From: a virus
IMG/VR virus record: IMGVR_UViG_3300025978_000012
Location: 1-64,000 of that record
Length of the DNA: 64,000 bases
Direction: 5' to 3' (one strand)
Shown: one piece after another, positions 1 through 64,000 of the stretch
How the letters are laid out: every line of letters begins with the position of its first letter
Position numbering within the stretch: the stretch's first letter is position 1
Translations under genes and position numbers: made by a program
The notes under the pieces: generated by a model
Database searches by the model: none
Seen by the model: the letters and a program-made list of their open reading frames with translations, nothing else
Told to the model about the DNA's origin: nothing

Positions 1-390
1 ACAACACCTTCTGCTGAAATTTTCTGACCAACTCTAGCAGAAAATGGGACAAAATGTATACTACCGTCAGGGGCGAGAACGCCTCCTATATATGCACTTG
101 TAGTCGTGTATGCCAATGCATAGGTACTAACAACACCTGTTGCTGAAATTTTCTGACCTACAGCGGCAGCATTAGGCACAAAATGTATACTACCATCAGC
201 GGCGAGAACACCTCCCGAATATGCACCTGATGATGTGGTATATACTAATGCATACGTACTTACAACACCTTCTGCTGAAATTTTCTGACCAACTCTAGCA
301 TAAAATGGGACAAAGTGAATGTCACCATCGGGGGCGAGAACGCCGCCTATATATGCACTTGTAGTCGTATATGTCAATGAATATGTACTA
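1..390 (-). repeat. Three in-frame tandem repeats of 129-132 bp
   Basis: Units lie at 1-129, 130-261 and 262-390. All begin with the same acaacacc word and keep frame (43, 44 and 43 codons). Units 1 and 3 are closest to each other. The array probably continues past the left edge. It encodes the repeated beta-rich module of the fibre-like protein. Confidence 0.9.
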
Positions 391-1268
391 ACAACACCCT
401 CTGAGCCCGATGGTATTGTTATATCTATTTCAGCTAGTTTAACCCATTCATTTGTACCGACATAATTATATTTGTATACTCCTGTTGCCGCTACTCCAAA
501 AATAGTATTGAATGCGTCTAGTGCTGCATCCGTATTCGGCGGCTTTAGCGTAAATGTCGATTGAATCCCCGTCCCATTGCCCGTAAGAACAATGTAATTA
601 CCAGAAATTGATGCCATTGTACGACCTGTCGCCGCATTGATCGCCGCGATTATCTCCGCCTTCGTCGTCGCGTTGGGAACCGCTCCCCTACAATCAATTT
701 CCTGAAAACTGCCATCTTCTCCATCAGCAATATTCAATAAATATTTAATCGATAAATCTATAGTCGTCGCTATCGCCACCGTGCCCGTCAATATCCCTGC
801 TGTCGCCGCCGTCGGCGTCGTAGTCCCCATCTGCTTCCTAACAGACAAATAATGCTTAATGTCGCGCTTGATTGCAGTATTGGTTAGAACAACATTTGCA
901 CCGGAAAGAGAACCTATAACCGCATAATCATCTTTATCAACAGTAGAAACAATTTGCGCTTCTATTATATCCGTTCGTTCCGAGGCCGCATCAAGCGTTA
1001 CCGTTTGATCTGATGGTTGAAGACATGGAATTATATCATCTCCAATTCTTTGAAAAATATTTCCAGCCGAAACAATAATAGACATATTTCCGGCTGATGG
1101 AATAGTTCGTAAACCATTACCAATAATAAGAGCTTTTCCACTATCTATTAAAGATATTTTTGCAAATATTCCTAAATTACGAAAAAATATATCACCGATG
1201 CGTTTTATTATTTCATCGTATTCCAACTCCTGTTCATCAACTATATTTACGGTTCGAATATCTCTCAT
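1..1268 (-). CDS. Tail fibre / adhesin-like protein, 3' part outside window
   Basis: An open frame runs from ATG at 1268 to the left window edge, so only the N-terminal ~422 residues are visible. Residues 1-290 are non-repetitive and rich in Thr/Ala/Ile, like a baseplate-attachment region. The visible C-terminal part is a 43-44-residue tandem repeat built around GGVLAPDG and IHFVP. The start overlaps the stop of the preceding gene (ATGA), so it is translationally coupled at the distal end of the baseplate operon, where myoviruses usually place fibres. Host-recognition fibre is inferred from position and repeats; no named fibre family was identified. Confidence 0.6.
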   Translation of the reverse strand, partial: MRDIRTVNIVDEQELEYDEIIKRIGDIFFRNLGIFAKISLIDSGKALIIGNGLRTIPSAGNMSIIVSAGNIFQRIGDDIIPCLQPSDQTVTLDAASERTDIIEAQIVSTVDKDDYAVIGSLSGANVVLTNTAIKRDIKHYLSVRKQMGTTTPTAATAGILTGTVAIATTIDLSIKYLLNIADGEDGSFQEIDCRGAVPNATTKAEIIAAINAATGRTMASISGNYIVLTGNGTGIQSTFTLKPPNTDAALDAFNTIFGVAATGVYKYNYVGTNEWVKLAEIDITIPSGSEGVVSTYSLTYTTTSAYIGGVLAPDGDIHFVPFYARVGQKISAEGVVSTYALVYTTSSGAYSGGVLAADGSIHFVPNAAAVGQKISATGVVSTYALAYTTTSAYIGGVLAPDGSIHFVPFSARVGQKISAEGV

Positions 1269-1885
1269 GGATTTCGTATCTCCAAAATATAACTAATTCC
1301 CGCTGCTACCATTATGGCTAAAATATTATAAATAGTATATAAATCACTGCTTAATGTTCCATGCAAAATAATTTTAAATGTAAAATAATAACTATCGAAA
1401 TCTCCTGCTATATCTGGCAATACCATTTGCGCGGTATCTTCCGCATTTAAACTTGCATAAGAAAAATCAGCATACGCACTCGCCGTATATGCCAATTCTA
1501 TCACTGGTTCAACAGTTGAATATGGCCGCAAGACATAAATAATCGAAGCCCGTGATACCTTCGGCTGCAAAACTGTTGCTATGGTCCGCGCTATCCATTG
1601 AGCGTCTGATTCTCCGGTTAATCTCAAACTATTGAAAAATTGTTCAAGTTGATATATTAAGAATTCGCCGGACGTTTGATTAATATAAATTTGTTTTACT
1701 AAATCAATTGACAATCTTCGCAAATATTCAATTTGACTTGTAATTGCACCAAGTTTAATATCAGTCGGAACATTTATTGTTACAGGATTTATTCCATCTT
1801 TATCGCAAATCAAACTTTTATAGATATCGTCATTTTCGATATCAAATAAAGCATCCAAATTATTATTTATTCTATCAGTAATCAT
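1265..1885 (-). CDS. Putative baseplate protein following gpJ
   Basis: This 206-residue protein is encoded three bases after the baseplate J gene. In Mu- and P2-like phages this position is occupied by the gpI/Gp48 (DUF2313-type) wedge component that links gpJ to the fibres. The sequence is mixed alpha/beta with a hydrophobic C-terminus (about residues 180-202). No diagnostic motif is visible, so the role is assigned from synteny. Its stop overlaps the ATG of the fibre-like gene, indicating coupled translation. Confidence 0.5.
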   Translation of the reverse strand: MITDRINNNLDALFDIENDDIYKSLICDKDGINPVTINVPTDIKLGAITSQIEYLRRLSIDLVKQIYINQTSGEFLIYQLEQFFNSLRLTGESDAQWIARTIATVLQPKVSRASIIYVLRPYSTVEPVIELAYTASAYADFSYASLNAEDTAQMVLPDIAGDFDSYYFTFKIILHGTLSSDLYTIYNILAIMVAAGISYILEIRNP

Positions 1886-1888
1886 TTT

Positions 1889-3307
1889 TTATACATTTGT
1901 CGCGATAACCATTGTGACTGTTACCGTTCCACCCGTCCCGGCCCCGGTTTTTGCAAATTCATTTTTGTCAATTGATATATTCGCAACAGGACTCGTAATT
2001 ACTGCGTCATAAACGGCCGCATTAGAATTTTTTGATACTCTAATTATTTCACTGAGAAGAACATCTTCGCCTAATTTTCTTGTATTTATATATTGTTCAA
2101 TTGCCGTTTGAACATCCACTTGAATTGTTATTAGATCAACATTTATTGTCGGCAATCGATATATCGTTATTCCAACGTTTACATCAACAATGGTAGGAAC
2201 AGAAATTGCGTATTCAATTCCCTCGCAATTTTTACCGGGATAATTCGTCAAATCATTTGGATCGCCATATAAAACTTTTTCAATTTCTGCAAGTAGTGGC
2301 GCAGAAATAGTTCCAGTCCCGGTATCGACAATAATTGTATTTGCACCTTTAAATGGATATGCCGAACGAATGCCAACCGACCGAACACCGGATACGGCTT
2401 TTATTGCCGCAATTATTCCAGCACCAGTGCCCGCATTCAGCGCGTTTACCGTTTCAGAAAAACGTTGTTTTCTTTGAGTATCTGTTTCTTCATCTGATCC
2501 GCCTGAAAAAGCCGCGTCATTTATACATTGTTCAACGCCATCAACAGAAGAATTTATAAATCCCTTTCCATTTAATGTATCAATAGCATTAATTGAAATA
2601 TTCCCAATTATTCCAGTTTGGCTAATTTGCGCTAGACATTGCACCCCTGATGTCCCTGCTGAAATAGTGGCATTTGTTGTAGTTAAAATTTGGATGGTAT
2701 CAACAGACACCGAAAACCCGGCAATAATATCGATTGCAAGATCGGTTGAAAGCATCACATCAAATCCAGCTTCATATAAATAATTTAATGAACCAGAATA
2801 TGCCTCTTGACTTGTATATTGATAAATGCTTGTTGATGGAACACTTTTTATTAATGTTGCTTCCCAATTTGGAAAAGCATTAATTGCGGCGGAGAGTAGT
2901 GCTGTTGTTGGATATGTCCCGTATGTCAACGTGAAGGCGTCTCCTGGTGCCCCCACAACTGCTGCTGATATTTGAGTAGCGGTTGAAGTAATTAAAGCTG
3001 ATGTTCCAGAACCAATATATTTAATCCAAAATGTTGGTTTTCGATATGGTCGAATATATCCACTTGCCGATACTGCTGTTAATTTTGGAAAACCAAAACC
3101 TTGATATAATGCAATTGGAATTGCATTATATAATCCCTCTTTGAAATCCATTGATATACTGCCAATTAAATCACTATTAGATTCAAGGAGACTTCTTACT
3201 TTTGACCCTTGATTGAAATCAGTTAAGCCAACAGAATCAGCAAGAATTTTATTTCGAAATAATTCATAAAGCTGTTGAGAAGTATATACTTTTAGGATAT
3301 CAGCCAT
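1889..3307 (-). CDS. Baseplate J-like protein
   Basis: A 472-residue wedge protein of the contractile-tail baseplate, a relative of P2 gpJ and Mu gp47. Seen in the sequence: an N-terminal segment with GSKVRSLLES, typical of the family start. There is also a central FSGGSDEETDTQRKQRF block (about residues 270-285) and a C-terminal region with VDVNVGITIY and an EYINTRKLGEDVLLSEI helix. Length and block order match the family. The start overlaps the preceding stop (TAATG), showing operon coupling. Wedge subunits join the central hub to the sheath and fibres. Confidence 0.93.
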   Translation of the reverse strand: MADILKVYTSQQLYELFRNKILADSVGLTDFNQGSKVRSLLESNSDLIGSISMDFKEGLYNAIPIALYQGFGFPKLTAVSASGYIRPYRKPTFWIKYIGSGTSALITSTATQISAAVVGAPGDAFTLTYGTYPTTALLSAAINAFPNWEATLIKSVPSTSIYQYTSQEAYSGSLNYLYEAGFDVMLSTDLAIDIIAGFSVSVDTIQILTTTNATISAGTSGVQCLAQISQTGIIGNISINAIDTLNGKGFINSSVDGVEQCINDAAFSGGSDEETDTQRKQRFSETVNALNAGTGAGIIAAIKAVSGVRSVGIRSAYPFKGANTIIVDTGTGTISAPLLAEIEKVLYGDPNDLTNYPGKNCEGIEYAISVPTIVDVNVGITIYRLPTINVDLITIQVDVQTAIEQYINTRKLGEDVLLSEIIRVSKNSNAAVYDAVITSPVANISIDKNEFAKTGAGTGGTVTVTMVIATNV

Positions 3308-5085
3308 TATATGACAACCTCTCTATTTTCTTCTCCAATAAAATAAATTGTTGATTGAGTTGTAATGGTTTCTCCATCAATTTTTATTTTTTTCAAATCC
3401 ATTTTTGCACTTTCTACTCTTGGGTCTTCTTGCATCTGAGAAATCAGGTCTGTTAAATATCTGTCTATTTTTACCAAAAATGGGGCATTGCTTTCATCGA
3501 TTGCAACGGTTCCCCAATTTGGGTTAAATACATTAAGACTTCCTTTCCTATTTGTCATTCTTTTTAAAACGCTATTATATGCATTTTCTATCCCATCGGT
3601 TACGCGTAAATCTCCTTTAGGAGATATGAGTAATCTATCGTTTATGTCTGTTGCAATATCGCTTCCGTATAAAAATTTCTGTATATCATTTTGATTCGAT
3701 TCATAAACAAGATTTTCATCACTACGACTTACTGCGCTTATATCGATGGGAATTTTTATTTTTTGACCGATAAGCGTTCCGTCGATAAAATCATTTTCTG
3801 ATATTTGATTTATCTTTAGAATGCTTACAAATTTATTTGCATCCTTTAGTTCATGAAGCGCGACAGTCCGTGCGGTGTCACCGTCGGTTACTTCATAAAA
3901 ATAGAAAGTAGTATTGTTTTCTACAATATTTTCATCGGCGGAATCAAATTGTTCAGTAGTTAGCGTATAATCATCGGCATTCGCATAGTAACGAATTTCA
4001 TCTTGTTTTACTATTGAATTTATAACGCCTTGCAGTGAATCAGCATATATTTTTAATTTTTGGATTAAATTATAAAATGAAAAAAGTTCAAGACTTACAA
4101 CTTCATCAATTGTCAATGTTCCAGCAAAATATAATATTTGATTCGCGTCCGATAAAAATGTTGAAATGAAATCAATCAATAAATTAGCGGTATTCGTTGC
4201 CAATGCAGCAGTATAAATCGGAATTTCAGTCAATACAGTAGATTGTCCGGCCTGTATTTTTTCGTTTTCAGTATTTATATTATTTATCGTATTTTGTATG
4301 TCAACTGTAGCTGAAACAAAATCTGTATTATATGAAATGGCAATTTGTATCGCCGCAAATTTATCGTTAAAATTAAGATTTTGAATTTGTGAATTTATAG
4401 TATTAACGCTATCGTTTGAGCTTTGTTTTATCTGAATTACTGGAATTATTTTTTGCATTGTGTCTGGTTCATAACATTCAAGTTCAATTGAATATTCAAC
4501 AGCTATATATTTCGAATCAGTTTGATTTCCTGAAAAATTAGATATTTTGCAAAAAAAATGATCGTCCATATCATAATCATGAAAAATCAATTTTATTTCG
4601 TCATACAATCCACCTAATTTTCGAACCATATTTCGGGCAATTTTTCTATATAATACTATTATTTCAGGACTTTCAGACATCGGAATAATGGGAATATTCA
4701 TTTTCGAATTTCGTGACATTGTATAATCACGATACCTTATCAGCATCCATCTAAGCTTGAAGAATTCCGTCATTCCGTCAATAGTCCCCTCTAATCCAAC
4801 ATTATTTGGGGCGACTGGATTATACGGACTTCCGATATATGGAAAATATAAATCTCCGGTTAATGTTATTTTTTTTGTTGAATTCCCACCATCAGTAAGA
4901 TAATTTCCTCCGAGCGTAGGCATGACAGTGGAACGAGTTCCTTCGGAAATATTCTTTGTTTTCGGCGGTATCATGAAAAAAATTTCGGTAATTGTATTTC
5001 GATTTTTGTCTACGAATTCAAATGAATACAAACCGTATAGCGTGAAAACACCATATATGTGTTGACTCAAGATAGGAAGATTCAC
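3307..5085 (-). CDS. Baseplate protein: N-terminal phage domain + LysM + gp25/W-like domain
   Basis: A 592-residue fusion. Residues 1-210 form a conserved-looking beta-rich domain that starts with a hydrophobic segment. Residues 215-380 are helical. Residues 395-447 form a LysM-type module (FYFYEVTDGDTARTVALHEL to GTLIGQKIKIPI). Residues 465-592 resemble the gp25/gpW baseplate wedge family (TDGIENAYNSVLKRM, then an RKGSL step). LysM-bearing baseplate proteins (gp53-like) and gp25 are usually separate genes, so this appears to be a natural fusion placing two wedge parts in fixed ratio. A promoter-like site lies just upstream. Domain limits are approximate. Confidence 0.75.
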   Translation of the reverse strand: MNLPILSQHIYGVFTLYGLYSFEFVDKNRNTITEIFFMIPPKTKNISEGTRSTVMPTLGGNYLTDGGNSTKKITLTGDLYFPYIGSPYNPVAPNNVGLEGTIDGMTEFFKLRWMLIRYRDYTMSRNSKMNIPIIPMSESPEIIVLYRKIARNMVRKLGGLYDEIKLIFHDYDMDDHFFCKISNFSGNQTDSKYIAVEYSIELECYEPDTMQKIIPVIQIKQSSNDSVNTINSQIQNLNFNDKFAAIQIAISYNTDFVSATVDIQNTINNINTENEKIQAGQSTVLTEIPIYTAALATNTANLLIDFISTFLSDANQILYFAGTLTIDEVVSLELFSFYNLIQKLKIYADSLQGVINSIVKQDEIRYYANADDYTLTTEQFDSADENIVENNTTFYFYEVTDGDTARTVALHELKDANKFVSILKINQISENDFIDGTLIGQKIKIPIDISAVSRSDENLVYESNQNDIQKFLYGSDIATDINDRLLISPKGDLRVTDGIENAYNSVLKRMTNRKGSLNVFNPNWGTVAIDESNAPFLVKIDRYLTDLISQMQEDPRVESAKMDLKKIKIDGETITTQSTIYFIGEENREVVI

Positions 5086-5130
5086 GATTTATCCTCGCTT
5101 TATCTGCCTATTTAATGGCGTTTAGTAAAA

Positions 5131-5157
5131 ATTATATGATATTAAAAAATTTGTCAA
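5131..5157 (-). promoter_or_regulatory. Putative promoter for distal baseplate operon
   Basis: Minus-strand TTGACA (5157-5152) and TATAAT (5136-5131) are separated by 15 bases, shorter than the 17 seen elsewhere in this genome. The site lies in the 79-base gap before the baseplate fusion gene. Confidence 0.45.
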
Positions 5158-5164
5158 CGTATAT

Positions 5165-5539
5165 TTATTGCGCTTTTACTTTAGTTTGACCGGCACTGGT
5201 TATTTCAACATTAACGGGAAATGAACATGCTAAAGAAGTTGAACTGTCGGTCCCATTTATTACAATACCATTTTTTTTATCATTAACACGCAAAACTTCA
5301 CCATTCTCGCATTTCACTTTTATTGCGGTTGGCATTATTGAATCAGAAACGGGCGAACCCTGAATACATGTTCCATTAGAGCATCCAATTATTTGTATAT
5401 TTAATTGTTGTTTATATATACCATTGCCGCCAGCTTTGCATTTTGTACTTGGAGAACTGGTTATTGTAGCTGTTCCGGGTGCTGAACATCCGGTAATTGT
5501 TAAAGTGCATCCTTGAACTGCAATCTCTTTTGCGGGCAT
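5165..5539 (-). CDS. Small cysteine-rich protein, candidate spike-tip (PAAR-like)
   Basis: A 124-residue protein with seven cysteines, many Gly/Ser/Thr residues and alternating beta-type sequence. It starts at the stop of the spike gene (TAATG-type junction), where contractile tails often encode the metal-binding PAAR tip that caps the gpV trimer. No canonical PAAR triplets were recognised, so the tip role comes from synteny and from the Cys-rich beta character. An alternative is a small baseplate accessory protein. Confidence 0.45.
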   Translation of the reverse strand: MPAKEIAVQGCTLTITGCSAPGTATITSSPSTKCKAGGNGIYKQQLNIQIIGCSNGTCIQGSPVSDSIMPTAIKVKCENGEVLRVNDKKNGIVINGTDSSTSLACSFPVNVEITSAGQTKVKAQ

Positions 5540-6309
5540 TATACGTCTACCGTCAAGTTTCCGCTATTAACATTTAATTGACCCGTTGTTGTTATTTTGA
5601 CATCGGCCTGACTTGTTATTTCTGTATTATCCGTTGAATTGATAATTACTTTTGCGCTTCCATCAAATTTTATTTCATCTGTTGCAGTAATAGTAAATTT
5701 TGCCTGACTTTTGAGCTCAAAATCGGATATTGTTTCAATTGTCCCTTTTTGTTGTGCAGTTATTTTTAAATCAGTATCAATATCAATTTCGAAATCAGCA
5801 ATTGTATATAAATAAAATGTACCCGGTGTTTTTGTCGATGGACTTTTTCCAGTACTAAAAACTAAATATGATCCTGATTGATGCCCTAAAATAATATCTT
5901 CAGGATGAAATTCAAGATTTTGAAGAGGTGTCATATATTTTGACTCATGTGATGTATTTCCTACACCTTGATACGGAAAACGCTGCACAACAAACGGATT
6001 ATTCATATTACCATTTTCAAATGCGACTGCTACCATTTGATTTGCTATCGGACCTTCATACAATCCATGCAAATTACCACTTACCGGATCAATGAACGCT
6101 CCGGGATATGCGACATTTGTTACTTCGCCTCCTCTCGAAAATTTAATATTTACTAAAGTTTGTTGATGCAACGGTTCGGGTAATGTTGATTTTATTTCTC
6201 CCATTACAATTTGAAAACATTCATGATTAAGATCACGAAAAATATTTTCATATTGATTTCTAACATGAGTATCTTTTCCAAGATTTCGGGTTATTCTTCC
6301 TTGTCTCAT
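5539..6309 (-). CDS. Baseplate spike protein (gpV/gp45-like)
   Basis: A 256-residue protein. Residues about 45-115 look like the OB-fold of P2 gpV/Mu gp45 spikes (LVNIKFSRGGEVTNVAYPG, then an NQMVAVAFENG strand pair). The C-terminal ~90 residues are repeated short beta strands (FEIDIDTDLKITAQ, FELKSQAKFTITA, VKITTTGQLNV) typical of a trimeric beta-helix needle. It lies between the hub and the putative tip, the conserved order for membrane-piercing spikes. There is no lysozyme insert. Confidence 0.78.
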   Translation of the reverse strand: MRQGRITRNLGKDTHVRNQYENIFRDLNHECFQIVMGEIKSTLPEPLHQQTLVNIKFSRGGEVTNVAYPGAFIDPVSGNLHGLYEGPIANQMVAVAFENGNMNNPFVVQRFPYQGVGNTSHESKYMTPLQNLEFHPEDIILGHQSGSYLVFSTGKSPSTKTPGTFYLYTIADFEIDIDTDLKITAQQKGTIETISDFELKSQAKFTITATDEIKFDGSAKVIINSTDNTEITSQADVKITTTGQLNVNSGNLTVDV

Positions 6310-6313
6310 TTTA

Positions 6314-8083
6314 TCATACCATTTTTAAAGCTTCACGGACAGCCCGAAGTACGGCAAATTCACCATCCATTTTTCCAGATATCGGTGGTAAAATTTCAAA
6401 ATCAAAAAGCAATAATGCAGTCTGCGCTACACTTGTTGGCATTGGAACACCGCGAATTAAATTTAATGTTGTAGTAAAATTTATTGATTCTTCATTTAAA
6501 GCATAATTATGAGATAATGAATTTATATAATATATTCCGATATCTCGCAAGTTTTCGGGTTTTTTACCTGATAATGATGGAAGGTATAAACAATACATTC
6601 CTGGCCGTGCGTATGGTATACCCTTACATGTTACCATGCCCTCCCGAAAACGAGATTGATTCCTAAACCATGTTGCCAATAAATTACTAAGAGATGATTT
6701 TGACATCAGTTGAAGCGGTATTCCAATTTTATTTTTAGCGATACGCCCCATACTCCCGGAAGTGGAACCCATAAGTAAAGAATTTGCCGGATCAATTGAT
6801 TGAAACATTTCGACTATTCCGAACGTACCGATTCCACCACTTGCAAATGGATTAAGCGGACCTATAGACGGGATACCTTTGTCGGTAACGTCCATCATCG
6901 ATCCGCCAGCGGCCTTTGATTCATATCGAGTATGAAAAACAGTACATTGATTAATGCTATCTTGTCCGAGACTTTTTTCCAATATCATGTCATCGGTAAT
7001 GATTATAAAATCACCCCCCAGCAACATTGCAATTGACGTTAAATCGTATGGCAATGTTTCCATTATACATGCCGGATTTACAATTCCTAAAAGTGGGTTG
7101 CTATAAGGGGCGGATCGAGCAACGACATAATTAAATCCGGGGAACAGAAATCCCGGTACACCAAATGGTTCTGTAACCATCGTTCGTCCGCCAGATTCTG
7201 TGTAAAATTCCATCCACGGATTCGGAATTAAATTTTTCAGGAACGACCAAAGAGATTGAAGTCCTCCGCCTTTAGAATGCATCATAAACATTTGTACATC
7301 CGCAAACATATTCATGGCAAAAGAAAAATTTGCTATTGCTCCAACAGGACTTGGTGTCGCTAACAATCTAAATGTTAGAGGAAAACCGTCACTACAAGTA
7401 ATTGAATTACTTAATGATGTTAATGTAAATGCATTTATTATTGATAAAATTGCTGTCGAAAGCGGAACGCCTTGTGTTACAGCGACAGAGGCCATTGCGG
7501 ATTTTAACGCATCTGCAATATTTGTCTGCATACTATCAGCGGTTATAGTATCTAATGATAGTGTATTTCTGTTATATAAATTACCTAATTCATCAACGAT
7601 AATGGAATAACTTACTTCCTTGCTGTCATTAGATATGCTAGAATTTCTGATACACGAACGGACCGTTCCCATTGTAACGTGATACCCATTAATCCATAAT
7701 TGGCATAAAGTAAATGGTTTAAATAAATCTTCAAGATCAACGCCTAAATCTCCCCAAATTTTCGAATAAATATTACCAGAAAATTTATTTATCATATTGA
7801 CAATAGATTGAATTACCATCGCATCGGGAGTAATTTCAAATGTCAATATCCCGGCCGGATTGTCTCGATCTTTTGTCCATATGAAATTTGAAATTATTTT
7901 ATTGACATCCGTTCCTAAAATTTCTATAGGAACAAATGGCAATCCAAAAGGACTGAATAACAATTGTATTCGTGGAACAAATGTATCGGTAGGATTGGCA
8001 TATTCAAGACCGGCCTCAACGCCAGCAGTAAATATAATCTTTTTTTGATACGTTAATGTATTCTGAGAAAATAATGATTCCAT
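6314..8083 (-). CDS. Baseplate hub protein (gp27/gpD-like)
   Basis: This 589-residue protein lies between tape measure and spike, the hub slot of contractile tails (T4 gp27, P2 gpD). It is beta-rich, with many hydrophobic stretches and no enzyme motif. Its start is one base from the tape-measure stop, and its stop is four bases before the spike start, so all three are co-translated. It is longer than P2 gpD, so extra domains are likely. The family call relies mainly on order and size. Confidence 0.6.
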   Translation of the reverse strand: MESLFSQNTLTYQKKIIFTAGVEAGLEYANPTDTFVPRIQLLFSPFGLPFVPIEILGTDVNKIISNFIWTKDRDNPAGILTFEITPDAMVIQSIVNMINKFSGNIYSKIWGDLGVDLEDLFKPFTLCQLWINGYHVTMGTVRSCIRNSSISNDSKEVSYSIIVDELGNLYNRNTLSLDTITADSMQTNIADALKSAMASVAVTQGVPLSTAILSIINAFTLTSLSNSITCSDGFPLTFRLLATPSPVGAIANFSFAMNMFADVQMFMMHSKGGGLQSLWSFLKNLIPNPWMEFYTESGGRTMVTEPFGVPGFLFPGFNYVVARSAPYSNPLLGIVNPACIMETLPYDLTSIAMLLGGDFIIITDDMILEKSLGQDSINQCTVFHTRYESKAAGGSMMDVTDKGIPSIGPLNPFASGGIGTFGIVEMFQSIDPANSLLMGSTSGSMGRIAKNKIGIPLQLMSKSSLSNLLATWFRNQSRFREGMVTCKGIPYARPGMYCLYLPSLSGKKPENLRDIGIYYINSLSHNYALNEESINFTTTLNLIRGVPMPTSVAQTALLLFDFEILPPISGKMDGEFAVLRAVREALKMV

Positions 8084-9694
8084 TTAATTTTCGGTTATAA
8101 GTTTCCAAAAATTCATTTTTCCGCCAGATGATGATTTTTTAATTGCATTTGTTAAATAATCAAGTGCGGCTCCTGCGTTTTCAGCAGCTTTGCCCATAAG
8201 TACTACTCCCTTAACCGCAAGTGGAGCAGCCCCATCCGCCATTTTTAATAATACTTTTTCCATTTTCATTGTTGTTTCTGCGAATTTATCACCATATTTA
8301 AACATAAGATTTTCTCTGGCGATTTGTCGTTGTGCGCCCGTTCCCGCCTCTGATCCTACAACCTCCGCTGTTTTTATTCCTCTAATTGCCGCTCCCTTTG
8401 TTGTTAAATCTCCTTTTTTTTCTTGTGCGGTTTGCCACAATGTACTTAATTGCGATTGTTTCAATGATCCTCCCATATAATCATTTATTGTGCTATATTG
8501 TTGAAATCCTTTTGCCCCAGCTCCGTATTGAGTTTGAATTTTTTTTATCATTGCCATTTGTAATTCTTCGGGAGCAGTTTCGGCAGTAGTTTTTTTGAAT
8601 AGTGTATGCGCGGCATTGGTTCCTATTGATTTTTGTATATCTTCATATCCCGCCCCTGTTTTTAATTGCATTAATTTTTTTTCTTGATCTTCGTCTATGT
8701 ATCCCGTTTTTTTAAGTTCAGCAATATATTTTTCTTTTCCTGATCCGGTTAATTTTTGAGTTAAAATATCTTTCGACGCTTGCGCGGCATACATTCCCTC
8801 TAAACTTTCTCCCATTTTTCCGCGTTCAAGTGGCTCTTTAACAGATTTAAATTTATTTATTATTTCAAATGCTGCTCCAACACTTTTTCCCGGCGTTCGC
8901 ATTGCAATTGCAGAAATTTCTTTCCCAATATTTTTCGCCATATCAGATGCATTGACTCCATCCCTAATCGCCTCTTCTAATATATTTGATAATCCGGTCA
9001 TGAACATTGGCATTTCGGATTGTATTCCAGCACCCATCCCCTGATTTATTGTTTGTGCATAATTTCCACCAGCACGTTTAAATACACCTGCTTGCCCCAT
9101 CGTTTCCTCTAAAGAAGTTCCATAAATAGTTGATAAATCCATTGCAGCTTTATTCGGAGTTCTTCCTTTTTGGAATTCTCCGGTAGATGTGGCATATGAT
9201 TTCATCCCGCGCCCAACTTCAGTTGCTCCAAAAATTTTACCTGCCGATCTTTGGAATCCAGTAAGACCAACATTTCCTAATTGTTCGCTTGTTTTTTCAA
9301 TATAAGCATTTCCAATTTGATTTATTTTTTGCGTAGCAAATCCTAATGCGGCAATTAATCCGCCTATTCCAAGACCTACCCCTGCACCAATTTTACTTAT
9401 TCCACTTCCTCCGCCAACATCTTCGCCTCCCCCCGAACCCGGCAAGTGGGGACCGGTCCGCCCCCCTCCCATACCTCCCTTAATGGATTCTTCTAAATTT
9501 TTATTAGAATTCACAAGACTTTGAATAGAGGAATTCAATACTTTAATTGAATTCATCATTTCATTTGAGAAAATATCAGAAAATGATCCTGATGATTTTA
9601 TTGATTTTTGAGATTGTAACACCTTTTGACGTGTCGCGGTGGAAGCTTTTCCTATTCCAGCATATTCGAATTTTATTTTATAATCATTCGCCAT
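8084..9694 (-). CDS. Tail tape measure protein
   Basis: A 536-residue protein, mostly helical. It has a Gly/Ser-rich linker at about residues 73-100 and a glycine-rich hydrophobic segment GLGIGGLIAALGFATQKI at about 105-122, as in tape measures that enter the membrane. It follows the frameshifted tail-assembly chaperone pair and precedes the hub, the invariant tail order. Using the usual ~0.15 nm per residue rule, the tail would be about 80 nm, short for a phage with this many genes. Its start overlaps the chaperone reading frame by 11 bases. Confidence 0.85.
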   Translation of the reverse strand: MANDYKIKFEYAGIGKASTATRQKVLQSQKSIKSSGSFSDIFSNEMMNSIKVLNSSIQSLVNSNKNLEESIKGGMGGGRTGPHLPGSGGGEDVGGGSGISKIGAGVGLGIGGLIAALGFATQKINQIGNAYIEKTSEQLGNVGLTGFQRSAGKIFGATEVGRGMKSYATSTGEFQKGRTPNKAAMDLSTIYGTSLEETMGQAGVFKRAGGNYAQTINQGMGAGIQSEMPMFMTGLSNILEEAIRDGVNASDMAKNIGKEISAIAMRTPGKSVGAAFEIINKFKSVKEPLERGKMGESLEGMYAAQASKDILTQKLTGSGKEKYIAELKKTGYIDEDQEKKLMQLKTGAGYEDIQKSIGTNAAHTLFKKTTAETAPEELQMAMIKKIQTQYGAGAKGFQQYSTINDYMGGSLKQSQLSTLWQTAQEKKGDLTTKGAAIRGIKTAEVVGSEAGTGAQRQIARENLMFKYGDKFAETTMKMEKVLLKMADGAAPLAVKGVVLMGKAAENAGAALDYLTNAIKKSSSGGKMNFWKLITEN

Positions 9695-10109
9695 TTTTAA
9701 TCAGTCCTTTCCCCTGGAGCATATCCCATACTTTTTTTTGTTGTGCTTGTTTCTTATTAATATCAATTTCGGACATTCCTTCGGGACGGGGTGGAATTGC
9801 TTTTTCTTCTTTTATTCCGAATAATTTATTTAATTCTTTTATTTTTCTTTCTTTTTCTTCTTTTAGTCTTTCTTTTTTTAATTCTTCTATATTCCGACCC
9901 TGAATTTTAGATATATCAAGATCAGATTGAGATAACGCTATAGTAGTTTGTTTTTTTATTTCAAATAATTTTGTTTTATATTCTGTTTGAACCGTCCAAT
10001 CGTCAAAAGATGGAATTTTACCCATTAAATAAATTAAAAATATTTTTTGTTCGTCAAATAAATTATTCTGGTCTATCCCTATCGGAAATATTTTAAAATG
10101 TTTTATCAA
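9684..10109 (-). CDS. Tail assembly chaperone, second part (frameshift-extension ORF)
   Basis: Residues can be read from a TTG at 10109, but no ATG or good ribosome site precedes it. The frame stays open upstream to 10166, exactly into the A9 run at the end of the preceding ORF. This suggests it is expressed mainly as a fusion with that ORF through a +1 or -2 ribosomal frameshift, as in Mu and many tailed phages (gpG-gpGT). It is highly charged (Lys/Glu-rich centre), typical of the T domain that holds the tape measure. Confidence 0.75.
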   Translation of the reverse strand: MIKHFKIFPIGIDQNNLFDEQKIFLIYLMGKIPSFDDWTVQTEYKTKLFEIKKQTTIALSQSDLDISKIQGRNIEELKKERLKEEKERKIKELNKLFGIKEEKAIPPRPEGMSEIDINKKQAQQKKVWDMLQGKGLIKNGE

Positions 10110-10146
10110 AAATCCATCAACAAAATATTGTGGATCGTCTGATTCT

Positions 10147-10497
10147 TCAAACAGGTTTATTTTTTTTTAAAGCCTCCTCTATGTCGGAAGTGTGTTTTCG
10201 TATTTTTTCGGCAAGTTCGTTTATAAGGGTTATATCATCCCATTTCAAACAACTGTCATTTTTATTATATGGAAAGTCTTTTGGCAATTCATCTGTACAA
10301 ACGTCAACTATACCAATATTCTCGAAATAATAAAATTCATCGCGTGTTAATGCTTCAACGGATTTACCGTCTTGCAAATTCATTCTTCGTTGTGTTATTT
10401 TAACCCGATCAAGCGGAGAAATAAATTTTATTTTAAAATTAAATCCTTGAACCGATACTGTTTTGTATTTTTCGTCGTCGAGATTTAAAAGATTCAT
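10147..10497 (-). CDS. Tail assembly chaperone, first part
   Basis: A 116-residue protein between tail tube and tape measure, matching gpG-type chaperones in size and place. It is acidic-helical at the C-terminus (LINELAEKIRKHTSDIEEALKK) and ends shortly after a run of nine A. The downstream ORF is offset by +1/-2 and enters precisely at that run, so most product would be this short form and a minority the extended fusion. The role is to keep the tape measure soluble and recruit tube subunits; it is not part of the virion. Confidence 0.78.
   Translation of the reverse strand: MNLLNLDDEKYKTVSVQGFNFKIKFISPLDRVKITQRRMNLQDGKSVEALTRDEFYYFENIGIVDVCTDELPKDFPYNKNDSCLKWDDITLINELAEKIRKHTSDIEEALKKNKPV
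10160..10173 (-). promoter_or_regulatory. Candidate programmed frameshift site
   Basis: Minus strand reads GCTTTAAAAAAAAAT. Frame 0 is GCT TTA AAA AAA AAT and stops at TGA 10149-10147. The downstream chaperone frame (+1/-2) is blocked by TAA at 10169-10167 and opens at 10166. A shift must therefore happen within the A9 run (10168-10160). A -1 shift would stop at once, so it is excluded. Confidence 0.7.
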
Positions 10498-10531
10498 TTT
10501 TCACCTTTTTTATCTTATTGATTATTTTAAA

Positions 10532-10551
10532 GGGAATATTATAATATTCCC
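10532..10551 (-). terminator. Perfect 20-bp palindrome between tube and chaperone genes
   Basis: GGGAATATTA/TAATATTCCC is fully self-complementary and, on the minus strand, is followed by TTTAAAAT. It can form a hairpin with an 8-bp stem. It lies between the highly expressed tail tube gene and the chaperone, where a leaky terminator or RNA-stabilising hairpin would lower distal expression. An operator is also possible. Confidence 0.5.
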
Positions 10552-10561
10552 CTGTTTATTT

Positions 10562-11020
10562 TTAACTTGTCATTAATCCGGGAAGGAGCATTCGTGCTTT
10601 CCATCTCGTTTGTCGGTCCATTAACGCGCCTTGAGCTACTTTTAAATCACCGCCGCCATATTTCACCTGAATAAGTGTAAATAAAACAATGAGAGTATGA
10701 ACATCAAGTCCAGTAAAAGTATACATTCCCGCGCTGTTTATATTGTTGTTTCCGTCCGATTGCCAACCTGGCATTGAAACGCTTCCCGCGATATCGGCAC
10801 CACGTAAAAGGAATGTACCCATTGTTAAATCGCATTTATATCCGAGACTTAAAAAATCCCGAAAACCGTAAAAGCCCAATGTTTGAATTCCTTCAAGCAT
10901 ATAGTCTTCATCGGCCTTCAAATCCGTGCTATATGCGAGTATCGTATTGTCTTGCATCAAAAAACAATCTATCCCCGATCCTACCGGACCTTCTGGTGTT
11001 CCTGCTGTTCTGAAACTCAT
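10562..11020 (-). CDS. Tail tube protein
   Basis: A 152-residue protein directly after the sheath gene, the conserved sheath-tube pair of contractile tails. The sequence has the expected small beta-barrel character (DCFLMQDNTILAYSTDLKA at the start, then GTFLLRGADIAGSVSMPGW) and moderate GC, as for abundant proteins. It polymerises as hexamer rings around the tape measure. No competing interpretation fits this position. Confidence 0.85.
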   Translation of the reverse strand: MSFRTAGTPEGPVGSGIDCFLMQDNTILAYSTDLKADEDYMLEGIQTLGFYGFRDFLSLGYKCDLTMGTFLLRGADIAGSVSMPGWQSDGNNNINSAGMYTFTGLDVHTLIVLFTLIQVKYGGGDLKVAQGALMDRQTRWKARMLLPGLMTS

Positions 11021-11032
11021 GACAATTCCTCC

Positions 11033-12793
11033 TTAAACCTGTTGTCCGGGTACGATAAATGTGAAAAGATTGAACGAAAATCGCGGCGTAACACTCATTG
11101 TCAATGTCGCCGTTGTGATAAACTGTTCTCCTGATTGAGTAAACGAAACATTTGCAAAAGCTTTTTGTCCATTTGGCCCATCGGTAATCCATTTTTTTGT
11201 ATCTCTGTAATACGGAAATAGATACGTTGTAATCCAGTTCTGAATTGTTGCAATAACAACCGAATTCGCAACATCAGTTAATCCGCGTATTTTTTCAATT
11301 ATTTGTTCTTCGTAATCTTTTGTAAGAACATTAATTTCATATACGCATGATGGGTTCGTCCGAGTGACTTGCGATCCCTGATAAGTCGTGTTATTGCATT
11401 TAATTTCGAAATTGCTTACATTGTTTACATTGACTGTTTTTTGTACAAATGTTGCTCCTGCCGCCGCATAGTCAATCTGATCCTGTTTCGAAATATCAGG
11501 AGTGGAAAGAATGTTAAGATATTTAAAAACTATGTCCATCCCGACATTATTTGCATATCTGAATCCAGAGATAAGGGCATACATGTAATACGGATAAAAA
11601 TCATCTGTTGGAACTTCCCTATTTACATAATCATATCGTTTAAAGGAACTTACACAATATTCTATGTATGCCGAATTAAGAGATTTCATTTCAGCAATTC
11701 TAGTCGATTTTGTAATTGTCGAACTTCCGGCCCCAAATCCAGCCTGACGATACATTTTAATAAGTACCGCGTTCATTCGTTCAACATGATCTTGGACAAG
11801 AGCATGAATCGTAGAACTTCCCGTCATAGCGACGATATTGTTTATACCATATTGTTCAAGTTTTACAAGTGCGGCAGTCCAATCGGCAGTTGTCGCTGCA
11901 CTCACACTCCCGCCAGTAAAATATTGAAAAGCAGATAAATTATCAGGAATAGTTCGCGCAGCAGCGGTATGAAGAACCGCATCAACGTATCCCGTTGCGT
12001 TAAGAACTCTTATTATTGATTCGACAATTCCCACACAATTATAATCTGCCGTTTGAATATCTTGTGTTGTTACCGCATCAAAAACAGTAGTCAATTCATC
12101 GCTGTGTCCGGTAAGCAAGCACGTATAATTCGGTTGATTATTTATAAAATTTATCAGACTCCCTAAGTCTGAAAAATCAGCAAAAGTAATATCGAGATTA
12201 TCTGAACTATCAGAACATGTTGTTGTCAATTTTGTTCCAGTAATGGTCATTGTCCCGGATACTGCACCGGTATATCGAATTGACATCAAATCAAGATTTA
12301 CATCGTCTTTATTCAGAACTTCAAGACCTTTATAAAGTAGCTGAATAAGTTTTCCGGTATTTGATCCAGTTGATACCTTTATCGCCGCTGTATTTCCATC
12401 GACACCGAATTTTTTCCATGCAAGATCAATTATCGGTGACGCACTTGCATCAAGTTCTGTTTCCGCCTGCGTCATTTGATTTACGACAATACAATTTGCC
12501 TGAGAAGGTTTGTTGAATCTAGCGTCTTTTGTTGGAGTTAAGAAAAATTCGGCTCCATAATAAACATCTCCGCCGCCAAAAATTTCAAGGGCTTGCGCCT
12601 GTCCTTCAACAACATTTATAACGTCCTCAACATCAGTATAAGCATTATACGGTATACCGCCCCGTGCGGCCTCTCCAAGAATAACCGCAAGGCCCGTAAC
12701 TGCTCCCGCACCTTGGTCTTGCGGAAATAATCTCTGTGTATATGCACCAGGAAGAATGATTTTTTGACCGGCGAAATCGTAAAACTGTGCCAT
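11033..12793 (-). CDS. Tail sheath protein
   Basis: A 586-residue contractile sheath subunit. The N-terminal arm PGAYTQRLFPQDQ is typical of the family, as are the AVILGEAARGGIPYN strand and a central domain with NNIVAMTGSSTIHALVQDH (about residues 320-345). The C-terminal domain (about 460-586) has the conserved helix-strand run ending in FSFNLFTFIVPG. A clear ribosome site (GGAG) precedes ATG 12793. In the virion it contracts to drive the tube through the envelope. Confidence 0.93.
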   Translation of the reverse strand: MAQFYDFAGQKIILPGAYTQRLFPQDQGAGAVTGLAVILGEAARGGIPYNAYTDVEDVINVVEGQAQALEIFGGGDVYYGAEFFLTPTKDARFNKPSQANCIVVNQMTQAETELDASASPIIDLAWKKFGVDGNTAAIKVSTGSNTGKLIQLLYKGLEVLNKDDVNLDLMSIRYTGAVSGTMTITGTKLTTTCSDSSDNLDITFADFSDLGSLINFINNQPNYTCLLTGHSDELTTVFDAVTTQDIQTADYNCVGIVESIIRVLNATGYVDAVLHTAAARTIPDNLSAFQYFTGGSVSAATTADWTAALVKLEQYGINNIVAMTGSSTIHALVQDHVERMNAVLIKMYRQAGFGAGSSTITKSTRIAEMKSLNSAYIEYCVSSFKRYDYVNREVPTDDFYPYYMYALISGFRYANNVGMDIVFKYLNILSTPDISKQDQIDYAAAGATFVQKTVNVNNVSNFEIKCNNTTYQGSQVTRTNPSCVYEINVLTKDYEEQIIEKIRGLTDVANSVVIATIQNWITTYLFPYYRDTKKWITDGPNGQKAFANVSFTQSGEQFITTATLTMSVTPRFSFNLFTFIVPGQQV

Positions 12794-12872
12794 AATAATT
12801 ACTCCGCGTTAGAATGTTATGCCTCTATGCCGGATTATATTATGGCGTATGGGAGGACGTTTGGGGAAAAAT

Positions 12873-13073
12873 TTATTTATCGACCTCTGAATAAAATTTC
12901 TTAATTAATTCATCCCAATTATTTTTAGTTTTTTTGGGATTTAGACAGTCTATTTTTTGATACCAACCAATAATAACTTTATCAATATTTCTTTTTGTTG
13001 AAAATTGACTAAGATATTCAGTTAATGAATATTTCAATTCTTCCAGAATAGTTATTTTTTGTTGTTTTGCCAT
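12873..13073 (-). CDS. Small unknown protein between neck and sheath genes
   Basis: A 66-residue Lys-rich helical protein (start MAKQQKITILEELKY). An upstream in-frame extension to 13136 exists, but it would begin inside a TTGACA element and is a degenerate copy of the 3' end of the neighbouring gene, so ATG 13073 is preferred. An AAAGG-type ribosome site precedes it. No family was recognised. It may have been inserted together with the duplicated 3' end of the upstream gene. Confidence 0.55.
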   Translation of the reverse strand: MAKQQKITILEELKYSLTEYLSQFSTKRNIDKVIIGWYQKIDCLNPKKTKNNWDELIKKFYSEVDK

Positions 13074-13087
13074 TAAGATTATTACCT

Positions 13088-13240
13088 TTGCATCATTATA
13101 TATAGTATAATTACTATATACGTTTATAAATGTCAAGGATATTATTAATTAGGAATTTCAAAAGTTCCGTCAAATTCATGATCGTTAATTTTTGCATCAC
13201 CATATATAGTATAATTATTGTAGGTATTAAGAAACGTTAA
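13088..13240 (-). repeat. Duplicated 3' end of the 249-residue gene
   Basis: The segment at about 13088-13135 matches about 13193-13240 (shared tttgcatca and tatatagtataatta words). In translation, TFLNTYNNYTIYGDAK at the end of the neck gene matches TFINVYSNYTIYNDAK in the leader of the small gene. This is a partial tandem duplication. Confidence 0.7.
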
Positions 13241-13894
13241 TGAATATTCTGTTCCAAATAATACGCGTCCAAAATTAAAATTGACAAGTCCTTTAACTAC
13301 ATTGTATTGCATTTTTTTTATTTTGGAGTTGTCTCCAGCGAATCCCGTTTCAATGTCCGCCATAATGCTATCAATAAGATTTCCAAGTAAAATGTCCATA
13401 TCAGGTGTTTCAGACCACACACTTATATTTATTTCTTCATTTTTTCTCCATTCGTGAACTTGCACCAATACATTTCCTGCGCCTAATTTTCTATATGCCG
13501 CAATAATTGTTCCAATTTGAGTTTTTGTAATAAGCAATTCTTTTTGAATATTTTCGTCAGTCATTCCAGCGAAAGTTTGCAATATTGCAATAAAAGCATC
13601 ATTAACGACTTCTGGCTTAAATCCCTGTCCCAACGTAAAACCTTCATTAGTGGGATTTGAAGGCGTAACGCTAATTGCCGGGACTATTCCAGACCGTTCC
13701 GTCTCATCACGTCCCGCCAATTTATTTATCATCATTGTTACAATAGGATGTTGTTTCGAAACATTTATAATATCAATTCTTCCATCTGTCAGTCCGGGCA
13801 AATCTCTCAATATTAATTCATCCGCTATTTTAGTTCTAAAATAATCGATTGAATTTATTGCATAATCGGAATATTTGGATATTATAGTTGGCAT
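13145..13894 (-). CDS. Neck/tail-completion candidate protein
   Basis: A 249-residue protein between the connector genes and the sheath, the position of tail terminator or tail-completion proteins. Features: an N-terminal helix ELILRDLPGLTDGRIDI, a central helical part and a beta C-terminus (FNFGRVLFGTEYSLTFL). No named family was identified, so the role is from synteny. A TTGACA-N17-TTTAAT promoter overlaps the 3' end of the upstream gene, suggesting separate transcription of the tail operon. Confidence 0.45.
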   Translation of the reverse strand: MPTIISKYSDYAINSIDYFRTKIADELILRDLPGLTDGRIDIINVSKQHPIVTMMINKLAGRDETERSGIVPAISVTPSNPTNEGFTLGQGFKPEVVNDAFIAILQTFAGMTDENIQKELLITKTQIGTIIAAYRKLGAGNVLVQVHEWRKNEEINISVWSETPDMDILLGNLIDSIMADIETGFAGDNSKIKKMQYNVVKGLVNFNFGRVLFGTEYSLTFLNTYNNYTIYGDAKINDHEFDGTFEIPN

Positions 13895-13920
13895 GATATT
13901 AATTCTTTTTTAGGCTCAAT

Positions 13921-13949
13921 ATTAAATAATAAAATTTTTAACTTGTCAA
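13921..13949 (-). promoter_or_regulatory. Putative promoter of neck/sheath operon
   Basis: TTGACA (13949-13944) and TTTAAT (13926-13921) are separated by 17 bases on the minus strand, straddling the stop of the 398-residue gene and preceding ATG 13894. Confidence 0.6.
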
Positions 13950-15134
13950 CCCATATAATTTTATTAAATCTGATTTTTTTGTTTTCGTCCAGCTTTTTGC
14001 ATAAATTATTTTTGGATAGCGGCGATTTTCTAAGTTGTTGGGTTCTGGATTTTCTTCGAATATTATGAACGCGGGTTTATACCCATATTTGACAGACATC
14101 GTGGCTCCTACTCGTGGTTGATTATCGGTAAGCCATTTTATATATCTATGTCCTTGTAGAGTATAATCAATTTCTCGAAAATATTTTTTACCGTCTGTAT
14201 CAAGAATAACATCGTTTAATTCAAAAACTTCTATTTGATATAATAAATCAAGTTCACCTTTATGAGGTAACATTTCTGTCTTTGATTGTGTATCGGCGGC
14301 GATAACAATAATATCACCTTTTGCTATGTTAAACCACGGATATACGGCCATCCTAATTACACCGCTTTCAAGATCGTTTGTCCATGTCTCTAAATCATCT
14401 TTTGTTTTTAAGTCAGCGGTAATAATTTGAGTTAAATCAGCATAATAATAATCGGCTTTTACCTGGCCTACAATTACATTTGGATTGCTTGAATGAATTG
14501 TATTTCCATCAAGAGTAAAATCTGTAATATCTTGATTTGTAACAAAATTATATAATCGTAAAATTTGAACAATATCGGCTTCGGCACGAAGCGGATTACT
14601 ACTTTGATATTCGGCATTAAAAAATGTTTGAGTAGGGCGCATTAATCCATTTACGGCATCAACTTCAAGAACATCACCTTCAATTTTTGTCCAGCCATCA
14701 AAAAAATATGTAACTCGCAATTGCTCATATCTTTTCGCTTTTATTGTTGAATTGTCAACAAAAATTGTAGTATCATTAAATCCGGTAATTGGCAGCTCTT
14801 GTATGCCGCCTTGAATTGGCGCAATTACCCGCTCGACCTTTGTGACTTCAACGATAGGTATGTAGTATGGATAAATTTCTGTAACAGAATCATTGCACAA
14901 ACTAAATTCATCTGCAATCAAAAATCGACGTTGATATGTATAGACATATCCGTCACCATGACAAATCGGGCAATGAATTTTTGGAGAACCGCTGTTTTCA
15001 GGAACGCATGGGCAAAACATCGCCTGTTTAATTTTACATAACTGTCCGTGATTTTGAATTAACTTCGCAAAATCTTTTGGTTCGCCATAAATAACAAGTG
15101 CGTTGTTTTGACCGGTATTCCTGAAAACTCCCAT
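13938..15134 (-). CDS. Virion-associated protein with N-terminal zinc-ribbon-like motif
   Basis: This 398-residue protein has a cysteine cluster at residues 33-58: C33, C41 and C43, then CPICHGDGYV (C55, C58), a DnaJ-like CxxCxGxG. The remainder is beta-rich. It lies between head-tail connector and neck genes, so a neck or adaptor role is likely but not proven. Cys-zinc knuckles are unusual in neck proteins. The start is at TAAATG right after a possible 28-residue ORF. Confidence 0.5.
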   Translation of the reverse strand: MGVFRNTGQNNALVIYGEPKDFAKLIQNHGQLCKIKQAMFCPCVPENSGSPKIHCPICHGDGYVYTYQRRFLIADEFSLCNDSVTEIYPYYIPIVEVTKVERVIAPIQGGIQELPITGFNDTTIFVDNSTIKAKRYEQLRVTYFFDGWTKIEGDVLEVDAVNGLMRPTQTFFNAEYQSSNPLRAEADIVQILRLYNFVTNQDITDFTLDGNTIHSSNPNVIVGQVKADYYYADLTQIITADLKTKDDLETWTNDLESGVIRMAVYPWFNIAKGDIIVIAADTQSKTEMLPHKGELDLLYQIEVFELNDVILDTDGKKYFREIDYTLQGHRYIKWLTDNQPRVGATMSVKYGYKPAFIIFEENPEPNNLENRRYPKIIYAKSWTKTKKSDLIKLYGLTS

Positions 15135-15221
15135 TTATCTTCGGCATCCTAAAAGTTTCGAATTACGTCTTAATTTTCTTGTTAATATGAAATTAAGTAA
15201 TTTTTTTATAAATTTACTCAT
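15135..15221 (-). CDS. Possible 28-residue basic peptide
   Basis: ATG 15221 overlaps the end of the upstream gene, and its TAA abuts ATG 15134 of the next gene. The product MSKFIKKLLNFILTRK... is basic and amphipathic. The tight packing on both sides argues for translation, at least as a coupling leader. It is too short to identify. Confidence 0.3.
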   Translation of the reverse strand: MSKFIKKLLNFILTRKLRRNSKLLGCRR

Positions 15222-15597
15222 TTATCCTAACACCCGACACGTCAATTTTATTTATTGCGTCGTCCATGAATTTCAAAATTTCAAGGGATACTCCAGATTT
15301 TTGATAATATTGTTTTAGTTCTGAAAGTTGTTTTCTTCTTTCTTTGTTCTGGTTTTGAATCATTTCATTGCGAATTTTAATAAGTTCTTTATCATCGTAA
15401 ACAAATTTTTCTTTATTTTTTCTCGTTTCTTCTACAATAAATTGAATCATGGCATGATAATTTTCAACCCTTTTGTTATTAATATAATAACGCGAATACT
15501 CCCCGGCCTGAAAATTATATTTTTTAGCATCATCAAGACTTTCGGCAGATTCAATTTTAATTTCATTTTTTCCCTGTCTTAAATGTTGTGTAATCAT
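15214..15597 (-). CDS. Unknown charged helical protein
   Basis: A 127-residue protein, Lys/Glu/Asn-rich, with probable coiled-coil character in the second half (KELIKIRNEMIQNQNKERRKQLSELKQYYQ). It sits between the connector gene and the zinc-motif neck gene, two bases from the former. No family was recognised. A small assembly factor or connector accessory is possible. Confidence 0.55.
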   Translation of the reverse strand: MITQHLRQGKNEIKIESAESLDDAKKYNFQAGEYSRYYINNKRVENYHAMIQFIVEETRKNKEKFVYDDKELIKIRNEMIQNQNKERRKQLSELKQYYQKSGVSLEILKFMDDAINKIDVSGVRINE

Positions 15598-15599
15598 TG

Positions 15600-16529
15600 T
15601 TATTGACCCAAATTACCTATTAAAGTGCGACTGTATTTTGCTCTATTTTGAGCAAACCATGTTTTAATCTCTTCTTTATATATGCGAATACGTGCACCGA
15701 AAGCAGCATTTTCAGCGGACAGGGTGGTGCTGAGACTTTCAGAAACCGAATTAAGACTTACCGATTTACTAGATACTGCGGCTAGTTTTCCATCACCGTA
15801 GATATTTAGGAGCGTTAATGTCGCCAGTTTTTCAATAATGTTTCTGAATTCATCGGGAACGTCTTGGCAATTAGTATACCCGGTTTCATAGTCAATAAGA
15901 AAAATATTCTGACGGTCATTATTATAAGGTGAAAACAAATAGTTTTGCCATATATATTGATATGTATTTGACCGTGCAGACAGATAACGGGGCCGAAAAT
16001 AGCAAACCCCCATAAATCCATCTTTTACATATCGATACGGCATTAGATCGACAATTACATTTCCATAATAAGGATCAATGAATTTTGCGGTCAGAAGATC
16101 ACGAACAGGTCTGCGCCGTAATTTCAAACGACATTCAAGACGAGCCGCAATTACGCGGTATGGATATCCCGGTTCACGGATATATAATTCTGATAATTGT
16201 TTTCGCGTCATTCTGGATGTAAAATCAGAATCATCTAATTCCCTGTCTATTTTATTCCCATTTTCGTCAATCTGGTCATTATATCGAATTCTACGTGGAA
16301 GTATATCGATATTCAATTCAACTTCCATATATCGTATAGCCACCCGAACATAATCATTTAATTGATCGTCAGTAATAGCCATGCTATCAGCAACCGCAAT
16401 AAGCGGGTTTCCGAATAATTGGTTGTATCTCAATTCATCAGCCGTAACTAATAGCCCCCAACCGGGGGCTAAATAGTTATTGCTAATGTCTGGATTGTTG
16501 AATGCAAAACCAGTCCGTACTTCAGGCAT
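15600..16529 (-). CDS. Head-tail connector/adaptor candidate
   Basis: A 309-residue protein located directly after capsid and decoration genes, where head completion (gp6/gp15-type) adaptors are encoded. The N-terminal helical part has AITDDQLNDYVRVAIRYMEVELNI, similar in style to connector proteins of Mu/HK97-type heads. RRIRY and PYRYVKDGFMGV beta segments follow, then a C-terminal helical stretch around LSTTLSAENAAFGARIRIYKEE. Role inferred from synteny and helical start. Confidence 0.55.
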   Translation of the reverse strand: MPEVRTGFAFNNPDISNNYLAPGWGLLVTADELRYNQLFGNPLIAVADSMAITDDQLNDYVRVAIRYMEVELNIDILPRRIRYNDQIDENGNKIDRELDDSDFTSRMTRKQLSELYIREPGYPYRVIAARLECRLKLRRRPVRDLLTAKFIDPYYGNVIVDLMPYRYVKDGFMGVCYFRPRYLSARSNTYQYIWQNYLFSPYNNDRQNIFLIDYETGYTNCQDVPDEFRNIIEKLATLTLLNIYGDGKLAAVSSKSVSLNSVSESLSTTLSAENAAFGARIRIYKEEIKTWFAQNRAKYSRTLIGNLGQ

Positions 16530-16534
16530 GGCGA

Positions 16535-16948
16535 TTATTTTTTGTAAGTCACATAAATGTCGCCAGAATCATCGTCACCATTCGGTACCGCAATCACGCC
16601 ATCGGCCGAAACGATTTTATACGTTTGATCTATAGTTCCCATACGTGCAACATTATCGAGTGTAACACACGCAATTGCATCACTGATTGTTACCGGAGAA
16701 CTAGCATCGGTTTTCAGCGTTATTGATCCGCTTCCATTTGACGCGGTACACTGAACAACGGCATCAATGATTTCGGCACCCACAGGAATATCAACCGTAA
16801 TATTCCCGCCGGATGGGACCACAGATGCTTTTGCCACACGAATAGCAGCAGAAATTTCTGCCGCGCCCCAATTGTCTTTAAGATATTGAAGAACTTCAAG
16901 GTTTGGATTACCTTGAGATTCACCATATGCACTTTGATGAATAGTCAT
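16535..16948 (-). CDS. Probable head decoration/minor capsid protein
   Basis: A 137-residue beta-sandwich-like protein with strongly alternating strands (ITVDIPVGAEIIDAVVQ, GSITLKTD, TYKIVSADGVIAV, DIYVTYKK). It is encoded immediately downstream of capsid genes with similar codon use. Decoration or stabilising proteins commonly have this size and fold. No catalytic or binding motif is seen. Confidence 0.5.
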   Translation of the reverse strand: MTIHQSAYGESQGNPNLEVLQYLKDNWGAAEISAAIRVAKASVVPSGGNITVDIPVGAEIIDAVVQCTASNGSGSITLKTDASSPVTISDAIACVTLDNVARMGTIDQTYKIVSADGVIAVPNGDDDSGDIYVTYKK

Positions 16949-16952
16949 ATTC

Positions 16953-17198
16953 CTAACTCCTTAATATTTTTTGTACTAATGAAAAAGATTGTAGAAAAAT
17001 TTTTTTAGTTTTATCAAGATAATTAATTGTATCTTTTAAAAAGAGTATTTCATCTTCATCAAAATTTATTTCCTGATTTTCTTTTTCATCAAACTTGATT
17101 TTGTCGAGTATTCTTACTACCAATTCAATTGATTTAATATCGGATTGAACCGGCAGTATGAATTTAAAATTCTCACGCTCGTTAAGTGTTAAGTTCAT
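16953..17198 (-). CDS. Small acidic helical protein
   Basis: An 81-residue protein. Residues 20-60 are helical and acidic (LDKIKFDEKENQEINFDEDEI). Its start overlaps the stop of the 103-residue capsid-associated gene (ATGA-type). Unknown; probably an assembly accessory of the capsid region. Confidence 0.5.
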   Translation of the reverse strand: MNLTLNERENFKFILPVQSDIKSIELVVRILDKIKFDEKENQEINFDEDEILFLKDTINYLDKTKKIFLQSFSLVQKILRS

Positions 17199-17506
17199 AG
17201 AGCCGCCTCAACAATAAAACCTTTGGCGATAATGACGGACCCCGTGAGGGTTATACCATTATCACAACGAATTGGGCTTTGATCCTGTTCGAAAGAAAGA
17301 ACTCCCGTAGCCATTGTAACACCATCGCCATCTTTCAACGTAATACCGGCACCAGTATCATCTACGCGAAGCAATTCAAGATAAAATATCCCCTTAGGAC
17401 ATGATACTGTTGGATCGGTTCCGTATAAAATAACTTGACCACTGGCCCTTTGAGCGGGAGTGTACCCGCTCAAAGGTCTATTGTTTTTGGTTCTATAAAC
17501 TGACAT
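17195..17506 (-). CDS. Probable capsid decoration protein
   Basis: A 103-residue protein encoded right after the major capsid gene. The beta-rich C-terminal half (FYLELLRVDDTGAGITLKDG, GSVIIAKGFIVEAAL) fits a small trimeric decoration or head-fibre base protein. The N-terminus is basic and flexible (MSVYRTKNNRPLSGYTPAQR), which could bind the capsid lattice. Role inferred from place and size. Confidence 0.5.
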   Translation of the reverse strand: MSVYRTKNNRPLSGYTPAQRASGQVILYGTDPTVSCPKGIFYLELLRVDDTGAGITLKDGDGVTMATGVLSFEQDQSPIRCDNGITLTGSVIIAKGFIVEAAL

Positions 17507-17516
17507 GTTATAATCC

Positions 17517-19022
17517 TTATATCATGTTGTAACGGTTCACGTTCGTCGAATCGATACCAATGTTCCTGATTTCTACAAGTACATTCGGTTTATAGTATTT
17601 CGGAACACCATACAGGTTTATAAGACCCTGGCTGAACCGGCCTACTTTGGCCAAATCGGTATTGTGAATCGGGAGCAATTGGCTGAACGCCATTACTCGT
17701 TGTTCCCCTGCGGTCGTTTGGTCAACGATGAACATACGCGCCGTTCCGGGAATGTACGAGTTTTTATCGGTATAAGTAACCGCCGCAAGCGGGTTTGTCG
17801 CCGCCGCTACGGTATCAAGATACCGAAAAGTGCCGCTTCCACCGACTTTTTCAGAATAAATTTCAAAACAAGATGGAAGTTTCGATCCTGAATCAGCCGG
17901 GTTTGGCGTAATCGTTATGAGAATTGATCCTGCCGCCGCAACAACGCTCGTTGATTCAACTGCCGCGCAAGCGATTGACCGGCCATACGCATTTCGAGCC
18001 ACAACGCGATAATTATATTTGACTCCAGAAGGTCGTACAGTTGCCGATGCAAATACAGACCCCGAAGTGCCAGCCTGATTGGTAAGGGCAATGGACGGAA
18101 CAGAGGGTGCCTTATCGGATGTTGCACCTTCAATCCATGTTGAGGTTGTATTCTGAAAATACTGTGGAACAACTTTTGCCTCATACGCCATTCCCAGAAG
18201 TTTATCCATCCGAGGTATCATGAGGCCATAGTTAGTCATAATCCCGGATATTTTTCCACCAATGGTAATACCATTTTTACCCATTTCAACGATTTTACGA
18301 TCGCCACTTGATGCAGCTTGACTTTCAATAATCGTTGATAGGTTCTGGACGCCAGAAGGAGAAACATACAAACGGCAATTATCAACATGACCATTGGCTT
18401 CAGTAATAAGTTGGCCCATGAGGTTAAACGTATTCATGGAAACACTTGCGCCTCTCATGTCCTGTATTTGGTCCGAAGATTGTCCGGATATCGTTTTTGA
18501 TAGTCCATCAATCGATTTTGGTATCCATGTGCTATTTCCAGCATAAAGTGCGATATCAAGATTTCTAAGAAGTCTGTTCATTGCAGCCCTTTGGGACCGT
18601 GTACGTTCATCGATTATCGTCTGAGTTGCTTCAGCAACGTCGCCCACCGTCCATCCTTCAGACATAAATTTAACGACAGCAATTTGTTTCAGGATATCAG
18701 GATCGCGAAATTCCGGGTTTTCAATCTGACCCACGAAACCGCCATCATTGATACCAAGTCCGATTTGCTGATCGTATTCTTCGACCGTCGAAAAGGCTTT
18801 AATTTTGTTAATGTCTTGCCACAGCGTAAAATCCGTGGCGTTCAAGGTTAGGTCTGCAAGCATCCCTTCAAGGGACTGTTTGGTCAGTGACCCCCCTGCC
18901 GTATTGTACATATCATCGACGCTACCCGGAGCAAGTAAGGCTTTTGCCAATTGTTCCAGTTGTTGCGCCGAGCTGATCCCCATTTCGGTATCAGCCAATG
19001 AGAGAATTTCTTGTTCGTTCAT
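17517..19022 (-). CDS. Major capsid protein with inserted Ig/FnIII-like domain
   Basis: A 501-residue protein in the protease-scaffold-capsid order. Residues 25-53 form an N-terminal region probably removed at maturation. The central part has HK97-fold-like features (WTVGDVAEATQTIIDERTRSQ, MNRLLRNLDIALYAG, VSPSGVQNLSTIIES). Residues about 310-425 look like an inserted FnIII/Ig domain (VKYNYRVVARNAYGRS, FEIYSEKVGGSGTFRYLDT). The C-terminus returns to the capsid fold. Coding GC is higher than for its neighbours, as usual for an abundant protein. The N-terminal motif ALLAPGSVDDMYN recurs in the protease. Confidence 0.85.
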   Translation of the reverse strand: MNEQEILSLADTEMGISSAQQLEQLAKALLAPGSVDDMYNTAGGSLTKQSLEGMLADLTLNATDFTLWQDINKIKAFSTVEEYDQQIGLGINDGGFVGQIENPEFRDPDILKQIAVVKFMSEGWTVGDVAEATQTIIDERTRSQRAAMNRLLRNLDIALYAGNSTWIPKSIDGLSKTISGQSSDQIQDMRGASVSMNTFNLMGQLITEANGHVDNCRLYVSPSGVQNLSTIIESQAASSGDRKIVEMGKNGITIGGKISGIMTNYGLMIPRMDKLLGMAYEAKVVPQYFQNTTSTWIEGATSDKAPSVPSIALTNQAGTSGSVFASATVRPSGVKYNYRVVARNAYGRSIACAAVESTSVVAAAGSILITITPNPADSGSKLPSCFEIYSEKVGGSGTFRYLDTVAAATNPLAAVTYTDKNSYIPGTARMFIVDQTTAGEQRVMAFSQLLPIHNTDLAKVGRFSQGLINLYGVPKYYKPNVLVEIRNIGIDSTNVNRYNMI

Positions 19023-19023
19023 A

Positions 19024-19821
19024 TTACTTCGCCTCCTTCTGAAGCAGATCGGCTACAAATTTCTTTTGTGCGGGGTTAAGTTTGTTTACATCCTGTCCGT
19101 GAGCCTCAAACGCCGAAATGACCAGGCCAGCATCTTTGTTTCCTGACTGTGTCGCTTTCATAAGCACTTCATATACGGCTTTCCGCGCTTCAGGTGCAAT
19201 TTGAATAACACCAGCCTTTGCCATCGGAGCAACAATGCCTTTCCGCCCTTGCGGAGTAGACATAAAATCACCGAGACATTTTGCCTGTTCAACCTGAACT
19301 TTTGCGGCCTTTTGCATTAAATCATAAGATTGTTCATGAAGGGCCGCAACGGTTTCAATTCGACTAGATAACATTTTAATAGCTTTTGCCATCGTTTCAG
19401 CAAATTCATTTTGTGTTTCCAGATACGGCTTAAGATCGACCATTTCAACAATCGACCCATCGGCGTCTGGATCAATGTCGTCGGCGGCTTTTTTCATTTC
19501 TTCTTTTGTTTCATCAACTTCTTTCATCATTTTTCCGCAAGTCGCCTTGTTTTCTTTCATATAGCGTTTCATGTGCTTTTTCATGTACTCTTCGCTATAC
19601 CCTTTTTTTCCTTCGTCTTCGTCTTCTTCCTCTTCTTTTTCATTTGATTCATTGGCGTCTTTCCCCTCCTTGGCTTTAAATAGCGAATCCATTTGTTCAC
19701 CGTTAATAGCCTTTTCAAGAGCTTGGAGGGAATTATCGTCACTATCCTCAAAAGAAGCGACTATTTCATCCGCTACTTCCGGGGAAATTCCTTTTTGTAA
19801 CAGTTCATCTTTTGTTAACAT
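19024..19821 (-). CDS. Capsid scaffolding protein
   Basis: A 265-residue protein between protease and capsid genes. It contains a very acidic stretch (NEKEEEEDEDEGKK, about residues 60-73), Met/Lys-rich coiled-coil helices (YMKKHMKRYMKEN; MMKEVDETKEEMKKAADD) and a helical C-terminus. These are standard for scaffolding proteins that are degraded by the prohead protease before DNA packaging. Ribosome site AGGAG precedes ATG 19821. Confidence 0.75.
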   Translation of the reverse strand: MLTKDELLQKGISPEVADEIVASFEDSDDNSLQALEKAINGEQMDSLFKAKEGKDANESNEKEEEEDEDEGKKGYSEEYMKKHMKRYMKENKATCGKMMKEVDETKEEMKKAADDIDPDADGSIVEMVDLKPYLETQNEFAETMAKAIKMLSSRIETVAALHEQSYDLMQKAAKVQVEQAKCLGDFMSTPQGRKGIVAPMAKAGVIQIAPEARKAVYEVLMKATQSGNKDAGLVISAFEAHGQDVNKLNPAQKKFVADLLQKEAK

Positions 19822-19895
19822 GTTACGATTGCTCCTTGTTAAATTTAAAAATATTTGTTAATAAATAGTTTTAATATTTATTTCAAATTTTTTAC

Positions 19896-20783
19896 TTAGT
19901 TAATGCTTCTATTCATCTTTATAAATTTATCAATCAACATAAATGATTTATTACCAAATTCTTTTTTGTTTTTCTTTTCAAAATGTTTTAGATATTCAGC
20001 TTTCCGTAACGGAATTTTTTTATTTTTTATTCCAATAATAGTATGTATTAAATCAAGACCTTCGTTTTCATCAAATAAAAGTTTAACTGGTTTTTTTTCA
20101 ATGTCTTGTTTCGTTATGACGCCACCACTCGAACCATTATACATATCTGAAACATTTGAAGGAGCCATAAGTGCTTTCGTTAAAACTTCTTCGTGTTCGA
20201 TTATTGAACTATTGCGAGAAAAAATATTGAGGTCGTCAAATTCACAAAGAATATCATTTGCTTTTTGTAAAAGACGAACATTCATTCCGGGTTCACGGTT
20301 TATAACGGAATTTGCAGGCGCGATTGCAAGATGGTCCCATTTTATTTTAGGAATAACTTTATGTTTTTTACCGAGACTGTCTGCGACTTCAAGCACCATT
20401 TTGCTCCCGCCAATACTCGCACTATAAACAGGTTGCTCCGCCTCTAAATGAGGAAGCATGGTTTGAACGATGGGGTGACTTTTGGTTAATTGGGCTGTAA
20501 CGACTGGCTTTCCGTCTTGCCAACGAAAAGCGATAGGTTTTCCAAGAAGATTTGAATTTTTTTCTTCTTTGGTAAGAATTGGGTTCTTACTTTCGTGCCA
20601 AAATTCAACAACTCCAATATCAAGAAAATTTTTAACAGTTTCTTTGTTGAATGCTTCTTTTAGGACCAATTCATCGTCAGAATCAGGCGTCAAGTGATTT
20701 GCCACAATATCAACAGTAATGATTTTATCATTACTTGCTTTATTTAATGTTGATATAGAAAATCCATTAATCTGGAAAAGCAT
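19896..20783 (-). CDS. Prohead maturation protease
   Basis: A 295-residue protein. The protease domain (1-165) shows the expected His (FWHES, His63) and Ser (VYSASIGG, Ser121 or Ser123) of herpesvirus-assemblin-like phage proteases. The following WDHLAIAPAN strand is typical of phage prohead proteases. The C-terminal extension (200-231) contains ALMAPSNVSDMYN...GGVITKQDIE, clearly related to the N-terminus of the capsid protein, and may anchor the protease inside the prohead. It is first in the capsid operon, behind a near-consensus promoter. Confidence 0.85.
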   Translation of the reverse strand: MLFQINGFSISTLNKASNDKIITVDIVANHLTPDSDDELVLKEAFNKETVKNFLDIGVVEFWHESKNPILTKEEKNSNLLGKPIAFRWQDGKPVVTAQLTKSHPIVQTMLPHLEAEQPVYSASIGGSKMVLEVADSLGKKHKVIPKIKWDHLAIAPANSVINREPGMNVRLLQKANDILCEFDDLNIFSRNSSIIEHEEVLTKALMAPSNVSDMYNGSSGGVITKQDIEKKPVKLLFDENEGLDLIHTIIGIKNKKIPLRKAEYLKHFEKKNKKEFGNKSFMLIDKFIKMNRSIN

Positions 20784-20851
20784 GTTTCGTTCCGTATCAT
20801 TTGTTCAACATGTTTTCCTTAATAGGTAGGATTATTTTATTTTATTATCGC

Positions 20852-20880
20852 AATATAAACTATAGATTATCTGTTGTCAA
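20852..20880 (-). promoter_or_regulatory. Strong promoter of the capsid operon
   Basis: Minus-strand TTGACA (20880-20875), 17-base spacer, TATATT (20857-20852), about 70 bases upstream of the protease start. The same hexamers and spacing occur at 57185, 59076, 63260 and 29666. Confidence 0.8.
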
Positions 20881-21062
20881 CAATTATTTGAAATCATTGT
20901 TCGGCACTGGCGGCATTTCATTTCTTCTTTTCCAGTTATTTTGTTTCGATGTAAAAGGGTTATTTTTCGATAAAGAATTTCTTTTTCATTTTCGATTGAT
21001 AATACTGTATTACAATTGGGACATTTGTGTTTGATTCCATTTTCTATTAAAATTTCTTTCAT
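20877..21062 (-). CDS. Small zinc-ribbon protein (Com-like)
   Basis: A 61-residue protein with two CxxC pairs, CPNC near residue 14 and CRQC near residue 50. It resembles the short zinc-ribbon Com regulators of Mu-like phages in size and Cys spacing, but no specific RNA target is visible. It lies two bases from the 1322-residue gene's stop, and its end overlaps the capsid promoter. The function call is tentative. Confidence 0.5.
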   Translation of the reverse strand: MKEILIENGIKHKCPNCNTVLSIENEKEILYRKITLLHRNKITGKEEMKCRQCRTMISNNC

Positions 21063-21064
21063 TA

Positions 21065-24000
21065 TTATTTGTCCTTTTTAGAGTTATCTTTTTCCCTTGT
21101 GGGATTAGAGATATTTTTATTTTTAATATTTTCTTTTTTCTTTTCGGATAGGGATTCGCCTGTCTTTTCAATCGCTTCTCCGGTTACGGGAACAGTCTCT
21201 TTTGCTGACAGTGCATTCGCTAGAATGTCAGCTACTTTTTTTAAGGCATCCCTCATTATTCCACGTTTTCCGCTAGAATCAGATTTTTTTTGTTGATCCG
21301 GTTTTTTTTTGTCTGTTTTCTTTTCATCTGTGTTTTTATTAGATTTTGGTTTCTTTCCTTCTTTTACCGGTTCCCATTTTCCCGGACCGACTTTTCGCCA
21401 TTTGCTGCCATCGGAATATGTATGCACCGCACCGACTTCTGCTTTTTTGGCTTTTTGGAGTTCGGAGAAAAGTAAGTAAGCGGCTTTGTACATTTTTTGT
21501 TGAGAAGTTCCATTTTTTCTTATTAATTCATTTGGTTTTATTAAATTAAAAATTGACTTTTTGAGAGGGGATTTCTTTTCTTCGTTATTATGTTTATCCA
21601 ATTCTTTTGACATTTTTTCTTTTATGGCATCAAAATCATCGGCATTACTTATTGTTCCTTCGAAATTAGAAACAATTGTTTTTGACGGAATATGTTTAAT
21701 TGAAAATTTAACCTCTCCGGTATTTCCATCAACACTAGAAATTAACGCATATTGATTTGTATTGGAAGCGTTACGGCCAACAGAATTTATATGATTTTTA
21801 AATTCTTCTATTTTCGGATTTAATTTACTTAATGCTATTTTTTTATTCTTATGTAACGTAATTTCGCTTTTGTCTGGTTGTTTTTTTGACATTATTTCTC
21901 TTGCTTCCGAATGATCTAACCCAAGCAATTCTTTCATGGAATATTTTACACCAGAGGAACTTGTGACTGAAAATTCACTTTTTTTAGCTATTCGGGGATT
22001 GCCGTTCGGATTTCCGAGTGGTATTTCATCACCTACTTTCAATTTATTCCAATATTCGACTTTGGCTTCTTTTATTTTTTCTTTTTTATTAAGAGTTGAT
22101 TCTTCTTTTTTCTTATTTTCTTCTTTTTTGATTTTGTCAATTCCAAGCAATGATTCGATATCATTTGTTTTTTCCTTTATCCATAAATCAAAATTATCCT
22201 GAGACCGATCAAGCCCCCTTCCCCTGAAATCCGCCTGCTTTTTGTTAAAATTACTTCTACCGGCTACTGCCGAAGAAAACATTGAAGATGCAGATTTCCA
22301 TATTTTTTCTCTTTCAGATAAATATTCTTTTTGAAAATTTTCTATTATTCCTTCAAGCTTTGTTTCATCAATATCAGGAATATATTTTTTTATATTTTCT
22401 TTAATTTCCTTAGTTACATCTTCAAAATATTTCTTTTCCACTTTTGCTGTATTTGATGGAGACAAATGAACGCTACTATATGCAGATTCTACTCTTTTGG
22501 ATGGGAATTCCACAATTGATTCTTTATTTGTTTCATCTCCATGATGTTTTTTTGAATCAGGATATTCGTAAAGCCAATCACCGCCTCTTCCTTTCCATCT
22601 TTTAATATATTTATGTCCTGGATGTTCCCCAAAATATGCTTTTTGTAATATTTCTTCGTCTTTTATGTACTTGTGCGGACCCGGCCTATCGGCCTTTTGT
22701 ATTTTATTATAGATAGCTTTTTGTAAAATATCTGATGATTTCAATAATTCATTAGCATCCAATAATTTTTGAAAATAATCTTTTACATCTCCTTCAAATT
22801 TTATTCTATATCCAATAGCCCCTGCCCCCCCTGTTCTTATATTATTTTTTGACCAATTATCTCCATCCATCCCATTATTTTCAACATTCCAAATATATTC
22901 TTTATTGTCATCAATTAATAAATACGATCCTCCACCATAAATATTCATTGTATCAAAATATACTGTTCCTTTAAGATTTATTTGTTGTTCTGATTTAAAA
23001 TATTCCCCTTTGTCTTGAATTAATTTTTCAATTTTTTCTTTTGCTTGATTAAAATTATTTTTTATTTCATTTTCTTTTTTAATTTTTTCTTGTTTTTCAT
23101 TATATTGTTTTATTTCATCTTCTGTTGCTTTGCGATAATAATAGTACGATCCCCATTCACCTTCATGGCCTAATGTTTCAAAATATATAGACGGCATATT
23201 TTCGTCAATTTTAAATGATTTTCCTTGTTTTTCATACACAATAATTGAATTTCCACTTTTTATAGGAATATTCAATTGTGGAGATTTTGAATCTGGAAAT
23301 ATAGATTTTCCTCGTCCTTCTTCTTTGTTTTTATTTTCTTGTTCTTGTTTTTTTTCTTTTATAGAATCTAAAATTTTATTTAATTTTTCTTTTTTTTCTG
23401 GATAATTTTCAATTCCTAAAATCTTTAATGTTTGCAATCCTTTTTCATATACATATCCCTTATCTGCGGCTTCTTTCATATATTCAAGATAATTATTTAT
23501 TTTTTCAATATCTTTTTTATTTCTTACTTTAACATGAATTTCTTTTAATTCTTTTAAAAGTTCTTCTACTTTGTTAATTCCTAATTGTTTTAATCTTTCA
23601 ACCCCTTTGTCATATATATATCCTTTGTTTGCAGCTTCTCTTACATATCCCATCCATCTGTCTAGTTCTTTTTTGTTTATTTCTGTGTTTGATTTTTCTT
23701 TTATTTCTTCAATTTCATTATCAGAAATAGGATATATTTGTATTTTTACACCATATTTATTTTCTTCTTTATGTTTTAATGCATTGATTGTAATTTTATC
23801 ACCAGGTTTAAAATTCTTACTTGAATCGTTAATATATAAATCCATTTGAAAAGTTTTACCAGGATTTACGACTTTAAAATATTTTCTACCTTGTGAAATA
23901 ATTTCTAATTCTATCTTTGAAGGTTTTATGTTTTTAAATTGTTCTGGAATATTTTCTGTTTCTTTTTTTTTTACTTTTTCATCTAATTTGTCTTCTTCTT

Positions 24001-25033
24001 CTTTAATTGATTCTTTATTTGTTTCATCTCCATGATGTTTTTTTGAATCAGGATATTCGTAAAGCCAATCACCGCCTTTTCCTTTCCATCTTTTAATATA
24101 TTTATGTCCTGGACGTTCCCCAAAAGATGCTTTTTGTAATATTTCTTCGTCGTCTTCTTCCATATGCTTTTCACCACTTTCGCTATATGCGATAGCGATG
24201 GCTTGTTCACGATTTGTTACTATTTTTCCATCACTTGAATGGAGTGTACCTCTTCCGAATTCATGCATTACGGCATCAAATTTATCTTTGGGGGAAAGTC
24301 CTTTTCTTTTTTTAGCTCCCGCGCCCAATTTATTTGAATGTTTATATATGCTTTCTGAAATAGCCTTTTCCATTTTCTCATTCTTTACAATATTCATTTT
24401 CCCATCTTTGTATTCAAGTGCCATTTTACCATCATTAGAAACAAATTTTTTATGTTCAAAATCCAGTTTTCCACCACGAAAAATAGCACGATGTTCCGAA
24501 CTCATACCTTCAATCGCAATTCTAAATTTTTCATGCAATTTGCTTGGTGTCAACGGACCTTCATCTTTTTCTTTCCCACCCTTCGGGGCTTCGACATAAG
24601 ATTTATTTCCATGCCCTGAAACAGGTTCCCAAACTTTATCGCTAACTTTTTTATATTGCTTTCCGTCTCCCCATGTAGCGGTTGTTCCAATGGGCATTGC
24701 TCTGGCTTTTTCCATTTCATCGTTATTTATTTTAAGAAAAATTTTTTTTCCGTTTTCACTGTACAATTCAATCATTTTCATATTATACGCCTTTTTCATT
24801 AAAATTTCTTTTATTTCAGTAGTATATTTCAAATTTTCATCGATAAGTCCAGCACTTTTTAACTCAAAATAGTATCGTGAATTTTCTTTTAAATGATCTG
24901 CGGCTATTTTAGCCGCCTCTTCTGGTCCCTCGTGATGTTCCATCTCGATTTGTATTCCCATTGCGAATTGAAGTGGATCAAATTTTTTAAATTTTGATTT
25001 ATTTTGTTTTATAAATTCAATAATTTTATTCAT
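21065..25033 (-). CDS. Giant repeat-rich phage protein (1322 residues, DUF6496-like segment)
   Basis: A very large Lys/Glu-rich protein of unknown function upstream of the capsid operon. Visible parts: a WGDGKQYKKVSDKVWEPV module near 110-140 and a similar WRKVGPGKWEPV module near the C-terminus. A segment resembling DUF6496 (VMHEFGRGTLHSSDGKIV...AIAIAYSESGE) lies at about 245-290. Two nearly identical 48-residue blocks with PGHKYIKRW and GDWLYEYPDSKKHHGDETNK sit at about 295-342 and 791-839. Two related ~50-residue helical repeats (EAA(N/D)KGY(I/V)Y(D/E)KG) lie at about 455-550. It could be a polyvalent protein packaged in the capsid and ejected with DNA; this is inference from context. The last ~70 residues are low-complexity Lys/Ser/Glu. 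Confidence 0.6.
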   Translation of the reverse strand: MNKIIEFIKQNKSKFKKFDPLQFAMGIQIEMEHHEGPEEAAKIAADHLKENSRYYFELKSAGLIDENLKYTTEIKEILMKKAYNMKMIELYSENGKKIFLKINNDEMEKARAMPIGTTATWGDGKQYKKVSDKVWEPVSGHGNKSYVEAPKGGKEKDEGPLTPSKLHEKFRIAIEGMSSEHRAIFRGGKLDFEHKKFVSNDGKMALEYKDGKMNIVKNEKMEKAISESIYKHSNKLGAGAKKRKGLSPKDKFDAVMHEFGRGTLHSSDGKIVTNREQAIAIAYSESGEKHMEEDDEEILQKASFGERPGHKYIKRWKGKGGDWLYEYPDSKKHHGDETNKESIKEEEDKLDEKVKKKETENIPEQFKNIKPSKIELEIISQGRKYFKVVNPGKTFQMDLYINDSSKNFKPGDKITINALKHKEENKYGVKIQIYPISDNEIEEIKEKSNTEINKKELDRWMGYVREAANKGYIYDKGVERLKQLGINKVEELLKELKEIHVKVRNKKDIEKINNYLEYMKEAADKGYVYEKGLQTLKILGIENYPEKKEKLNKILDSIKEKKQEQENKNKEEGRGKSIFPDSKSPQLNIPIKSGNSIIVYEKQGKSFKIDENMPSIYFETLGHEGEWGSYYYYRKATEDEIKQYNEKQEKIKKENEIKNNFNQAKEKIEKLIQDKGEYFKSEQQINLKGTVYFDTMNIYGGGSYLLIDDNKEYIWNVENNGMDGDNWSKNNIRTGGAGAIGYRIKFEGDVKDYFQKLLDANELLKSSDILQKAIYNKIQKADRPGPHKYIKDEEILQKAYFGEHPGHKYIKRWKGRGGDWLYEYPDSKKHHGDETNKESIVEFPSKRVESAYSSVHLSPSNTAKVEKKYFEDVTKEIKENIKKYIPDIDETKLEGIIENFQKEYLSEREKIWKSASSMFSSAVAGRSNFNKKQADFRGRGLDRSQDNFDLWIKEKTNDIESLLGIDKIKKEENKKKEESTLNKKEKIKEAKVEYWNKLKVGDEIPLGNPNGNPRIAKKSEFSVTSSSGVKYSMKELLGLDHSEAREIMSKKQPDKSEITLHKNKKIALSKLNPKIEEFKNHINSVGRNASNTNQYALISSVDGNTGEVKFSIKHIPSKTIVSNFEGTISNADDFDAIKEKMSKELDKHNNEEKKSPLKKSIFNLIKPNELIRKNGTSQQKMYKAAYLLFSELQKAKKAEVGAVHTYSDGSKWRKVGPGKWEPVKEGKKPKSNKNTDEKKTDKKKPDQQKKSDSSGKRGIMRDALKKVADILANALSAKETVPVTGEAIEKTGESLSEKKKENIKNKNISNPTREKDNSKKDK
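22515..22660 (-). repeat. 146-bp direct repeat, copy A
   Basis: Matches 24006-24151 in the same gene with three substitutions in 146 bases, encoding the PGHKYIKRW...HHGDETNKESI block. Such identity in a fast-drifting AT-rich gene indicates recent duplication or ongoing homogenisation. Confidence 0.92.
24006..24151 (-). repeat. 146-bp direct repeat, copy B
   Basis: Partner of 22515-22660, same orientation, 1,491 bases apart. Recombination between the copies would delete 497 codons exactly in frame. Confidence 0.92.
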
Positions 25034-27273
25034 ATTTTTTTATACTCAAATTGATTTGTTTTAGGATTGAATTTTTTAAAAAATGCTTTTAACATTTGTT
25101 CATTTTCTTTAAAAAATTGCTCCATAAGTGGCATTATTTTTTCTTTAAAAATTTCATCAGAAGGATGATTTTTTTTATCATTCCATTGTTTTAAAATATC
25201 ATCATTTCCACTTTTTATAGCCCAATATTGCTCCATTGCTCTTGCAAAACACTCTGCCGTTCTATTTTGATATTTCGATTTTTGAGGTTTTTCCATATTT
25301 TTACGAAACAAATAAGCTATTTTACCGGCAATATGATTGGGGTCATCGCTAATGTAATGTCTTTTTGATTTGTTTCCCATATAATAATCCATAAAATGTC
25401 CCCATTCATGGGATAATATAAATCCTGTTCCTTTTTCACCTGATTCTGTTATTCCTATTGCGTGATAATATGGGAAAAACAAACCACATGCTTTCCGAGC
25501 GTGCATCATTTTTGTACCTGCATGACTTATTTTTAATCCGAAGTTTTTAGCCATTGATGATCTATCTCCAAAAATTTCATAAACTAAATCAATAGCGTTT
25601 TTAATTTCTTTTATTTCTTCTTTTTTTATTTCAGCACCATTTTGACGTTTTACTTTTACTCCATATTTTTCAAGCAAGTCGTTTTTAGTGCCTTTGTCGC
25701 CGTATGAAGTTTCTTCTCCTTTTGCATGAGCGTTATAAAATTCTTCAAGTTGAATCTCCATATCTTCTGTCTTTTGACGTAAATCTTCTCGTAATTTTTT
25801 GTACTCATTCCACATGGATAATGAATAATTTATTTTTTTTTCATTAAAGTCATTCATGAAATTTTGTTGAGCATATGACATTTTGTTTTCCGGCATTACC
25901 ATAACGCGGCTTTTCATTCTTTTTCTCAAATATTCATCGTCGTATCTTCCGGGAGATTCACTTTTTATTTTTTCTATTCTTTTATTTATTTCTTCTTTTC
26001 TTTTTTCTTTTATTATTTTAAGCCAATAATCTTGTGTTGCAGCGAGTACATCCCTCGTTACAATTGCATAATTATTCTCACCTTGTATTTCTTGACTTGT
26101 CCCGCGAATATGTTCTCTTGAAGTTTGTATCAAATATTTATTTTCTTCAAGTTTAACAAATAAAAGAATATTCCCATTATATTTAAACCAATTTTCATCC
26201 ACAACCGGGATATAGGAAGGCTTTATCGTATCCATTATTTTCTTTTCAGAAATTAAATAAATATCTTTTGAGGCAACGGCGGTATAATCCAATGCCGAAA
26301 CTTCTGAAGGATTACCACCTTTATAAAATGGAATTGTAATTTTCGATTCAATAGGTTTAAAATCAACTATTGGAATACTTATGTTTTCTTCATTTACAGG
26401 TTCAGCACCCATTATTTCACGTTCTTTCTCAAGGCGAGTTTCAGGGGTAACTTCAGTAATTATTTTTGCTATTTTTATATCTTTTTTATTTTTAATTTCT
26501 GATTCTTCTTTTTTTTGTTCTGGTTGTTTTTCAGGCATTGATTCAAAATTGTTGGGTGCTTTTTCTGTTCCTTTTTGTTTCTGTTTGTTATTTTGAATAC
26601 TCCCTCCATACAACTCATTTATAATTTTCATTACTCCGATTTTAAAAGTTGATTTTTTTACTTCGTTGCCAGTAGACGGAGTTGTTTTTTTCTTCTTTTT
26701 GCCATCACTAGGCTTTTTTTCTGCTGTTTCTTTTTTACCGGAGAATACCAATTGCCACTTGGCTTGATTTTTGAAATATTCATCAATATGCTGTTTCCAA
26801 CCGTCCCATGTGAGATTGAATTTTTTATCAAGTTGTTGTTCTTTATAATCTTCTGCAATTTTTTTATTTACTTCTTTTGATTCTTTAAACCCAAATAAAT
26901 TAGCGATAATGTCAATCCAAGACGCTTTTGATTGTTGGTGTCCTTTCGGATCAAAATAAAAATAATCCCAACCTTTACCGGATTTTTTAGGGACGCGTTT
27001 GATGTACTTGTGGCCGGGGCGGGGGGAACCGGAGGCTTTGGTCATACCACCTTTTCCATCAGATTTTCTATTTATATATTTATGCCCAGGTCTCGGACCA
27101 ATCGCCTTATTTAATTCAACCAATCCAAAATTTTTAAAATAATATTCAGGATCAGATTGAAGTCGTTTTATGGCGGTTATTGAAGCTTGTTTTGAATCGA
27201 AAGTTTTTTGTAATTCAATTTCTATTGCATCACGTAATAGTTGCGGAGAGTAAGAAAGTTTAGAAAAGTCCAT
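25030..27273 (-). CDS. Polyvalent protein with RPGHKYI repeats and LPD1-like zincin domain
   Basis: A 747-residue protein. Residues about 60-110 contain two PRPGHKYI modules like those in the next gene, then a low-complexity Lys-rich linker. A large middle domain follows. Residues about 580-700 match the LPD1 type of phage polyvalent proteins: MAKNFGLKISHAGTKMMHARK, then SHEWGHFMDYYMG with a zincin HExxH near residue 622, then a TAECFARAMEQY helix offering a third acidic ligand. LPD1 modules occur in proteins delivered by phages or conjugative elements. The stop overlaps the next start by four bases (ATGA). Confidence 0.7.
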   Translation of the reverse strand: MDFSKLSYSPQLLRDAIEIELQKTFDSKQASITAIKRLQSDPEYYFKNFGLVELNKAIGPRPGHKYINRKSDGKGGMTKASGSPRPGHKYIKRVPKKSGKGWDYFYFDPKGHQQSKASWIDIIANLFGFKESKEVNKKIAEDYKEQQLDKKFNLTWDGWKQHIDEYFKNQAKWQLVFSGKKETAEKKPSDGKKKKKTTPSTGNEVKKSTFKIGVMKIINELYGGSIQNNKQKQKGTEKAPNNFESMPEKQPEQKKEESEIKNKKDIKIAKIITEVTPETRLEKEREIMGAEPVNEENISIPIVDFKPIESKITIPFYKGGNPSEVSALDYTAVASKDIYLISEKKIMDTIKPSYIPVVDENWFKYNGNILLFVKLEENKYLIQTSREHIRGTSQEIQGENNYAIVTRDVLAATQDYWLKIIKEKRKEEINKRIEKIKSESPGRYDDEYLRKRMKSRVMVMPENKMSYAQQNFMNDFNEKKINYSLSMWNEYKKLREDLRQKTEDMEIQLEEFYNAHAKGEETSYGDKGTKNDLLEKYGVKVKRQNGAEIKKEEIKEIKNAIDLVYEIFGDRSSMAKNFGLKISHAGTKMMHARKACGLFFPYYHAIGITESGEKGTGFILSHEWGHFMDYYMGNKSKRHYISDDPNHIAGKIAYLFRKNMEKPQKSKYQNRTAECFARAMEQYWAIKSGNDDILKQWNDKKNHPSDEIFKEKIMPLMEQFFKENEQMLKAFFKKFNPKTNQFEYKKI

Positions 27274-27285
27274 TATATAAATCCT

Positions 27286-27543
27286 TTAGTCATGTTTCCG
27301 ACAATCAGCAGAAATAACTTTTCCGTATGGAGCGCAATAAAAGCAATCGCAATTCCAGTATCTAACGTCTATTATATTCATGATCTTGCAATATAAATTA
27401 CTTCGTTCTTTCCCTTTTCGATACATTATACATTCTGTTACATGTTCATATTTCAAATCAATCTTACATACATTAAAAACTTTTACACAAGATTGACAAA
27501 GACTTTTATTTGAATCAAGAATAGGGTTCGTAAGTATTGCCAT
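27286..27543 (-). CDS. Small cysteine-rich protein
   Basis: An 85-residue protein with nine cysteines at 16, 19, 26, 38, 52, 65, 67, 70 and 81, including a CxxC and a CDCFYC cluster, suggesting metal binding (zinc or Fe-S). The first 29 bases overlap the end of the 682-residue gene. A later start is possible but would lose few residues. No family was recognised. Confidence 0.55.
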   Translation of the reverse strand: MAILTNPILDSNKSLCQSCVKVFNVCKIDLKYEHVTECIMYRKGKERSNLYCKIMNIIDVRYWNCDCFYCAPYGKVISADCRKHD

Positions 27544-29563
27544 TTTTTATCCACTCTCTTAATTTTTTTGTATTCGTAGGAATAATTGATAGAATATTTT
27601 TTTCCCATCCTTGTCGATAATTTGAAAGATACAATTTTCTGGCTTCGTCAAGAGTTTCACATCCCAAAATTATTTTGACTTCATCAAAAATATTATTTCT
27701 ACCCTGATTTATTATGAATACACGACTTGCGCCAATTTTAGGACCGATATAACAATCAATAGGTTCATTGTCTGTGCCATCTGATCCGGTTATATAACCA
27801 TAGTGCGCTTTCATTTTTGAGGCCCACGGTTTGCCATCATTGGCTAATCCAAATCGCCAACTTCCCTTGGGATTTTCTATAGAAATATTTATATTTTTAT
27901 AAATTATTTTTCCTTTTTTATAATTTCCATTTTCTTTTTGTTTTTCAGTAGGTTCCACAAATTCCATTTCTTCAAGTTGTTTTTTTACTGATTTAATTTC
28001 ATTTTTTTCGTAGAATATATTTTTAATTATTTCAATTATTTTATCGTTTCGCTGATTGAAATTTACGGCAGTTCCGCCAGCCGCAGTCCACGAATCAAGA
28101 TTCACGGAAGTATCGTCTATTAATATACTTGTTTCATCTATTACATACTCTTCTTTATTATCAGAAAATATAACAGTATATTGCTCCCCAAAATTTTCTT
28201 TGATCCAATAAATTTTATCATGTTTGCAATTATCCATACCAGGACAGGGTGTAGTTAAAAATATAATAATATAATCATCTTTTAATAAATTAAATAATTC
28301 GCGTCCCTTCTCAATTACCTGAAGATTGCGAAAAAAAGAAGGAACACTTATTACCGCCTGATGTATGGTAAAGGGGTCGTCTTGATAGGCATCACGTAAA
28401 AATGTATTTTTATATTCTTTTGCAAAATTGCAAACTACTCCATCCATATCAAAAAAAATTTGTTTTCTGTTTGCATAAGGCGTAGCTTTTTCAAGAGGAG
28501 AAAAAATAATTTTATTTTTATTAACCGGTATTATCGCCTTTTCAAATTTTATGTATTGAATTCCATTTTCAACTTTTATAATATTATTATTTAAAATTTT
28601 ACGTGGTATTTCAATATCTTGAATTTTTTCAAGCATTCCCGCTTTACGCAAAAATTGTCCTGTTGCTTTATTGTATCTTGGATTAAGGTATTCGAATATG
28701 TCATTTTTATTAGATTCCCATATATCGTTTATCATTTTATCATTTGCAATACGTTCGAATACTTTTTGAAGTGATGCAAGACCATTTGGCTCTTCATATT
28801 CAAGAATATTATAAAATGATTTATTAATTAAAATGCTTTTAAGATACCATTTATAGATAGTACAAAACATTTCTTCTGGATCGTGTCGTTCCCAATCATA
28901 TTCGTATATAGCGGTTGGTCTAACAATTTTAAATAATGCCTTAAATTTTTCTTTTTCTTCAGATAATACAACTGTACGCCAAAAAAGATGTCCCATTTCA
29001 TGTAAACAATTGTCAATATAATTTGATTGACTGTAAATATTTATATTGGCTCCTACAAGCATTGATACAATTTTTTTCTTTTGAAATTCTTCTGATGGAA
29101 CAAGAAAATTGAACACTGCCGAATGTGCGGGTAAAAAAATTTCTCCCAAACAAAGTTTTCCAATAATATTATTAAATTGAGATAAACTGAATTTACAAGT
29201 ATTTCCATTGCTATCAATTTCGATCCAATCGGATCGTCCGATAATAGCGAAAGGAATATTTCCTGAAGTTTTATTATAATCTTCTTCATTTATTTTAACG
29301 TCTTCTATAATAACGGCCTTTACCATTTTTTCGATAGGAAAATTACTTTCTTCAGAATCAATAAATTTTCCGTCTTCAAATCCGATGACTAAATGTTCCT
29401 CAACAACAAATGGATTTCCTGAATGGATTGCTTTCAATAATTCAGATTTTTCATAATTTCCGTATGATATTTCATAATCTTTTTCTAATATTTTTTTTGC
29501 TTTTTCAAGATTTTCATAAGGAATATTTTTTTTTGAAAGCTTAATTATTTCGCTTCTTTCCAT
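27515..29563 (-). CDS. Polyvalent protein: zincin + HAD nucleotidase + inorganic pyrophosphatase-like domain
   Basis: A 682-residue fusion. Around residue 189, CLHEMGHLFW carries HExxH, and DPEEMFCTIYKWY follows as a possible third-ligand helix. Around 369-500 is a HAD phosphatase of the 5'(3')-deoxyribonucleotidase type: FFDMDGVVCNF with the DxD nucleophile pair, FLTTPCPG, and LIDDTSVNLDSWTAAGG with the acidic pair. Around 555-640, GSWRFGLANDGKPWASKM and DNEPIDCYIGP match the InPase domain of phage polyvalent proteins. It is first in its operon, behind a TTGACA promoter. A role in processing nucleotides or host proteins on entry is inference. Confidence 0.75.
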   Translation of the reverse strand: MERSEIIKLSKKNIPYENLEKAKKILEKDYEISYGNYEKSELLKAIHSGNPFVVEEHLVIGFEDGKFIDSEESNFPIEKMVKAVIIEDVKINEEDYNKTSGNIPFAIIGRSDWIEIDSNGNTCKFSLSQFNNIIGKLCLGEIFLPAHSAVFNFLVPSEEFQKKKIVSMLVGANINIYSQSNYIDNCLHEMGHLFWRTVVLSEEKEKFKALFKIVRPTAIYEYDWERHDPEEMFCTIYKWYLKSILINKSFYNILEYEEPNGLASLQKVFERIANDKMINDIWESNKNDIFEYLNPRYNKATGQFLRKAGMLEKIQDIEIPRKILNNNIIKVENGIQYIKFEKAIIPVNKNKIIFSPLEKATPYANRKQIFFDMDGVVCNFAKEYKNTFLRDAYQDDPFTIHQAVISVPSFFRNLQVIEKGRELFNLLKDDYIIIFLTTPCPGMDNCKHDKIYWIKENFGEQYTVIFSDNKEEYVIDETSILIDDTSVNLDSWTAAGGTAVNFNQRNDKIIEIIKNIFYEKNEIKSVKKQLEEMEFVEPTEKQKENGNYKKGKIIYKNINISIENPKGSWRFGLANDGKPWASKMKAHYGYITGSDGTDNEPIDCYIGPKIGASRVFIINQGRNNIFDEVKIILGCETLDEARKLYLSNYRQGWEKNILSIIPTNTKKLREWIKNGNTYEPYS

Positions 29564-29600
29564 TATTTTATTATACCAATTTCCAAAAAATATTAAAATA

Positions 29601-29630
29601 AGTATATAAATGATTGTTTTTTTTTGTCAA
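29601..29630 (-). promoter_or_regulatory. Promoter for the polyvalent-protein operon
   Basis: Minus-strand TTGACA (29630-29625) followed by TATATA at 16 bases or TATACT at 18 bases (29608-29601). It is divergent from the astacin-like gene. Confidence 0.65.
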
Positions 29631-29665
29631 TTACTAAAAAAAATTGATAAAAATAATAAAAATGA

Positions 29666-29706
29666 TTGACAATTGACAAGATCAATTATATATTGATCTT
29701 GTCAAT
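29666..29706 (+). promoter_or_regulatory. Promoter overlapped by a perfect palindromic operator
   Basis: TTGACA (29666-29671), 17 bases, TATATT (29689-29694). A perfect inverted repeat, ATTGACAAGATCAAT / ATTGATCTTGTCAAT (29672-29686 and 29692-29706, 5-base loop), covers the spacer, the -10 and the start site. This is a classic repressor-operator arrangement. A hairpin in the 5' leader is the alternative. Confidence 0.75.
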
Positions 29707-29725
29707 AAAAAAAAGAGGGTTATTT

Positions 29726-30451
29726 ATGAAAAAAATATTTATTATTATCATATTTTCAATTAGTATTTCAGGCTGCATTAATGATCTTGAACCATTAGAT
29801 CGTTGGCCGCATGGTCGAATTCCATTTGAACTTATAGGTTTTAATGAACACGAAATCAGTATTATCTATTTAAGTATGTTAAGTTGGGAAATTGCTTCTT
29901 GCGGAAAAATAAAATTTATTGATAAAGCAATTGAAAAAAATAAAAAAGATAAAAAAACAAAAAAACTATATATTATAAAAAATTCAATCAACATATCGGC
30001 AGAATTAAACTCAACTAGTATGAGTATTGGTTATCATGGAATGAATTCTAATCATGAAAATACAATTATTTTAAATGAAGTTTTAAAGAATAATGTAGAA
30101 CATGAACTTGGGCATGTTCTTGGCTTAGAGCATGAACATCAACGCCCGGATATATCTACATTAATTATATGGGAAAACATACCAAATAGTTTACTCTTTA
30201 AATTTCAATTCATTCCAATTGAGCCAACATTATATGATTATAAAAAATATCCGTATGATCCAATATCAATAATGCATTATCCAGCAACCCTACTAATAGA
30301 CGGAAAAGATATTAAAATTTTTAATGATCCTGAAAATAAAATACATGGAGAAGAATCAATAAGTCCAATTGATTCACAAAAAATTTATGATATTTATAAT
30401 GCAAATCAAGATTCTAAAACTAAATATAATACAGGACATTGGGCAGAATAA
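29726..30451 (+). CDS. Secreted astacin-like zinc metalloprotease lipoprotein
   Basis: The start at ATG 29726 is preferred over the upstream frame because AGAGGG lies just before it and it yields a lipoprotein signal (MKKIFIIIIFSISISGC, lipobox ISGC). The 241-residue product has the astacin/metzincin zinc site HELGHVLGLEHEHQRPD at about residue 126 and a Met-turn SIMHYP near 182, so it should be an active membrane-anchored endopeptidase. It is the only plus-strand gene in a 57-kb minus-strand block, has its own regulated promoter, and looks like a moron (host-benefit) gene. Known family members are secreted proteases; the substrate here is unknown. Confidence 0.85.
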   Translation: MKKIFIIIIFSISISGCINDLEPLDRWPHGRIPFELIGFNEHEISIIYLSMLSWEIASCGKIKFIDKAIEKNKKDKKTKKLYIIKNSINISAELNSTSMSIGYHGMNSNHENTIILNEVLKNNVEHELGHVLGLEHEHQRPDISTLIIWENIPNSLLFKFQFIPIEPTLYDYKKYPYDPISIMHYPATLLIDGKDIKIFNDPENKIHGEESISPIDSQKIYDIYNANQDSKTKYNTGHWAE

Positions 30452-30452
30452 T

Positions 30453-31229
30453 TTATTTACTGTATTCTTTTACAATTTCTTTACAAAATTCACTTAACAC
30501 TTCAGAAATTTGTCTGTTTATTTCATTTAATATTTTTGGAAATATCGGTTCGGCAGGAACATCGGGATATTGCCACCCAGTACTATTCGCAGTTACGCAT
30601 CTAAAAAATCCATATTGAGAATGATATTTACGAGTATTATATCGAGTAAGTCCACCTATATCAATTTCTTTACCTTTCACATTTAAGGTTGTTCCAATAG
30701 GCATCCGTCCTCCGCCTTTTACAATTGCATGAATTTCATTTGTCATTTCACGACCACCGAAACTACTTTTTGCATTCATGCTTGTATTTTTTCTTGGAGT
30801 TCTAACGGGAAACGGAATAATAATATATTTTATTCCATCTTTTCCAATTTTTACTTTTTCTGATTTCATTAAAGCGTCTTTAATAGACCATGATTTAACT
30901 CCTTTTTCCATCATCATTGCGAACATCAAATTTGGTTTGTCGCTTTCTTTATCAATTATCGATTCATCAAGAAAAATTTCTCCTTTATTGTTTAAAATTT
31001 CATATTTAACGGCAGGAGCATATTTCGTTCCCCATCCTCCAGCATTTATTGCTTCAGATTTCCAATCTTCGGCGGTCCCTTGTGTTAATAATGCGATAAC
31101 TCCCGGTAATTCTTCATTAATTGCATTACAAATTTTGTTAAATTTTTCTTCTGCCATATCCGATCCGGCTGTTTCTAATCCTGCCATTATAGAATCAAGA
31201 ATCAATTCAGAATTAATATCAAATACCAT
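30453..31229 (-). CDS. HK97 gp10-like minor structural protein
   Basis: A 258-residue protein overlapping the Mu gpF-like gene by one base. The C-terminal part (FFRCVTANSTGWQYPDVPAEPIF then amphipathic helices) resembles tail-completion proteins of the gp10 type, which end in a W-[HY]-P pattern and a helix. The N-terminal half is helical then beta. It is convergent with the astacin gene, with one base between the stops. Confidence 0.5.
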   Translation of the reverse strand: MVFDINSELILDSIMAGLETAGSDMAEEKFNKICNAINEELPGVIALLTQGTAEDWKSEAINAGGWGTKYAPAVKYEILNNKGEIFLDESIIDKESDKPNLMFAMMMEKGVKSWSIKDALMKSEKVKIGKDGIKYIIIPFPVRTPRKNTSMNAKSSFGGREMTNEIHAIVKGGGRMPIGTTLNVKGKEIDIGGLTRYNTRKYHSQYGFFRCVTANSTGWQYPDVPAEPIFPKILNEINRQISEVLSEFCKEIVKEYSK

Positions 31230-32632
31230 TATTTATTCCTTTCGGCTTCACCAAAAATTTTATCATAGCGAGTACTATTTATAGCAACTGGTATTGGTAA
31301 CGAAGCATCTTTATCCCATTCTGATTTTTTACGGGCATAAGAGGAAGATGGAACACGTTCATAAATATTATTTTGATATCTGACTAAATTTTCCCCAATG
31401 AAAACAGGTTTTCTTGATTTTTGTTCTTCTTTGCTCCGATAGGTGTAATCAGTCATTTGAGGGACATGCCTATATTTCTTTTGACGCGCCTCGACGTGTC
31501 CACTTTTAGGATTATAATATTCGCTTTCAATGTTTATTGGTTCAAACGTAGCTACATTATGCGGATGGGCGGGAGTTGCAACCCGCCATCCGTGAACAAT
31601 TTTTGTCTCACGAAATCCTATATTATTCTTACCAATCCATATCGCAATATCGGTATTCGGGTCTTTTATTCCCATTGCAGATAAACTATCATTTCCAGTA
31701 TTTCCTACAATACTTGTAGGGACCATTCTAACAAGCGTTCCGTGATGCGCCCGACACCAGGGGCATGTTCCGCCCGTGAAGATGAAATATTGTGCTTTAC
31801 TTACATCTTTAAGGCTCTCCATTGCGATCTCTTCGTATGGCGCAAGCACTCCGGCCTCATAAACCGCCGCTGTTTCAGTTTGAGCTATTCGTGTCCAATT
31901 GTGCCGCAATGCCTCTGCGTTATATTTATTCGATAATTTTTCTTCTTTTTGAATATTCCAATATAAATCAGATGCAATCATTGTTGGAGATTTTTTTTCA
32001 TTCAATCCTTTTGTTATCTGATATTGTATCGCCTCTTTTAATTCGTTATTCGTATTAGTTACATACATTGCCATGTTAGAAAACGATTTATTTAAGGCAT
32101 TCTTTTCAGCATTAGTAAAATCATATTTCTTGTATGCATCAGCCAATTTTTTCGGCATGTTCCCGTTATATTGATCGAAGTCCACTTGATATAAACTTTT
32201 ATTTATATACGGTTTTTTATTTTTTCTGAACTTTGTAGTATCACGACCAAGCATAAAACTTTTGACCGCGACATCTTCAGTCACAGTATCGGCATATTCT
32301 TTCCAATATTTTTCAATCTCATTATTGAATATTTCCCATTGTCGGGGTGTCATCGGCTTGCCGCTTTCAAATTTTCCATCTTGCGGCCTGAACTTTCCAA
32401 CAATATGTTTAAATATTGATTTTAATTTTTCGAATATATTTTTAAAAAATCCTGCTTTTTGAAGCTTTCCTGGATTGTTTTGAATTAAATAATATGCTTG
32501 TTTTTCATCTAAACCAAGTGCAATTCCGGTTCCTACAAAAATTTCATTTATAAGAGCGGCAATATAATCATTATAATATTCCTGGAGTTCTCGGATATAT
32601 TTGACTTCATGAATTTCTTTATTATTCAACAT
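31229..32632 (-). CDS. Head morphogenesis protein (Mu gpF / SPP1 gp7-like)
   Basis: The minor head protein domain is seen in TQTAAVYEAGVLAPYE, FTGGTCPWCRAHHGTLVRM and the later HGWRVATPAHPHNVATF, corresponding to the family CxxC...H/C pattern. These proteins bind portal or DNA inside the head. The frame is open to 32686, but that extension (hydrophobic, TTG or ATG starts, a TTGACA word inside) is unlike the family; ATG 32632 before NNKEIHEVKYI is chosen with moderate certainty. The portal gene lies 5.5 kb upstream, an unusual separation for this pair. Confidence 0.72.
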   Translation of the reverse strand: MLNNKEIHEVKYIRELQEYYNDYIAALINEIFVGTGIALGLDEKQAYYLIQNNPGKLQKAGFFKNIFEKLKSIFKHIVGKFRPQDGKFESGKPMTPRQWEIFNNEIEKYWKEYADTVTEDVAVKSFMLGRDTTKFRKNKKPYINKSLYQVDFDQYNGNMPKKLADAYKKYDFTNAEKNALNKSFSNMAMYVTNTNNELKEAIQYQITKGLNEKKSPTMIASDLYWNIQKEEKLSNKYNAEALRHNWTRIAQTETAAVYEAGVLAPYEEIAMESLKDVSKAQYFIFTGGTCPWCRAHHGTLVRMVPTSIVGNTGNDSLSAMGIKDPNTDIAIWIGKNNIGFRETKIVHGWRVATPAHPHNVATFEPINIESEYYNPKSGHVEARQKKYRHVPQMTDYTYRSKEEQKSRKPVFIGENLVRYQNNIYERVPSSSYARKKSEWDKDASLPIPVAINSTRYDKIFGEAERNK

Positions 32633-32755
32633 AAACAAAACAAACAGGATAAAAAGAAAAATGTCAAACATTAAAATATATCTCAAGCTAATGAATATGA
32701 GGCTTTAGCAATAGGTCCAACCCGTATTGACGTATACGGATATCATCCGAATAAT

Positions 32756-32790
32756 AAAAAAAAGCGTTTTCTTTAAAAAAAAGAAAACGC
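32756..32790 (-). terminator. Strong rho-independent terminator
   Basis: Stem GCGTTTTCTTT / AAAGAAAACGC (32764-32774 and 32780-32790, 5-base loop), followed on the minus strand by eight T (32763-32756). It ends the long transcript of the terminase/portal/lysis block before the head-morphogenesis operon. Confidence 0.9.
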
Positions 32791-32851
32791 CTTAAAAATC
32801 ATAGTGTCACACAATTTCCATTTATAAATATAATGGAAAAATCGATATATG

Positions 32852-33172
32852 TCAATTAATTTTCTTCCCACCTCCGGCTTTTATTATTTTTTCAGCATCT
32901 TCGATTTTTACAAAATTACTTATTTTTCCAAAATTTTTAAAATCCTTAAATTGAAAAACATCATATCCATGAAGAATAAATACACGTTTCAAATTGCTAT
33001 TGTTGGATACTCCTAATATATCAGCGACATCTTTAATTCTGATATATTTCGAATAATCTATTTTTAAACATTCCTCTTTTATTTTTTTCAAATGTTCAAT
33101 TGCATCTTCAGTTGTTATAATTTTAATGCCCTCTCTTTTAGAAATTCTCCCCTCAATAGATGTGATTGCCAT
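32852..33172 (-). CDS. Small helix-turn-helix-like protein
   Basis: A 106-residue protein. Residues about 40-100 (YIRIKDVADILGVSNNSNLKRVF then FVKIEDAEKII) look like a MerR/excisionase-style winged helix: helix, turn, helix, then beta wing. It is the last gene before the terminator. The start overlaps the phosphoesterase gene by 58 bases; the true start might be internal. Possible regulator or DNA-architecture protein. Confidence 0.55.
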   Translation of the reverse strand: MAITSIEGRISKREGIKIITTEDAIEHLKKIKEECLKIDYSKYIRIKDVADILGVSNNSNLKRVFILHGYDVFQFKDFKNFGKISNFVKIEDAEKIIKAGGGKKIN

Positions 33173-33924
33173 GTGTATGCTCCATCATTATAAACATCAA
33201 AATGAATAAATCCTATATGAATTTTTCCTGAACATTTTCGAGTTCCAAATTTACTACCGAATCCCTGCATTGCGGGGGTAATGATTGCCAAGTGTTCCGC
33301 ATCCCCATTAAATATATGGTAATGAGTGTGACTTCTTATTATTACATTTGACAGAGGTTGAGATTCATCAATTGACCACAACTGATTCCATAGATGATCC
33401 CGCGCAATTGATGTATGACGACCATGTGGAATAATGCTTGATGAAATAAAATGTTTAAAATCAAAAATTATTCCATTAACATCAATCCATCCATGACTAC
33501 AAATTTTTTCAACATTTAATCCATTAGCAACAATATCTTCAAAATCTTCATCTACTCCAACATGAAATGGCGTTCCATATGATTTCACAATTTTCTTTGC
33601 TTTTATTTTTTCGAGACACTGTATCGCCATTTCACATTGTTTTAATCTGTCAGTTTCGATTAATTCTGTTCCGCCACTTTTTTGTCCTTTCCCCTCAATT
33701 GAATCACCATTTTCAATTAAAATATCTATTGGTTGTAATTCTTTTATTTTATTTTCAAAAAAATTATATCCAGCATATTGCATTTCGGCTATTTTTCTTT
33801 TATTAAGATTGTTACTTTGAAGATTATATTGATAATCAGGCGGGGTCAAACCTACGACATGACCACAATGAAGATCGGAAATAACAACAACCCTTTTAAA
33901 ACTTCTTTTTTTATTATTTTTCAT
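33115..33924 (-). CDS. Calcineurin-like metallophosphoesterase
   Basis: A 269-residue protein with the family blocks in order: VVVISDLHCGH (D-x-H), ENGDSIEG (GD), a GTPFH block in the middle and RSHTHYH (HxH) near residue 200. It hydrolyses phosphoester bonds using two metals; DNA, cyclic nucleotides or RNA caps are all possible substrates in phages. It overlaps its upstream neighbour by one base (TAATG). Confidence 0.8.
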   Translation of the reverse strand: MKNNKKRSFKRVVVISDLHCGHVVGLTPPDYQYNLQSNNLNKRKIAEMQYAGYNFFENKIKELQPIDILIENGDSIEGKGQKSGGTELIETDRLKQCEMAIQCLEKIKAKKIVKSYGTPFHVGVDEDFEDIVANGLNVEKICSHGWIDVNGIIFDFKHFISSSIIPHGRHTSIARDHLWNQLWSIDESQPLSNVIIRSHTHYHIFNGDAEHLAIITPAMQGFGSKFGTRKCSGKIHIGFIHFDVYNDGAYTWQSHLLRGEFLKERALKL

Positions 33925-34295
33925 TATTTTTCTGATTTTAAAATTTTTTTTATTATATCTCGATAAAATTCGTTAGTAAATTGTTTTTTATTTCGTGCTC
34001 TATGTACATCTGAGGCGTCGTCATTGCATCTGCCATGAGATTTTGCCCATTCACATCCTCTGCATCTATCATGTCGATATTTTAAACAAAAGGGACAAAG
34101 TAAAAATGACAATCCATGACACCCGCCAAGCAAAATATTATCGCATAAGCGATTCCAAATAGATTTACAAATATCATTTGACCATAAACTTATTGCTTCT
34201 CGATCATGAATAACAAAATAAAATCTTCCGGCTAAAAGAGATTTATTTTCTAGAAATCGAATCAAATAATTGTTGTAATTTATTATTTTTGGCAT
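33924..34295 (-). CDS. Cysteine-rich zinc-finger-like protein
   Basis: The frame is open to 34373, but its first part overlaps a better-supported small gene (34243-34410), so a start near ATG 34295 or TTG 34265 is more likely. The C-terminal half has a cysteine cluster LCPFCLKYRHDRCRGCEWAK plus another Cys, a probable zinc site. A Lys-rich tail follows. Function unknown. Confidence 0.45.
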   Translation of the reverse strand: MPKIINYNNYLIRFLENKSLLAGRFYFVIHDREAISLWSNDICKSIWNRLCDNILLGGCHGLSFLLCPFCLKYRHDRCRGCEWAKSHGRCNDDASDVHRARNKKQFTNEFYRDIIKKILKSEK

Positions 34296-34410
34296 CTTGT
34301 AAAAACTTTGTCCTTTCCCAAAATTCTTGTTGTTTGCCCTTATTGAAAGAATCAACGGGACGAAAATATCCACTTACTCTACAATATATTTCAGTTTGAA
34401 TTTTTTTCAT
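34243..34410 (-). CDS. Mini-protein resembling the C-terminus of anaerobic ribonucleotide reductase (NRDD-like)
   Basis: A 55-residue ORF. The stretch EIYCRVSGYFRPVDSFNKGK, followed by QQEFWERTKF, closely resembles the conserved [SC]RV.GY.RPV..[WF]NKGK..E[FW].[DE]R signature at the extreme C-terminus of class III (NrdD) reductases and their stand-alone short homologues. There is no glycyl-radical RVCGYLG loop, so it cannot be a reductase alone. It could complement a truncated host enzyme or be a fossil domain. It overlaps the preceding gene by 20 bases. Confidence 0.65.
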   Translation of the reverse strand: MKKIQTEIYCRVSGYFRPVDSFNKGKQQEFWERTKFLQDAKNNKLQQLFDSISRK

Positions 34411-34699
34411 TATTTTCGCTCCACAATAAAATCAATATACACGCCATTGCATGTGCTAAATGAGAAAAATCGGATTCATCTCTTGCAGTAGTAGTTTTCC
34501 ACGCTACTATGTGACGCATCATCGCATCAAAATATATTGATTTTTTATTTGGTACATTTTTCCAGTCATCTTCTTCATATTTTGTATTGCCATACATAAA
34601 TACATTAACAACTTCTTCTAATTCTTTCCAAGGTAACAATCGCCATTGTGTATTTCCTAATTTTTTATGATGTGCATTTATTAATTTTTCATGTTTCAT
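34391..34699 (-). CDS. DUF5664-type dATP/dGTP diphosphohydrolase-like protein
   Basis: A 102-residue protein showing the short all-helical pattern of DUF5664: LLPWKELEEVVNVFMYGNTKYEEDDW, then YFDAMMRHIVAW, then DESDFSHLAHAMACILILL. The acidic E/D pairs and RH motif fit a MazG-like metal-dependent nucleotide pyrophosphohydrolase that adjusts dNTP pools. It lies in a nucleotide-related group with the NRDD-like ORF and the phosphoesterase. Confidence 0.7.
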   Translation of the reverse strand: MKHEKLINAHHKKLGNTQWRLLPWKELEEVVNVFMYGNTKYEEDDWKNVPNKKSIYFDAMMRHIVAWKTTTARDESDFSHLAHAMACILILLWSENNEKNSN

Positions 34700-34720
34700 G
34701 TTATTAATTTTAAATTTTAT

Positions 34721-35230
34721 TTAAAAATGCAGAGTTGCGTCAGCGGTTATTATCACCCCCTGAATATTTGATATTTTGAAATATCCAAGCCCAGGCCCAA
34801 TTGAGATCAATCTCCAGGAATATAAATAACGAGCACCTACGGCATACCCAGACGTTAATTTTTGAATATTGTTATCATAACCAATCATACCGGCGACCCA
34901 GGGGCCGAAAGAATGATGTAAAATGGGGATGGAAACTTTTAATTCACGACTGGCACTTTTGCATTGATCTCCAGCGGAAATATTGAATTTTAATTTATCT
35001 TGTTTTCCTTTTATCCAAATATCTCCGCACTGTAATGACGGTTTTTCTTTCCCGCCTGATACATAGACTGTTTTTGTTACCTCATTAACCCAGGTAATTT
35101 TCAAAGCTTTTAAATAATGATTATATACAATATATCCAACTGACCCACCGCCAATCAATAGCCCAAAAATAAAAATTATTGAACAGATAATAAGATTTTT
35201 AACCCAGATCGGCAGTGTAATTACAGTCAT
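34721..35230 (-). CDS. Membrane-anchored protein at the end of the lysis region
   Basis: A 169-residue protein with one N-terminal transmembrane helix (VKNLIICSIIFIFGLLIGGG, residues about 9-30) and a mainly beta extracytoplasmic part with two Cys. The topology would suit an i-spanin or lysis accessory, and its neighbours are lysis-type genes, but the beta-rich C-terminus differs from coiled-coil spanins. Function unresolved. It overlaps the frameshifted SGNH gene by four bases. Confidence 0.5.
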   Translation of the reverse strand: MTVITLPIWVKNLIICSIIFIFGLLIGGGSVGYIVYNHYLKALKITWVNEVTKTVYVSGGKEKPSLQCGDIWIKGKQDKLKFNISAGDQCKSASRELKVSIPILHHSFGPWVAGMIGYDNNIQKLTSGYAVGARYLYSWRLISIGPGLGYFKISNIQGVIITADATLHF

Positions 35231-35810
35231 GTTTTATCCTCTAATTTTTCGACTATTTTTTGAAAACAAAAATTATTCATATGCACCATATCACGAAATA
35301 ATAATAAATTTTGAGTGCCATCTAAACCAGTAGTTAAAAAATATAAATCAATTATTTTAGGAAAAAAATAATTTCCAATCAATTCATTAATCGATAAAAC
35401 CACGCATTTGGAAACATGACTTTTAATATATAGAATTTCTGACAAATTCCGTCTAGTTTATTCAACAGAAGGTTGTTGCCGCCGAGATTTATTATTATTT
35501 CATACCGGCTAATAAGATTTAATATTTTAACGCCATTCGGAAGATTAAAAAAATCAATCCAGTCATCAACAGTTGTTCCACCACGGCAAAAGTTCACCGT
35601 AGTTTTTTTAAATAATTTCATTGTGGCATAGATATTTTCATTTTCAGCGTTCGAGTCACCAATTATTATTCTTTTCAATCTAAAAAGTTTTGCAATTTTA
35701 ATTTGCCAAAACATTCTTAAAAAATAGACATCAATTTTTTGTCCGGTTTTTGCAACAGGAATAATATTTTTTATTATTTTGAAATAAATCCATTGGTAAA
35801 TATTATTCAT
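35227..35810 (-). pseudogene. SGNH-hydrolase gene split by a frameshift
   Basis: The first ORF (35810-35379) carries RIIIGDSNAEN (block I), CRGGTTVDDW (block II) and INLGGNN (block III). A second ORF (35445-35227), in the -1 frame, carries RDMVHMN, the D..H block V. Neither alone has the full Ser-Gly-Asn-His set. The switch must fall between the TAA blocking the -1 frame (near 35460) and the YIKSHVSK region. The codons there are not a slippery heptamer, so a one-base indel or sequencing error is more likely than programmed shifting. Intact, it would be a secreted or capsid-associated esterase, perhaps acting on cell-surface glycans. Confidence 0.7.
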
Positions 35811-36016
35811 TTCAAATCCTTTTTAATTTTGACCTCGACCGGTTTATGTGAACATCCAAGCACATCAAATTCAGATGTCAATAAGATTGCTCCGCCTATA
35901 ATTATTATAATAATCATGGCCAGAATAAATCCTCCGCGTATTGACAATTTTATTTTTTTTCCACCGGCCTCAATATCTACAACCTCATCTGTAATATCAG
36001 ATTTTTGCTGATCCAT
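35807..36016 (-). CDS. Small single-pass membrane protein
   Basis: A 69-residue protein: charged N-terminus, one transmembrane helix (GGFILAMIIIIIIGGAILL, about 28-47), short Lys-rich tail. It overlaps the SGNH gene start by four bases. In the amidase cluster such proteins are candidate pinholins or holin partners, but one span alone is not diagnostic. Confidence 0.55.
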   Translation of the reverse strand: MDQQKSDITDEVVDIEAGGKKIKLSIRGGFILAMIIIIIIGGAILLTSEFDVLGCSHKPVEVKIKKDLK

Positions 36017-36034
36017 GATTATTCCCTCGCAATG

Positions 36035-36187
36035 TTATCCAATAGAATCAATGCAGCCTTTAATTTTGACACCAAAAATAATGCCACAAACAATCAGAGC
36101 AATAGCGATAAAAATAGCCGATGATATTTTTTTATGCAACATCGCCCAGCCAACAACAGCAACAAAAATCTTTTTAATAGTTTCCAT
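36035..36187 (-). CDS. 50-residue membrane protein
   Basis: METIKKIFVAVVGWAMLHKK followed by a hydrophobic helix (ISSAIFIAIALIVCGIIFGV) and a short basic end. The GGAGA ribosome site is 4 bases before the ATG, and the ATG lies next to the amidase stop. This is the classic spot for a holin or amidase partner. The small size and one or two hydrophobic segments fit a holin, unproven. Confidence 0.6.
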   Translation of the reverse strand: METIKKIFVAVVGWAMLHKKISSAIFIAIALIVCGIIFGVKIKGCIDSIG

Positions 36188-36188
36188 T

Positions 36189-36743
36189 TTATTCTCCTTT
36201 TATTAAATGTTCTGATTCATAATGAAAATTATATCCAGCATTTTTCAACAGTAATTGTAATTTTATCCAATCAAATTCCCCAGGGCAAGGAACTTTAACA
36301 TATTTAGGGCCGGAATATTTAATCGTATTCATGACATGCCCAATGATAGATGTTATTGGATATTTATTTATTAAAAAAACAAGAAACTCAACAGTTGAGT
36401 CATATTGCTCTTCGGTCAGTGCAGTTTTATTGAGCGCATCCGGTTTCAAATGTTCAATTCCAATTGTTACGGCGTCATGCCTACCGGACGACGAATGATA
36501 AACCCAGTTATCAGGATCAATAATTTCATATATTTTCCCATCTCGATCATTGAGATAATGGAATAACGCAATTCCTTTTTTATATTCCTCTTCCCGTTCA
36601 CCAGACAACATCCAATCAATCATACCCTGTGCAGTTGATCCGCCGCCTGTACCATGTATAACAACTTCAGATGGGGCATTTAAACGTTTAAAACCCTCAA
36701 AATATTTTTGACGAATTGACGTAATTTTAATTATTGAATTCAT
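36189..36743 (-). CDS. N-acetylmuramoyl-L-alanine amidase (endolysin)
   Basis: A 184-residue Amidase_2 domain protein. VVIHGTGGGS gives the first zinc His. VYHSSSGRHDAVTIGIEH contains the second conserved region, and IIGHVMN...VPCPGEFDW gives the last His, Cys and the terminal FDW typical of PGRP-like amidases. It cleaves the MurNAc-L-Ala bond of peptidoglycan. There is no signal peptide, so release needs the neighbouring small membrane proteins. No cell-wall-binding domain, as usual for Gram-negative phages. Confidence 0.9.
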   Translation of the reverse strand: MNSIIKITSIRQKYFEGFKRLNAPSEVVIHGTGGGSTAQGMIDWMLSGEREEEYKKGIALFHYLNDRDGKIYEIIDPDNWVYHSSSGRHDAVTIGIEHLKPDALNKTALTEEQYDSTVEFLVFLINKYPITSIIGHVMNTIKYSGPKYVKVPCPGEFDWIKLQLLLKNAGYNFHYESEHLIKGE

Positions 36744-36759
36744 TATTTTATTCCTTTTT

Positions 36760-36939
36760 TTATTTTTTTATTATTTCATTTTCAATACATCCCGCCTGTC
36801 GTAAAAATAATTCTATACACTCTAAATTCATGCACATAATGCTTCCACCTGGACATAATTCTTTGCAGGCGTAGTTACGCAATAATATGTATAAATTTTT
36901 TTGAGGATCGGAAATTTCATATGATTTTTTTTTATCCAT
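36760..36939 (-). CDS. 59-residue cysteine-containing protein
   Basis: Frame from ATG 36939, overlapping the preceding gene's end by 8 bases. Five Cys sit in CKELCPGGSIMC, LEC and AGC, suggestive of metal binding. It lies between a membrane protein and the amidase. Unknown; its packing within the operon supports translation. Confidence 0.5.
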   Translation of the reverse strand: MDKKKSYEISDPQKNLYILLRNYACKELCPGGSIMCMNLECIELFLRQAGCIENEIIKK

Positions 36940-37243
36940 TTTTCTTTATTTTTTTAAAACTTTTTTTGGTGACTATGGCTTCGGCTATCCAAAATTTATT
37001 TTTCTTATCGCAAAAATCAATACATTTATTTACAGCCTCATGATTATCAGTTCTTTCAAAAAGTATTTTAAGATCGCTTTTTATTCCTTTTATCTCATTT
37101 GATAAATTTTCAAAATACTTTAAAGAAAAATTATACATAAAACTAACAAACAACTTCCCACCGAGAACAGCAACCACAATTGAAACAATAATTTTTGTAA
37201 ACACGGTGATTGCGTCTTTATATTGACTGAAAAATTGTTCCAT
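36932..37243 (-). CDS. Membrane protein with coiled coil (holin-like)
   Basis: A 103-residue protein. One N-terminal transmembrane helix (ITVFTKIIVSIVVAVLGGKLFV), then a short amphipathic helix (YFENLSNEIKGIKSDLKILFE) and a polar tail with two Cys. This architecture recalls holin or hemolysin-XhlA-type lysis proteins in reverse order. First of the lysis-type cluster. Assignment tentative. Confidence 0.45.
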   Translation of the reverse strand: MEQFFSQYKDAITVFTKIIVSIVVAVLGGKLFVSFMYNFSLKYFENLSNEIKGIKSDLKILFERTDNHEAVNKCIDFCDKKNKFWIAEAIVTKKSFKKIKKNG

Positions 37244-37294
37244 CTCATTCCCGTCCTCTGTACATTGTATGCCGTAATAAGCAATTTATTTTTC

Positions 37295-38188
37295 TTATAC
37301 ATAAAAATAAGGTGCCTTCGCTTTTGTTGCCAATTGTGTTGATTGATAATGAAGATCAATATAATGAATAAAAACTCCATTTGACCCGCCCGTTATTGTC
37401 GGAAGCGTGGTAACTTCAAGATTCATTAAAATAATTCCATCCGGCTCAAGTAACGCGCTATCAATTTGGCTTCCCGAAGGCGCAGCAGCGGATAATTGAA
37501 CCTCGCTCAATATGTGTTCGTATTGAGGTATTGCCGCTATTGTTGGTGTCGAAACAGATACAAGAATTGTCTTTTCAGCAGGAAAGGTTGCCTGTGAATG
37601 ACTTTTTGCGTAAGTATATATACATGTGCATACAAAATTTCCGCTTATTGCGGTCCCATTATGTGACCAGTGAATATGTAAATATATATCGGTTCCCGGG
37701 ACATAATCATGCGGAATATGAAATCGTATATCAGCTTTTTTGGTCGCTCCGTATAAATATTCACGAACCGACCCGGCTCGATATACTGTGAGTACAGGGG
37801 CATCTCCTCCAGCCGGATCAGTAATAACATTTCCACGCAAATCCTTCCATCCAAACGTAGGAGTAGTGACATCCACCTGGATTCCTTTCCCTGATGTTTT
37901 AGGCAATACAAGATTATTTGTAACAAGTGTATTATATGATGTTAAATCGCTTTGCAAATATACATCAACTTCACTTGTAGGGTTAGTAGTAACATCTGAA
38001 ATATCCTTAACTTCAATAAGTGCTTCCGGTAGACTAAGGGGAGACGGTAAAGAAAATTTATCCGTCGCCCAGTCCTGTAGTATTGCGTTTACCTCTGAGA
38101 GGCTTGAGACTGCTATCCATACATAATAATATGCAGTTAAATATTTAACGTAACAGAGTTTTAAACTTTTCTTTGCCGATACTGTCAT
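37295..38188 (-). CDS. Virion structural protein (tail/head fibre-like)
   Basis: A 297-residue protein right after the portal gene. It is beta-rich, with the C-terminal signature DLHYQSTQLATKAKAPYFY that I associate with many phage structural proteins of unknown role. The middle has FHIPHDYVPGTDIYLHIHWSH, resembling receptor-binding or capsid-fibre modules. Its start is 21 bases after the portal stop, in the same operon. The exact role is not resolvable by eye. Confidence 0.5.
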   Translation of the reverse strand: MTVSAKKSLKLCYVKYLTAYYYVWIAVSSLSEVNAILQDWATDKFSLPSPLSLPEALIEVKDISDVTTNPTSEVDVYLQSDLTSYNTLVTNNLVLPKTSGKGIQVDVTTPTFGWKDLRGNVITDPAGGDAPVLTVYRAGSVREYLYGATKKADIRFHIPHDYVPGTDIYLHIHWSHNGTAISGNFVCTCIYTYAKSHSQATFPAEKTILVSVSTPTIAAIPQYEHILSEVQLSAAAPSGSQIDSALLEPDGIILMNLEVTTLPTITGGSNGVFIHYIDLHYQSTQLATKAKAPYFYV

Positions 38189-38209
38189 TTAAATTACCTC
38201 ATTAAATTT

Positions 38210-39871
38210 CTATATTAATCGAATCGCTTTTTCCATGCCGCCCATAGCATCATCAATCATATTGCCTATTTCTTCATCGTCAAAATTTGTGTCTGAATTT
38301 TCATCTATTTGTCCGCTCTCGCTACCCATCGCAGATTGTCCCGCCGCCATTTGTTCTTTTTGTAAAATATATTGAATATATTGCGGATGTAATACTATGT
38401 CGCCATTAGGAAGAGGAGGCTTGTCGTCTAAGGCTCGGAGTTCATTTAAAGTAGTATTGGTTTCAACTGATTTTTTTCGCAAATCGGCCTCAAAACCCTT
38501 ATCTTCTGTTGATAACCCATTAAATCGAAACATCCATTCTGTTGAAAATGGAAAATTAGATATTTCAAGAAAGTGGATAACCATGTGCCTGAATCCGCCA
38601 AGAATATCTTTTAGCCCGCGCTCTTTTGAAAATAATTGTTTAGCGTCCTGATTTTCTGAAAGTACTGACTGAGCTTGATTTAATCGAAGTCCTATTTCCG
38701 CAGAGTCTACGCCCATAATGGCACATGTCAATGCACCCGTAAACTCCATATATTTCTGATATTCCATATCACGATTATTCGGAAGAAGTTGCAAAACTTT
38801 CGCATCACCATTGAGAAGTGGTATATTCCACTGACCATCCATCGCCTGAAAATTTGACATCCACTCGTCTTGAGCATCTTCAAGCTGTTCTTGCGTATAG
38901 CTCGAATCCTTACCCATAGCGAGTGCTATTTTAGGTATTGATCCGCGAGACAGGCCATTCGAATTAAATGTGAGAGAATTTATAAATGCAACTATTGCAA
39001 GATTTGCTTTTTCAGTTACAGAAAATCCCTGTTTATAAAAACGAATATCGTTTAATTCATTTGATAAATCATATATTAAATCTGTCTCACGAAATGCGGC
39101 GGTTATTCCACCGCCACTTGATCCATATAATAATTCTTGAATATATGAAATTTCTTCTGTAGGTGGGATATTCTCAAGTTTTGCTTTTCGTATTTCGTCA
39201 CTTAATCTATTAAATCCAACACTAATGCCAACACCAATTTGCGACGTACTGCCGTAAAATCCGCCGGGTAATATTGGAAGAATCGTCGCTCCATCAAGCA
39301 CCCATAACGCGGCCGCTTGTCCTTTCCTATCACGTTCTATTTCCCAACAAACTTTATCGATTAATATACGATCCCGAACATATTTTGTCATTAAATCTTT
39401 TAATGCGCCATGTTTCGGCTCTATTCCGGCGTAATCGTCCCGACGAGTTTTCACTAAAAAATTTTCAAGGAATTCTTTTTGTTTTTTTCGTTCAGAATTT
39501 AGGATTTTTTCATCGTCTTTAAGTACAAACTCCCAACCAGGAATATCTTTATTATGGGAAATACCCGAAAATTCCATCATTTGTTGAATGCGAAGGGTTA
39601 TAATTGATCCAACAATTCCATTTCTACGTTCAATAAGACGAAGCAATCTATCAGGAATTTTATCGCGAGGATATACAACGTTATTCCAACTGGTATTATT
39701 CAGCCAGTCATATTGCATACCTTTTGCGACTGTTTTAAATTTACGATCAACATTATTTATAAGGGACCGCGCCTCTTTATATGCCCTGTCATAATCAAGA
39801 GACGCGGTATTAGGGGAATGAGAAGAAAAATTATTATTCTGTTGATTCTTGTTTTTCTTTCGAGACATCAT
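38210..39871 (-). CDS. Portal protein
   Basis: A 553-residue protein. It has the helical and beta mix of phage portals: RLLRLIERRNGIVGSIITLR, a clip/stem region with KDLMTKYVRDRILIDKVCWEIERDRKG, and a C-terminal SAEIGL...RAL-DDKPPL region (LNELRALDDKPPLPNGD). These are typical of SPP1/Mu-type portal families. It forms the dodecameric ring for DNA entry and the terminase docking site. The terminase genes lie upstream on the same strand. Confidence 0.85.
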   Translation of the reverse strand: MMSRKKNKNQQNNNFSSHSPNTASLDYDRAYKEARSLINNVDRKFKTVAKGMQYDWLNNTSWNNVVYPRDKIPDRLLRLIERRNGIVGSIITLRIQQMMEFSGISHNKDIPGWEFVLKDDEKILNSERKKQKEFLENFLVKTRRDDYAGIEPKHGALKDLMTKYVRDRILIDKVCWEIERDRKGQAAALWVLDGATILPILPGGFYGSTSQIGVGISVGFNRLSDEIRKAKLENIPPTEEISYIQELLYGSSGGGITAAFRETDLIYDLSNELNDIRFYKQGFSVTEKANLAIVAFINSLTFNSNGLSRGSIPKIALAMGKDSSYTQEQLEDAQDEWMSNFQAMDGQWNIPLLNGDAKVLQLLPNNRDMEYQKYMEFTGALTCAIMGVDSAEIGLRLNQAQSVLSENQDAKQLFSKERGLKDILGGFRHMVIHFLEISNFPFSTEWMFRFNGLSTEDKGFEADLRKKSVETNTTLNELRALDDKPPLPNGDIVLHPQYIQYILQKEQMAAGQSAMGSESGQIDENSDTNFDDEEIGNMIDDAMGGMEKAIRLI

Positions 39872-40142
39872 TTTCTACTAGTTTGTCAATTTTTTTGGCT
39901 GTCTTTGTAGTAGAAGACTTTTGCCCCTTTGATTCCATATCTTTTAATGATACGGAGTTTATTTGCATATTATCCCCGATTGTAACGCTGTCGTCAAGAA
40001 CATTTTGCGCGATAGCAAGCATTGACCACATAAAGGCGAGTATTTTTGCGGTTCCAACGGTAATCTGAAAAACTTCGTTTTTTTCTTTTGCTTTTTCCTG
40101 TTGTATTTCAAAGGCTAAATCAAAAGCTTCTTTAAATTTCAT
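39834..40142 (-). CDS. Small protein preceding the portal
   Basis: A 102-residue protein. The N-terminal helix is Lys/Glu-rich (MKFKEAFDLAFEIQQEKAKEKNE), then a short hydrophobic segment (TAKILAFMWSMLAIAQNV) and a polar Ser/Lys tail overlapping the portal start by 38 bases. Unknown; its coupling suggests a portal-assembly or membrane-linked helper. Confidence 0.5.
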   Translation of the reverse strand: MKFKEAFDLAFEIQQEKAKEKNEVFQITVGTAKILAFMWSMLAIAQNVLDDSVTIGDNMQINSVSLKDMESKGQKSSTTKTAKKIDKLVENDVSKEKQESTE

Positions 40143-40244
40143 CTATTTTATTCTCCTATTTAAAAATATTTTTTATTTTATAAAAAAATTAAAAATATTG
40201 CAACTAAAAATAAACAAAAAGAATGTATAATTATAGGTTCTATT

Positions 40245-40442
40245 TTAATCTTCGTGATATATTATATATTCATTTATTTGACTTTCAATAAATCCTAATC
40301 CTTGTAAAGCTTGAATGATATGTCGAATAATATTTGGAAGATGTTTATCATGCACTTCATTGTCAAGATTTATTGATTCAGAAATACTTCGTGAAGTCTG
40401 GTCAAACTCATCTTTTAATTTAAGTTCTACTGAAATATCCAT
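40245..40442 (-). CDS. Small unknown protein
   Basis: A 65-residue acidic protein (start MDISVELKLKDEFDQ), helical. It lies in the portal operon, 100 bases upstream of the previous gene; that gap is A/T only, with no recognisable element. No family recognised. Confidence 0.5.
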   Translation of the reverse strand: MDISVELKLKDEFDQTSRSISESINLDNEVHDKHLPNIIRHIIQALQGLGFIESQINEYIIYHED

Positions 40443-40459
40443 TATCTAAATCTCCTTTG

Positions 40460-40810
40460 TTAATTTCTTAAGGCAATATCATAATTTTTTTGTCTCATTG
40501 ATTCATAAACTATAGGATCGCTGATTTTGAGCAGATGAGATTGTTCAAAAAATTTATCAAAAAATGGAACATATTTTAATTCACGGATAAACGATAAAAG
40601 ATTTATTCCTTTTATTGGAACAACATTTGGATTTTTTTCATATGGTATTTTACGTTTTTCTTTAATTTGTAATAATAATGGTAAACCAAGAGTTTTGTCA
40701 TATTCTTTTTGGTCTTTTGCCAAAAGTTCGCGTTTTCCACCAGCATAAGCGATATAATACATTTCATTAAAAAATATTTTAAACATGCCTATTTTTTCGT
40801 AATTTGCCAT
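40460..40810 (-). CDS. Unknown 116-residue protein
   Basis: A mixed alpha/beta protein with many aromatic residues (FKIFFNEMYYIAYAGGKRELLAKD; FIRELKYVPFFDKFFEQS). It may be a small phage assembly factor. It overlaps its upstream neighbour by 22 bases. No motif recognised. Confidence 0.5.
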   Translation of the reverse strand: MANYEKIGMFKIFFNEMYYIAYAGGKRELLAKDQKEYDKTLGLPLLLQIKEKRKIPYEKNPNVVPIKGINLLSFIRELKYVPFFDKFFEQSHLLKISDPIVYESMRQKNYDIALRN

Positions 40811-40977
40811 TTGGGGAATATTCCTTTTTTATCAAAATAATATGCCATAAATTCTGCCGTAATACGATATTTTTTTTCGTTATCTTCAATACGTTTACGA
40901 AGATCGTTATATATATAAAATAAACTAACGATACAACAAAAATTAAATATAATTAAAATTGTAATAATAAATTTCAA
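40789..40977 (-). CDS. Small membrane protein, single span
   Basis: The start is proposed at TTG 40977, with GAGG about 11 bases upstream. The upstream in-frame ATG at 41058 would put the coding region through a strong hairpin (41002-41031). The product begins with a transmembrane helix (FIITILIIFNFCCIVSLFYIY), then a charged tail. Unknown role. Confidence 0.45.
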   Translation of the reverse strand: MKFIITILIIFNFCCIVSLFYIYNDLRKRIEDNEKKYRITAEFMAYYFDKKGIFPKWQITKK

Positions 40978-41001
40978 TTCATTTATCCTCCATAAAATAA
41001 T

Positions 41002-41031
41002 AGACAGGGCATAAAAAACCATGCCCTGTCT
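41002..41031 (-). terminator. Hairpin terminator/attenuator
   Basis: An 11-bp perfect stem, AGACAGGGCAT / ATGCCCTGTCT, with an 8-base loop, followed on the minus strand by ATTATTTTAT. It lies between the coiled-coil gene and the small membrane gene. Weak U-tract, so possibly partial. Confidence 0.65.
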
Positions 41032-41041
41032 GCAATCAATA

Positions 41042-41311
41042 TTACATAATTGAATCATTTACATGGATGCTGTCATAATCCGGCACCGTTTTTTTTACTG
41101 CTATTTTTTTCATTGTTTTAACTTTCTTTCCCGGTTCCGTCTTTGACATAAGAGACTTTGCATTCTGCAAAGCAACGCGGATTGATTTAAGAACTTTTTT
41201 TTCTTCAGACATTTTAATATGTAATTTTTTAATTTCGAATTGCATATTATTAATTTTAGCTTTCTGCCGCATCCTGTCATTCATGAGTTGTTTCACTGAT
41301 TTTTCTGCCAT
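41042..41311 (-). CDS. Basic coiled-coil protein
   Basis: An 89-residue protein with a long Lys-rich helix (KAKINNMQFEIKKLHIKMSEEKKVLKSIRVALQNAK) and a Lys-rich tail. It lies in the small-gene block between terminase and portal. Possibly DNA- or RNA-associated; unknown. Confidence 0.5.
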   Translation of the reverse strand: MAEKSVKQLMNDRMRQKAKINNMQFEIKKLHIKMSEEKKVLKSIRVALQNAKSLMSKTEPGKKVKTMKKIAVKKTVPDYDSIHVNDSIM

Positions 41312-41349
41312 GTTTTTTAACTCTCCTTATATCATTATTTTTTAATGCG

Positions 41350-41976
41350 CTACTCTTTTATTTTTCGTAAAAGGCGGGGTGTTGTTTTTCCGACGGTCAT
41401 TTGAATTGATTCAACACATGCATTTCCCCTGTCAACAAGCTTCATTGCATCTGTGAAAACAGAAGTGCAGGCCATAGCTAATTCCATAGCATCTTTAACT
41501 TTGCTTTGTGCCCTGGTAAACATTCCTGCCGCTCGTTCACCAGACGTTTCCATTGCAATTCCATAATCAAGAATGTTTTTATAATATTTTTTTTGTTCAA
41601 TTTTTTCTTCATTAAGACGTGCAATTTCTTCATTCCGTTCACGCAAGAGGGGTTCATAATGATGTTGAACTTGATTTCGTATCGCGGATACCTCGATTTT
41701 ATTTTGATTCTGTAATCTTTTTATTTCAAGTTGATGATTTTCATTTATTTTTTCAATTTCTTTTTCCTGAGAATTAATCATATTTTTTAAAATTTTATCA
41801 TGATTTTCTTTCAGACGTTCAGTTTCTTTCACATTAGAATCAATCATATTTTTAATAATTAAATCATGATTTTTTTTCATTTCTTCTGCCATAACATAAT
41901 CTTCTTTCCGTTGTCGTTTACGACCCAAAAGAATCGCTTTTTTATGCATAATAATAATTCGATGTATCAACGTCAT
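41350..41976 (-). CDS. Coiled-coil protein with internal repeats
   Basis: A 208-residue protein. Residues 30-100 carry three short repeats of a KENHD-type motif (KKNHDLIIKNMIDS, KENHDKILKNMINS, NENHQLEIKRLQN) in a continuous coiled coil, followed by a helical hydrophobic C-terminus (AMELAMACTSVFTDAMKLV). It may be structural or scaffold-like. No family name assigned. A start at an internal Met (residue 10 or 29) is possible. Confidence 0.5.
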   Translation of the reverse strand: MTLIHRIIIMHKKAILLGRKRQRKEDYVMAEEMKKNHDLIIKNMIDSNVKETERLKENHDKILKNMINSQEKEIEKINENHQLEIKRLQNQNKIEVSAIRNQVQHHYEPLLRERNEEIARLNEEKIEQKKYYKNILDYGIAMETSGERAAGMFTRAQSKVKDAMELAMACTSVFTDAMKLVDRGNACVESIQMTVGKTTPRLLRKIKE

Positions 41977-42008
41977 AAATTTTACCTTATAGAAGATTTA
42001 ACATTTAA

Positions 42009-42152
42009 TTATTTTCCTCTATTTATTATTTTGTTAGCCATAATATTTTTTTGGATTTGCTCTGATGTCAACTTATTTTTAGATTTTAAAATATCAACAA
42101 TAAGAAATACAATTGCAACGACAAAAATTGAAATAGGAATTATAAATCTCAT
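42009..42152 (-). CDS. 47-residue membrane protein
   Basis: MRFIIPISIFVVAIVFLIVD forms one N-terminal transmembrane helix, followed by a basic tail. AAAGGGA lies about 11 bases upstream. It fills the gap between the 208- and 73-residue genes. Its function is unknown; it may be a toxin-like or accessory membrane peptide. Confidence 0.5.
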   Translation of the reverse strand: MRFIIPISIFVVAIVFLIVDILKSKNKLTSEQIQKNIMANKIINRGK

Positions 42153-42169
42153 AAATACACCATCCCTTT

Positions 42170-42391
42170 TTAATTTATTAAAATTTTTTCAAGTTTTTGT
42201 TCTTGATATTCAATATCAAATTCTTCTTCTAATGTTTTATAACATTCATAACAAATTTCATAAAAAAATAAATCATTATAAAATGAAAGTGTTTCAGTAT
42301 TAGTAATTTTAGGGATTATAATCAATTCCATTTTTTTATTGCACTTTTCGCACTGATATCGCATCGAAATATATTTTCTTCTATTTGACAT
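42170..42391 (-). CDS. Small zinc-ribbon protein
   Basis: A 73-residue protein with CEKC near residue 14 and CYEC near 48, a treble-clef or ribbon-like zinc site, and an acidic C-terminal helix. It overlaps the upstream gene by 11 bases. Function unknown. Confidence 0.55.
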   Translation of the reverse strand: MSNRRKYISMRYQCEKCNKKMELIIIPKITNTETLSFYNDLFFYEICYECYKTLEEEFDIEYQEQKLEKILIN

Positions 42392-42692
42392 CGAGTTGTT
42401 CCTTTGTCGGAATATCCGGCAAATTGGCAGGCATCAATGAATAATGAAGCATTCGCATGTTGACGCTAATCTGTTCAAGATTTTCTTTAACAATATTTTT
42501 TATTGACAAAACATAAAGCAAAACAATAAAAATAAAAATTGTATTAATAATTTTCAAATATATTTCAATCGTTGTTTTATTTTTCCTAATGAATAAATCA
42601 GTCTGAACGGCATAATCACGACAGAACATTAAAACCATTTTTTTGTAATATAAAAATAATTTTTTTAGTTCTTCTTTCGTTATAATTTGCAT
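42381..42692 (-). CDS. Membrane protein, single span
   Basis: A 103-residue protein: helical N-terminal part, one transmembrane helix (IINTIFIFIVLLYVLSI, about 48-64), then an amphipathic helix. It is the first gene after the leader that contains an attenuator-like hairpin. Unknown role; one of several small membrane proteins in this block. Confidence 0.5.
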   Translation of the reverse strand: MQIITKEELKKLFLYYKKMVLMFCRDYAVQTDLFIRKNKTTIEIYLKIINTIFIFIVLLYVLSIKNIVKENLEQISVNMRMLHYSLMPANLPDIPTKEQLDVK

Positions 42693-42724
42693 TTATAGTA
42701 CCTTTTTTAATTAATCTGTGAAAA

Positions 42725-42765
42725 AGCAAGAGGGGAGGTATGCCTTCAATACAAAATCTCTTGCT
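42725..42765 (-). terminator. Leader hairpin followed by T-run (attenuator candidate)
   Basis: On the minus strand, AGCAAGAG pairs with CTCTTGCT across a ~25-base loop and is followed by TTTTT. It lies in the leader of the 103-residue membrane gene, about 30 bases before its ATG, so it could attenuate that transcript. Confidence 0.4.
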
Positions 42766-42828
42766 CGGCCGAAACCATTGCCTTTTAATCTTTCACGCTG
42801 GATTTTAACTACAAATAAACTTAAAAAA

Positions 42829-42857
42829 ACATTATTTATAAAACATAATCTTGTCAA
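42829..42857 (-). promoter_or_regulatory. Putative promoter of the small-gene/portal block
   Basis: Minus-strand TTGACA (42857-42852), 17 bases, TAATGT (42834-42829). It lies downstream of rfbA and overlaps the edge of a large hairpin. Confidence 0.5.
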
Positions 42858-42906
42858 TAACTTTTATTATTTTTTTTTAAATTTTAAAAAAAATAATAAA
42901 AGTTAT
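42857..42906. terminator. Long A/T hairpin after rfbA
   Basis: Arms ataacttttattatttttt and aaaaaataataaaagttat pair almost perfectly over about 20 bp. On both strands a T-rich arm is present. It can serve as a bidirectional terminator closing the terminase-rfbA transcript. Confidence 0.6.
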
Positions 42907-42939
42907 ATTAAACTAACTTATCTATTTTTTTAAAAAAAA

Positions 42940-43818
42940 TTATATTTTTTCTAACTCTAATGTTTTCAACAGGTATTCCCCGTAGCCCGATTTTCTGAGC
43001 GGCTCCGCGATGCCGCGAAGCTGTTCGCCGGTGATATACCCCATTTTGTACGCTATCTCTTCCACGCATGATATTTTAAGTCCCTGCCGGTCCTCGATCG
43101 CCTTGACGAAGAGCGCGGCGTCGATCATGGAGTCATGAGTGCCGGTGTCGAGCCAGGCGAACCCCCGGCCCATAATTTTCACCCGAAGTTTCCGGGCCGC
43201 TAGGTAGTGATTGTTGACCGCTGTTATCTCCAGTTCCCCCCGCGCCGAGGGCTTGATCGATTTGGCCACACGCACGATATCGTTGTCGTAAAAATAGAGC
43301 CCCACCACGGCGAAATTAGATTTTGGTTTGGCCGGTTTTTCCTCGATGGAAAGGACGTTACCGGCTTCGTCGAAATCGACCACGCCATATCGATTTGGAT
43401 CGTTTACATAATACCCAAAAACGGTCGCTCCCGAATCGGACAAGACGGCTTCCTTCAGCAATTCAGTGATGTCGTGGCCGTAGAAGATGTTGTCTCCCAG
43501 GATAAGACACACGCGGTCGCCTCCGATAAAGTCCTCGCCCACCAGGAATGCATCGGCTAGGCCGCGTGGGAAATCCTGAACCATATACGACAGGGAAATG
43601 CCCAGTTGGCCGCCGTCCCCCAGAATCTCCTTGAAATGGGGCAGATCGACCGGGGTTGATATAATCAGAATATCACGGATGCCTGCCAGCATGAGTGTGG
43701 AGAGGGGGTAATAAATCATGGGCTTGTCATATATCGGCAAAAGTTGTTTGCATACCACACGAGTAATAGGGTAAAGCCGAGTGCCGAAGCCCCCGGCTAA
43801 AATTATTCCTTTTAACAT
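42940..43818 (-). CDS. rfbA: Glucose-1-phosphate thymidylyltransferase
   Basis: A full-length 292-residue enzyme making dTDP-glucose from dTTP and glucose-1-phosphate. Signature [20 protein letters not shown] at residues 9-28, then [46 protein letters not shown] and [13 protein letters not shown] are all intact, so it should be active. The gene is much richer in G+C than its neighbours (43141-43200 has 40 G/C of 60), indicating recent capture from a bacterial chromosome. The start overlaps the terminase stop (TAATG). Its last codons are AT-rich, consistent with a seam to phage sequence. Likely feeds sugar donors to the phage glycosyltransferases. Confidence 0.95.
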
Positions 43819-45185
43819 TATTTTTTTTCCTTCTCTCTTTTATTTTTTCGTTGTTGCCTCATTATCTCACGTAATTTTTTACGCTCAATGACTTTTGCTT
43901 CGATAAGTTTTAATTTTTCTTTTGATTTTCCACCCGACAAAATAGAGGGTAAGCCGTGTGCGCGGGAAATAGGTTCCAAAGCGTACATGTGCGCCTTGAT
44001 CGCATCGTCCTCTATTTCTACAGGGTCTTCTGTCGCATTCCCATTTTTATCAGTTTTTCTATGATATGTTTGCACTTCTTGTGCTGTTCTTGGACATACA
44101 TCGGGGTCAATTATCCATTTTTGTGATTTAATGAAATCTATTCCTCGTTGAACGCTTCCCGGTCCTTTAACTGCACCGATAGCGCCATATCCGTGTTGCA
44201 ACCATTCTTTTATTTTTGATGGTTCTGCACTGTCACAGATAACCTTTTCACCTGCATGTAATACATCAAATTCTTCATTTAATTTAATAAATTCCATATT
44301 TGTTTTTTCGGTAGAACATAATTCATTATATGTATACATCGTTCCATCTTTAAAACCAATTTTCACAATTATCTGGGGATGGACAAAACCCCAATCTTGG
44401 CCATTATATATCGCATCAAAATCTTCTTCTTTATATGTTATTTTTTCAAATGACCAGTTTGTAAAAATAATATTTCCGAACGCACCCCACTCGCCAAGAC
44501 AATAAACTCGATAAAATTCATAATCAATTTCTTTGTATCCCTCCAATACGGCTCGATAATCGTCATCAATGAATTTATTATCAAGATATGTGGTTTTTAA
44601 AATATAAACTTTTGTTTTTTTTTGATAAGATTTTAAGTCAAAAAATTCTCGTTTTATCCAGTGTTTATCAGAAATAGGATTTAACAATAATGTAATTTGA
44701 AATGGAATGTTTTTTGGTTTTCCTGATTTTCCACGAAGACGAATGTTTAATTGATCGAAATCTTTTTGCGTTATTTCACTGGCCTCTTCAATTATTATAT
44801 CCGTTAAAATTCCCTTTGGAAATGTTAGACTTTTAATTTTTTCAATATCATCTAAACCTTTTAAAACTGCCATATATCCAGTTGATTTAACCGTAATAGA
44901 CATATCGGTCTTATTAACTTTAAAAATCTTATTTAATCCCATTTCATTGATAAGTTGAACCATCAACGCGTAGGTACTAGATTTATTTGTAGCCGCTACT
45001 TTCCTCGCAATAAGGTAATTGTGCCCTGGTTCCGCAATAAGTTTATAAATGGCTTCTTGAAAGGCTTCGTAAGATTTTCCCGATCCTCCGCCGCCGACAG
45101 ATATACGAATACGGCTTTTATTTTCAAAAAAATCCCAAAAAACAGGATTAAGGAGATTATAAAACTCATCAAAATCTACAAACAT
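43818..45185 (-). CDS. terL: Terminase large subunit
   Basis: A 455-residue PBSX/Terminase_3-type packaging motor. Walker A GGGGSGKS is near residue 35 and Walker [10 protein letters not shown] near 135. The C-terminal RNase H-like nuclease shows Asp in NGQDWGF, CDSAEP and [11 protein letters not shown]. It cuts and pumps DNA into the prohead. Start at ATG 45185 right after the small subunit; the stop overlaps rfbA. Confidence 0.95.
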
Positions 45186-45731
45186 TTAAGATTCTTTTTC
45201 TATTTCATTTTTTTCTTCGTTAGGCCGTCGAGCAGGACGAACGATAATTTCACCTGTTAATTCAGATTTATCTTGCATCATTTCAAGAACTTTTAATAAG
45301 TCTGAAAGTGCAGCGGTTTTTGAATGCATTCGAACTTTTGAAATTTTTTCAGGGCCATATTTTGTTTCCCGTTCGATAGTATCAATTGATTGAATGGCGC
45401 GAGTATCAGCCTCCGAAAATGGTTTTATTTTCAGTGTTTCACCATCGAAATCGGCAATATCTTTTATATCAGCATTAGCGAGTGCCAAAAGATTTTTAAA
45501 CGTTGTTCCGATTTCTTTTTTTTTCTCATTCCAAAGATCATCAAAAATTTCTTGGATTGCTTCGGCGGTTTTAGTATCTTTTAGCAGTTTTGCTCCATTT
45601 TGACCACATGTAGAATATTTGGCTGTTGGATATGCTTTTTTATATGCTAGTGTTGCATTTTGTAATTCTATATAAGCCAAAATAAATTCTTTATGTTTTT
45701 GGTTTTTAATTTCATCAAATTTTTTTCCCAT
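45186..45731 (-). CDS. terS: Terminase small subunit
   Basis: The N-terminal helix-turn-helix region (KEFILAYIELQNATLAYKKAYPTAKY then NGAKLLKD) is typical of Terminase_2 small subunits that bind the packaging site. GGAG lies before ATG 45731, which is chosen over the ORF's further start at 45788. The protein is 181 residues, with a C-terminal oligomerisation region and acidic tail. It is adjacent to the large subunit, with no gap. Confidence 0.85.
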   Translation of the reverse strand: MGKKFDEIKNQKHKEFILAYIELQNATLAYKKAYPTAKYSTCGQNGAKLLKDTKTAEAIQEIFDDLWNEKKKEIGTTFKNLLALANADIKDIADFDGETLKIKPFSEADTRAIQSIDTIERETKYGPEKISKVRMHSKTAALSDLLKVLEMMQDKSELTGEIIVRPARRPNEEKNEIEKES

Positions 45732-45924
45732 CGGTATTTTCTCCATATACGACATGTTCATGTTTATTTTTAAGATACAATCCTTCAATTATTTTTATAA
45801 TATAATTTGGCAATACTATTTTATTTTTTGAGATTACATGAAGTAATTCTCCAATTAACATATTTTTAATTTCGATTTCTTTATTAAGTAATGTAATTTT
45901 TTCGAATGATTTTTTCACCAGCAA
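45715..45924 (-). CDS. Small unknown protein
   Basis: A 69-residue protein, helical (EIEIKNMLIGELLHVI). It overlaps terS by 17 bases and the RusA-like gene by 10, consistent with a packed operon. No motif. Its spacing suggests translation coupling. Confidence 0.5.
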   Translation of the reverse strand: MLVKKSFEKITLLNKEIEIKNMLIGELLHVISKNKIVLPNYIIKIIEGLYLKNKHEHVVYGENTDGKKI

Positions 45925-46334
45925 ACCTCTATATATGTTCTGGCATTATGTGGAGTATAAAATTTAAAGAGTGTTCCGCCATATACTTGGTTATCATCAT
46001 CAAAAATTATTTTTGAAAAACAATCCATGACCCATTTATCCGCATTATCTCTATCGATTTTCTTACAATAAGGGTAGTCTTCGTTTTTAATTAAATCAAG
46101 TAATTTTTTTGTTTTTTCATTTTTTATTGGTTCAAAAAACCATGTAATGTTTAAAATTACAGGAGTTCCTTTTTTTATTATTTTAAAATTATCTGGCAAT
46201 TGGTTTTTGATATTATTTTTAACTATATTCATTTCTTTTTCTTGCGGATTATACCAATTTCCATACGCTCCTTTTCGTGATCGTTGTTTCGCAATAGGTT
46301 TTCCGGGAATAGTGATATATAGAATATTATTCAT
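45915..46334 (-). CDS. RusA-family Holliday junction resolvase
   Basis: About 139 residues from ATG 46334 (MNNILYITIPGKP). Family motifs: PIAKQRSRKG near the N-terminus, a WFFEP strand, and KKIDRDNADKWVMDCFSKII then FDDDNQVYGG with the catalytic aspartates. It resolves branched DNA to prepare packageable concatemers. Located immediately upstream of the terminases, a frequent place for such nucleases. Confidence 0.85.
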   Translation of the reverse strand: MNNILYITIPGKPIAKQRSRKGAYGNWYNPQEKEMNIVKNNIKNQLPDNFKIIKKGTPVILNITWFFEPIKNEKTKKLLDLIKNEDYPYCKKIDRDNADKWVMDCFSKIIFDDDNQVYGGTLFKFYTPHNARTYIEVCW

Positions 46335-46983
46335 GTTCTTTATCAAAATTCCAGAAATAGGTTCTAATGTCTTTTGCTGATGTTTTTGTTTTTTTTAGAA
46401 TTATAAATCCGCGTCCTTCAAGATCGGTCAACATATTTAATCGAACATGTTTTTCGAGTGTTTGAGTTTTTCGAATTAAATTCGTGAGGGTTATTCCACG
46501 ATCTCCCGCACATTGGACGGCTGTTAAAATTCTGTTAATATATTTATCGACAATTGATTCTTTTTCTTTTATTTCTATTTTATCAATTTCATCTACCGGT
46601 ATTTTTTCGATGGTAACGATTGCCCTATATTTTTTATTTGGTAAAATATAAAAATCATTTTTAAAAACTACTTTTTCAGATTTTATTTTTGTTAATTCAA
46701 GAATACTCTCATTCACTTTTTTTATAAAGATATTGTGTCCTTCTTGAAATTCTTTATTTTTTTCTTCTAAAGAATCGGCCGATATTGAGTGCGATAAATA
46801 TCCTTCTTTTGTCGGCAATTCACTAAGAAATTTAAAATACATATAAACATTATAATATGTTTTACGAGTACTTCCGATTATAATGAGGAATGGTGTGATT
46901 GAAAAATTAAAATTTTCATCAAAATTCAGTGGGTCTTCCATTTTTTGTTTTATTTTTTTAAAAACAATTTGTTTTCCGGGCAT
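46327..46983 (-). CDS. Protein with C-terminal winged-helix domain
   Basis: The start at ATG 46983 has AGGAGC upstream. 218 residues: an N-terminal alpha/beta part, then a helical middle (KESIVDKYINRILTAVQC), then a winged helix of about 60 residues (GDRGITLTNLIRKTQTLEKHVRLNMLTDLEGRGFIILKK...). DNA-binding is likely. It heads the replication/packaging block and might regulate it. No named family recognised. Confidence 0.55.
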   Translation of the reverse strand: MPGKQIVFKKIKQKMEDPLNFDENFNFSITPFLIIIGSTRKTYYNVYMYFKFLSELPTKEGYLSHSISADSLEEKNKEFQEGHNIFIKKVNESILELTKIKSEKVVFKNDFYILPNKKYRAIVTIEKIPVDEIDKIEIKEKESIVDKYINRILTAVQCAGDRGITLTNLIRKTQTLEKHVRLNMLTDLEGRGFIILKKTKTSAKDIRTYFWNFDKEHE

Positions 46984-47465
46984 TTTGTTATTAGCTCCTT
47001 TTTTATTTATATAACAAACTACTAAAACTATATAATGTGTCAAGTAAATTATTATTATTGGAAAATAATAGTCTAATTATATAATTAGAATTTAAAAATT
47101 ATATTTTTTTTTGACGTAGAATACATTTTATAATTTTAAATTTTAGAAAAATACAAAATAAGAATTTATAAATTATAATCCGCATTGAATGATTTTATAA
47201 TTTTGATTTTCTATCTTTATAATAAGTATTCAATTATAAAGAATTATAAATTTTAATAATTAATAATAAGATAAAATTATATATGATTAAGTATATAAAA
47301 GTATACATTATTATTATTATTATATATATTATTAATATATATATATCTTATTACTAATATAATTAAAAATTATAATGTTCTGGTCAACAAAAAGTCTAAA
47401 CGCCTTTTTGTTGACCTAAAACACATAATTTTTAGATGGGGTAGTTTTAAGTAGTTTCTTTTCTT

Positions 47466-47560
47466 AAAAAGAAATGGCCTTGAAGGTTATTCAAGGCCAT
47501 TTGAAATGATTTAAAATGGGGTATTATGGGTAACACGTACTATTCCTATTTAGGAATCAC
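47466..47560 (-). ncRNA. Candidate small RNA ended by a hairpin terminator
   Basis: The minus-strand promoter at 47589-47562 would start a short RNA near 47555. About 60-90 bases later a 13-bp perfect stem AAATGGCCTTGAA / TTCAAGGCCATTT (47472-47502) is followed on the minus strand by TTTCTTTTT. No ORF lies between. The hairpin alone would also serve the glycan operon as a terminator. Confidence 0.35.
47472..47502 (-). terminator. Terminator after glycan operon
   Basis: 13-bp perfect stem, 5-base loop, followed by a T-rich run on the minus strand. It lies about 100 bases after the stop at 47598. Confidence 0.8.
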
Positions 47561-47561
47561 A

Positions 47562-47589
47562 ATATTACTATATTTATATTATATGTCAA
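47562..47589 (-). promoter_or_regulatory. Putative intergenic promoter
   Basis: Minus-strand TTGACA (47589-47584), 16 bases, TAATAT (47567-47562), upstream of the hairpin at 47472-47502. Confidence 0.5.
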
Positions 47590-47597
47590 CGACTTTT

Positions 47598-48284
47598 TTA
47601 ATCTATATTCTCATGTCCACGGCTCATTCCACCCAAATGATCGCATTTAATTTTTGTGTAATTGGCCAATCTGTATTCCCTACCTGCATCATAGCTCATC
47701 CATGCATCCGGAAAAGCGCCGGAATTTTCCATTGACCATCGAAATTGAAATTTTTTTAATATTTCTCTTTTATAGAGAGAGCATCCGCTTAAAACATGAT
47801 GAGTTGGCACCAGTTTCCATGTTCTCTCTGTATGAGTAAACCATTCTCCGTCATGAAAACCATAATAATAGATACCACCTATTATATCGGCCTTATTTAC
47901 ACATTCCAAAAAACATGAAATCCAATCCTGGCGTAATGGAATAACATCACTTTCAAGAATGATAAAATATTTCCACACATCAGTAATAGTAATAAATTGT
48001 TTTTGTAAAAATTCAAGACTTTTGGTTACATTTCTTTGAAATTGAAAACCATCATTTTTACGTTCAACATCAATATGAGAAATCATTATTTTTTTTAAAT
48101 TATTTTTATTTAATTCAGGAATAATTTTTTTTAGAGAATTATAATAATCAAGTGTCGGACTATTATCAACGATACTTATTTGAGCATTATCAATTTCAGA
48201 ATTTAATAATGTTCCAAAAAATTCTTTATCGCAATATTTTTTGCATTCATGTGTATAAATCGCAATAAAAACATTTTCATTCAT
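47598..48284 (-). CDS. GT-A-like glycosyltransferase
   Basis: A 228-residue protein. IFIAIYT-like opening (MNENVFIAIYTHECKKYC), ISIVDNSP, WKYFIILESDVIPLRQDW (an acidic metal site resembling DxD) and VLSGCSLYKREILKKF give the usual order of GT2-type enzymes. It lacks transmembrane helices. Last gene of the glycan operon. Sugar and acceptor unknown. Confidence 0.7.
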   Translation of the reverse strand: MNENVFIAIYTHECKKYCDKEFFGTLLNSEIDNAQISIVDNSPTLDYYNSLKKIIPELNKNNLKKIMISHIDVERKNDGFQFQRNVTKSLEFLQKQFITITDVWKYFIILESDVIPLRQDWISCFLECVNKADIIGGIYYYGFHDGEWFTHTERTWKLVPTHHVLSGCSLYKREILKKFQFRWSMENSGAFPDAWMSYDAGREYRLANYTKIKCDHLGGMSRGHENID

Positions 48285-48285
48285 T

Positions 48286-48855
48286 TTATTTTATCCAAAA
48301 GAAACAAATTGAATTATATATATTAATTGATTTGCAATCGCATATGGGAATAGCACATAATAATTCATCTATTTTTTTATGTGCTATATTTATGGCCGGA
48401 ACGCCGTCATTGATATAGAATCCGCCCCTAAACGATTGAAATTGTGTTCCATAGTCTTCTATAACATAGCATAATTTTACATGTGGATATAATAATTCAA
48501 ATGATTTTTTAATATCACTGCTAAAATGCGAACCATCATCAACGACAATTTCAGGGTTCCCGTATTTCTGCAGAATTGAATCAATAAATTCTTTAGTAGA
48601 AGCGTTTCCTATTTCAATTTTTATTCGTTCTTCTTCAAAATAACAGGATGGATCGATTTCCAACCCAACAATTACAGCATTCGGAAAATATTCCTTCCAT
48701 GCCCTGACGCTTCCTCCCCTATTCACTCCAATTTCAAAAATTAATTTTACATCGTTTCTTATTCTTGAAAATTCATTTTCGTATCCATATTCATAATGAC
48801 CAGGATTCACTTTGTCAGTGTCATGTCTTGAAAATATTTCTTCAAATTTATTCAT
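48286..48855 (-). CDS. SAM-dependent methyltransferase (macrocin-type)
   Basis: A 189-residue Rossmann enzyme with FEIGVNRGGSVRAWKEYFP (SAM-binding motif I), GLEIDPSC (acidic ribose ligand) and VVDDGSHFSSD, as in macrocin/demethylmacrocin O-methyltransferase-like proteins that act on sugars. It overlaps the neighbouring glycosyltransferase by 8 bases. Probably O-methylates the phage- or host-derived glycan. Confidence 0.75.
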   Translation of the reverse strand: MNKFEEIFSRHDTDKVNPGHYEYGYENEFSRIRNDVKLIFEIGVNRGGSVRAWKEYFPNAVIVGLEIDPSCYFEEERIKIEIGNASTKEFIDSILQKYGNPEIVVDDGSHFSSDIKKSFELLYPHVKLCYVIEDYGTQFQSFRGGFYINDGVPAINIAHKKIDELLCAIPICDCKSINIYNSICFFWIK

Positions 48856-50128
48856 TTGTTTTTTTTTCTATTTGTTCAAGAATATTTTTCCATTCTCGTA
48901 ATTTTACGTCATCAGGATATAGTTCTGAATATTGGATAATGCTCCCTTTGCTTTTTGAGAACCATTGCCGGTTTGATTTAAATAATTTTATTATTTCTTT
49001 TTTATTATTTTGTTCAAAAATAAATGCATATTTTCCAAGTGATTGTTTGAATAGAACCGATCCCATTGAGGTATTATGCCATAATTTTTTATTTTTATTA
49101 ATATTTAAAATATTTTTAAATTCTTGTTCCCATTGAGTAGTTACAATTTTTGTATTATACAATTCGTCGGCCCTGTTTTTTGCATTAATTGACATGAAAT
49201 TAAGTATATCGGGATTATTGTAAAGATATTCTATTTCACAATGATATTTTTCTTTCGATGTTATAATTCCATTAAAAAAATTTGTTACAATAAAATATTC
49301 TGACGAATTATTTAAGACAACCGGGACAACTCCCGCCGCCATTGCCTCGCCAAGCACTTGTTCACAAGTTCCATAATGTTTTTCGTACAATGGATATCCG
49401 AATACATCCATTTGGGAAAACCAAGGAGATAAATCATTAACCCTATCAGTAAAAATAAATTTTTCCCATAGTCCTTTGTTTTTTACCTGTTGCTTCACAG
49501 TATTTAAATCAGGACCGGAGCTACAAAAAATAAATTTTACATTTGGTATGTTTATTTTTGAGCACATTTCAACATAATCAGGATGCAATTTACTATTAAA
49601 GTCTATCGTTCCGGCATATCCTATATTAAATGTATCATGCGGTTCTTTTTTTAAATTATAGAATTTTAAAATATTAGCAACGGACCATATAACTCCGAAT
49701 TTATTTTTTTGTTTAATTGAAAGTTCTTGATATTCTTTCGCCTGATGTGAAACAATAGAAGTGAATATAAACCTATCACTCATTTCAACTAATTTTTCGG
49801 TTATGACATAGGGTGGATATAGATTATTTGCGTGTGCCCATACGATCAATCGGCATGGCGGAATTGATTGCATCACCAGAAATTCATATAATAGCGGATT
49901 GTTATACCAGTGCAATACTACAATATCGTTTTTTTCAATAAGTTCTTTTAATTTTTCAGGATCATTTCGAAGATCGTGAATTGAGTGAGGGATGACAACA
50001 CTACGCGAATCCTCGATATTCAGACACGCGATAGTATGCTCTATGCCGGTTGTATTTTTAACCAGATTTTCTATGACGGTCCCTACTCCGCCCCCGGTGT
50101 GAGTTGTTATATGCAATACTTTTATCAT
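48848..50128 (-). CDS. GT4-like glycosyltransferase (GT-B fold)
   Basis: A 426-residue protein. N-terminal HITTHTGGGVGTVI is the donor-loop start of GT-B enzymes. The C-terminal domain shows NIGYAGTIDFNSKLHPDY, VKFIFCSSGP and HYGTCEQVLGEAMAAGVVPVV, the E(x7)E-type motif of GT4. It overlaps the radical SAM gene by four bases (ATGA). A retaining NDP-sugar transferase, consistent with the nearby rfbA making dTDP-glucose. Confidence 0.82.
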   Translation of the reverse strand: MIKVLHITTHTGGGVGTVIENLVKNTTGIEHTIACLNIEDSRSVVIPHSIHDLRNDPEKLKELIEKNDIVVLHWYNNPLLYEFLVMQSIPPCRLIVWAHANNLYPPYVITEKLVEMSDRFIFTSIVSHQAKEYQELSIKQKNKFGVIWSVANILKFYNLKKEPHDTFNIGYAGTIDFNSKLHPDYVEMCSKINIPNVKFIFCSSGPDLNTVKQQVKNKGLWEKFIFTDRVNDLSPWFSQMDVFGYPLYEKHYGTCEQVLGEAMAAGVVPVVLNNSSEYFIVTNFFNGIITSKEKYHCEIEYLYNNPDILNFMSINAKNRADELYNTKIVTTQWEQEFKNILNINKNKKLWHNTSMGSVLFKQSLGKYAFIFEQNNKKEIIKLFKSNRQWFSKSKGSIIQYSELYPDDVKLREWKNILEQIEKKTNE

Positions 50129-52599
50129 ATTTTTATTCCAAAATATTCAAATCGTTCAATCCATTTTGGATTTTCAGATATGCACTTTTTAACCATTTCC
50201 ATGTTGTTTAAAAAATACCATGCGAAAGCTTCAGTTGGATATTTCCGCGCCACATATTCAAAATATTTTTTAGCTGTTTCTGTATCTCCAATACTCGCTC
50301 TGTAATTTTCAACAAAATTCGTGCGCCAGTTCATATATTTAATTTGTTCATTTATATATTCGGCGGAATATTCGGGAGTATTTATAACCGCTTCAGTTAT
50401 TTCGAAAGTACCGACATTTACATTTTTGATATATTTTTTTTGAATACATTCTTGCCGTAACCTACTTCCGTATACTGGGGCGGCTATTTTTGGTGAAATT
50501 ATATCAGGTTTGACTTCCCTTATAAAATCGACAGTTTCTTGCCGGTGTACGTCTGTTTCACCCGGTATTCCAATAACTAAAAATATATGCAGAAAAAAAT
50601 TATATTTGCGTATTATTTTAATAACATTTCGTGCCTGGTCCAAATTTACCGGTTTGTGCATCATTTTAAGAACTTCGGCGCTTCCAGATTCCAATGCAAG
50701 CACCAGGCAATCTACTCCGGCATTCCACATCAGATCAATCAATTCCTCGTCCATATAGGCGATACTGAGGCCGTTAGGCATTTCTATTCTAAGACCATAT
50801 GGTTGTAGTCGTCTGAATAAATTTTTTGCGCGTTCCCTATTGTATAATATTTGTTCGTCGTAAAAGGTAAGAACATTCATTCTATATTTTTCAATAAGTT
50901 TTTCGACATGATTAATAATAGAATTAACTGAAGCATAACGAATTGATTTATCTGGATTAAGGGAGTTCTTACAGAATATACAATTATGAACTAAAACATT
51001 ATTTGCAAAGAACCAATTATATTTTGGGACTTCCATGCAATATGTATCTTGTTTTTCAACCAACCATTCTACTTTAATAACTTTATGATTTATTTCATTT
51101 TTTAAATTTTTTCTTTTAATTCCTAAATATTTTCTATATTCATCTACAGATTTATTATATTTTATTTTAAAATGTTTCCAAAAAAATGAATAACTAATAT
51201 TGAAATTTTTTATATATTTTCTTAGATTTTTACAATAAATAATATTATTAAATTCTTTTTCTAAACTAAAGGGAAGTTCTTTATAATTTGGATTCAATTT
51301 TCCTAGTTTGCTATTTCTATATTTTAGTTTTTGTGCCTTTGTTCTTTTTTTACCTTTTTGTTTTTTACCTAAATTAACAAAAAAATCTTTTGGCATATTA
51401 AATGCGGGATTATTAGTTTTCATTCTTTCTGAAATTTCAGGATGTAATTTCATGTGAATAGCAGAAGATTCACAAAGAAATAAATTATCAGGATGATTAT
51501 TTGTTTTATCATGATCGATATGGTGTATTTTGTCAGATTTTTTTAATTTTTTATTATATTTATATTCAGCAACAACCCTATGTATTTTTTTAGAATATCT
51601 TTTCCACTCAATATCAACATACCCAAGTCGATTTTTTCGTATTTTTACGGCTCTCACACTTTGTTTTTCTTTTAAATATTGAGCTTCTATTTCAATTTCT
51701 TTATGCGGCTTTCCAAATTGATTATTATTTTTAAAAGTTAAAAATTTATGATCGGGAGTACAATCAATATATGTTCTATCATCAAAATAAACTCTAACTA
51801 ATTGAGCTTTTTCTCTAGTTTTTTTTATATTAATTGCATCTGTGAATAATATTTGTTTAGAATTTTTATTATATGTTAAAACTGGGATTGTCTCATATTT
51901 TTCTGAAATTTCTTTAATTGAGATATTTCCATATATTGTATTGATTAATGTTTCCCCAGATAAACAATTGTAAGGACATCCCCGAGTTGTTATAACATAA
52001 AATTGCTTTTTACCTTCTTTTCCAAACATGAAAGGTGAGTATGTTTCTTCTATCTTTTCATGATATTTATCAACATCTATCAAGGAATAATCAATATCGA
52101 TAATATCGTCTAATTTCGATAATACATTTTTTATTGGAGGATCAATTGATCCTTTTGTTGCCCATCCTTTTTTAAATTTTCCAGTAGTCAAGTACTCCTT
52201 TACTGCTATTTCGCCTTCATCTGGACATATTGCATCTATTTCAGGATTTTCATTTAAAATTTCTTTGTAAGTTTGAAGCGTAGATATACCGCCCATTATA
52301 ATAGTCGAATAAGGACTATGTGTTTTTATTATTTTCAGGATAGGCGATAGATATTTGTATGATGTATCAAACATCATACTAATTCCTATAATATCAGGGT
52401 TTGACGATTTTATTTTTTCGGGAATATAGGAAAAATAATCTTCGTTTAAATTACAATCGAATATTTCAACGTTTGCCAGATGTTCAATGTATTTAGAAAT
52501 AGAAAGTACTCCATTGGGCATCGCGAGGAAACTTCGCTGCATAAGTTTTGATTCTTTAAAAACATAAGGTAATATTATAAATAGAATTTTTTTCTTCAT
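50125..52599 (-). CDS. B12-binding radical SAM enzyme interrupted by an in-frame intein
   Basis: An 824-residue precursor. Residues 1-150 form a B12-binding-type Rossmann domain (PDIIGISMMFDTSYKYL, TIIMGGIST, CPDEGEIAVKEYL). The radical SAM domain begins at RGCPYN (Cys208) and resumes after the intein with CIFCKNS, so splicing of residues 212-539 rebuilds CPYNCIFC (CxxxCxxC). MVIGIPGET and VLALESGSAEVLKMMHK support the family. Unspliced protein cannot bind the 4Fe-4S cluster, so activity depends on splicing. Mature length is 496 residues with a helical tail (TAKKYFEYVARKYPTEAF). Neighbouring methyltransferases and glycosyltransferases suggest a sugar-modifying role. Confidence 0.88.
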   Translation of the reverse strand: MKKKILFIILPYVFKESKLMQRSFLAMPNGVLSISKYIEHLANVEIFDCNLNEDYFSYIPEKIKSSNPDIIGISMMFDTSYKYLSPILKIIKTHSPYSTIIMGGISTLQTYKEILNENPEIDAICPDEGEIAVKEYLTTGKFKKGWATKGSIDPPIKNVLSKLDDIIDIDYSLIDVDKYHEKIEETYSPFMFGKEGKKQFYVITTRGCPYNCLSGETLINTIYGNISIKEISEKYETIPVLTYNKNSKQILFTDAINIKKTREKAQLVRVYFDDRTYIDCTPDHKFLTFKNNNQFGKPHKEIEIEAQYLKEKQSVRAVKIRKNRLGYVDIEWKRYSKKIHRVVAEYKYNKKLKKSDKIHHIDHDKTNNHPDNLFLCESSAIHMKLHPEISERMKTNNPAFNMPKDFFVNLGKKQKGKKRTKAQKLKYRNSKLGKLNPNYKELPFSLEKEFNNIIYCKNLRKYIKNFNISYSFFWKHFKIKYNKSVDEYRKYLGIKRKNLKNEINHKVIKVEWLVEKQDTYCMEVPKYNWFFANNVLVHNCIFCKNSLNPDKSIRYASVNSIINHVEKLIEKYRMNVLTFYDEQILYNRERAKNLFRRLQPYGLRIEMPNGLSIAYMDEELIDLMWNAGVDCLVLALESGSAEVLKMMHKPVNLDQARNVIKIIRKYNFFLHIFLVIGIPGETDVHRQETVDFIREVKPDIISPKIAAPVYGSRLRQECIQKKYIKNVNVGTFEITEAVINTPEYSAEYINEQIKYMNWRTNFVENYRASIGDTETAKKYFEYVARKYPTEAFAWYFLNNMEMVKKCISENPKWIERFEYFGIKI
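50983..51966 (-). other. Intein with HNH homing endonuclease (328 codons)
   Basis: Precursor residues 212-539. Block A CLSGETLI at the start; block B with CTPDHKFL; an HNH domain (KIHHIDHDKTNNHPDNLFL); a NUMOD3-like basic stretch (KKQKGKKRTKAQK, LGKLNPNYK). Block F is YCMEVPKYNWFFANNVLV, and block G ends in HN, with Cys as the +1 residue. All splicing residues (Cys1, block B His, penultimate His, terminal Asn, Cys+1) are present, so it should splice. The +1 Cys is the second Cys of the cluster motif. Confidence 0.93.
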
Positions 52600-53783
52600 A
52601 ACTCTATTATTTCACCGCGAAAATTGAGTTTCTTTAATTCTTGTTTTAATTTTTCGGTATGTGCTGTTGCCGTTATCAATACGGGAAGCGTCGCATTTTC
52701 AAGAAATTCTCGGCCATTCATTTTTTTATTATTAAATGTCATTTTCTGTTGTTTATGTGGCGTATCGTCGATCAGTCCGGCAATAAAGCATTTATTTAAT
52801 CCGGCATTATTATAGAGGTACAAGAATTCCCGCCCGATACCCCAGACGTACAGAGGGTCTTTTAATTTTGATATTATTTTTCTTTTTTCACGAAGTTTTT
52901 CCCGGCTATTTTTTATGTAAAATATTGTTCTACTTTTTAGATTAAAATTTTCAAATTCAACATTTATTTTATTTCCCGTATATTGGAAAATCATTGACAC
53001 ATTCGGCAATATTGTTTTATTGCTTGTCATTGGATTTGTTGAATTTGTTGCCATTCGTAGTGCGAATCCATATTTTCCGGCGATCATAGAAAGATGTTGA
53101 ATGTCGAAATGTTGAACATGCTCTCTCAATAAAAACCAATAAAAATCAAAAAAATTATATTTGTCGTAAAAATCAGCATTGGGAACACTAATACAGAAGA
53201 ATCCATCTTTCTTTATGACCTTTTTTGCCTCCATGAATATTTTTTGAGGATCGAATAAATGTTCAACAACTTGATCGGCGATTAAAAAATCAAAAAATTC
53301 TAATGGGTAAGGAATTGATTCGGCAGTTCCCTTTTTAATATTCAAATATTCTTTTTTTTTGGCTTCTTGAATATATATGTCAGATAGGTCAATTCCATAA
53401 AGATTTTCATAACCATTTGTATGAAGATAATGCAAAAATCCGCCGCTGGCACAACCGATATCAAGGATTTTATCGGTAGGTTTTGCATATGTTTTCATAA
53501 ATCCATATAAAAAAGAATAGCGGATCAAGGAGTTCCTGCCACTGCTGCCGGGCGTATCGCCATTTTTATTTGGTGTATGTAAATTAATCGGAGAATATTC
53601 ATTGTTGTAATATTTAAAAATATTTCTTTCATCTTTGAAAGAAACATTATTGAAGATATGTCCGCATTCGCTACAGCATAAAATTATTGCCGGATCATAA
53701 AGAAATGATTTATCCATGTTTCCGCACGTTAGTGATAATAATTCTCCTTGTTTAGTTGAATTACAAATTGGACATTGTTTCAT
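52596..53783 (-). CDS. C-methyltransferase-like protein with N-terminal zinc site
   Basis: About 395 residues from ATG 53783 (MKQCPICN). Cys pairs CPIC and CSEC near residues 3-43 form the zinc-binding start of sugar C-methyltransferases. A SAM-binding Rossmann domain shows KILDIGCASGGFLHYL and GIDLSD, then VVEHLFDP. The C-terminal domain (YVWGIGREFLYLYNNAG, FIAGLIDDTP) matches the second lobe of the NDP-sugar C-methyltransferase family. Overlaps the radical SAM genes on both sides (4 and about 23 bases). Confidence 0.82.
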   Translation of the reverse strand: MKQCPICNSTKQGELLSLTCGNMDKSFLYDPAIILCCSECGHIFNNVSFKDERNIFKYYNNEYSPINLHTPNKNGDTPGSSGRNSLIRYSFLYGFMKTYAKPTDKILDIGCASGGFLHYLHTNGYENLYGIDLSDIYIQEAKKKEYLNIKKGTAESIPYPLEFFDFLIADQVVEHLFDPQKIFMEAKKVIKKDGFFCISVPNADFYDKYNFFDFYWFLLREHVQHFDIQHLSMIAGKYGFALRMATNSTNPMTSNKTILPNVSMIFQYTGNKINVEFENFNLKSRTIFYIKNSREKLREKRKIISKLKDPLYVWGIGREFLYLYNNAGLNKCFIAGLIDDTPHKQQKMTFNNKKMNGREFLENATLPVLITATAHTEKLKQELKKLNFRGEIIEL

Positions 53784-54753
53784 TTTCATACCTTTTTAAT
53801 AATTCTTCGGCATCATCATCCAGGTTTTCCGGTTGACCGGCAATAAGCTGATTGCATGATGCACATATCGGAATAGTATGTCGTAATTTTTGAAGCATTA
53901 ATAATCGCATTGTTTGTAATCGTTGTCCATTCCAAATATTTTTTATGCTTTCAGTTAATATGTTTCCTATTATTATTTTTTGATTCCAATCAAGAAAACA
54001 TGCTGATACCATTCCATTATAATTTATTGAAAGATTATAAAAAATATATGGGCAAACCTGAACTTCTTTCAATGGTTGTCCGTATACGCCTACATTTTTA
54101 TTTGGCATAAGTTCCATTTTAAAGTCATACCAACACGACATTACATTTTCTATTGCGATACCATCAGAAATAGGAGAAAAAATTTCAAGAAAAGTATTTT
54201 TATCTTCTTCTGAAATAATATCTCCATTTATTTTAATGAAAATGGTGCATTGTTTTTTATTTTCGTATAAATGTTTTATGTTTTCAACATATTTTTTAAA
54301 ATCAATATCGTAATTACTAAAGTCTTTATATTGGTGCGCATTAACCCCTTCAACAGAAATATTTATGCGGTCTATCCCAGCATCAATTATATCAAGATTT
54401 AATTTCGGATTTAATTTGCTTCCATTGGTTGTTGTATCGATTGTTTCGGAAACATCATTATTTTTGGCGTATCGAATCATATCGGAAAAATGCGGATTCA
54501 AAAGGGGTTCTCCGAATGCATATAGACGAAGTGTTTTTAATTTTTTATCAAATTGTTTTATGTCATAAATAATATCTTTATAAATGTGCCACGGCATAAT
54601 GCCTTTTTTTATTATTTTTTCATTATTTGAATGAAAACAAAATTTACATTGAAAATTGCAAACCGACGAAGGGTCCACGTTAATTACAAAGGGTGTTGAC
54701 AATGGTAATTGTGGAATAAGCGATATGCGGCCTTTTTCTATAATTCGTTTCAT
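53761..54753 (-). CDS. Radical SAM/SPASM enzyme
   Basis: A 330-residue protein. The cluster motif CNFQCKFC is near residue 33 (intact, no intein). LYAFGEPLLNP and RINISVEGV follow in the core. A C-terminal SPASM-like region has VCPYIFYNLSINYNGMVSACF and PICASC. It could modify a sugar or small peptide. Starts at ATG 54753, overlapping the upstream gene by four bases. Confidence 0.83.
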   Translation of the reverse strand: MKRIIEKGRISLIPQLPLSTPFVINVDPSSVCNFQCKFCFHSNNEKIIKKGIMPWHIYKDIIYDIKQFDKKLKTLRLYAFGEPLLNPHFSDMIRYAKNNDVSETIDTTTNGSKLNPKLNLDIIDAGIDRINISVEGVNAHQYKDFSNYDIDFKKYVENIKHLYENKKQCTIFIKINGDIISEEDKNTFLEIFSPISDGIAIENVMSCWYDFKMELMPNKNVGVYGQPLKEVQVCPYIFYNLSINYNGMVSACFLDWNQKIIIGNILTESIKNIWNGQRLQTMRLLMLQKLRHTIPICASCNQLIAGQPENLDDDAEELLKRYENETMSNL

Positions 54754-55406
54754 ATTATTTCAGGCAATTTCCAGGTTGATTTTAATAATGCGGAATTGTC
54801 GGTATATCGCCCCGGTTGAAAATAATTTCCGAGTACGAATAAATCTGGCGCAAATTTTATTTTACTGCCGAATTTATTTTTTAGGTGTTCAGCTAGAATT
54901 CCATCATCCCATATATGGGTATTGTTGAATTTCACTTGTTTTAAAATGTTTCCTTTAAGAATAAATTGGAGCCCCACATTGCACACTCGTATATCATTTA
55001 ATGAATTGGGTATAAGGGGGTGACAGGGATGTTGTGCAACATCGCACGCCGGGGTTGCGTTTCCCCGCGCCACCGAATAGAATATTATTTCTGATTTTTC
55101 TGTTTTACATATTTCCCTAATTTTATCAAAAAATCCGGGTTCAAACATATCATCATCGCCCATAAAAGAATAATAATCATCGTCTATTATTTCTTGAGTT
55201 TCGATAAAATCATTTAATTTCCGATACGCATAATCCGTCGGTAATAGTTCTTTCACCAAAAGAGGATGTATCCAAAATTTATTAAATGGATAAAATTCTT
55301 TTTCGCTATAAATAGGGTGCCAGTGGATTAAAAATTCTTCAAGACAATGAATTAATGTTTTTGCTAAATGTATTCTATAAAATGCCGTAATAACATGTAT
55401 ATTCAT
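54750..55406 (-). CDS. GT-A-like glycosyltransferase, paralogue A
   Basis: A 218-residue protein with MNIHVITAFYR at the N-terminus, FMGDDDMFEPGF with a DDD metal motif, IIFYSVARG, and a C-terminal IKFAPDLFVLGNYFQPGRYTDN. It aligns along its length with the next gene (DDDYY, DDDM, F-PGRY), so the two arose by tandem duplication. Its stop overlaps the radical SAM start (ATGA). Confidence 0.72.
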   Translation of the reverse strand: MNIHVITAFYRIHLAKTLIHCLEEFLIHWHPIYSEKEFYPFNKFWIHPLLVKELLPTDYAYRKLNDFIETQEIIDDDYYSFMGDDDMFEPGFFDKIREICKTEKSEIIFYSVARGNATPACDVAQHPCHPLIPNSLNDIRVCNVGLQFILKGNILKQVKFNNTHIWDDGILAEHLKNKFGSKIKFAPDLFVLGNYFQPGRYTDNSALLKSTWKLPEII

Positions 55407-56035
55407 ATTCCGTAATCCAGTCTCTTATCGTATCTTCCCGGTTCAAAATAATTAAATCTGATTCCTATCTCGGGAAGGATAAGAATATCATTTGGCCATG
55501 TATTTTTAAGGTATTCCGCATAATGCCCGTCATCTTCGAAAGCCCGATATCCGAATTTTGTTCGTCGCAATATTTCACCTTTGATGATATATTGGCACAT
55601 ATCTATTCCGGCGACATGGACATCATCTATTTTGTTTATAATTATCGGTACAGGGGGCCAGTTGAACGGTCCAGGGTTCGGCGCATACCGTTCCCCGCGA
55701 TCCATTGAGTAGAAAATTATTTTAGCTGTTTGTCGTTTTATTTTATTGATAAATCCTGGAACATACATATCGTCGTCGTGAATGAACCCATAATAATCGT
55801 CATCTACGATATCTCCCGCATTGATGAAATCGTTATTCTTTCGATAACACATGTCTCCCGGTAGTAACGGCATGCATAAAAGAGGTTTGATCCACGATAA
55901 TGTGTTTTTTTCGAAAGAAGTCATGTCAACATTGTCACAAACCGGATGCCAGATAAGATTCATTGGTTCGAAATGTTTAAGAAGATCGTCTTTAAGATGT
56001 TTTCTATAAAATGGCATAATTGCATGGAAGTTCAT
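55403..56035 (-). CDS. GT-A-like glycosyltransferase, paralogue B
   Basis: A 210-residue homologue of the neighbouring gene: MNFHAIMPFYRKHL, VDDDYYGFIHDDDMYVPGF, IIFYSMDRGERY and IRFNYFEPGRYDK. A two-gene tandem duplication with divergent central regions could give two acceptor specificities. Overlaps its partner by four bases. Confidence 0.72.
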   Translation of the reverse strand: MNFHAIMPFYRKHLKDDLLKHFEPMNLIWHPVCDNVDMTSFEKNTLSWIKPLLCMPLLPGDMCYRKNNDFINAGDIVDDDYYGFIHDDDMYVPGFINKIKRQTAKIIFYSMDRGERYAPNPGPFNWPPVPIIINKIDDVHVAGIDMCQYIIKGEILRRTKFGYRAFEDDGHYAEYLKNTWPNDILILPEIGIRFNYFEPGRYDKRLDYGI

Positions 56036-56038
56036 TGT

Positions 56039-57037
56039 TTATATATCCATTAATGATTTTACAATTTCTATTCTTTTCTTATTTACGGTACTAAGCAACA
56101 AATTTTCTTTTATATATTCATAACTTTTTTCATAATTTTCTTTTCGAAATGTACTATTATTCATCAACTTGTCAATTTGATATTCTAAACTATCATAATT
56201 GTTTTGGTTGTAAAGCGTTATTCCGGGCATATTGAATTCCGGCATATTGGGGGCGATTGTAGCCCCCCCGAAATAAGTTCCCTCTAGCCATGAGCAATTT
56301 GATTTAGCTTCATTAAATTTATTGAATTTAAGTAATATAAGATTTATCGCAAAATTATTTTCAGAAATAAATCTAAAATATGTTATGATGTCTTTTTCTT
56401 CCATTGCAAAACATTTTTTTATAAAATCTGAAATGAACCAGGTTTCTTCACCAACCCAGGACCAACACCAATCGTCATGTTTTTTGGCGATTGAAAATAT
56501 TCTGTCTTTATATTCCCACAAATCGTATCGATGCGTTTTTGACCCGCGCCAGAAAACGAAGTCTACTGTTTTTTCTATTTTTTCGAATGGATAGATATAA
56601 TCGTTCCATGCATTCGGAATAACAACAATGTTTTTATTATATATTTTGTAATATTTTTCCATTGTCTGAGTCGATACCGTTACAATGTCCGCGAGTCGAA
56701 TACTTTCTTCCATGTTTCGCAAAATATTATAAAAAATTAAATCTTTGTAAAACGGATTGTATTTAGGGGTTTCATGTAAATTATCATCAAAGTCAACCCA
56801 GACCTTGATGTTCATATCCTTTGCCATTCGAAGAGCCGTTAATTGTGTATCATACACGGGCCTTTGGAAAAAGGCAATTTCAACGTCATTGAGCGCAGGC
56901 CAGCTTACATTATTATCATATTCAATTTTAATATTATTTGATAAATGTTTTAATTTTTGGAGCACCCCCAATCCTCGATAATATGAACAAGCCGTTTGCT
57001 GTGTATGGGGGGATTCGAATATTTTAATTTTTATCAT
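56039..57037 (-). CDS. Probable glycosyltransferase (GT-B type)
   Basis: 332 residues from ATG 57037. The GT-B features include YRGLGVLQKLKHL at the start, VWVDFDDNLHE in the N-terminal lobe, ADIVTVSTQTMEKYYKIYN, VVIPNAWND, FVFWRGSKTHRYDL, and the C-terminal NCSWLEGTYFGGATIAPNMPEF loop resembling a donor-site motif. There is no ribosome site before the ATG, and a -10-like box is only six bases upstream, so a leaderless mRNA is possible. It is the first gene of the glycan operon. Confidence 0.65.
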   Translation of the reverse strand: MIKIKIFESPHTQQTACSYYRGLGVLQKLKHLSNNIKIEYDNNVSWPALNDVEIAFFQRPVYDTQLTALRMAKDMNIKVWVDFDDNLHETPKYNPFYKDLIFYNILRNMEESIRLADIVTVSTQTMEKYYKIYNKNIVVIPNAWNDYIYPFEKIEKTVDFVFWRGSKTHRYDLWEYKDRIFSIAKKHDDWCWSWVGEETWFISDFIKKCFAMEEKDIITYFRFISENNFAINLILLKFNKFNEAKSNCSWLEGTYFGGATIAPNMPEFNMPGITLYNQNNYDSLEYQIDKLMNNSTFRKENYEKSYEYIKENLLLSTVNKKRIEIVKSLMDI

Positions 57038-57042
57038 TAGTG

Positions 57043-57072
57043 ATAGTAAGTGGTAGAGCAATACAATGTCAA
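57043..57072 (-). promoter_or_regulatory. Putative promoter of the glycan operon
   Basis: Minus-strand TTGACA (57072-57067), 18 bases, TACTAT (57048-57043), directly before ATG 57037. Confidence 0.45.
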
Positions 57073-57100
57073 AATAAATTTTTTATCTAGTTAAAAAAAA

Positions 57101-57132
57101 ATAATATTGTTAGCTTGGACTAACAATATTAT
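57101..57132 (-). terminator. Hairpin between divergent transcription units
   Basis: 13-bp perfect arms, ataatattgttag / ctaacaatattat, 6-base loop. On the minus strand it is followed by nine T, so it can block transcription running left from the early region. It could also be an operator, given its position between divergent units. Confidence 0.6.
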
Positions 57133-57134
57133 AA

Positions 57135-57227
57135 TTAGTCTATACTAACATCATTAATTTTTTTTTAAAAAATTAAAAATACTATTGACAACCATAAGCG
57201 GATTGTGTATATTACATACATAGAGAT
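57135..57227 (+). repeat. Promoter-cassette direct repeat, copy 1
   Basis: Matches 63209-63302 (ttagtctatactaacatc at the left end, tatattacatacatagagat at the right end), with small changes in the middle. It includes the promoter at 57185-57213 and a degraded terminator-like A/T hairpin. Confidence 0.9.
57185..57213 (+). promoter_or_regulatory. Early-type promoter, copy 1
   Basis: TTGACA (57185-57190), 17-base spacer, TATATT (57208-57213). It drives the plus-strand early genes from 57254. Confidence 0.85.
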
Positions 57228-57253
57228 CAAATAAAAAAAATAGGAGAAGCAAA

Positions 57254-57634
57254 ATGATAAACCACTCAATCAAACACCGCAGAGCCCAAAAAATAGCGAG
57301 CAAGCTCCCTATGGCTAACGCTGAGATATTGAGTCGCATACCGGATTATCTTAAAGAGAGATTAACCGGCCAAGAGCTAGCCTGTGTAATATCCGCGATG
57401 GACGAAAGTTACCATGCCGGAAAAGCTAGTTCTGGTGCAGAATTGATTGATGCGTCTCGACAAGATGGCGCAGTATATGTAACCGGATTAGGTATGATAC
57501 AATGGCGGGAAATTAATGCGGAGTATGAGACAATAACGGAAGATAGCTACACCAATAACGGGGAGACTTATTGCGGCACGCGAACGTATTCCCGTAAAAT
57601 AAAAAACGGGGAATTACAATTCTCGCTAAACTAA
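57254..57634 (+). CDS. Small early protein
   Basis: A 126-residue protein with GGAGAAGC ribosome site 8 bases before ATG. Its leader and first codons (gcaaaATGATAAACCAC) are identical to those of the gene at 63655, showing that cassette copying included the translation start. Higher GC than the minus-strand genes. The middle (DYLKERLTGQELACVISAMD) is helical. Function unknown; probably host-takeover or regulatory. Confidence 0.6.
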   Translation: MINHSIKHRRAQKIASKLPMANAEILSRIPDYLKERLTGQELACVISAMDESYHAGKASSGAELIDASRQDGAVYVTGLGMIQWREINAEYETITEDSYTNNGETYCGTRTYSRKIKNGELQFSLN

Positions 57635-57647
57635 CAGGAGGAAAAAA

Positions 57648-57875
57648 ATGGCGTATTTAACTAAGTCACAATATGATTATCGCCGCGAATCGGCGGCGCA
57701 TCGAAACGCTGAAAATAAAAAAATTAAAACTATTACCGATATGCAGCACGACCTGTTGGCGGAAATTGCCGAAATGAGACACAAGATACACTCTAGCCGT
57801 GACAGTATGTATTATAATGATAATAATAGATATTGGAATTGGCTTAACGACTCTGACGAGAGTATAAATAATCGT
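57648..57875 (+). pseudogene. 5' part of a small early gene split by the transposon
   Basis: Starts MAYLTKSQYDYRRESAAHR after AGGAGG, and runs 76 codons to the 8-bp target duplication ATAATCGT (57868-57875). Beyond it the frame continues only in transposon DNA (stop at 57977). The 3' part is at 62976-63212. Confidence 0.88.
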
Positions 57876-57899
57876 CGGAATTATGCCGTTGGCAAACCA
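57876..57899 (+). repeat. Left terminal inverted repeat
   Basis: 24 bp, starting CGGAATTATG and ending AAACCA. It differs from the right end at one base (position 12, C versus A). Confidence 0.93.
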
Positions 57900-57912
57900 G
57901 AGGTAATAATTA

Positions 57913-58599
57913 TCACTTATTTTGAATACAATTTAACAATAATTGGTAAATATTATTTTGAAGTACTCCAAATATAAATCCTAAAATTAATGTTCCTGCT
58001 GCTACAAGCAAAGATTGCCACCATGTAAATTTTCTATCCTTTAATTTTTGTAATCTAAAATCTTCCATAATAGAAATAGATTTTTCAATTTCTTGTGCGT
58101 CATCTCTTATTTCATCTAATTCTTTTATGCATTGAGAAAAAGTAATTGATGATTGTTCTCCAATATCTTTCTCGTTTTTGTATTTTACAATTCGTTCATG
58201 ATAATTATCAAGATTTGCAATTTTTTTTGCAAAATGAGGAACAGCTTGTGTCTGAATTGATAATGAATATTTTTCTGTGTTATTTATTGATTCTCGTAAA
58301 GATATAGCAATTCCATCAATAGCATCATATCCTGCTCGATATATATGCCCTCGTGCTTTATCAAAATTGATTTCATAATATGTATTTCCTTCTTTTCTTT
58401 TCTTTTTTCCTCCAGTTATAAGTTGATCACCAAATATTCGAATTAAATGAGATAAAGCATCTCTAAATTCTTTATTTATTTGTATATTTGCACCAGATTT
58501 TTTATCAATACTTTCTGCTTTTGAAACCAATTCTTTTGTTTTTATATATTCTCTACAAACTTGTTCTAAAAGATATTTTTCTTTTTTATTAAATCTCAT
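57913..58599 (-). CDS. Transposon cargo: C-terminal-anchored membrane protein
   Basis: A 228-residue protein. A helical soluble part (residues 1-190) with HIYRAGYDAIDGIAISLRE and a coiled-coil stretch (QCIKELDEIRDDAQEIEKSISI) is followed by a single transmembrane helix (WQSLLVAAGTLILGFIFGVL, about 194-213). The topology, a cytosolic sensor-like domain on a tail anchor, is common among defence effectors, but no catalytic motif is visible. Convergent with the disrupted early gene. Confidence 0.6.
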   Translation of the reverse strand: MRFNKKEKYLLEQVCREYIKTKELVSKAESIDKKSGANIQINKEFRDALSHLIRIFGDQLITGGKKKRKEGNTYYEINFDKARGHIYRAGYDAIDGIAISLRESINNTEKYSLSIQTQAVPHFAKKIANLDNYHERIVKYKNEKDIGEQSSITFSQCIKELDEIRDDAQEIEKSISIMEDFRLQKLKDRKFTWWQSLLVAAGTLILGFIFGVLQNNIYQLLLNCIQNK

Positions 58600-58617
58600 A
58601 TTTGTATAACCTCATAT

Positions 58618-58652
58618 AAAAAAAGGCTGAATATTTTTTTTCAGCCTTTTTT
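58618..58652. terminator. Bidirectional terminator inside the transposon
   Basis: Stem AAAAAGGCTGA / TCAGCCTTTTT with A-tract before and T-tract after (58618-58652), active in either direction. It separates the two minus-strand cargo genes. Confidence 0.8.
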
Positions 58653-58674
58653 AAAAATAAGATTTTTCCAATGT

Positions 58675-58875
58675 TTAATATAATTTAATTGAAAAAGCCT
58701 TTTTTGCACGTTCTTCCATTTCTTTTTGAGTATAATATCTTCCAGTAGCAAGTCTCACGGAACCACGGATGTTAGGAGAAAATTTTTCAATAGTTTCCCG
58801 ATCAAAATCAACATTTGATTCAGGAAAATCACTAAAAAGAATATCCATCTCTTTTTGTGTTAATTGTTTTTTCAT
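58675..58875 (-). CDS. Transposon cargo: small protein
   Basis: A 66-residue acidic-to-basic protein, MKKQLTQKEMDILFSDFPES at the start and SVRLATGRYYTQKEMEERAKK at the end. It lies divergently upstream of the transposase. Possibly a small regulator or antitoxin-like partner; no HTH visible. Function unknown. Confidence 0.55.
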   Translation of the reverse strand: MKKQLTQKEMDILFSDFPESNVDFDRETIEKFSPNIRGSVRLATGRYYTQKEMEERAKKAFSIKLY

Positions 58876-59075
58876 TTTTGCAACCCCTACTTATTATCGG
58901 ATAATTGCCATGATTTATTTCATATATTATCTTGTCAACGTCAACAATAAAAAATAGGATATTTTCTATTTAAAAATACTTATATTTTAATGCAGAAAAA
59001 ATATCAATTACTATTTTTTATTAATAATAAACATAAGAATATTTTTATAATTATTAGTAAATTTATGTTATCTAC

Positions 59076-59104
59076 TTGACAAACCATAATATCATCAGTA
59101 TATT
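59076..59104 (+). promoter_or_regulatory. Transposase promoter
   Basis: TTGACA (59076-59081), 17 bases, TATATT (59099-59104), 22 bases before ATG 59127. Same hexamers and spacing as the phage promoters. AGAGGTAAG supplies the ribosome site. Confidence 0.85.
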
Positions 59105-59126
59105 GGTTGTATAAGAGGTAAGATAA

Positions 59127-60071
59127 ATGAAATATACACCACCTACTTTTAAGAGCATGAACGAAATGTCATATATTGATGTGGCGCGTTTAACTGAAGA
59201 CCAGGCACGAGCAATACTTGAAAAGATACGGTGGCCGAAAGGAATTATATGCCCACATTGCGGCGGTACTAATATAGTAAGGATACAAGGAAAAGCAAAA
59301 AGAGTGCGGGACGGATTATTAAGGTGTAAAGATGACAGAAAACAATTCACGGTAACGACTGGAACTATAATGCATGGTTCACATATAACATTACGTCAAT
59401 GGGTTCAAGCCTTCCATGCAATGTGCGCGTCAAAAAAGGGCGTGTCCGCTTTACAAATAAAAAGAAATTTAGGACTTGGTTCTTATAAATCCGCATGGCA
59501 CTTAAACCATAGAATACGGTTTGCAATGCAAGACGTAAATCCTGAACTATTGCAAGGCATAGTCGAAGTTGATGAAACGTATGTTGGTGGCAAGCCGAGA
59601 AAAGGAACCGGCATAAAGAACAAAAAAGGTCGCGGAACTAAAAAGACTCCGGTACTTGCACTAATAGAAAGAAATGGAAATGTTATATCAAAGCCGGTGG
59701 GCGATGTAAGCGGAAAAACTTTAAAATTTGCAATCCGTGAAGTTGTTGACTTTAATTCTACAATAATGACAGATGAATGGAAAAGCTATCGCGGAATTGG
59801 TAAAGATTTTAAGGGCGGTCATGAAGTAGTTAATCATGGTAAAGGCGAATATGTCAGAGGAAATGCCAATACAAATACCGCTGAATCATATTTTGCTTTA
59901 TTAAAGCGCGGTGTTATTGGAACCTTTCATCATGTATCAAAACAGCATTTACTTCGTTACTGTGACGAGTTTTCATTTCGTTGGAACAATCGTAAAGTAA
60001 CTGACGGCATTAGAACGCAAAACGCGATTAAAGGTTTTGTAGGTAAAAGATTAGTTTATAAAAATATATGA
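59127..60071 (+). CDS. IS1595-family (ISXO2-like) transposase
   Basis: A 314-residue protein. The N-terminal zinc-ribbon-like part CPHCGG...RCKDDRKQFTVTTGTIM lacks the usual fourth Cys (Asp instead). A helix-turn-helix region follows (VSALQIKRNLGLGSYKSAWHL). The catalytic DDE-type core has VEVDETYVGG, IMTDEWKSYR and ANTNTAESYFALLKR with the Asn/Glu, and ends in SFRWNNRK. All acidic residues are present, so it is probably active. Confidence 0.93.
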   Translation: MKYTPPTFKSMNEMSYIDVARLTEDQARAILEKIRWPKGIICPHCGGTNIVRIQGKAKRVRDGLLRCKDDRKQFTVTTGTIMHGSHITLRQWVQAFHAMCASKKGVSALQIKRNLGLGSYKSAWHLNHRIRFAMQDVNPELLQGIVEVDETYVGGKPRKGTGIKNKKGRGTKKTPVLALIERNGNVISKPVGDVSGKTLKFAIREVVDFNSTIMTDEWKSYRGIGKDFKGGHEVVNHGKGEYVRGNANTNTAESYFALLKRGVIGTFHHVSKQHLLRYCDEFSFRWNNRKVTDGIRTQNAIKGFVGKRLVYKNI

Positions 60072-60080
60072 GAAGAAAAA

Positions 60081-61058
60081 ATGGCAAGAAATGCAACAAA
60101 TAAAAATTTAACAAAAGCAAAGAATGAAAAAAACGATGAGTTCTATACAATACTTTCTGACATTGAAAAAGAAGTTCGTCATTACAAAGGACACTTTAAA
60201 GATAAAGTTGTTTTTTGTAATTGCGATGATCCAAGAGTAAGTAATTTTTTCCATTATTTCTCATATAATTTTGAACAATTGGGTTTGAAAAAACTAATTA
60301 CTACATGTTATAAAAATCAAAACATCGATTTATTCAGTGAACATAAATCAGAAAAAGCGATATATTTAGAATATACTGGTGATAAAAATGGAAATAGATT
60401 TCCCGATATTGAAGAAATAGGAATAAAGCAACTAGGGGGAGATGGGGATTTTCGATCTAATGAATGTATTGAACTTTTAAAGCAATCTGATATTATTGTG
60501 ACCAACCCACCTTTTTCATTGTTCAGAGAATATATTGTACAACTTACAGAGTTCAAAAAGAAATTTTTAATTATAGGAAATTGGAATGCAATTACATACA
60601 AAGAAATTTTCAAATTGATAAAGGAAAATAAATTATGGCTTGGCATAAATAGTAATCGTAATTTTTCAGGTTTTATTGTGCCGAAACATTATTCTTTGCA
60701 TGGAACGGAAGCCCGTATTGATGAAAATGGAAACAGAATTGTTTCTACTAATAATACTTGTTGGTTTACAAATCTTGATGTTCAAAAGCGTCATGAAAAT
60801 TTAATTTTGTACAAATTATACAATTATGATGAATATCCTACTTATGATAATTATGATGCCATTAATGTTAATAATACCAAAGATATTCCAATAGATTTTA
60901 ATGGTATAATGGGTGTACCAATTACATTTATAGACAAATACAATCCTGATCAATTTGAAATTATCGGAAATGAATATGATCTTAATATTGAAAAAGGTCG
61001 TGGGTATATTAATGGAAAAAGAATGTATAGTCGTATCTTTATTAAGAGGAGAATATGA
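60081..61058 (+). CDS. Adenine-specific DNA methyltransferase, EcoRI family
   Basis: A 325-residue protein. N-terminal KNEKNDEFYTILSDIEKE and VVFCNCDDPRVSNFF, then the catalytic DIIVTNPPFSLFREY (NPPF) near residue 142, are characteristic of the EcoRI_methylase family, which transfers a methyl group to N6 of adenine. WNAITYKEIFKL and the STNNTCWFTNLD block are also family-like. Starts nine bases after the transposase stop. Together with the next ORF it forms an apparent operon, suggesting self-protection from the HNH nuclease. Confidence 0.88.
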   Translation: MARNATNKNLTKAKNEKNDEFYTILSDIEKEVRHYKGHFKDKVVFCNCDDPRVSNFFHYFSYNFEQLGLKKLITTCYKNQNIDLFSEHKSEKAIYLEYTGDKNGNRFPDIEEIGIKQLGGDGDFRSNECIELLKQSDIIVTNPPFSLFREYIVQLTEFKKKFLIIGNWNAITYKEIFKLIKENKLWLGINSNRNFSGFIVPKHYSLHGTEARIDENGNRIVSTNNTCWFTNLDVQKRHENLILYKLYNYDEYPTYDNYDAINVNNTKDIPIDFNGIMGVPITFIDKYNPDQFEIIGNEYDLNIEKGRGYINGKRMYSRIFIKRRI

Positions 61059-62146
61059 AAATTGAACTTAAAGAAATTAAAGTCCGTGAGTTGGCGGATG
61101 GTTTCAAAGACAATGATGAAGAAGGTGTAGTAGGTTATGGTGGTAAATTAGACATTCGCCCTCCTTATCAACGAGAATTTATTTACAAGGATAAACAGAG
61201 AGACGCCGTAATTAATACCATTACAAAAAATTTTCCTCTTAATATGATGTATTGGTCAGTTCGTGAAGACGGAAATTTTGAAATAATTGACGGACAACAA
61301 AGAACAATTTCAATTTGCCAATATGTAAATGGTGATTATTCGATAAATGGTTTAGCTTTTCATAACTTAACAAATGACAAACAAAAACAAATTTTAGATT
61401 ATAACCTAATGGTTTATTTTTGTTCGGGTACAGATAGTGAAAAATTGGATTGGTATAAGACAATAAATATAGCGGGTGAAAAACTTACTGAACAGGAATT
61501 GCGTAATGCCGTATATGAAGGTTCGTGGGTTTCTGATGCTAAACGATATTTTTCTAAAAATAATCGCCCTAAAATTGGAGATGATTATTTGAACGGTTCG
61601 GCAAATCGTCAAGAATATTTAGAAACAGCTATTAGTTGGATTAGTGAAAGTAAAATTGAAGATTATATGTCTAAAAATCAACATGAACCAAATGCAAATG
61701 ATTTATGGCTTTATTTTCAGAGTGTAATAAATTGGGTAAGGGTTGTTTTTCCGAAATATAGAAAAGAAATGAAAGGTGTTCCCTGGGGTGAATTTTATAA
61801 CAAATATGGAAAGAAAAAACACGATTCATCAAAATTAGAAAAACGAATTGAACAATTTATGATGGATGATGATGTAATAAATAAAAAAGGAATTTATTCA
61901 TATATACTCACGAGTGATGAAAAATATTTAAATATAAGAGTATTTACTGACACTCAAAAAAGAGCTGCATATGAAAAGCAAAAAGGAATATGTCCTCTTT
62001 GTAAAGGTGAAAACAAGAAAAAGAAATGGGAATTTGAAGAAATGGAAGGAGATCATATAATTCCTTGGTCTGAAGGCGGAAAAACTTCTCCCGAAAATTT
62101 ACAAATGTTGTGTAAAGAGTGTAATAGACGAAAAGGAAATAAATAA
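61055..62146 (+). CDS. DUF262-HNH protein, candidate restriction nuclease
   Basis: A 363-residue protein. The DUF262 part (residues 1-200) has IRPPYQREFIYKDKQRDAVI and EIIDGQQRTISI with the ParB-like DGQQR motif. The C-terminal HNH domain (about 305-363) has CPLCKG...GDHIIPWSEGGKTSPENLQ and MLCKECNRRKG, giving two zinc Cys pairs and the catalytic H-N-H. DUF262 occurs in GmrS/SspE-type nucleases where it hydrolyses NTP. It overlaps the methylase by four bases (ATGA), so the two are expressed together. Confidence 0.85.
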   Translation: MKIELKEIKVRELADGFKDNDEEGVVGYGGKLDIRPPYQREFIYKDKQRDAVINTITKNFPLNMMYWSVREDGNFEIIDGQQRTISICQYVNGDYSINGLAFHNLTNDKQKQILDYNLMVYFCSGTDSEKLDWYKTINIAGEKLTEQELRNAVYEGSWVSDAKRYFSKNNRPKIGDDYLNGSANRQEYLETAISWISESKIEDYMSKNQHEPNANDLWLYFQSVINWVRVVFPKYRKEMKGVPWGEFYNKYGKKKHDSSKLEKRIEQFMMDDDVINKKGIYSYILTSDEKYLNIRVFTDTQKRAAYEKQKGICPLCKGENKKKKWEFEEMEGDHIIPWSEGGKTSPENLQMLCKECNRRKGNK

Positions 62147-62158
62147 AAGGAAACTATA

Positions 62159-62305
62159 ATGCCTAAAAAACAATCTCCCAAAAAGCCAAAAGAAAAACGC
62201 GACAAGCCTATTTCACTTTATCCACTAAAGCCGGAAGAGGCTCTATCAATATTTATGCAGGCCGATCCTAAAGAGTATAAGGAATGGTTAAAGAAACAAA
62301 AATGA
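62159..62305 (+). CDS. 48-residue basic cargo protein
   Basis: ATG 62159 with AAAGGAA upstream; Lys/Pro-rich start, then LYPLKPEEALSIFMQ and DPKEYKEWLKKQK. Its last bases overlap the following start (ATGA). Small ORFs with a similar LYPL-EEAL core accompany other passenger genes in my recollection, but no function is assigned. Confidence 0.6.
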   Translation: MPKKQSPKKPKEKRDKPISLYPLKPEEALSIFMQADPKEYKEWLKKQK

Positions 62306-62535
62306 AGTATTACGACATACTATGGACATACGATGATACCATTGATAATAAAATAGAAATTGCTTTTATGCATATTAAAAAAGAAGTCAATATCGCTTTT
62401 AAAAAAGAGATAGTAAAAAATAAGCATAATGCGCCGAGGGCTTTTTGGTTTTTAGAAGATCAAGAAAAAAGATTGACTCAAATATTGGAACTTTATCCTA
62501 ATGTAATTGAGTATTTTAAGGAAAAAGAATTATGA
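62302..62535 (+). CDS. Small unknown cargo protein
   Basis: 78 residues from ATG 62302, overlapping the preceding stop by four bases; starts MKYYDILWTYDDTIDNK. Mixed alpha/beta with aromatic residues. No recognised motif. Part of the same plus-strand operon. Confidence 0.55.
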   Translation: MKYYDILWTYDDTIDNKIEIAFMHIKKEVNIAFKKEIVKNKHNAPRAFWFLEDQEKRLTQILELYPNVIEYFKEKEL

Positions 62536-62561
62536 AAATGAAAAAAAATATGATTTTATTT

Positions 62562-62897
62562 TTATCTTTTTTTTGTTTTTACATTTTGTTTAGTATTATT
62601 TTTGTTTTCAATAATAATATTCAATTCTTTGACAGTGATATTATTCGTGATATGTATTTCGTTTATAGTGGTAGTACCGCTACTTGGTTTTTTATAGCGG
62701 TCATAGAGCCATTTTGCGAAAAAGCCACCCGCCGCAGAGGTAAAAATATTAACTGTAATAACAATAGTTGAAATAGATTTATTTAATGGTTTAGCCATTG
62801 ACATGGGTTCATAGATTTCAATGAATCCAAGTTTGTTAAGCGTTCTTATATCATTTAAAAACGTAGGATCAGTAGTTTCAATTGTTAATTCGTTCAT
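62562..62897 (-). CDS. Right-end membrane cargo protein
   Basis: A 111-residue protein. N-terminal alpha/beta part, a transmembrane segment (ISTIVITVNIFTSAAGGFFA, about residues 42-61), a basic KWLYDRYKK tail, then TTINEIHITNNITVKELNII, the usual end pattern of small membrane proteins. An overlapping plus-strand ORF (62532-62771) is considered less likely. Also encoded convergently at the element's right end, mirroring the membrane gene at the left end. Confidence 0.55.
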   Translation of the reverse strand: MNELTIETTDPTFLNDIRTLNKLGFIEIYEPMSMAKPLNKSISTIVITVNIFTSAAGGFFAKWLYDRYKKPSSGTTTINEIHITNNITVKELNIIIENKNNTKQNVKTKKR

Positions 62898-62943
62898 ATT
62901 AACAATATCGGAAAATAAAGAAAAAATCGTGAATTATAGCGTT

Positions 62944-62967
62944 TGGTTTGCCAACTGCATAATTCCG
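62944..62967 (-). repeat. Right terminal inverted repeat
   Basis: 24 bp, 23 identical to the left end in inverse orientation. The next eight bases, ATAATCGT (62968-62975), are the second copy of the target duplication. Confidence 0.93.
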
Positions 62968-62975
62968 ATAATCGT

Positions 62976-63212
62976 TTGTCAATAAGTAAATTACCACAAA
63001 TTAAATGGACTGTTGACCTAGACGTTATACCCTGTTCAGATGATCGTTATGATGGTTGTATTGACGACACAGATGAAGCTGAGGAGGAAAATTTCAAAGA
63101 ATTTCATTCTATTTTACAAAAAATAAATAAAAATATTGAAACGTATCTGACGGCAATAGATAATCAATATGGTACGCAATATTCTCCGACAGGCAAATTA
63201 AGACTATATTAG
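62976..63212 (+). pseudogene. 3' part of the transposon-interrupted early gene
   Basis: Joining 57875 to 62976 continues the frame (…ESINNR | LSISKLPQIKW…) without a stop to TAG 63210-63212, giving 154 residues. The tail is acidic (DDTDEAEEENFKEF). Function unknown; a TTG-started remnant could still be expressed from 62943. Confidence 0.85.
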
Positions 63213-63302
63213 TCTATACTAACATCATTAATTTTTTTTTAAAAAAATTAATGATACTATTGACAACCATAAGCCGGTTATGTATATTACATACATAGAG
63301 AT
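63209..63302 (+). repeat. Promoter-cassette direct repeat, copy 2
   Basis: Second copy of 57135-57227. Here the A/T hairpin is intact: atcattaatttttt pairs with aaaaaattaatgat (63224-63256), a terminator placed before the promoter. Confidence 0.9.
63260..63288 (+). promoter_or_regulatory. Early-type promoter, copy 2
   Basis: TTGACA (63260-63265), 17 bases, TATATT (63283-63288). Drives the genes from 63344. Confidence 0.85.
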
Positions 63303-63343
63303 TAACTGGGGCCGCCGACCCTACAACGGCAAGGAGAAAAAAT

Positions 63344-63583
63344 ATGAGCTATGTACAACGGTGCGCGCGCATGATGAACGACGAAACCGGGTTCGCTAAC
63401 GGCGAAAAGTTTTTATCCGCTTGTGATGTCCGTGAATATTTTACCGTAGACAATATGCTTGAAATGTTCGGGAGCGACTACCCACGGTATTACGGCCGCG
63501 ATAAGAACGAGGATATAACGGCTGATGTACTGCGAGATTATGCAGACTATGTAATCGAAAATAAATTACATTGCGATTTTTAG
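63344..63583 (+). CDS. Small early protein
   Basis: A 79-residue acidic protein (MSYVQRCARMMNDETGF...) with AAGGAGA 7-8 bases before ATG. Higher GC than the late genes. Contains DNMLEMFGSDYPRYYGRD and a helical C-terminus. No family recognised; probable host-interaction factor. Confidence 0.6.
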   Translation: MSYVQRCARMMNDETGFANGEKFLSACDVREYFTVDNMLEMFGSDYPRYYGRDKNEDITADVLRDYADYVIENKLHCDF

Positions 63584-63654
63584 TACGCTCTCAAGCCCTC
63601 ACCCGCATCATTGGAGCGGAGAGGGCAAAACACAAATAAAACAGGAGGAGCAAA

Positions 63655-63852
63655 ATGATAAACCACATAGACCACATTTTCGACGCGTATGAAACGGCAG
63701 TAATGGAACTCAACAACATGCCGACGACGGGAAAAAATGAAAAACGCGCGGAGATAGAATTGTCAATTAAAGTCTTCAGCGCTGCGATTAAAATCCTCGT
63801 CGAAAATCAACGCATAGTTTTTAACACATTTAAAATAGGACAAAGAAAATGA
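63655..63852 (+). CDS. Small early protein sharing its start with the 57254 gene
   Basis: A 65-residue helical protein ([16 protein letters not shown]...). AGGAGGAGC ribosome site. The leader-plus-start word gcaaaatgataaaccac matches the 57254 gene exactly, then the sequences diverge. Overlaps the next gene by four bases (ATGA). Confidence 0.6.
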
Positions 63853-64000
63853 ATGTTGATTTCACTGGGGCAAATTTGACCGGGGCAAATTTGACCGGGG
63901 CAAATCTGACCGGAGCCAACCGATTCAGGGCCAACCTAACCGGAGCCGATCTTACCGGGGCTAATTTATTCGGAATAAATTTTTTCGGAATAAATTTTTT
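63849..64000 (+). CDS. Pentapeptide-repeat protein, 3' part outside window
   Basis: ATG 63849. The visible 50 residues begin [15 protein letters not shown] and consist of A(N/D)LTG-type pentapeptide repeats, changing to FGINF at the end. These form a right-handed quadrilateral beta-helix, sometimes a DNA mimic. Nucleotide repeats (ggggcaaatttgacc) accompany it. Truncated by the window edge. Confidence 0.85.

Follow-up and report, generated by a model that had tools for sequence, protein, structure and literature searches.

A putative HNH homing intein in the cluster motif of a phage B12-binding radical SAM enzyme

The window, as the whole stretch of 64,000 nucleotides analyzed is called here, belongs to a tailed-phage contig of 76 kb, which carries tail genes, as judged from the list of open reading frames, and a terminase gene (Terminase_3 by Pfam). 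Glycosyltransferase, methyltransferase and radical SAM genes, all recognized by Pfam, are clustered at 47.6-57 kb, and among these lies a B12-binding radical SAM gene carrying an intein (Table 1). According to the list of frames and to translation, its 824 codons, intein included, make up one uninterrupted frame. Pfam finds in the precursor B12-binding, Intein_splicing, HNH_3 and Radical_SAM domains, every match being above cut-off, with the radical SAM core at residues 538-693 (E 7.4e-17). The assignment to B12-binding radical SAM enzymes rests on both domains, on the fold matches reported below, and on the CxxxCxxC motif that splicing would produce. The protein is no member of the PhpK/Sden_1168 P-methyltransferase family, as it scores 125 bits against an NCBIfam equivalog cut-off of 575. 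An IS1595/ISXO2-type transposase gene resides in the same contig (window positions 59127-60071, plus strand; Pfam), and AT-rich imperfect palindromes with arms of 41-48 nt are found in intergenic DNA beside the glycosyltransferase cluster (47305-47451). Rfam gave no match in the window, the palindromes included.

Table 1. Position of the precursor gene, its parts and an intein-free neighbour in the window
Feature	Coordinates	Strand	Basis
Gene of the 824-aa precursor, an intein-bearing B12-binding radical SAM protein	50125..52599	-	single open frame; Pfam/NCBIfam
N-extein, residues 1-211, C-terminal GCPYN, carries first cluster Cys	51967..52599	-	sequence
B12-binding domain, residues 28-135	52195..52518	-	Pfam PF02310, E 1e-11
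First Cys of the CxxxCxxC motif (Cys208), at -4 relative to the intein	51976..51978	-	sequence; no variation in 18 aligned precursors
Class 1 intein with HNH domain, 328 aa, residues 212-539	50983..51966	-	Pfam PF14890, TIGR01445; boundaries aligned to relatives and intein-free alleles
Intein Cys1 (Cys212), first splicing nucleophile, block A CLSGETL	51964..51966	-	sequence; intein alignment
Block B, IDCTPDHKF, Thr B:7 = T281, His B:10 = H284	51739..51780	-	intein alignment A2, T70 and H73 without variation
HNH_3 endonuclease domain, residues 338-376	51472..51588	-	Pfam PF13392, E 2.2e-7; 6/6 aligned relatives
NUMOD3-like tail, about residues 393-442	51274..51423	-	aligned with relatives, NUMOD3 by Pfam in two
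Block F, DTYCMEVPKYNWFFA, F:4 position = Cys521	51004..51048	-	intein C310 invariant in alignment A2
Block G and following residue, NNVLVHN/C	50980..51003	-	junction sequence; alignments
Cys540, intein +1 nucleophile and second cluster Cys	50980..50982	-	sequence; invariant in aligned precursors
Cys543, third cluster Cys	50971..50973	-	invariant in aligned precursors
C-extein (residues 540-824) carrying the radical SAM core, matched by Pfam as far as residue 693	50125..50982	-	Pfam; fold match AprD4, TsrM, OxsB
Neighbouring radical SAM/SPASM gene, uninterrupted CNFQCKFC, intein-free comparison in the same cluster	53761..54753	-	Pfam; sequence

The intein is inserted after residue 211, the junctions (marked here and below by slashes) reading TTRGCPYN/CLSGETLINT and NNVLVHN/CIFCKNSL, and its DNA has a lower GC content than that of the exteins (22% vs. 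30-34%). The precursor matches the Pfam Intein_splicing profile with E 7.7e-14, and an intein-splicing profile has exactly one match across the whole viral record; the window holds a single occurrence of the junction DNA pattern, vs. 0 expected from shuffles. Every residue that defines a class 1 intein is present (C212, T281, H284, H538-N539, C540), by sequence and by alignment A2, and the HNH domain lies between blocks B and F. In comparison with the class 1 inteins described in the literature (blocks A, B, F and G; PMC4031507), no catalytic residue is missing, but F:4 is occupied by Cys, and F:13 by Phe instead of the commonest His. The original prediction, according to which an intein with its splicing blocks and an HNH domain interrupts the CxxxCxxC motif of a radical SAM enzyme, is thus borne out by the exact junctions and the domain matches. 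The NUMOD3-like tail that it added holds in part: Pfam finds no NUMOD3 at E<0.1 in the window's own copy, yet the corresponding stretch aligns with that of close intein relatives, in two of six of which NUMOD3 is detected. An AlphaFold2 model of the precursor, obtained from 18 aligned precursors, has a mean pLDDT of 74, with values mostly of 76-94 across the N-terminal splicing half. By Foldseek the model matches the inteins NpuDnaB (TMt 0.83), SspDnaB and NrdJ-1, in line with a HINT fold, and the same chain matches the B12 radical SAM structures AprD4 (E 1e-9), TsrM and OxsB.

Splicing is predicted to start with an N-S shift at Cys212, followed by transfer to Cys540 and cyclisation of Asn539, and ligation of CPYN to CIFC would create the CxxxCxxC motif. 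Since splicing would restore CPYNCIFC, the +1 residue is the second cluster cysteine, as had been claimed, and this residue never varies in the aligned precursors. No enzyme activity is expected before splicing, and it is very likely that only the spliced protein binds the 4Fe-4S cluster. Imprecise loss of the intein would amount to loss of the enzyme.

Relatives were searched in 2.9 million viral contigs and 84,980 genomes with a degenerate DNA pattern, made up by the intein end followed by Cx[FY]C, and the matches were then translated. The scan revealed further B12 radical SAM genes hosting inteins of this family; matches in phage head-morphogenesis-like genes, in terminase-like genes and in chance short ORFs were discarded as not radical SAM. 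A second, unbiased search, carried out with intein-only peptides and blind to the host gene, returned as close relatives 24 viral loci, including the window's copy and some near-duplicates, all at the boundary CxxxX/C...N/CxFC. About 23 further viral contigs carry the intein family of the window, all at this exact boundary. The family resides at the same boundary also in a gammaproteobacterial MAG (L045), the sole locus of the sample not found in a metagenomic viral contig; no second carrier was detected among 369 genomes of the same class. More distant intein relatives, returned by the intein-only search, occupy other phage genes, mostly with Ser at +1. In annotated phage genomes tblastn found no relative spanning both exteins and the intein, but weak intein or radical SAM pieces only, and the same was true of plasmids. 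The DNA around the insertion has the consensus G.TG.CC.T.../TG....TT.TG, carries about 34 bits within +/-15 nt of the insertion, and shows its conservation over the motif codons. Many copies (L053-L069, L082, L086, L124) end with Lys-Asn, Ser-Asn, Ala-Asn or Arg-Asn, and not His-Asn, before Cys+1. The L111 copy (near 4998-5756) features Pro at the expected Cys1 (GCPYN/PLRGDT), the remainder being intact; it may be a dead copy or an error, or else a variant that, like class 3 inteins, relies on the Cys of block F.

The divergence of the inteins does not match that of their hosts. Median identity is about 45% among inteins and about 21% among host proteins (exteins), and intein similarity exceeds extein similarity in 235 of 253 pairs. 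The low extein identity could in part stem from the alignment of fast-evolving phage proteins; the comparison of sister pairs is independent of that. In the L082/L086 pair, dS is five times lower in the intein than in the adjacent C-extein (0.04 vs. 0.20), as expected if the intein had recently moved or been converted. In one host gene family, collected with N-extein peptides only, a tree of 60 genes shows 10 with an intein intermingled with 50 without one. This mosaic implies a minimum of 9 presence/absence changes, at least seven of which are required by strongly supported branches, and the grouping of the intein-bearing genes in one clade is rejected (p=2e-5). One more intein call in this family (L195) was a false regular-expression match. 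Occupied and empty sites can be directly compared in L051 and L173, whose DNA shows 89% identity to the left and to the right of a clean 843-bp insertion. The conserved site is thus polymorphic for the intein in relatives of the window's gene; the window's own gene is without an independent allele, since the only near-identical copy of the precursor locus, L050, is 100% identical over 10 kb and comes from the same phage. The endonuclease has been lost in the mini-inteins of L082 and L086 (140 aa) and of L124 (166 aa). L066 hosts in the same gene as L082 and L086 the full version of their intein. Full, mini and empty alleles, together with the pattern of divergence, are the marks of a putative homing element at different stages of its cycle.

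We favour the view (probability about 0.88) that an HNH class 1 homing intein has settled between the first and the second cluster Cys of a phage B12-binding radical SAM enzyme, and spreads via motif codons conserved throughout the superfamily. The relatives sit at the same codon in many distant phage enzymes of the superfamily, so that the cluster motif itself appears to be the target. HNH-driven homing and recombination would carry the element into radical SAM genes that are only distantly related. It may persist and spread because the DNA that it targets corresponds to cluster-motif codons conserved superfamily-wide, which would put divergent radical SAM genes within reach of homing. Conservation of the motif DNA would also explain how one endonuclease finds targets in divergent genes. 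Inteins are usually regarded as tied to the conserved site of one gene. Here the target of the family is apparently the motif of a very large superfamily, and one element would hence move between genes encoding proteins about 20% identical.

This phylogenetic pattern points first to a homing element rather than to redox gating, which for the window's protein is plausible by analogy. In a redox switch, oxidation would tie Cys1 to Cys(-4), to Cys+1 or to an intein Cys, splicing would wait for reducing conditions, and the oxygen-sensitive enzyme would be completed only when these prevail; that the intein is kept for such a function seems rather unlikely. A radical SAM precedent is the intein of P. 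abyssi MoaA, in which, as stated in two later papers, a Cys-3/Cys1 disulfide blocks splicing under oxidation (Callahan et al. 2011, cited in PMC10663303 and PMC3922620). Both inteins interrupt a radical SAM enzyme and have an N-extein Cys close to Cys1. This Cys is placed at -3 in MoaA, according to these papers, and at -4 in the window's precursor, which differs also in enzyme family and host and is not a redox-trapped intein of the Cys-3/Cys1 type. The -3 position would imply that the MoaA intein is inserted before a different Cys, either the third of CxxxCxxC or one of the C-terminal CxxC of MoaA. Cys208, Cys212, Cys280, Cys521 and Cys540 show little or no variation among 18 precursors, as a switch would have it, but the extein cysteines are conserved because they are cluster ligands, and their presence is therefore no evidence for a switch; Cys521 falls at F:4, where Cys is a common, known intein variant (PMC4031507). 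Similarly, mini-inteins persist despite the loss of HNH, but 50 of the 60 host-family genes on the tree lack the intein, and hence do not need the switch. Many natural precursors in which a Fe-S ligand is also a splicing nucleophile make the question of an intein redox switch directly testable, and one and the same gene can be compared with a mini-intein, with a full-length intein and without any.

It is very improbable that the intein no longer splices and that the gene is dead: the Pro1 relative tells that broken or altered copies exist, but the window's gene has an intact frame, intact extein motifs and a complete set of catalytic residues. Hardly credible is that the shared site is a sampling effect: the first relatives did come from the junction pattern, but searches with intein-internal and with N-extein peptides both gave the same site, the former returning also more distant inteins in other genes.

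The insertion site had been described as unfamiliar. This is correct as far as catalogues go, no intein at the second cluster Cys being found in NCBIfam, Pfam and open-access papers, and the open-access papers searched describing no intein in CxxxCxxC beyond the statements on MoaA; the site is, all the same, recurrent across several radical SAM families. The closest catalogued case inside CxxxCxxC is NCBIfam NF038136 (intein-containing Rv2578c radical SAM), which matches the window's precursor weakly across both junctions (20 bits vs. a cut-off of 700). In genome G005, an Rv2578c homologue that lacks the intein aligns with positions 38-76 and 335-546 of this model, which meet at the third Cys of GCEHGCVYC; the NF038136 intein therefore precedes the third Cys (GCEHGCVY/C), while that of the window precedes the second, and the window's protein falls outside NF038136. 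P. abyssi MoaA and NF038136 are thus precedents for the broader notion that radical SAM enzymes can host inteins and that their splicing may be under redox control. NF052663 (RtcB_rel_intein2) and the HNH inteins found in portal-like and RNR-like phage genes are related in sequence (about 25-41% identity), but reside in other host genes, whose identities are deduced from sequence, and mostly have Ser+1. Inteins and radical SAM genes occur together in C. coli phage IBB_35, but its inteins are reported in terminase, phoH and RNR.

Other inteins interrupt radical SAM cluster motifs. Those at the second Cys not detectably close to the window's family were found in a SPASM-type (L006), a CXXX-repeat-maturase-like (L018) and a QueE-like gene (L028, C-extein side only), as well as in the AmmeMemoRadiSam enzyme of archaea (L031, L035, L036; TIGR04337, 318 bits for L036). 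Inteins at the first Cys occur in two viral loci (L048, L049), while L180 has one at the third Cys and belongs to the host gene family in which second-Cys inteins are found. L031 and L035 carry a second intein at the third Cys. Further archaeal copies are interrupted at the second site only (L230-L232), at the third only (L233, L240, L241), or at both (L234, L237). The cluster motif may tentatively be viewed as a superfamily-wide intein hotspot, in which each of the three cysteines serves as +1 residue for several unrelated lineages and two inteins can share one motif, cluster assembly and hence enzyme activity depending on redox-sensitive splicing; this broader view is doubtful.

In L031, L035, L234 and L237 two inteins are hosted in one 8-residue CxxxCxxC, just three residues (Cys-Arg-Tyr) apart (CNWL/intein/CRY/intein/CQN), and genomes related to these archaea have one or the other intein alone. 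The third-Cys intein of L180 (IMGVR_UViG_3300050821_003623; CSF/CLREGTT...LVHN/CCINAPF) is of the HNH/NUMOD3 type and shares with the tail of the second-Cys family a short stretch of up to 62% identity (47 aa), while the splicing parts differ; endonuclease exchange between inteins at neighbouring sites is possible. In putative head-morphogenesis (Mu F-like) genes, inteins are located directly before CxxC (L004, L007, L009, L012, L016, L017, L026, L027, L030, L042), probably another metal-ligand-type motif used as insertion site.
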